Positions 1-20,057 of a stretch of 20,057 bases of DNA are shown here, in pieces; positions within the stretch are counted from its first letter, which is position 1; every line of letters begins with the position of its first letter. The notes beneath the pieces are model-generated. The model searched no databases. It was not told the origin of the DNA and worked only from the letters and a program-made list of their open reading frames with translations. This DNA is from a bacterium. GTDB lineage: Bacteria; JAMCPX01. The stretch lies in NCBI GenBank assembly GCA_021792615.1, contig JAJYUJ010000041.1:1-20057 (forward strand). The letters are read 5' to 3'. Position numbers and translations under genes: made by a program.

Positions 1-963
1 GAGTGCGCACTCGACCGCACCGGCCCCGCCAAGGGAATGCCCGGTCATACCCTTGGTGGAAGAAAGGGGAGGCATATGATCACCGAACACGGCCCTCAGA
101 GCCACGGCCTCCGAAGCATCGTTGTCCCGTGTTGCGGTTCCGTGAAGATTGATATACCCGATATCAGCCGCCTGCATACCGGCATCAGCAATTGCATCCT
201 GCATTGCCTTACGCGCTCCATCACCCGTAGGATGCGGGGCTGTCGGATGATAGGCATCGCAGGAAATGCCGCCGCCCAAGATCCGGGCGATGGCATGCGG
301 CGGAGTATTCTGTGCTGCTTCGAGCAGGAGCATAGCTGCACCTTCACCAAGGGATATTCCAGCCCTGTCCCTGTCAAGGGGGCGTGCACCTTTTGGGTCC
401 AGTAATTGTAGTGAAAAAAAACCGAAATAGGTAAACCTGCACAAGGCATCGACCCCGCCGGCAAGTACCCTTTTTGCCTTTCCGTGCCGGATCAGCTCCA
501 TGGCTATTTTGATCGCTGCCGTTCCACTCGAACACGCTGTCGATAGGGACAATGCGGGCCCGGTGCAGGAGAGGCGGTCTGCCAGATAGGTAGCTACGGT
601 TCCCGCGCCATGGAAGACATATTCCTTTGGAGATACTACCTTTGCCTGGAGCAGGAGCTCGGTTTTCGGCATGCCTCCGGTCGTGACGCCGATGACGATC
701 GCGTCCGGTGCGTAGTCCAGTCCTTCCATTGCATCCCGTGCTGCTGCGAGCGCCATGGCATGGGTGCGGGGAACGCCATCCTCCGCTTCAAATGGGATGT
801 CAAGAGGGGCAACGGGCATAATCTGGTCCGCAGCGTCATCGAAAACCTGTAGAGTACGGATGCCGGAAACGGAATTTTTTAATGAATGTACTGTTGTCTC
901 CCGGCCTCTTCCCAGCGGGCTGAGGATGCCAAGACCTGTGATAAAAATACCTTCCGATGGCAT
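1..963 (-). CDS. Beta-ketoacyl-ACP synthase (KAS II/FabF-like), partial
   Basis: Decarboxylative Claisen condensation enzyme that extends an acyl chain on an ACP. Read from the complement, the frame is open for 321 codons from an ATG at 963 to the window edge, so the C-terminus is missing. The thiolase-fold signatures are visible: nucleophile Cys144 in STACSSGT, His274 in NLHGTATRDND, and Lys304/His309 in STKGMTGHSLGGAG, so the Cys-His-His triad is intact. It starts 10 bases after the stop of the upstream ACP gene and has no strong ribosome site of its own, suggesting translational coupling. The tandem ACPs in front argue for a dedicated pathway (aryl-polyene-, ladderane- or polyketide-like) rather than housekeeping FabF. 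This is inferred from context; the family call is firm, the pathway is not. Confidence 0.93.
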   Translation of the reverse strand, partial: MPSEGIFITGLGILSPLGRGRETTVHSLKNSVSGIRTLQVFDDAADQIMPVAPLDIPFEAEDGVPRTHAMALAAARDAMEGLDYAPDAIVIGVTTGGMPKTELLLQAKVVSPKEYVFHGAGTVATYLADRLSCTGPALSLSTACSSGTAAIKIAMELIRHGKAKRVLAGGVDALCRFTYFGFFSLQLLDPKGARPLDRDRAGISLGEGAAMLLLEAAQNTPPHAIARILGGGISCDAYHPTAPHPTGDGARKAMQDAIADAGMQAADIGYINLHGTATRDNDASEAVALRAVFGDHMPPLSSTKGMTGHSLGGAGAVECAL

Positions 964-973
964 CAGAGGTACA

Positions 974-1279
974 CTATACTAATGTGCTGTTATCGTGTAT
1001 GTAGTGTGCCAGAGAGGCAAACGAAGCGAATACCTTCTCACCTAATTCTTTGTTGTCGATCCTCACTCCATAATCCTTCTCTATGACGGTAACGAGTTCA
1101 AGGATGTCTATGGAATCCATGCCAAGCTCATTGCCTACAAGCGGAGCATTGTTATCTATCGTTTCGGGACGAACATCCTGGATATTAAGGAGGTCAAGAA
1201 CCTTTTTCTTCAGCTCTTCGATTAATTTCTCGACGGGTAATTTCTCAATTTGCAACTTTTCTGTCTGCGTTTCCTGCAT
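974..1279 (-). CDS. Acyl carrier protein (second of tandem pair)
   Basis: Small acidic carrier protein of 101 residues that holds acyl intermediates on a phosphopantetheine arm. The attachment motif is GMDSIDILEL, with Ser56 as the modified residue, followed by the usual helix II. The first 25 residues are a Lys/Glu-rich extension with a repeating E-K-L pattern not found in standard AcpP, which is about 78 residues. Its start lies 35 bases inside the preceding ACP gene in another frame, with an AAGGAG ribosome site about 10 bases upstream, so the two are almost certainly co-translated. It probably serves the ketosynthase encoded next. Whether this ACP carries the starter or the growing chain cannot be told from sequence. 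Confidence 0.93.
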   Translation of the reverse strand: MQETQTEKLQIEKLPVEKLIEELKKKVLDLLNIQDVRPETIDNNAPLVGNELGMDSIDILELVTVIEKDYGVRIDNKELGEKVFASFASLAHYIHDNSTLV

Positions 1280-1550
1280 GTTCCATTTTCTCCTTAATGT
1301 ATTCTGAAATAAGCCGGATATTGGTGAGCTTCGGATAATCGGCTTCTTCTATGTTTATGGCAAATTCACCTTTCAGTACCAGTACGACGGTGATGAGATC
1401 CATGCTGTCTATTCCCAATTCTTCCATGAGATGCATTTCCGTATCCAATGTTTCCGGGGTCACATCTTCGAGTTTGAGTTCATCGATAAATATCTCGGAA
1501 ACCCTTCTCTCGATTTCTTTGACTGTCAGATTTTTGGTATTTGTAATCAT
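1245..1550 (-). CDS. Acyl carrier protein (first of tandem pair)
   Basis: Carrier protein of 101 residues with phosphopantetheine motif EELGIDSMDLITV; Ser49 is the predicted attachment site. It is clearly diverged from the following ACP, so this is not a recent duplication. AGGAGA stands about 6 bases before the ATG. It is the first gene of the leftward cluster ACP-ACP-KAS. Paired ACPs next to a ketosynthase are known from aryl polyene clusters (ApeE/ApeF) and from proposed ladderane clusters of anammox bacteria. Either analogy is inference, because the rest of the cluster lies outside the window. Confidence 0.93.
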   Translation of the reverse strand: MITNTKNLTVKEIERRVSEIFIDELKLEDVTPETLDTEMHLMEELGIDSMDLITVVLVLKGEFAINIEEADYPKLTNIRLISEYIKEKMEHAGNADRKVAN

Positions 1551-1587
1551 AACTATCTCCTCGTGGTTACTAATTTCTTATGAACAG

Positions 1588-1616
1588 TTTTTATTAAAAA
1601 CGCAATGCATTGTCAA
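1588..1616 (-). promoter_or_regulatory. Possible promoter for the ACP-ACP-KAS cluster
   Basis: On the complement, a perfect -35 TTGACA (1616-1611) is followed after 17 bases by TAAAAA (1593-1588), a poor -10. It sits about 40 bases before the first ACP start codon. The consensus -35 and correct spacing are seen directly; promoter activity is inferred. Confidence 0.35.
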
Positions 1617-1796
1617 GTATTGCGGTGTTACCAGACCTGTTTTACCCTGTTAGAAAGCCCCACCATGGATGGTGATGATACTACTAATTCCATAGAGAAA
1701 GAGCGTGGTTTAATGTGGTGATCATTTATGCACGTTTATACTCTAAAAAATCGAAAACTATAAAGCCCTTATATTTAAGCATGTTACAAATAACAG

Positions 1797-1842
1797 ACTA
1801 GCCAGTTGGCTAGTGGACATTTGAGTATGATATCGGTATAAT
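1797..1842 (+). promoter_or_regulatory. Promoter with overlapping inverted-repeat operator
   Basis: A -35 of TGGACA (1814-1819) and a perfect -10 TATAAT (1837-1842) are separated by 17 bases, about 25 bases ahead of the small exported-protein gene at 1867. An inverted repeat with 8-base arms (ACTAGCCA / TGGCTAGT, 2-base loop, 1797-1814) ends on the first base of the -35. Such a position is typical of a repressor or activator operator. The regulator is unknown. The sequence between the ACP promoter and here (about 1620-1796) holds no gene I can support. Confidence 0.5.
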
Positions 1843-1866
1843 GAAATAAAATAGAAACTATTTATA

Positions 1867-2262
1867 ATGAAGAAAAAGATGATAAAGGTTTTATGGGTAT
1901 TTCTCATCTTTGCGCTGACATCGAATACGAAAGGTTTTGCCTCGGCAATAGATCGTTCTCTGTCCATTGCCCCGATCTCCGTTGTTTCATCTGGTTGTGA
2001 CAGCACAGATCTTTATCCCCCGCAATTTTCCGTCATTCCTGCACACGCAGGAATCCAGTCGAATTCCCCTCTAACAAGAGGGGCAGGGTGTGTTTCTTCT
2101 TTTCACCCCACAAAAAAACTATCTACCCCCGGTTCAGCCATAGCAGATACCGGCTCATCTTCTTTGACTTTCAACTGCGTCAGCATTGATTCAATTCAAC
2201 AATCTAAAGTATCTTCAAACGACCTTACCGACATATTTATTCCACCGGAAATTACCGAATAA
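1867..2262 (+). CDS. Small exported protein with repeat-derived insertion, unknown function
   Basis: Open frame of 131 codons. The N-terminus is a convincing signal peptide: MKKKMIK, a hydrophobic run VLWVFLIFAL, then a likely cleavage near GFASA, so the product should be exported. No domain is recognised. The middle (about residues 50-80) is encoded by two palindromic repeats and reads SVIPAHAGIQ, the well-known translation of a dispersed ATTCC...GGAAT repeat, so this part is probably an insertion kept in frame. The C-terminus is Ser/Thr-rich and ends PPEITE. There is a good promoter upstream but no clear ribosome site; a second Met at codon 5 is an alternative start. It could be a decaying gene. 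Confidence 0.45.
   Translation: MKKKMIKVLWVFLIFALTSNTKGFASAIDRSLSIAPISVVSSGCDSTDLYPPQFSVIPAHAGIQSNSPLTRGAGCVSSFHPTKKLSTPGSAIADTGSSSLTFNCVSIDSIQQSKVSSNDLTDIFIPPEITE
2035..2083. repeat. Two tandem palindromic repeat hairpins inside an ORF
   Basis: Hairpin one has perfect 8-base arms ATTCCTGC / GCAGGAAT around ACAC (2035-2054). Hairpin two has perfect 7-base arms CCCCTCT / AGAGGGG around AACA (2066-2083). Both resemble dispersed intergenic repeats that are abundant in several environmental bacterial lineages; the first resembles the neisserial dRS3 type ATTCC-N-GGAAT. Here they lie within the reading frame of the small exported protein. Confidence 0.75.
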
Positions 2263-2277
2263 CAATCTTCATTTATC

Positions 2278-2352
2278 CCCCTCTTAGATTAAAAGGGGTA
2301 GGGGAGTTACAGTTTTCATAACCACACCTGCACCCCTTATCTTAAGAGGAGG
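2278..2352. repeat. C-rich hairpin repeats in inverted orientation
   Basis: A copy beginning CCCCCTCTTA then TAAAAGGGGTAGGGG (2277-2304) is followed by a diverged copy in opposite orientation (CACCCCTTATCTTAAGAGG, about 2331-2349). They belong to the same C-rich family as the second hairpin inside the preceding gene. A short open frame after it (2366-2443, 25 codons, ending KKIERY) is too small and poorly initiated to call a gene. I see nothing else between 2263 and 2454. Confidence 0.6.
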
Positions 2353-2454
2353 TATAAGAAGGAGAATGGGAATTTACCATGGTGAGCGCACTTCAGCGTC
2401 CAAAGAAGCAAAAAAGTTAGGTAAAAAAATAGAGAGATATTAAGGAGAAAAAAA

Positions 2455-3090
2455 ATGAAAAAAACAATTTTAAGTATGGCAGTTGCGATTATTATGATTG
2501 GTCTTACCGTTAGAGCGTATGCGGGTTATTACCAACCTCAGCAACGATACAATCAGCCGGTAAGTCATCGCGGATTATATCTTGGAGGTGGACTTGGTGT
2601 GGACATTCCTACCGGACCAGACCAAAATGGTTATTCAACGGGCTTGGGTTGGTCAATTCGTATCGGGTATCAATTTATTAGAAATCTTGGAATTGAGCTT
2701 GGTTATGATCAAGGGGTGGGAAGTTTTAGTAACCAAGGTGCAACAGGTACATGGAGTTTTTTAGAATTGCCTTATCTTGATTTAAAACCTATTATACCCC
2801 TGTCTTTAAATAGCGATCTCTATTTCCTTGCAGGTGTCTCCTATGCGGATAATAGTATATCATTTTCAAATCCAAACACAACTTTTACATTGGGCCCAGA
2901 TTTTGGATTTGATCTTGGTCTAGGGTATGAATACTATATCACGAATAACTGGTCTCTTGGTGGAGAACTTATCTATCATCACTTGACTTCTACTAGCGTA
3001 TCGTTAAGTCCTGGTGGATCAGTCACACTTCCTTATGCTATGGATGGCAGTGCTACTTCTGTAAATTTTGCGTTCCTATACCATTTTTAA
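2455..3090 (+). CDS. Outer-membrane beta-barrel protein (OmpA/OmpX-like porin-fold)
   Basis: Protein of 211 residues. A signal peptide of about 23 residues ends VRAYA, followed by a mature Gln/Tyr-rich start. The body alternates Gly/aromatic strands typical of an eight-stranded barrel: GLYLGGGLGVD, WSIRIGYQFIRNLGIELGY, LYFLAGVSYAD, FDLGLGYEYYITNNWSLGG. It ends in NFAFLYHF, and the terminal Phe is the usual BAM-recognised C-terminal signature. TAAGGAG lies 8 bases before the ATG. The function is not predictable beyond an outer-membrane location; small barrels of this type serve adhesion, stability or transport. It is followed by a long hairpin. Base composition is more AT-rich than the ACP/KAS genes. 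Confidence 0.85.
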   Translation: MKKTILSMAVAIIMIGLTVRAYAGYYQPQQRYNQPVSHRGLYLGGGLGVDIPTGPDQNGYSTGLGWSIRIGYQFIRNLGIELGYDQGVGSFSNQGATGTWSFLELPYLDLKPIIPLSLNSDLYFLAGVSYADNSISFSNPNTTFTLGPDFGFDLGLGYEYYITNNWSLGGELIYHHLTSTSVSLSPGGSVTLPYAMDGSATSVNFAFLYHF

Positions 3091-3115
3091 TTTAATTTAA
3101 AGCTCGTTGATATTG

Positions 3116-3143
3116 GTAGGGGTTTGATTAATCAAACCCCTAC
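3116..3143 (+). terminator. Perfect 28-base palindrome after the outer-membrane protein gene
   Basis: Arms of 14 bases, GTAGGGGTTTGATT (3116-3129) and its exact complement (3130-3143), with no spacer, 25 bases after the stop codon. There is no T-run after it, so it may act as a transcript-stabilising 3' hairpin or as a symmetrical terminator. Confidence 0.55.
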
Positions 3144-3177
3144 ATAAATATTGATAAAATGAAGGGAAACAGACTAA

Positions 3178-3396
3178 TTGAATGAAGTCGCCGTCGTAAA
3201 GCTTCTGGAGCATGAGGCTGAGGTGACGAGCCATAGGGTGGTCTGGATGGCGGCTTTTCATGGACTTTTGCTAACCGCTCTTGGATTTCTGTGGGACAAG
3301 AAAGATGCAAAATCCGTGATATCCATACTTTGCGCTCTCGGAATAATTGCCTCCATCCTTAGCTCAATCAGCCTTATTATGTCTTCACAGGCTTAA
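3178..3396 (+). CDS. Small two-helix membrane protein, unknown function
   Basis: 72 codons from a TTG start, with GAAGGG about 11 bases upstream. A short charged N-terminus (KLLEHEAEVTSHR) precedes two hydrophobic segments, VVWMAAFHGLLLTALGFLW (about 21-39) and VISILCALGIIASILSSIS (about 47-65), linked by a charged DKKDAK turn. The E-x-E-x-T-S-H-R-x-x-W lead-in followed by a membrane helix is reminiscent of small uncharacterised two-helix proteins found widely in bacteria. No function is known to me. Its stop overlaps the stop of the convergent radical SAM gene by 4 bases. The start is uncertain because no ATG exists in frame before the first helix. Confidence 0.55.
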   Translation: MNEVAVVKLLEHEAEVTSHRVVWMAAFHGLLLTALGFLWDKKDAKSVISILCALGIIASILSSISLIMSSQA

Positions 3397-4637
3397 CGGG
3401 CTATTGAGGATACCGCTTTGTCGCGATGCCTTCCCGTATGGTCATTCCGCTTGTCCCTGTATATCTGCAGAAAGAGCTTGCTCATCTTGACGGATTGAGA
3501 TTCTTCCTTATAGAAATTATCCCATGCGTCATAGTACAGTCTCTGCAGGGTATCCGGTGTCATCTGTTTCGGCTGGAAGACCACGGTAGACGCGTTGTAG
3601 TGGTTCCAATCGGTGTCGAATATCCTTCCTTCCGATTTCATTTGTTCGTAGACCTGAGTACCCGGGAACGGGGTAAGGACCGTAAATTCGGCGAGATCGA
3701 GCTCTACGGTAAGAAGGAAGTCAACGAATCTTTTAATAAAGTCTTCCGTGTGTTCGTCCATACCAAGGAGAATGGTGCCTTCAACGCCGATGCCGTAATC
3801 GTGAAACATCTTTATCCTATCCTTGATCTTGTCCGAAATCGTATAAATGGCATGATAGACATACCAGCAGCCCGCCTTCCGTGCCAGGTTCAAAACCTCG
3901 GGTGTCGGAGAAATGGGGTGCGATACCCAGCGTTTGCCCATGCCTTCCATTGAGCGGAAAACCTCTTTCTCCCACTCCACGTTCTGTTCCAGGGAATTAT
4001 CCACGATGAACAAAAGGTCCGAGCTGCTTTTCATGTCGGAAACAACATGCTCGATGGGGCGCATGCGGTGCGTACGCCCTCCGAGAAACGGCACACAACA
4101 CGGATAGCAATTAAACCTGCATCCACGGGATGTCTGGACAAGGTCGACCAGTTCCCATCCTTTATATACATAGTCTCTTTTTTTATTATACAGGTCCCGC
4201 CTTGGGTTTGGAATTTTCGTAATATCCGGAAAGCCGGCCATGGAATATGATTTTTTGAGACTTCCTTCCTGAAGATCCCGGACAACCTGCGGTAAGATAC
4301 CTTCGGCTTCTCCGATGACAATACTATCAGCGTGCCGGATCGCCTCTTCGGGGCGCAGGGCAACATGCAGCCCGCCTATAATAACCGTTTTGCCGCGCTT
4401 TTTGAATTCCCGGGCTATTTCGTATGCCCGGGGTGCCTGGCAGCTCAACATAATGGATATGCCGATAACATCATAGTCCCCGTCGAAGTTTATGGGCTGA
4501 ACATTTTCGTCGCATATGCTTGCTGCCACGGTATCAGGGAGGCTTGCTGCCACGGTTATAATCCCCAGGGGGGGCAGGGTGAATGGTGTTTGTGACGGTA
4601 ATTTCGGCCACGTCGGGAAGATTAAATGAAATTTCAT
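3393..4637 (-). CDS. Cobalamin-binding radical SAM protein
   Basis: Protein of 414 residues with the class B layout. The N-terminal B12-binding (Rossmann) domain is about residues 1-130, with PPLGIITVAASLPD and DVIGISIMLSCQAPRAYEIA, then IIGGLHVALRPEEA and IVIGEAEG. The radical SAM barrel follows, with the iron-sulfur motif CRFNCYPC (CxxxCxxC) after QTSRG at about residues 170-177. Later motifs VEGTILLGMDEHTEDF and LTPFPGTQVYEQM are typical of this superfamily. Members methylate or rearrange unactivated carbons or phosphorus, or cyclise substrates (BchE, HpnP/HpnR, Fom3); the substrate here is unknown. An extra Cys follows the third cluster Cys. AAGGA lies about 10 bases before the ATG. It could belong to lipid modification, given the ACP/KAS genes nearby, but that is a guess. 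Confidence 0.88.
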   Translation of the reverse strand: MKFHLIFPTWPKLPSQTPFTLPPLGIITVAASLPDTVAASICDENVQPINFDGDYDVIGISIMLSCQAPRAYEIAREFKKRGKTVIIGGLHVALRPEEAIRHADSIVIGEAEGILPQVVRDLQEGSLKKSYSMAGFPDITKIPNPRRDLYNKKRDYVYKGWELVDLVQTSRGCRFNCYPCCVPFLGGRTHRMRPIEHVVSDMKSSSDLLFIVDNSLEQNVEWEKEVFRSMEGMGKRWVSHPISPTPEVLNLARKAGCWYVYHAIYTISDKIKDRIKMFHDYGIGVEGTILLGMDEHTEDFIKRFVDFLLTVELDLAEFTVLTPFPGTQVYEQMKSEGRIFDTDWNHYNASTVVFQPKQMTPDTLQRLYYDAWDNFYKEESQSVKMSKLFLQIYRDKRNDHTGRHRDKAVSSIAR

Positions 4638-4783
4638 ATATGAATGTTCCTTGTAATGTTTTTATTCTTTAAAAGCATAGCTCTCCTATCAAATTAACTT
4701 ACCATGGAAAAATTTGCAAGTAATAATTATTGTCCGCTTCTTGTACCACTTCATACGTATGTGTCAAGTCCCGGAAATGCTTT

Positions 4784-5210
4784 AACCCGGAAAATGCAAT
4801 AAGGAAGTTTACTTATTCGCTCAATCCCGCGATCCACCTGATATTTCTAAGTTTCCTTATAGAAACGAGATTTCAGTCCTCCGTATGTTTACCCCGTTAG
4901 AAACTCAGCAGACGATAATTTGTACAACAATAGATTTAAAATTGAAGAACCACGCCGTAAACGGCATGGATTCTTCGTCGGTATGGAATATATCAATCGA
5001 ATAGTTCGCCTTGACCACGCTATAAATAGCGTGGATTGCGGCGAACACCCGTTCATTAAAAATCTGTATTATTCTAACATTTATAACGGGGTTTATATGC
5101 TATTACCCGGTATGGTTTCCTTGTCGGATTTTCGAAGAATACCTTTGTCTGACGCGGGCTTATCGCTTATTGCATAAACTTCCTTATTATTCAAACGCAT
5201 TTTTCGGGTT
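4784..5210. repeat. Long imperfect inverted-repeat element (~430 bp)
   Basis: The two ends of this gene-free region are diverged reverse complements. AACCCGGAAAATGC (4784-4797) matches the complement of 5197-5210 with one mismatch. AATAAGGAAGTTTA (4798-4811) matches the complement of 5175-5188 exactly. ACCCCGTTA (4891-4899) matches the complement of 5084-5092 exactly. The order and rough spacing are conserved, so the arms extend about 120 bases around a central 180 bases that carry two more hairpins. It looks like a non-autonomous palindromic element (MITE-like) or a remnant. An open frame through it (4920-5177) has a TTG start, no ribosome site and tracks the hairpins, so I do not call it a gene. 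Confidence 0.6.
4944..5046. repeat. Two hairpins of common design within the inverted-repeat element
   Basis: The first hairpin (4944-4976) has arms GAAGAACCACGCCG and CGGCATGGATTCTTC around TAAA, with one bulge. The second (5004-5046) has outer arms GTTCGCC/GGCGAAC and inner arms CCACGCTAT/ATAGCGTGG around AA. Both share the pattern CCACG...AA...GYRTGG-ATT. This resembles the foldback hairpins at ends of IS200/IS605-type elements and REP sequences, but no transposase is present here. Confidence 0.6.
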
Positions 5211-5267
5211 CAGAGAAAATACTTGAAAATCCAAATAATTTATGTTTTACTAATAAAAGAGTACTTT

Positions 5268-5291
5268 AAAAGTGGGTATTAACCCACTTTT
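5268..5291 (+). terminator. Terminator-like hairpin in the rimP-nusA leader
   Basis: Perfect 10-base stem AAAAGTGGGT / ACCCACTTTT with loop ATTA, running into TTATTT, ends 24 bases before the rimP start codon. With no gene directly upstream on this strand, it is either the end of a leader transcript (attenuator) or a terminator isolating the operon. NusA autoregulation at leader terminators is known in other bacteria, which makes the position notable. Confidence 0.7.
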
Positions 5292-5315
5292 TTATTTGTA
5301 AAGCGGAGATTGGTT

Positions 5316-5792
5316 ATGGACAAACATAAGATTATAGCTGAAAAGATTTATGATATAGCCGAGTATAACCTGACGAAAGCAGGTTATGAGGTTATCGATG
5401 TTGAGTACCGGAAGGAAAGAACCGGTAATGTACTCAGAGTGTTTATCGATAAAAAGGATAGGAGCAGGATTAGTGCGCAGGATTGTGAAAAGGCGACTCA
5501 CCTGTTGAGCAGTGCGATAGATACAGATGCGGATATGCCGATTCACTTTTCTTACACGCTGGAAGTGTCGTCCCCGGGACTAACGAGGGAGTTAAAGCGG
5601 AAGGAGGAATACGTGAGGTTCAGCGGAAGGGACATCAGGATTATAACGCGTCAGCCTGTCCTGAACCGGGTTGTTCTCGAAGGTACGCTCAGGGGTATGA
5701 AGGATGAAGATGTATTGATTGATAATGACGGTACCGAGATTATGATACCGTACAGGTTTATAAAGAAGGCAAATTTAACATTTAAAGTATAG
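5316..5792 (+). CDS. rimP: Ribosome maturation factor RimP
   Basis: Cytoplasmic 30S assembly factor of 158 residues. It has the N-terminal alpha/beta domain with GYEVIDVEYRKERTGNVLRV and FIDKK, then DCEKATHLLSSAID, the family signature LEVSSPGLTRELKRKEEYVR, and a C-terminal SH3-like barrel from about residue 85 (GTLRGMKDEDVLIDNDG). I chose the ATG at 5316 because GCGGAG lies 7 bases before it; a TTG two codons earlier is too close to that site. First gene of the translation/RNA operon; nusA follows after 9 bases. Identification is firm from both sequence and synteny. Confidence 0.95.
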   Translation: MDKHKIIAEKIYDIAEYNLTKAGYEVIDVEYRKERTGNVLRVFIDKKDRSRISAQDCEKATHLLSSAIDTDADMPIHFSYTLEVSSPGLTRELKRKEEYVRFSGRDIRIITRQPVLNRVVLEGTLRGMKDEDVLIDNDGTEIMIPYRFIKKANLTFKV

Positions 5793-5801
5793 GGGGATAA
5801 A

Positions 5802-7091
5802 ATGTTTTCCGAACTCACAAAAATTATAGGGCAGCTCGAGCGTGATAAAAGTATAGATAAGGTTATAATACTGAATGCGTTGGAAGCTGCTATGATAAGT
5901 GCAGCCAAGAAAACGATCAAGTATAATGCCGATATAGAGGCCAAGTTCAACGAAGAACTCGGTGAGGTGGAGGTTTTTGAATTCAAAGAGGTCGTTGAAA
6001 CCATAACCAATGCCGACACACAGCTTGACCTGGAGCAGGCAAAGAAAATGGACCCCGACGCCCAGGTGGGAGATAGTGTCGGTATAAAGATAGATACCCA
6101 GAAGTTCGGAAGGATATCCGCTCAAGCCGCTAAACAGGTCATCTTGCAAAGGATGAACGATGCGGAGAAAGAGGTTGTTTATAAGGAGTTCAAAACCAAG
6201 AAAGGCGAGGTTGTTTATGGTGTCATCAGGAGGTTTGAAGGCAGAACAATAGTTATGGATCTCGGTAAAACAGAGGGTGTGCTTCCGCCGACAGAGCAAC
6301 TGCCTAAGGAGAACTTCCGGATAGGAGATAAAATAAGGGTTTATGTGCAGGAAATAAGAATGACAAACAAAGGCCCGAAAATTATCCTTTCCAGAACAAA
6401 CAACCAATTCCTCGTTAAGCTGTTTGCAACGGAGGTCCCGGAAATAGCGGAAGGTATCGTCGAGATAAAGGCCGTTTCAAGAGAACCCGGCAATAAGGCA
6501 AAAATAGCGGTCTTCTCGAAAAACAAGGATGTCGACGCGGTCGGCGCATGTGTCGGTATGAGGGGAGCGCGGGTACAGAACATCGTGCAGGAATTAAGCG
6601 GGGAAAAGATAGATATCATCCCGTGGACAACGGACCATGCGAAATACATCATTTCCGCGCTTGCACCTGCAAAGATAACCGAGGTTTCCGTTGACGAAGA
6701 CGAGCGCTATATAGAAGTTATTGTCCCCGATGACCAGTTATCCCTCGCGATCGGAAGAAAAGGCGTCAATGTGCGGCTCGCAGCGCAGCTTTCCGGCTGG
6801 AAGATCGATATTAAGAGCGAAACCAACATAAAAGAGATAAAAGAAAAGGCCAAAGAAGCGTTTGCCGGATTTAGCTCGATTACGATAAAAACAGCTGAAC
6901 TCCTGTATGGTTATGGCATAAAGTCCATGAAAGAACTTGCCGAAAGCCCGATGGATGTATTGATAAAAATACCGGGTTTTGATGAAAATAATGCAAAACA
7001 ACTGAAAGAATCAGCAATAGAAGAATTGAAAAAAAGGTCTGAGAAAGAGACTTCTGACAAAGGGCCTGAGGCTGCTTCCCAGAGCAATTAA
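5802..7091 (+). CDS. nusA: Transcription termination/antitermination factor NusA
   Basis: RNA polymerase-associated elongation factor of 429 residues. The domains in order are the N-terminal polymerase-binding domain (about 1-130, [19 protein letters not shown]), an S1 domain (about 135-200, [21 protein letters not shown]), then two KH domains (about 200-345, with [19 protein letters not shown] and [19 protein letters not shown]). A C-terminal helix-hairpin-helix region (about 355-415, [15 protein letters not shown] and [12 protein letters not shown]) corresponds to one acidic-repeat-like module. It is shorter than the 495-residue E. coli protein, which has two such repeats. AGGGGG lies 6 bases before the ATG. 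The infB start follows after 24 bases. Confidence 0.96.
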
Positions 7092-7115
7092 AAAGGGCAA
7101 TTGAAAAGGGATACG

Positions 7116-9731
7116 ATGAAAAAAAGGGTACATGAAATAGCAAAAGAGCTTGATCTTTCGTTCAAGGATCTTACAAAAAAATTTGAAGAAATCGGAATCT
7201 CGGTGAAGAGCCATAACAGCTCGGTTGAAGAAAAAGATTTCGAAGCCTTGAAACAATTGCTGAAAAAAGAAAAAGAAAAGACCGAGGTAAAGCCGAAAAC
7301 TATTCTGAGGAAGAAAAAAGAAGCCGTCGTTCCGGAACAGGAAGCACCGGCAGCGGTTCAAACAGGTGCCGACGCAAAACAGCACGTACCCCTGCAGGAA
7401 GATAAAGAAAAAGCAGGAGTGCCGGGCAAGGGAGTTTCTAAAACAGAACATCATGGGGCAGAAGAACCGGCCGATAACCGCTCTGAGGCATCTGTAAAAG
7501 CCGTAAAACATGAAACAGCGGCAGTGCAAAAAGAAACTGTTCGGGAAGCGCAGGTCAGAAAGTCCGCACAGGCGGAGCATAAAGAAATAACACCGGAAGA
7601 CAGGACACAATCCGCACCCTTGCACACAGCAGGCCAGCCGGCGGTAAAGGAACAGCCCCATGCAGGAGAAGCTCAAGTACAGGAAACCGATGAATCTAAA
7701 AAACCGCTCAAACGGCCAGTCGAGATCCTTCCTCCGGAAGAAGGAAAAGGCAAGGGCAAGATCAAATCCGAGAAGGGCGGGGCTTTTATAAAGAAAAAGA
7801 TATTGTCGAGAATAAAAACAGACCTGTCCGAAGAAATCGATCTTTTGCAGGAAAGCAAAGAAGATGAGACGATACTTGAGAACGTTACAACGTATCCCAA
7901 AAAGATACAGCCTCCGCACAAGCAGCAAAAACATGAAAAACCACCTCAGGGGAATGTAAAGACACCGGCAGTCCAGCAAAAGAAAATAGTAAAAATAGAC
8001 GATAAAATGACCGTATCAAAGCTTTCCCAGCTTATGGGGGTGAAGGCATCCGAAATTATTAAAAGGCTTATAGCCCTTGGCGTTATGGCCGGAATCAACG
8101 ATATGATAGATGCGGACACCGCTTCTCTTGTCATAAAAGATATAGGATTTGAGGTAACATTAAAACAGGAAGAATCTCCCGAAGAGACCCTCGATAAAGA
8201 GAAAGATACACCGGAACAACTGAAATCGAGGCCTCCGGTGGTAACGGTTATGGGTCACGTGGATCACGGGAAAACTACACTTCTCGATGCTATACGGGCA
8301 ACAAAGGTGGCAGAAGGCGAGGCTGGAGGCATTACACAGCATATCGGTGCCTATAAGATAGTCATAGACAAAAAGACCGTCGTGTTCCTGGATACACCGG
8401 GTCACGAGGCTTTTACCGCGATGCGTGCAAGAGGTGCCAAGGTAACGGACATCGTCGTACTGGTTGTTGCTGCGGATGACGGAGCCATGCCGCAAACTAT
8501 CGAAGCGATCGATCACGCAAAAGCTGCAGGAGTGCCCATACTGGTTGCAATTAATAAGATAGATAAGCCTGAGGCCCAGCCTCAGCGGGTAATGCAGCAG
8601 CTTTCGGATTACGGGCTTGTGCCCGAGCAATGGGGTGGAAACACCCTGTATGCGATGATTTCTGCGAAGAAGAAAACAGGCATCAATGAGATGCTGGAAC
8701 TTATTCTCTTACAGGCAGAGATGCTCGAACTCAAGGCGAACCCGGACAAGAAGGCAAAAGCGACTATAATAGAGACACGCATGGAAAAAGGATTCGGGGT
8801 CGTTGCCACGGCAATCATCAAGGAAGGTACGCTCAAAAAGGGCGATTATATCGTTTATGGGTCGCATTACAACAGGATAAAAACGCTCCTTGATGATAAC
8901 GGTAATGTGATACTGAGTGCCGGACCGGCGATGCCGGTAGAGATTATCGGTTTTGAATCGCTTCCCGAGGTGGGAGACGTTCTCCTGTCTGTTAATGACG
9001 AAGATATGGCATCCAGCATTGCCGAACACAGGCTCTCGCAACAGCAGGCCTCGGAGCCCGTAAAAAGGAGCAAGGTATCGCTTGAGGATATCTATAAGAA
9101 GATAGAAGAGGGAAGCATTAAAGAATTACCCGTACTGTTAAAGTGCGACGTTATGGGGTCCCTGGGTGCAATACGCGATGCGATAGCGGGGCTTACGGAA
9201 GAAAATGTAAAAGTAAAAATAATCCATGCCGGTATCGGCGGCATCAACGAAAGCGACGTTATGCTTGCTGCGGCTTCGAACGGTATCATCATAGGATTTA
9301 ATGTTCGGCCTGATGCCAAGGCGGTTCAGATAGCAAATACCCAGAACATCGAGATTAAAACGTACAACATAATCTACGAACTTATCGATGACATAAAGAA
9401 GGCCCTTACGGGGTTATTGAAACCCGTTATCAAGGAGAAGAGCCTCGGCAGGGCAAAAGTGCTCGAGGTGTTCAAGATCAGCAAGGTAGGTGCAATTGCA
9501 GGTTCCATGGTGACCGATGGTAAGATCGAGAGAGGGGCACAGGTAAGGGTTGTCCGTGACGGGACCGTTATTTATGAGAGCAGGATCAGTTCTCTAAAAA
9601 GATTCAAAGAAGATGTTAAAGACGTCGATAAAGGTTTTGAGTGCGGTATCGGAATAGAAAAGTTCAACGATTTAAAGAAGAACGACGAACTGGAAGTTTA
9701 TAGAATGGAAAAAGAGGATCACACGAACTGA
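7116..9731 (+). CDS. infB: Translation initiation factor IF-2
   Basis: GTPase that brings initiator tRNA to the 30S subunit; 871 residues from the ATG at 7116, which has AAGGG 5 bases before it. A TTG five codons earlier also follows an AAGGG and is less likely. The first 55 residues form the IF2N subdomain ([18 protein letters not shown]). Then comes a long Lys/Glu/Ala/Pro/Gln-rich linker to about residue 290, and a second IF2N domain ([20 protein letters not shown]). The GTPase starts at about 372 with G1 GHVDHGKTT, switch region [11 protein letters not shown]3 DTPGHEAF, G4 NKID and G5 SAKKKTG. Beta-barrel domains and the C-terminal fMet-tRNA domain follow. All GTPase motifs are intact. The rbfA start follows 3 bases after the stop. 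Confidence 0.97.
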
Positions 9732-9734
9732 GCT

Positions 9735-10082
9735 ATGATACCGAATAGAACACAGCGCTTCGGAGAGTTATTAAAAGAAGAGATAACGTCCATAATATCA
9801 AGAAAGGTGAGAGATCCGAGAATTGGGTTTATAACGATCAACGAAGTCGAAGTAAAATCCGATTTCAAGTCCGCGATCGTATATTACACGGTCATCGGTG
9901 ATGACGAGCAGAGAAAAAAAACTTCCGACGCGCTCGGGAAAATGGCCGGTTTTATACACAGAGAATTGAAATCGAGTCATCTCGCCATCAGGACCCTGCC
10001 TTCCCTTTCGTTCAAATACGACACATCGCTTGATTATGGCGAAAAGATAGACGCTACGTTAAAAAGAATAAGCAAGTTATGA
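9735..10082 (+). CDS. rbfA: Ribosome-binding factor A
   Basis: Single KH-like-domain 30S maturation factor of 115 residues that acts on the 5' helix of 16S rRNA, important in the cold. Family features are RTQRFGELLKEEITSIISRKVRDPRIGFITI at the start, the DFKSAIVYYTVIG strand and the C-terminal RTLPSLSFKYDTSLDYGEKI. The KH-like fold lacks the GxxG loop, as is normal for RbfA. It starts 3 bases after infB without a strong ribosome site and its last 4 bases (ATGA) overlap the next start, so translation is probably coupled on both sides. Confidence 0.95.
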   Translation: MIPNRTQRFGELLKEEITSIISRKVRDPRIGFITINEVEVKSDFKSAIVYYTVIGDDEQRKKTSDALGKMAGFIHRELKSSHLAIRTLPSLSFKYDTSLDYGEKIDATLKRISKL

Positions 10083-11047
10083 TCCGTACCGATACCATCA
10101 AAAAACTCAAAAAATTGCTCAGAGAGAATCAAAGATTTTTACTGTTGTCCCATGTAAATCCGGAGCCCGATACCATAGGAGCAGCCCTGTCGTTCTATCA
10201 TTATCTGAAAGCTTCGGGCAAGGATGTTCGCGTGTATAATGCTGACGGGGTGCCGGCATTTATGCGATTTATGCCGCACGCGAAAATAATCACGACACGG
10301 ATCCCCGATCTGCGTTTTGATGTGGCCATTTGCGTGGACGCCGGCAGTACGGACATGCTCGGCGCGCATTTCGATACGGTTAAAAAGAAGATCACCGTAA
10401 ATATCGATCATCATAGGACAAACACCATGTACGGGGATCTGAACATCGTCGATCCCGATGCATCGGCTGCGTGCGAACTTATGTATGCTCTTTTCAAAAA
10501 GGCAGGTATTCCGGTCGATCGTACGGTAGCGGCGTTGCTCCTTGCCGGAATCATATACGATACCGGATCATTCAGATACAGGAATACGACCTCCAAAACG
10601 CTGAAAACCGCTGCAGAACTTATAGGGCTGGGTGCGGACATAGGAGACATCAGCGAAAAGCTGTACGAAAACCAGTCTTTGGGCAGGTTGAAACTCCTGG
10701 AGATGGTACTCGATACCCTTGAGCTTTCGTCGGACGGCAGGATTGCGTCGGTGGAACTTACGAGGAGTATGTACGAAGCCACGGGTACCACGAAGGAAGA
10801 TTCCGAGGGCATGATCGATTATCCGAAATCGATAGCCGGTGTTGTTGTGGCTGTTCTGTTCAGGGAGGTCAAGGAAGGCAAGTACAAGGTAAGCCTCAGG
10901 TCGAAAAGCAATGTTACCATCTCCGAGATAGCCGAACAGTTCGGCGGCGGAGGTCATAAGAATGCCGCGGGATGCACTATGGAAGGATTATTGTTCGATG
11001 TAAAAAACAAGGTTTTTGCAAAGATCATAGAGAGGTTAAGGCAATAG
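10079..11047 (+). CDS. nrnA: DHH-family oligoribonuclease / pAp phosphatase NrnA
   Basis: Mn-dependent phosphoesterase of 322 residues that degrades very short RNAs and dephosphorylates pAp. The DHH domain has SHVNPEPDTIGAALSF (metal site I; the usual Asp after Pro is Glu here), CVDAGSTDM, the name-giving NIDHHRTN at about residues 115-122 and DTGSFRYRNTT. The C-terminal DHHA1 substrate domain ends with the signature FGGGGHKNAAGC (about 292-303). It overlaps rbfA by 4 bases and is followed by truB after 1 base. This gene sits between rbfA and truB in many bacteria. It would finish the RNA decay begun by the PNPase made at the end of the same operon. Confidence 0.93.
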   Translation: MIRTDTIKKLKKLLRENQRFLLLSHVNPEPDTIGAALSFYHYLKASGKDVRVYNADGVPAFMRFMPHAKIITTRIPDLRFDVAICVDAGSTDMLGAHFDTVKKKITVNIDHHRTNTMYGDLNIVDPDASAACELMYALFKKAGIPVDRTVAALLLAGIIYDTGSFRYRNTTSKTLKTAAELIGLGADIGDISEKLYENQSLGRLKLLEMVLDTLELSSDGRIASVELTRSMYEATGTTKEDSEGMIDYPKSIAGVVVAVLFREVKEGKYKVSLRSKSNVTISEIAEQFGGGGHKNAAGCTMEGLLFDVKNKVFAKIIERLRQ

Positions 11048-11048
11048 C

Positions 11049-11789
11049 ATGGAAGTCTCGGGAGCGATTCTCATAGATAAGCCGCCTTTTATCACGTCGT
11101 ATGACGTTATCAGAGAATTAAAGCGGTTGCTGCCGGTCAAAAAGATCGGACATACCGGCACCCTTGATCCCCTGGCAACCGGTCTCATGATCCTGCTGCT
11201 GGGAACCGCTACCAGGCTGGCACAGTATTTCCTTCATTTGAATAAAGTATACCAGTTTACGATAAAGCTGGGGGAAGAAACCGATACCATGGACAGTGAA
11301 GGAGCGGTTACAAGACGATGCGATTACTCCGGTGTCCGGTCCGAAGATATAAGAATCGCCGTACAGTCGTTCCACGGACTCATTGAGCAATACCCGCCGG
11401 TTTATTCCGCCATAAAATACAAGGGGAAGCCCCTCTATGCCTATGCGAGGAAAGGGCAAAAGGTGGAAGTGCATCCGAGAATGGTAAATATAATAAGTCT
11501 CTCCATGGATGACTTTTCCCCTCCGTATGTCCTGTTCACGGCGGAAGTGTCATCGGGTACCTATATACGTTCCCTTGCAAAATCTATCGGTGATGTGATA
11601 CAGTGTTGTGCGCATGTAACATCCCTGAGGCGATTGAGTGTCGGAGACTTTCATGTGAAGCAGGCATTTCGGTTGCAGGACATCCAACAATGTCTGGAAC
11701 GCGGAGATAATAAGTATAATTTCCTTATAGACAAGGAAATACTTTTGAATAAAATAAAAAATAAAGTTCCTTATACTCAAGGAGTATAA
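11049..11789 (+). CDS. truB: tRNA pseudouridine(55) synthase TruB
   Basis: Makes pseudouridine 55 in the T-loop of tRNAs. Of 246 residues, it carries the N-terminal IDKPPFITSYDVIRELKR, catalytic Asp40 in GHTGTLDPLATGLM, EETDTMDSEG, and the YPPVYSAIKYKGKPLYAYAR and GTYIRSLAKSIG motifs. It is shorter than the roughly 310-residue E. coli enzyme: little follows the catalytic core, so the C-terminal PUA-like domain is reduced or absent. The start codon comes 1 base after nrnA, with translation probably coupled. rpsO follows after 16 bases. Confidence 0.95.
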   Translation: MEVSGAILIDKPPFITSYDVIRELKRLLPVKKIGHTGTLDPLATGLMILLLGTATRLAQYFLHLNKVYQFTIKLGEETDTMDSEGAVTRRCDYSGVRSEDIRIAVQSFHGLIEQYPPVYSAIKYKGKPLYAYARKGQKVEVHPRMVNIISLSMDDFSPPYVLFTAEVSSGTYIRSLAKSIGDVIQCCAHVTSLRRLSVGDFHVKQAFRLQDIQQCLERGDNKYNFLIDKEILLNKIKNKVPYTQGV

Positions 11790-11805
11790 ACGCAGGAGGT
11801 AAAAA

Positions 11806-12075
11806 ATGGCATTAACAAAGGACAAGAAAGCAGAGGTTGTAAAAACTTACGGTACCAGCGACAAAGACACCGGTTCCCCGGAGGTTCAGATCTCTCTGCT
11901 TACACAGAGGATTAACATGCTTGAAGAACATTTTAAGGTACACAAGAAAGATCATCATTCAAGACAGGGATTGTTGAAGCTTGTGAGTCAAAGACGCAGT
12001 TTGTTAAACTACTTAAAAAAGAGTTCAGAAAAACGGTATAACGAGTTATTGAACAAATTAGGAATAAGGAAATAA
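11806..12075 (+). CDS. rpsO: 30S ribosomal protein S15
   Basis: Primary 16S rRNA-binding protein of the 30S platform, 89 residues, the standard length. Recognised by [16 protein letters not shown], the [19 protein letters not shown] loop that contacts rRNA, and [14 protein letters not shown] near the C-terminus. A strong ribosome site, AGGAGG, lies 6 bases before the ATG, stronger than those of most neighbouring genes, as expected for a highly translated ribosomal protein. pnp begins 2 bases after its stop; the rpsO-pnp pair is conserved across bacteria. Confidence 0.98.
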
Positions 12076-12077
12076 AA

Positions 12078-14177
12078 ATGATTATAAAGAGATCTGTGCA
12101 GGTTGGTGGACGGGAATTTGCCATAGAGACAGGGAGAATGGCGAAACAGGCCCATGGTTCTGTCTATGTAAGCTATGCTGAGACAGGGGTGCTGTCGACA
12201 GCAGTTGCTGGTTTTGAGCCCGTGGAAAAACAGGATTTTGTTCCGCTTACGGTCGAATATCAGGAGAGATTTTATTCTGCAGGAAGGATCCCGGGCGGAT
12301 ATTTCAGAAGAGAAGGAAAACCTTCGGAAAAAGAGGTTCTATCGTCAAGACTGATAGACCGTCCTATGCGGCCTCTCTTCCCGAAAGGATTTAATTATGA
12401 GATTCAATTGGTCACATCGGTAATCTCTGCGGATCAGAAAAACGATCCCGACATTGTCGCTATAACTGCTACATCCGCTGCACTTATGTTTTCGGACATA
12501 CCGTTTGCCGGTCCGATTGCCGCCGTAGAGGTAGGCAGGATCAACGGTGAATTGATACTGAACCCCACAACAGAAGAGTTGAGCAAAAGCGACATCGATA
12601 TCATAATAGCCGGAAGCAAGGATGCGGTCGTTATGGTGGAGGGTGGAGCCAAATTTGTGCCGGAAGAAGAAATACAGAGAGCAATTTTCTTTGGCCATAG
12701 AATGATGCAGCCGCTCATTGAAATGCAGGAATCCATAGCAAAGGAACTGAACATCAAGAAGCGTCCGTACAACGATAACGCCATAGCCAAAGAAATTTAT
12801 AGCCTTGTCGAGAACAAGTATACTGCTGCTTTCAAAGATATACTGACGACAAAGGTAAAGCAAGAACGGCAGACGAAAACGAGGCTCCTGTTCGAAGAAG
12901 CGGTGAAGGAATTAACCGCTGACGACAAATACACGTCAGACCAGATCGAAAGTGCATTGGAAAAATTGCAGTCCGTCATGGCACGCGGGATGATTACCGA
13001 CGAACAAAAACGTATTGACGGCAGAGAGCTCGGTCAGGTAAGGCCGATAACCTGCGAGGTGGGATTCCTGCCGAGGACGCACGGGTCAGCCTTATTTACG
13101 AGAGGTGAAACACAGGCCCTTGTTGTGACGACCCTTGGAACTTTCGATGATGTCCAGTTCATAGATGAGATTATCGGCGAAAACAAGAAACGGTTTATGT
13201 TGCACTACAACTTCCCGCCGTTTTCGGTCGGTGAGGTAAAGCAGATGAGAGGACCCGGAAGAAGGGAAATAGGGCATGGAGCACTTGCAGAGAGGGCGAT
13301 ATTACCGATAATACCGGATGAAGCTGATTTCCCGTATACGCTGAGGGTGGTTTCGGACATACTCGAAAGTAACGGGTCATCATCCATGGCAACTGTTTGC
13401 GGCGCTACCCTGTCGTTAATGGATGCGGGTGTGCCCATAAAGGCTCCTGTTGCCGGTGTAGCAATGGGGTTGATCAAAAATAACGACAAGTACTTCATTT
13501 TGACCGACATACTCGGTGATGAGGATCACCTTGGAGATATGGATTTTAAAGTTGCCGGAACAAAAGACGGCGTAACTTCTATCCAGATGGATATCAAGAT
13601 AGCGGGCGTCACGGAAGACATCATGCAGGACGCTCTCAGACAAGCCAAAAAAGCGAGACTGCATATTCTCGATGTCATGCTCCAGTCACTATCACTTCCA
13701 CGGGCAGATATATCCGAATTTGCACCGCGGATTGTCAATATGAATATCAAGACGAACAAGATAAAGGATCTGATAGGACCCGGCGGCAAGAACATAAAGA
13801 ATATCGTGGAAAAAACAGGTGTTAAAATAGATGTCGATGATTCCGGAAAGGTCAGGATTGCTTCCATGGATACGGAACTGATGACCAAAGCGCTGCAGAT
13901 GGTAAAATCTCTTACCCAGGAGGCTGAAATCGGCAGAATCTACAGAGGCAAGGTAAAGAAGATCATGGACTTTGGCGCCTTCGTTGAATTGTTCCCCGGT
14001 ACCGAGGGGCTCGTTCATATATCGCAGCTTGCAGAGCACAAAGTGAGAAGGGTTGAGGATGTCGTCAAGGAAGGAGATGAGATCCCGGTCAAGGTCCTGG
14101 ACATAGACAGGGAAGGTAAGATAAGATTGTCATTGCGGGAAGCTTTACGGGAGACCGAACAGCAGAAACCCGAATAA
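12078..14177 (+). CDS. pnp: Polyribonucleotide nucleotidyltransferase (PNPase)
   Basis: Phosphorolytic 3'-5' exoribonuclease of 699 residues, trimeric, core of RNA degradation. The order is a first RNase PH domain (about 1-220, with QERFYSAGRIPGGYFRREG and RLIDRPMRPLFP), an all-helical linker, and a second, catalytic RNase PH domain (about 310-545, LFTRGETQALV, GEVKQMRGPGRREIGHGALA, then GDMDFKVAGTKDGVT with the conserved Asp residues). A KH domain (about 553-612, GPGGKNIKNIVEKTG) and an S1 domain (about 618-690, GKVKKIMDFGAFVEL, EGLVHISQL) follow. Length and motifs are complete. AAGGA stands 9 bases before the ATG. Last gene of the operon. Confidence 0.98.
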   Translation: MIIKRSVQVGGREFAIETGRMAKQAHGSVYVSYAETGVLSTAVAGFEPVEKQDFVPLTVEYQERFYSAGRIPGGYFRREGKPSEKEVLSSRLIDRPMRPLFPKGFNYEIQLVTSVISADQKNDPDIVAITATSAALMFSDIPFAGPIAAVEVGRINGELILNPTTEELSKSDIDIIIAGSKDAVVMVEGGAKFVPEEEIQRAIFFGHRMMQPLIEMQESIAKELNIKKRPYNDNAIAKEIYSLVENKYTAAFKDILTTKVKQERQTKTRLLFEEAVKELTADDKYTSDQIESALEKLQSVMARGMITDEQKRIDGRELGQVRPITCEVGFLPRTHGSALFTRGETQALVVTTLGTFDDVQFIDEIIGENKKRFMLHYNFPPFSVGEVKQMRGPGRREIGHGALAERAILPIIPDEADFPYTLRVVSDILESNGSSSMATVCGATLSLMDAGVPIKAPVAGVAMGLIKNNDKYFILTDILGDEDHLGDMDFKVAGTKDGVTSIQMDIKIAGVTEDIMQDALRQAKKARLHILDVMLQSLSLPRADISEFAPRIVNMNIKTNKIKDLIGPGGKNIKNIVEKTGVKIDVDDSGKVRIASMDTELMTKALQMVKSLTQEAEIGRIYRGKVKKIMDFGAFVELFPGTEGLVHISQLAEHKVRRVEDVVKEGDEIPVKVLDIDREGKIRLSLREALRETEQQKPE

Positions 14178-14187
14178 AATACCGGGT
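14168..14187 (+). terminator. Weak terminator-like hairpin at the end of pnp
   Basis: Stem ACCCG / CGGGT spans the pnp stop codon with a 10-base loop and is followed by AACTTTTTG. The stem is only 5 base pairs, so termination may be partial and transcription may continue into the cytochrome gene 59 bases downstream. Confidence 0.3.
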
Positions 14188-14236
14188 AACTTTTTGTATA
14201 AGCTGAAAGACATTATTTAATATAGAGGAGGTAGAA

Positions 14237-14518
14237 ATGAAAAAAATCACTCTCATGGTGTTGGCGGCAGCGCTCATAACGCTGGGTGCAATGCATGCAA
14301 AAGCTGCAGGGAAGAATGACGCTCCAGAACAAATTTTCAAGGCGAAATGTTCTACATGCCATTCCGACGAGATAGCACTGCACATGAACAAGGATCGCAA
14401 GGGATGGGAAGATACGGTAAAGCTCATGCAGAAAAAAAGACCAAACTTTATAAGCGATCAAGATGCCAAGATAATAGTTGATTTTCTGATGTCACAGTCT
14501 GCAAAGAACGGGAAATAA
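14237..14518 (+). CDS. Exported monohaem c-type cytochrome
   Basis: Small periplasmic electron carrier of 93 residues. The signal peptide MKKITLMVLAAALITLGA ends near HAKA (residue 23). The mature protein has a single haem-binding site, C38-S-T-C-H42, and a conserved-looking GWEDTVKLMQ segment whose Met64 is a candidate distal ligand (Met50 is an alternative), with a final helix DQDAKIIVDFLMSQS. This is the size and pattern of class I cytochrome c domains. A strong GAGGAGG ribosome site lies 6 bases before the ATG. It stands alone after the pnp operon and before a strong hairpin, so its redox partner is not indicated. Confidence 0.9.
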   Translation: MKKITLMVLAAALITLGAMHAKAAGKNDAPEQIFKAKCSTCHSDEIALHMNKDRKGWEDTVKLMQKKRPNFISDQDAKIIVDFLMSQSAKNGK

Positions 14519-14554
14519 ACCCCGTAATCGCAAAAACGAAATAAACGCAGCAAG

Positions 14555-14579
14555 AAGGGCGGGTTCAAAACCCGCCCTT
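14555..14579 (+). terminator. Strong hairpin after the cytochrome gene
   Basis: Perfect 11-base GC-rich stem AAGGGCGGGTT / AACCCGCCCTT with a 3-base loop (CAA), 36 bases after the stop codon. It is followed by ACCATTT rather than a T-run, so it may end transcription poorly but would protect the 3' end. Confidence 0.6.
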
Positions 14580-14673
14580 ACCATTTCGGATATTTTCTCG
14601 ATAATAAACTTTAAACCATAAAAATATTGACATGAACGAATATCGTAGGTATTCATTTTTGAAAGGACTTTTT

Positions 14674-15042
14674 ATGTGCAAAAGGGTTACAAAAATGCTC
14701 GTGTTTGGTTTGATACTATTGGTCTCGTGTGTGTGCTCTTGTTCGGTCTCCACTGTATCTGCCAACCAATTATGCAATTCATCTTGTGGCGCAACGGTCG
14801 CAAAATTAACATCCAGGAAGATCAAGAAATCGACTATTCTTGCTGAAAGGCATGATGAATTCAGGAAAGCGGAGAGCGGCAAAGAGGATGATGAATTAAT
14901 GTACGACCAGGACAACCCGGATTATGTTGTTCATTGGACAGGTATCATAAAATATCAATCCATTGGAATCAAAACAAAACGTTTTCAACGTATTTATTAT
15001 TATCCCCATAGGGTATGGCAGCGGAGTATCATAAGATGTTAG
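14674..15042 (+). CDS. Predicted exported protein or lipoprotein, unknown function
   Basis: No family is recognised. From the ATG at 14674 (AAAGGA 7 bases upstream) it has 122 residues. An in-frame ATG 14 codons earlier lacks a ribosome site. The N-terminus MCKRVTKMLVFGLILLVSC is a signal sequence; LVSC fits a lipobox, so lipid attachment is possible. Five Cys cluster around residues 19-40 (SCVCSCS, LCNSSC). The middle is charged (KIKKSTILAERHDEFRKAESGKEDDE) and the end is Tyr/Arg-rich (YYYPHRVWQRSIIRC). The stretch 15043-15220 before the next gene contains only a weak overlapping frame (15015-15224, 69 codons, one hydrophobic segment, no ribosome site) that I do not call. Confidence 0.5.
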   Translation: MCKRVTKMLVFGLILLVSCVCSCSVSTVSANQLCNSSCGATVAKLTSRKIKKSTILAERHDEFRKAESGKEDDELMYDQDNPDYVVHWTGIIKYQSIGIKTKRFQRIYYYPHRVWQRSIIRC

Positions 15043-15220
15043 CCTCGATTTATGGACCTTGCCTTTCTGTTACCGCTTTAGTGCGGCACCATTACTTATC
15101 AACGGCCGTTATTATCATCCATAAAGCAACAACCCCAGTGTATTCCTTCCTTTTCATTACCGGAATTTTGTATCTCGCTTGCTGTAGAACAAATACAATA
15201 ACCTTCAGAAGGAGAATCAT

Positions 15221-15898
15221 ATGATCAATTTTACCTTATACTCAAACAGGACCGGTAATTTGTTGAGGTTAAAATCGTCGGAAAAATTATTCAATTTGCT
15301 GATATCTCTCCGATCCCCATGGCGCTATTATCACTGTGTAAGGGTAAGTGCCTATGCCTCTATTCTTGCCAATAGTATAGGCCTGTCAAAAAAACAAACA
15401 AGACATCTGCAGATTGCCGGGGTAGTCCATGATATCGGTTTTTCTGCAATAAACGATCGGATACTCGACAAGCAATCGAGCCTTACCACCGAGGAGTATA
15501 CCCGTGTAAAACATCATCCTGTTCTCGGTATGCGGATATTGGATTGTTACGATTTTCCCGAAGACATAGTAAAGGCTGTTGTACAGCATCACGAAGCCTT
15601 TGACGGCAGCGGGTACCCTGTAGGATTAAAAGGCGAAGCGATCGGCGTCTATGGCAGAATACTGTTTATAGCAGAGGCATTCGATACGATGACAAACGAC
15701 ACCCCGTACAGGCATGCATATACGATTGATGCAGCAATGAAGTCTATACAGGATATGTCGAATAAAAAATACGATCCCGGGCTTGTGCATGCGATGCTGG
15801 ATTCAGAAGAATTAACGGATTTCTATATGCAAAGAGATACGATATGCCGTCACACCGTACAATCAGCTTTTCAAGCGAACGACTTGTTTACACTGTAG
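15221..15898 (+). CDS. Stand-alone HD-GYP-like domain protein
   Basis: Likely metal-dependent phosphohydrolase of the c-di-GMP-degrading family, 225 residues. After about 40 residues come the HD motif VVHDIGF (His69-Asp70), the HHPVLGMRIL helix, and the family signature HHEAFDGSGYPVGLKGE (about 123-139). Then comes ILFIAEAFDTMTNDTPYR with its conserved Asp. In typical active members the first motif is HDIGK; here Lys is Phe, a change that might alter or reduce activity. No receiver, PAS or membrane domain is attached, so any signal input must be external. GAAGGAG precedes the ATG by 8 bases. The function is a family-based inference; a non-c-di-GMP role cannot be excluded. Confidence 0.88.
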   Translation: MINFTLYSNRTGNLLRLKSSEKLFNLLISLRSPWRYYHCVRVSAYASILANSIGLSKKQTRHLQIAGVVHDIGFSAINDRILDKQSSLTTEEYTRVKHHPVLGMRILDCYDFPEDIVKAVVQHHEAFDGSGYPVGLKGEAIGVYGRILFIAEAFDTMTNDTPYRHAYTIDAAMKSIQDMSNKKYDPGLVHAMLDSEELTDFYMQRDTICRHTVQSAFQANDLFTL

Positions 15899-15917
15899 TC
15901 AAGGTCTTCATGAGCAT

Positions 15918-15950
15918 AAAAAAAGCAGGGTGTACATAGATACACCCTGC
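15918..15950 (-). terminator. Rho-independent terminator of the perR-prx-sod operon
   Basis: Perfect 10-base stem GCAGGGTGTA / TACACCCTGC with a 6-base loop. On the minus strand it is followed by seven T, 20 bases after the superoxide dismutase stop. It also lies 26 bases after the HD-GYP stop on the plus strand and may serve both convergent genes. Confidence 0.88.
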
Positions 15951-15970
15951 ATAAAATGTGTAAAAAACTG

Positions 15971-16552
15971 TTATTTTATCAGCCTTGATTCTACAACCGA
16001 CCACTCGATATTTTTAAAGAAAGCCTCGATGTAGTCAGCCCTCTTGAGTCCATAATCGGTGATAAAGGCGTGCTCGAATACATCCATTACCAGAATAGGC
16101 GAGCATCCCGAAGGATGTCCTGTATCATGTTCATTGATCCAGAAATTTATAAGATTACCGTTTGTATTGTCCTGATACATAATTGCCCATCCTACACCCC
16201 TCATTGCACCCGTTGCACGGAACTCCTTTTCCCAGTTCTCTGTACTGCCAAAGTTCTCAGCAATTTTTTTTGCAAGCTTACCGTCTTTCACAAGCGGCGA
16301 CTTCCCCCCGAGATTATCGAAGTATAACTCATGGAGTCTCATACCGTTGAATTCCCAGCCGAGCCTGCGCTTCACTTCGGCAAATTCAGTTGTTGCAATC
16401 TTTCCGTCTTTGAGCATGCCACTCAATGTGTCCAGTTCCTTGTTTGTGTTCGTTACGTACCCCTGATACAGGGTAAAATGGTTTTTGAGAAGCTGCTCAC
16501 TGAGCCCCGGTATGCCTATCAATTTGTTATAATCCTTTGCACTATACGCCAT
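15971..16552 (-). CDS. Superoxide dismutase, Fe/Mn family
   Basis: Converts superoxide to peroxide and oxygen; 193 residues, no signal peptide, so cytoplasmic. The four metal ligands are His25 (KNHFTLYQGYV), His74 (RLHELYF), Asp157 and His161 (MDVFEHAF). The usual active-site Gln in the NQD segment of MnSOD or its FeSOD counterpart is not apparent; the corresponding segment reads INEHDTGHPSG, placing His142 there. Val155 occupies the position two before the ligand Asp. AGGAGG stands 8 bases before the ATG. Last gene of the leftward perR-prx-sod operon, 17 bases after the peroxiredoxin gene, so the peroxide it makes is handled by its neighbour. Metal choice is not certain from sequence. Confidence 0.94.
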   Translation of the reverse strand: MAYSAKDYNKLIGIPGLSEQLLKNHFTLYQGYVTNTNKELDTLSGMLKDGKIATTEFAEVKRRLGWEFNGMRLHELYFDNLGGKSPLVKDGKLAKKIAENFGSTENWEKEFRATGAMRGVGWAIMYQDNTNGNLINFWINEHDTGHPSGCSPILVMDVFEHAFITDYGLKRADYIEAFFKNIEWSVVESRLIK

Positions 16553-16569
16553 ATTTTTTTCCTCCTTTT

Positions 16570-17169
16570 TTATTTTCCTAGCGCTTTATATACCTTACCG
16601 ACGATATTTTCCCCGGGTTTCAATGTTTTGTCTCCCGGTTTCCATTTCGCAGGACAAACTTCTGCAGGATGTTCCCGCACATACATAAAAGCCTTTACCT
16701 TTCTTACCAGCTCATCTGCATTCCTTCCGACATTATTCAGGTTTACCTCTGTTCCCCCCAGCACTCCGTCCGGGTTTATGATAAACGTCCCTCTGAATGC
16801 GAGTCCGGTATTCTCATCGTATACGCCGAATATCCTCGAAACCGTACCGGTGGGGTCGGCACCCATGTGATACTTCACATGTTCTAACAGTTTTTCCTGC
16901 AATTGCCAGGCTAAGTGAACATGCTGGGTGTCTGTACTGATGGACATGACCTCGCACCCGAGTTTTTTGAGTTCTTCCTGCTTTTCGGCAAGGTCTGCAA
17001 GCTCTGTAGGGCATACAAACGTAAAGTCAGCGGGGTAGAACACCAATATGACCCATTTCTTGTTTTCCAATGCGGTCTTGAAGCTGAATTTCCCATACAT
17101 CCCTTCCGACGGCTCATAGGTCGTTATTTCAAATTCAGGTACCTTTTGCCCAACTCTTAATGCTTCCAT
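16570..17169 (-). CDS. Typical 2-Cys peroxiredoxin (AhpC/Prx1 type)
   Basis: Thiol peroxidase of 199 residues that reduces hydrogen peroxide and organic peroxides. The peroxidatic Cys53 is in FYPADFTFVCPTE and the resolving Cys172 in EVCPAKW, the arrangement of dimeric 2-Cys enzymes. Also visible are RGTFIINPDGV and the C-terminal helix ending YKALGK. There is no AhpF-like reductase in the window, so the electron donor (thioredoxin or other) is unknown. AGGAGG lies 5 bases before the ATG. It follows perR by 27 bases and precedes sod by 17, all leftward. Confidence 0.95.
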   Translation of the reverse strand: MEALRVGQKVPEFEITTYEPSEGMYGKFSFKTALENKKWVILVFYPADFTFVCPTELADLAEKQEELKKLGCEVMSISTDTQHVHLAWQLQEKLLEHVKYHMGADPTGTVSRIFGVYDENTGLAFRGTFIINPDGVLGGTEVNLNNVGRNADELVRKVKAFMYVREHPAEVCPAKWKPGDKTLKPGENIVGKVYKALGK

Positions 17170-17196
17170 AATGTGCCTCCTTTCTATACCATAACA

Positions 17197-17613
17197 TTAA
17201 TTCTTATCTTTTTTTCTGCAATCCGAACATATTCCATAGAATTCTATATGATTGCCCATTAAGGTAAATCCCTCCAGAACCTGCTCAGGGACATGAAGCG
17301 AATAGTCAATATCAATATCCATGATCTTTTTACATTTGATGCATACCATGTGGTGATGGGTATGCATATCCGGATCGAACCTCTTTTTATCCGGATCAAT
17401 GGAAAGCTCTTTGACCACCTTATGCTTAACCAGTGTATTCACGACATTGTAAACCGTTGCATACGACATGGAGGGGAAACGCCGGGAAACATGTTTGTAT
17501 ATCTGCTCTACCGAAGGGTGCAACGTGTTTCCTTCAAGATAATCAAGAATTGCCAGCCTCTGCGGGGTCAATTTTATATTAAGCAATTTATATTTTTTTA
17601 TATTCTCTTTCAT
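17197..17613 (-). CDS. perR: Fur-family peroxide-responsive repressor (PerR-like)
   Basis: Metal-dependent DNA-binding repressor of 138 residues. The winged helix includes KLTPQRLAILDYL and SYATVYNVVNTLVKHKVVKEL. The structural zinc site is C91-IK-C94 and C129-SD-C132. The regulatory metal ligands of B. subtilis PerR (His37, Asp85, His91, His93, Asp104) have counterparts at His32, Asp80, His86, His88 and Asp99, supporting PerR over Fur or Zur. Its context with peroxiredoxin and superoxide dismutase agrees. A Per-box-like operator lies 3 bases ahead of the ATG, so it should repress its own operon until peroxide oxidises a metal-ligand His. No ribosome site precedes the ATG. Confidence 0.9.
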   Translation of the reverse strand: MKENIKKYKLLNIKLTPQRLAILDYLEGNTLHPSVEQIYKHVSRRFPSMSYATVYNVVNTLVKHKVVKELSIDPDKKRFDPDMHTHHHMVCIKCKKIMDIDIDYSLHVPEQVLEGFTLMGNHIEFYGICSDCRKKDKN

Positions 17614-17615
17614 AT

Positions 17616-17651
17616 TTATAACAATTATAATGTAATAAATTTTATTGTCAA
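17616..17651 (-). promoter_or_regulatory. Consensus promoter with embedded Per box
   Basis: On the complement, -35 TTGACA (17651-17646), a 16-base spacer and -10 TATAAT (17629-17624) are both perfect. TTATAACAATTATAA at 17616-17630 (plus strand) differs from the Per-box consensus TTATAATNATTATAA at one base and covers the -10 and the expected start of transcription. A bound repressor would block polymerase. The predicted transcript begins only a few bases before the perR ATG. Confidence 0.85.
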
Positions 17652-17725
17652 GTAAAATATTTAATCTGTAAAAAAGTGTGTCTCCTTAAAAATAATATGC
17701 ACGGACTCTTTGTTTTAAAGGAGAA

Positions 17726-18199
17726 ATGATATATACTGCTTTTATGCCAGATACCGATCACACAAAACAAATAACAATAAACAGGATCGCATCGCACAAC
17801 TATGAGCTGTACGACCGCTATGAAGCAGGCCTTGTGCTCAAGGGCTATGAGGTCAAGTCCCTGAGAGCCGGTGCTATGAATATACGGGATAGTTATGTGA
17901 TGGTAAAAAATAATGAGGTTTTTCTGGTCGGTGCGCACATATCGCCGTACAGCCATATGACCTCCGAGCGGTACGATCCGACAAGGACAAGAAAGCTGCT
18001 GCTCAACCGCTCGGAGATAGACAAGTTGACCGGCAAGGTAAAGGAAAAGGGCTTTACTTTAGTGCCAACGCGTGTATATTTTAAAAAAGGACTGGCAAAG
18101 CTGGAATTTGCTATTGCCAAAGGCAGAAAGCTCTTTGATAAACGCGAGCAAATCAAGAAGAAAGACTTGGATAGAGAGCAGAGACGCAGCCTGAAATAG
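17726..18199 (+). CDS. smpB: SsrA-binding protein SmpB
   Basis: OB-fold RNA-binding protein that delivers tmRNA to stalled ribosomes. Signatures: RIASHNYELYDRYEAGLVLKG, GYEVKSLRAGAMNIRDSYV, NNEVFLVGAHISPY, LVPTRVYFKKGLAKLEFAIA and the basic C-terminal tail KLFDKREQIKKKDLDREQRR that enters the mRNA channel. With the first ATG it has 157 residues. A second ATG at 17744 gives 151 residues and a more typical N-terminus (MPDTDHTKQITINR). AAAGGAG is too near the first and rather far from the second, so the start is uncertain. The tmRNA gene follows 54 bases later, a functionally matched pair. Divergent from perR. Confidence 0.96.
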   Translation: MIYTAFMPDTDHTKQITINRIASHNYELYDRYEAGLVLKGYEVKSLRAGAMNIRDSYVMVKNNEVFLVGAHISPYSHMTSERYDPTRTRKLLLNRSEIDKLTGKVKEKGFTLVPTRVYFKKGLAKLEFAIAKGRKLFDKREQIKKKDLDREQRRSLK

Positions 18200-18253
18200 G
18201 ATGGCGTCAATGCGAACACAATGAAGAATCTTGGAGTAAAACAATTAGCCAAT

Positions 18254-18600
18254 GGGGGCGAAGGGTTTCGACACGGCTAAGATAACCTTTTGGTGCATGT
18301 CGAGGTCCCATCTACTCGTTAAAAGGATGGAAAAAACTAGTCGCAAACGACTACGCACTCGCTGCTTAATTAAAAGCAGCTGAGTTGAAACGGTCACCTT
18401 GCGGGCTGTCTCAACGATAAACTTTTCAGCAAGGCGATTTCGGGGATTTGTTCCGTTTAACCCAAGGTCGCACCCCAAACGGAATAGTTGTCAGAATCCT
18501 GCCGGTGGGATGAAGACAGCGAACCTTTAAACACAGGATAAACATGTAGTGCCAGAGGTGAAAATGGTTGTGGACGCGGGTTCAACTCCCGCCGCCTCCA
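18254..18600 (+). ncRNA. ssrA: Transfer-messenger RNA (tmRNA), tag ANDYALAA
   Basis: One-piece tmRNA of about 347 nt. The 5' end GGGGGCGAAGGGTTTCGAC pairs with the 3' end CGCCTCC as the acceptor stem, and GCGGGTTCAACTCCCGC forms the T-arm. The tag reading frame follows CTAGTC with resume codon GCA at 18343: Ala-Asn-Asp-Tyr-Ala-Leu-Ala-Ala, then TAA (18367-18369). It ends in the usual ALAA degradation signal and is two residues shorter than the E. coli tag. After the discriminator A at 18600 comes TTC, so CCA is not encoded and must be added. smpB lies just upstream. Confidence 0.96.
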
Positions 18601-18605
18601 TTCTT
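18570..18605 (+). other. Probable attachment site of the ssrA-integrated element
   Basis: The 3' end of tmRNA (T-arm and acceptor strand) is a common target of tyrosine integrases. The integrase gene ends 44 bases beyond it and is oriented toward it. The exact core cannot be set because the second copy would lie to the right of this window. Bases 18606-18644 hold nothing else recognisable. Confidence 0.5.
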
Positions 18606-18644
18606 TTTGCATCTAAAACCTTTTGTTTTCTAAGACCTTAACAG

Positions 18645-19703
18645 TCATAGCCCGTTTTGATCTACCTGACTGTGATCTTTTTTGTGATCACCCTGCTGAT
18701 CAAGAACTGCAACAACGCTTTTAAGGTTATCAGGGCTTAAGTGGCTGTACCTCATCGCCATGCTGGGTGTCGAATGTCCCAAGAGCATTTGAACCTGATA
18801 TAAGCTTATGCCGGACTGAACTAATTTTGAAGCGACCGTGTGCCTTAGAGTGTGAAATGTACAGTCCTCAACATTTGCCCTTCTGCACGCTCTGTCAAAG
18901 GCGTGCCGTAGTGTACTTGCACTTAGCCTTTCACCATTACCGTTGTGGAACACAAAATCGCAATTGATGTGTCTGACCTTGTTCAATCCTAACAGCAATT
19001 CCCTGACAGCATTATTCATAGGTAGCCCAAGCATCCTTTTGGTTTTGGTGACCTGAAGCGTGATGACATCCCTTTTAAGGTCTATGTCTTGCCATCGCAA
19101 ATCCAAGACATCGCTTTCTCTTAATCCGGTGCTCAATGTTAGCTTGATGATGGGTTTCAACCAGTCGTCTGATGCTTCATATAGCCTTTTGATTTCATCA
19201 TCGGTAAACCATCGGGTTCTTGCTGGTGGTAGCTTTTCCATTGGTATTCTTACAAAGGGATTATCCCGTGTCCATTCAAGCTGTTTGATTCCAATGTTGA
19301 AAATATGTTTACCAAGACCAAGCTCAAGGTTTATCGTTTTAGGTGCTGCACCCTGATGCCTACGCTCTAACTTGTAGGCCGTTATTCTGGCAGGTGTGAC
19401 GTTCTTTAGGAGCAAATTCCCGAACGCCGGTAACAAGTGCCCTAAAAGTTGCTTATCCCGCCTTATACTCGATTGTGTCTTTGCACTTGTAAACTCTTGC
19501 ATAAACTTTTCCGCCATCTCTTGGAACAGCTTTTTACCATCTTGCCCCTTATCAAAATACGTGCCTTCTACCAGTTCCGTTATTATCTTCGCTTCGATCT
19601 CTCCAGCGAGCTTTTTATTCTGTGTCTTCGTTGCTACCCTGATCAATCTGCCGTCATGCCTTAGCTGAACCATCCACCTTAAACCTCTTCGTATTAACGT
19701 CAT
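18645..19703 (-). CDS. int: Site-specific tyrosine recombinase (phage/island integrase)
   Basis: Integrase of 352 residues that would insert and excise the linked element at ssrA. I chose the ATG at 19703 because GGGGAGG lies 5 bases before it; the frame extends 17 codons further without a ribosome site. The N-terminal part (about 1-55) is a short arm-type DNA-binding region. The core-binding SAM-like domain spans about 58-145 and the catalytic domain about 165-330. Catalytic residues are present: Arg195 (TGLRESDVLDLRW), Lys220 or 223, His284-x-x-Arg287 (HTLRH), His310 (LLGHS) and nucleophile Tyr319 (MRYSHLS). All residues intact, so probably active. Transcribed toward ssrA. Confidence 0.95.
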   Translation of the reverse strand: MTLIRRGLRWMVQLRHDGRLIRVATKTQNKKLAGEIEAKIITELVEGTYFDKGQDGKKLFQEMAEKFMQEFTSAKTQSSIRRDKQLLGHLLPAFGNLLLKNVTPARITAYKLERRHQGAAPKTINLELGLGKHIFNIGIKQLEWTRDNPFVRIPMEKLPPARTRWFTDDEIKRLYEASDDWLKPIIKLTLSTGLRESDVLDLRWQDIDLKRDVITLQVTKTKRMLGLPMNNAVRELLLGLNKVRHINCDFVFHNGNGERLSASTLRHAFDRACRRANVEDCTFHTLRHTVASKLVQSGISLYQVQMLLGHSTPSMAMRYSHLSPDNLKSVVAVLDQQGDHKKDHSQVDQNGL

Positions 19704-19705
19704 AT

Positions 19706-20017
19706 TCACCTCCCCTGTGAAAAGGTTTTGAAAGTGTCGGTTAATTCCGTGCATGAATAGTCTACATCACACATGCAGGAATTACAACTGCTATTCCTTA
19801 TTATTGAGCTACATGGTTTAATACGGTTTAATGTGTGTTTTGATTCAGTAAGCAAAACATCGTAAACATATTGTTTAAAAGCTTCAAAAGCCTTTCCGGC
19901 GCTCGGCTGGTAGACTGATATGAATAGCGGGAAGATCGTCGTTTCTATGTGCCTATGCGTAAGAAAATAGCATATATAAAGGCATGTATTTAAGTAGTCT
20001 GTGATTGGTTTATTCAT
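19706..20017 (-). CDS. Hypothetical protein upstream of the integrase
   Basis: An open frame whose stop (TGA, 19708-19706) lies within the spacing between the integrase ribosome site and start. From the Met at 20017 it has 103 residues (MNKPITDYLNTCLYIC...); a further Met 12 codons upstream is possible. No domain is recognised. There is a hydrophobic stretch IETTIFPLFISVY, a helical-looking AGKAFEAFKQYVYDVLLTE and a Cys-rich C-terminal part (SSCNSCMCDVDYSC). A weak AGGGG precedes the start at long spacing. Position suggests an element-encoded gene co-transcribed with the integrase, but it may be non-coding. Confidence 0.3.
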   Translation of the reverse strand: MNKPITDYLNTCLYICYFLTHRHIETTIFPLFISVYQPSAGKAFEAFKQYVYDVLLTESKHTLNRIKPCSSIIRNSSCNSCMCDVDYSCTELTDTFKTFSQGR

Positions 20018-20057
20018 GTTAGAATTTAACCCCTGATAAGAATTGCCGTGCATCCGG

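Follow-up and report, generated by a model that had tools for sequence, protein, structure and literature searches.

The stretch of DNA analysed here (the window, 20,057 nucleotides) is the entire contig C74 of genome G000, a 2.54-Mb assembly in 77 contigs. Toward its right end the tmRNA gene (ssrA) is followed by a gene for a 369-aa tyrosine integrase (Int) and by the end of a second tyrosine recombinase gene (rec2), in which the contig stops (Table 1). The tmRNA gene is the target of the island that begins here, and its 3' end is intact at the junction. Exactly 44 bases separate this 3' end from int, and the C-terminus of Int points toward the tmRNA. The original prediction had described an intact tyrosine recombinase facing ssrA at this distance, and ARAGORN, Rfam, PF00589 and the PHROG profile all confirmed it. 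The catalytic residues, which had been called complete, were R212, K237, H301, R304, H327 and Y336, and all six were invariant among ten family members. The nearest solved structures to Int were XerA/XerD-like recombinases. A 115-aa ORF, upstream of int and overlapping it, may not be a gene. The window ends about 1.4 kb into the island, as predicted, because contig C74 stops there.

Further left in the window (4782-4891 and 5091-5167) we observed an interspersed, MITE-like repeat that starts near ACCCGAAAAATGCAATA. Non-coding regions on several contigs, and in several genera, contained copies that were 81-92% identical, among them C54:32419-32600, C53 and G007:C18.

Table 1. Positions of the features in the window and in the allelic contig C68 (L067)
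Feature	Position	Strand	Evidence or remark
fur (part)-smpB-ssrA stretch	17241..18606		about 94% identical to G008:C118 (L068, another genus); about 71% left of the stretch
smpB	17726..18199	+	host gene left of the island
tmRNA gene (ssrA)	18254..18600	+	tag ANDYALAA; ARAGORN; Rfam RF00023, 170.6 bits, E 3e-68
attL core, 31 bp	18576..18606	+	tmRNA T-arm, acceptor stem and TTCTTT; identical attR at L067:9088-9118
Island, left 1.46 kb visible in the window	18601..20057		full island about 8.4 kb, L067:664-9118
int, tyrosine integrase	18645..19754	-	PF00589 E 4e-39; PHROG integrase E 2e-71
Paired heptamer TGTGATC-N5-TGTGATC, putative binding site	18671..18689	+	in 3' coding end of int; family form TGTGATC-N3-TTTGTGATC
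115-aa ORF	19706..20053	-	counterpart ORF in the C31 and G007:C34 elements
rec2, last 39 nt	20019..20057	-	196-aa, catalytic domain only; complete at L067:2107-2697
att core, left copy	L067:664-694
int in C68	L067:733-1842	-
rec2, second tyrosine recombinase	L067:2107-2697	-	catalytic domain only; Phage_integrase
TubC_N-domain ORF	L067:3060-3503	-
AAA_25/RepA-like ATPase	L067:3500-4717	-	weakly like RSF1010 RepA (PDB 1g8y, E 2e-5)
Excisionase-like HTH gene	L067:4963-5184	-	HTH_17
365-aa ORF	L067:5334-6431	+	no assigned product
Winged-helix ORF	L067:6471-6698	-
A+T-rich non-coding stretch	about L067:6740-7500		degenerate ACCGGT-type and AATCGATTT repeats
GT87 glycosyltransferase	L067:7592-8905	+
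Paired heptamer, second occurrence	L067:8940-8958		near the right end
att core, right copy (attR)	L067:9088-9118		31/31 bp identical to window 18576-18606

The complete island in an allelic contig

A search for matching contigs, covering 60 related genomes, found C68, a contig of 10,580 bases in bin G007 (same family, another genus) that runs through the whole island. Window positions 17913-20057 were 99.07% identical to C68, with 20 differences in 2,145 bases and none in the att core. The second copy of the tmRNA 3' end that was to be sought on the right is present there, and it forms with the left copy a perfect direct repeat, 8,424 bp apart. Chance falls far short of explaining an exact 31-bp repeat inside about 10 kb. 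Instead of core genes continuing directly after the integrase, the repeat closes an 8.4-kb insertion of lower G+C (31-43% over most of the island against 44-54% in the flanks), after which a host FMN oxidoreductase gene follows. In G006, G008 and G007:C18, ssrA has no neighbouring copy of this integrase, and the match of the right flanks to the sequence after the C68 attR extends over no more than 42-67 bp, of which the core is part (82% over 67 bp, core included, in G008; 89% over 54 bp in G007:C18). In the congener G002 an ERCC4-domain nuclease gene (C119, L069, 1027-2118) was observed directly after ssrA, where G000 has the island.

The true owner of C68 is uncertain, because bin G007 has a separate tmRNA gene of its own on C18, which is 83% identical. 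The right end of C68 shares an exact 127-mer with G007:C35, a contig that carries apparently the only full-length clpB-like gene of the bin. C68 either was mis-binned and belongs to a strain of the window's species, or is DNA that was transferred, and in both cases it is allelic with the window. The part of the island beyond position 20057 (RepA and right end) was absent from the G000 assembly at the expected 99% identity; with the right half of its own copy thus missing from the assembly, the cargo is known only from C68. With this source for the cargo, the prediction of an ssrA-integrated island starting at the right of the window largely holds.

Two other G000 contigs were considered for the far side of the island. 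C66, proposed as the right flank by synteny with G002, was rejected since its left end has rnpA-like sequence. C54 carries a tmRNA-type attR (32366-32394, L003; 29 bp, 93%) beside core genes and far from ssrA in the assembly. It is preceded by about 40 bp of the right-end sequence of the element family and then by host genes, read by eye as a prolyl-tRNA synthetase-like ORF and an EF-P-like ORF. With host genes right behind these 40 bp, and not 32 kb of cargo, the C54 site was rejected as the far end of the window's island and taken as a relic, which our best explanation does not place.

The locus had also been singled out as the likeliest place for undescribed accessory systems, and this was borne out weakly. 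The visible cargo of C68 consists of the GT87 glycosyltransferase and the 365-aa ORF, and no convincing PADLOC match was found among the C68 proteins scanned. The single match was weak (E 1e-3, to the RepA-like ATPase), and a defence-system assignment for the cargo was dropped on that account. A sibling island carries restriction-modification genes. The predicted structure of the 365-aa ORF was uninformative (mean pLDDT 39). The repeats in the A+T-rich stretch are possibly the origin iterons of the element.

Shared ends and different RNA targets in the element family

Relatives of Int were found in G000, G001, G005 and G007, and each points toward the 3' end of a tRNA or tmRNA gene. The targets were tRNA-Met (C31; G007:C34), tRNA-Cys (C48; G007:C61) and tRNA-Thr (C4), with tRNA-Phe, tRNA-Leu and tRNA-Arg in relatives of G000, and a decayed sibling lacking int lies at tRNA-Lys (C53). 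For elements with both ends known the att repeats measured 30-52 bp: 30 bp at tRNA-Lys, 31 bp at the tmRNA, 43 bp (C31/C49) and 52 bp (G007:C34) at tRNA-Met, and 44 bp at tRNA-Cys (C48/C23). The place following int is taken by a second tyrosine recombinase in some elements and by a serine recombinase in others. Cargo differs within the family, with GT87 in C68 and BglII-type restriction-modification in the complete tRNA-Met sibling of G007:C34 (L115, about 172-7400), which encodes a BglII-like restriction endonuclease and a DNA methyltransferase.

The ends are shared. The family form of the paired heptamer occurs six times in the 2.54 Mb of G000, every time at an element end, and the reversed control pattern was not found. 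A near-identical motif was present in 7 of the 12 related genomes searched, where several copies adjoin tRNA 3' ends. The heptamer pair is a putative arm-type site that Int or an excisionase would bind. Two right ends bearing the motif run into copies of the 3' ends of tRNA-Cys (C23) and tRNA-Met (C49). These match the integrase targets of C48 and C31, and the elements thus seem to be divided between contigs. On C49 (L113, about 7380-7540) a second left-end-like sequence (TGTGATCCCCTATTGTGATCACC) was observed to the right of the tRNA-Met attR, which suggests two elements in tandem at this tRNA.

A maximum-likelihood tree placed the tmRNA integrase, on a long branch of 0.97, next to the tRNA-Met integrase of C31 as its sister (support 90/96); this suggests retargeting. 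With domain borders taken from general knowledge of such integrases, the two proteins were 68% identical over the N-terminal 75 residues and 42% identical over the catalytic part, whereas the catalytic part of the C31 protein was 64-67% identical to two other family members compared. This pattern fits an arm-binding domain that was retained and a catalytic domain that changed after the move to the tmRNA.

The family is real and of a well-known kind. In the TIGER/Islander survey, about one island in three (33.8%) lies in a tRNA or tmRNA gene, and sizes peak near 10 kb (PMC12424338). The island described here resembles them in its insertion at the 3' end, the tyrosine integrase adjoining the RNA gene, the restoration of that gene, the attL/attR repeat and a size near that peak (PMC12424338), but in the present family the end sequences and a paired heptamer are conserved among siblings with at least seven different RNA targets. 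The Dehalococcoides ssrA islands (vcr-GI) have the same target, a direct repeat of the tmRNA 3' end (20 bp in vcr-GI) and, beside attL, a reverse-strand integration module of several genes that includes a second, smaller recombinase; however, they use the CcrB-like serine recombinase DsiB (PMC3146451), in contrast to the PF00589 tyrosine recombinase found here. The nearest named relatives of Int, at about 39% identity, were integrases at tRNA-Lys in Nitrospira (for example FP929003, L131). These also face the tRNA 3' end, but their target is another one, and by tblastn their elements have no accessory genes in common with ours save weak HTH and recombinase matches. In the literature searched we found neither a family name for elements like the tmRNA island nor a published description of the family, which is weak evidence of novelty; the family is apparently undescribed.

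Nature and probable working of the element

The right end of the window is, with high probability, the left end of an integrative element of about 8.4 kb, neither conjugative nor phage, that occupies the 3' end of ssrA and belongs to a target-switching family of elements within the host's bacterial family. The same junction could mark the left edge of an integrated prophage or phage satellite, as ssrA is a common prophage site and Int matches the PHROG integrase profile. However, across the complete C68 element PHROGs and Pfam gave no match to a terminase, capsid, portal or tail gene or to any other phage structural, packaging or capsid-remodelling gene. When viral and GTDB contigs were scanned with single proteins, no close relatives of Int, RepA or the 365-aa ORF were returned, and the alignment search gave 34% identity at best, so we consider a phage origin very unlikely. 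Transfer functions of its own, as in an integrative conjugative or mobilizable element, are the least probable description. Many tRNA/tmRNA islands are ICEs or IMEs, yet neither relaxase, coupling protein, T4SS nor mobilization genes were found by Pfam in the complete C68 element, the genes of siblings being scanned in part. ICEs by gene content account for 7.0% of all islands in the TIGER/Islander survey (PMC12424338).

The integrase at ssrA might instead be an orphan, left behind after the island was deleted from the window's own genome. The missing 99% match to C68 beyond position 20057 would agree with such a dead relic, as would the degraded sibling at tRNA-Lys and the 20-bp attR-like relic on C54. 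Against this, int is intact and 98% identical to that of C68, and the window runs into rec2 to its very last base at 99% identity. Contig ends inside such elements are moreover the rule in this assembly (C4, C23, C48 and C49), which points to assembly breaks. Deletion of the island is thus unlikely, and we retain the reading of an integrative element with an intact integrase.

From the att repeats, the integrase, the gene content and the conserved ends we infer how this element would work. Int would recombine the 31-bp core carried by the circular form (attP) with its identical counterpart in the T-arm and acceptor stem of the tmRNA gene (attB). Insertion would rebuild the tmRNA at attL and leave the 31-bp remnant as attR, as the repeat structure supports. 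During integration and excision, Int or the HTH_17 excisionase-like protein is probably guided into place by the TGTGATC pairs that lie near both ends. The RepA-like ATPase probably supports replication or maintenance of the excised circle, and resolution of multimers is probably the task of the second recombinase. Transfer from cell to cell is presumably passive or helper-dependent. Members sharing ends and gene layout would have switched among tRNA genes and the tmRNA gene, with the tmRNA integrase arising near the tRNA-Met integrase.

The fur-smpB-ssrA segment in another genus

Compared with G008:C118, the window was mostly 62-80% identical left of about position 17240 and mostly 85-100% identical from there to the att core. 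Identity between G008 and its congener G006 changed over this segment from mostly 75-92% to mostly 58-85%, outside the conserved tmRNA, whereas the window showed no drop against its own congener G002. Since G008 falls in its comparison and the window does not, G008 is the likely recipient. An identity of 94% rather than 99% makes it less likely that the window's species was a simple contaminant, and an assembly chimera is possible. The segment has its right boundary at the att core; as no other stretch is more conserved, ordinary homologous recombination suffices as an explanation. It is doubtful that the ssrA element helps to move trans-translation genes between genera. By this proposal the fur-smpB-ssrA segment of the window's lineage replaced that of G008, with breakpoints in fur and at or next to the att core, and a third genus may have acquired the segment still joined to the element (G007:C68). 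A possible route combines homologous recombination at the left breakpoint with Int acting on the att core at the right one. If the exchange of smpB-ssrA survives a check for assembly errors, it would be a concrete case of the neighbourhood of an island travelling between genera.

The comparison bears out the island call made by eye and supplies the whole island. The family offers a natural series for how tyrosine integrases change their target, in which the target changes among tRNA genes and the tmRNA gene but the ends remain the same.
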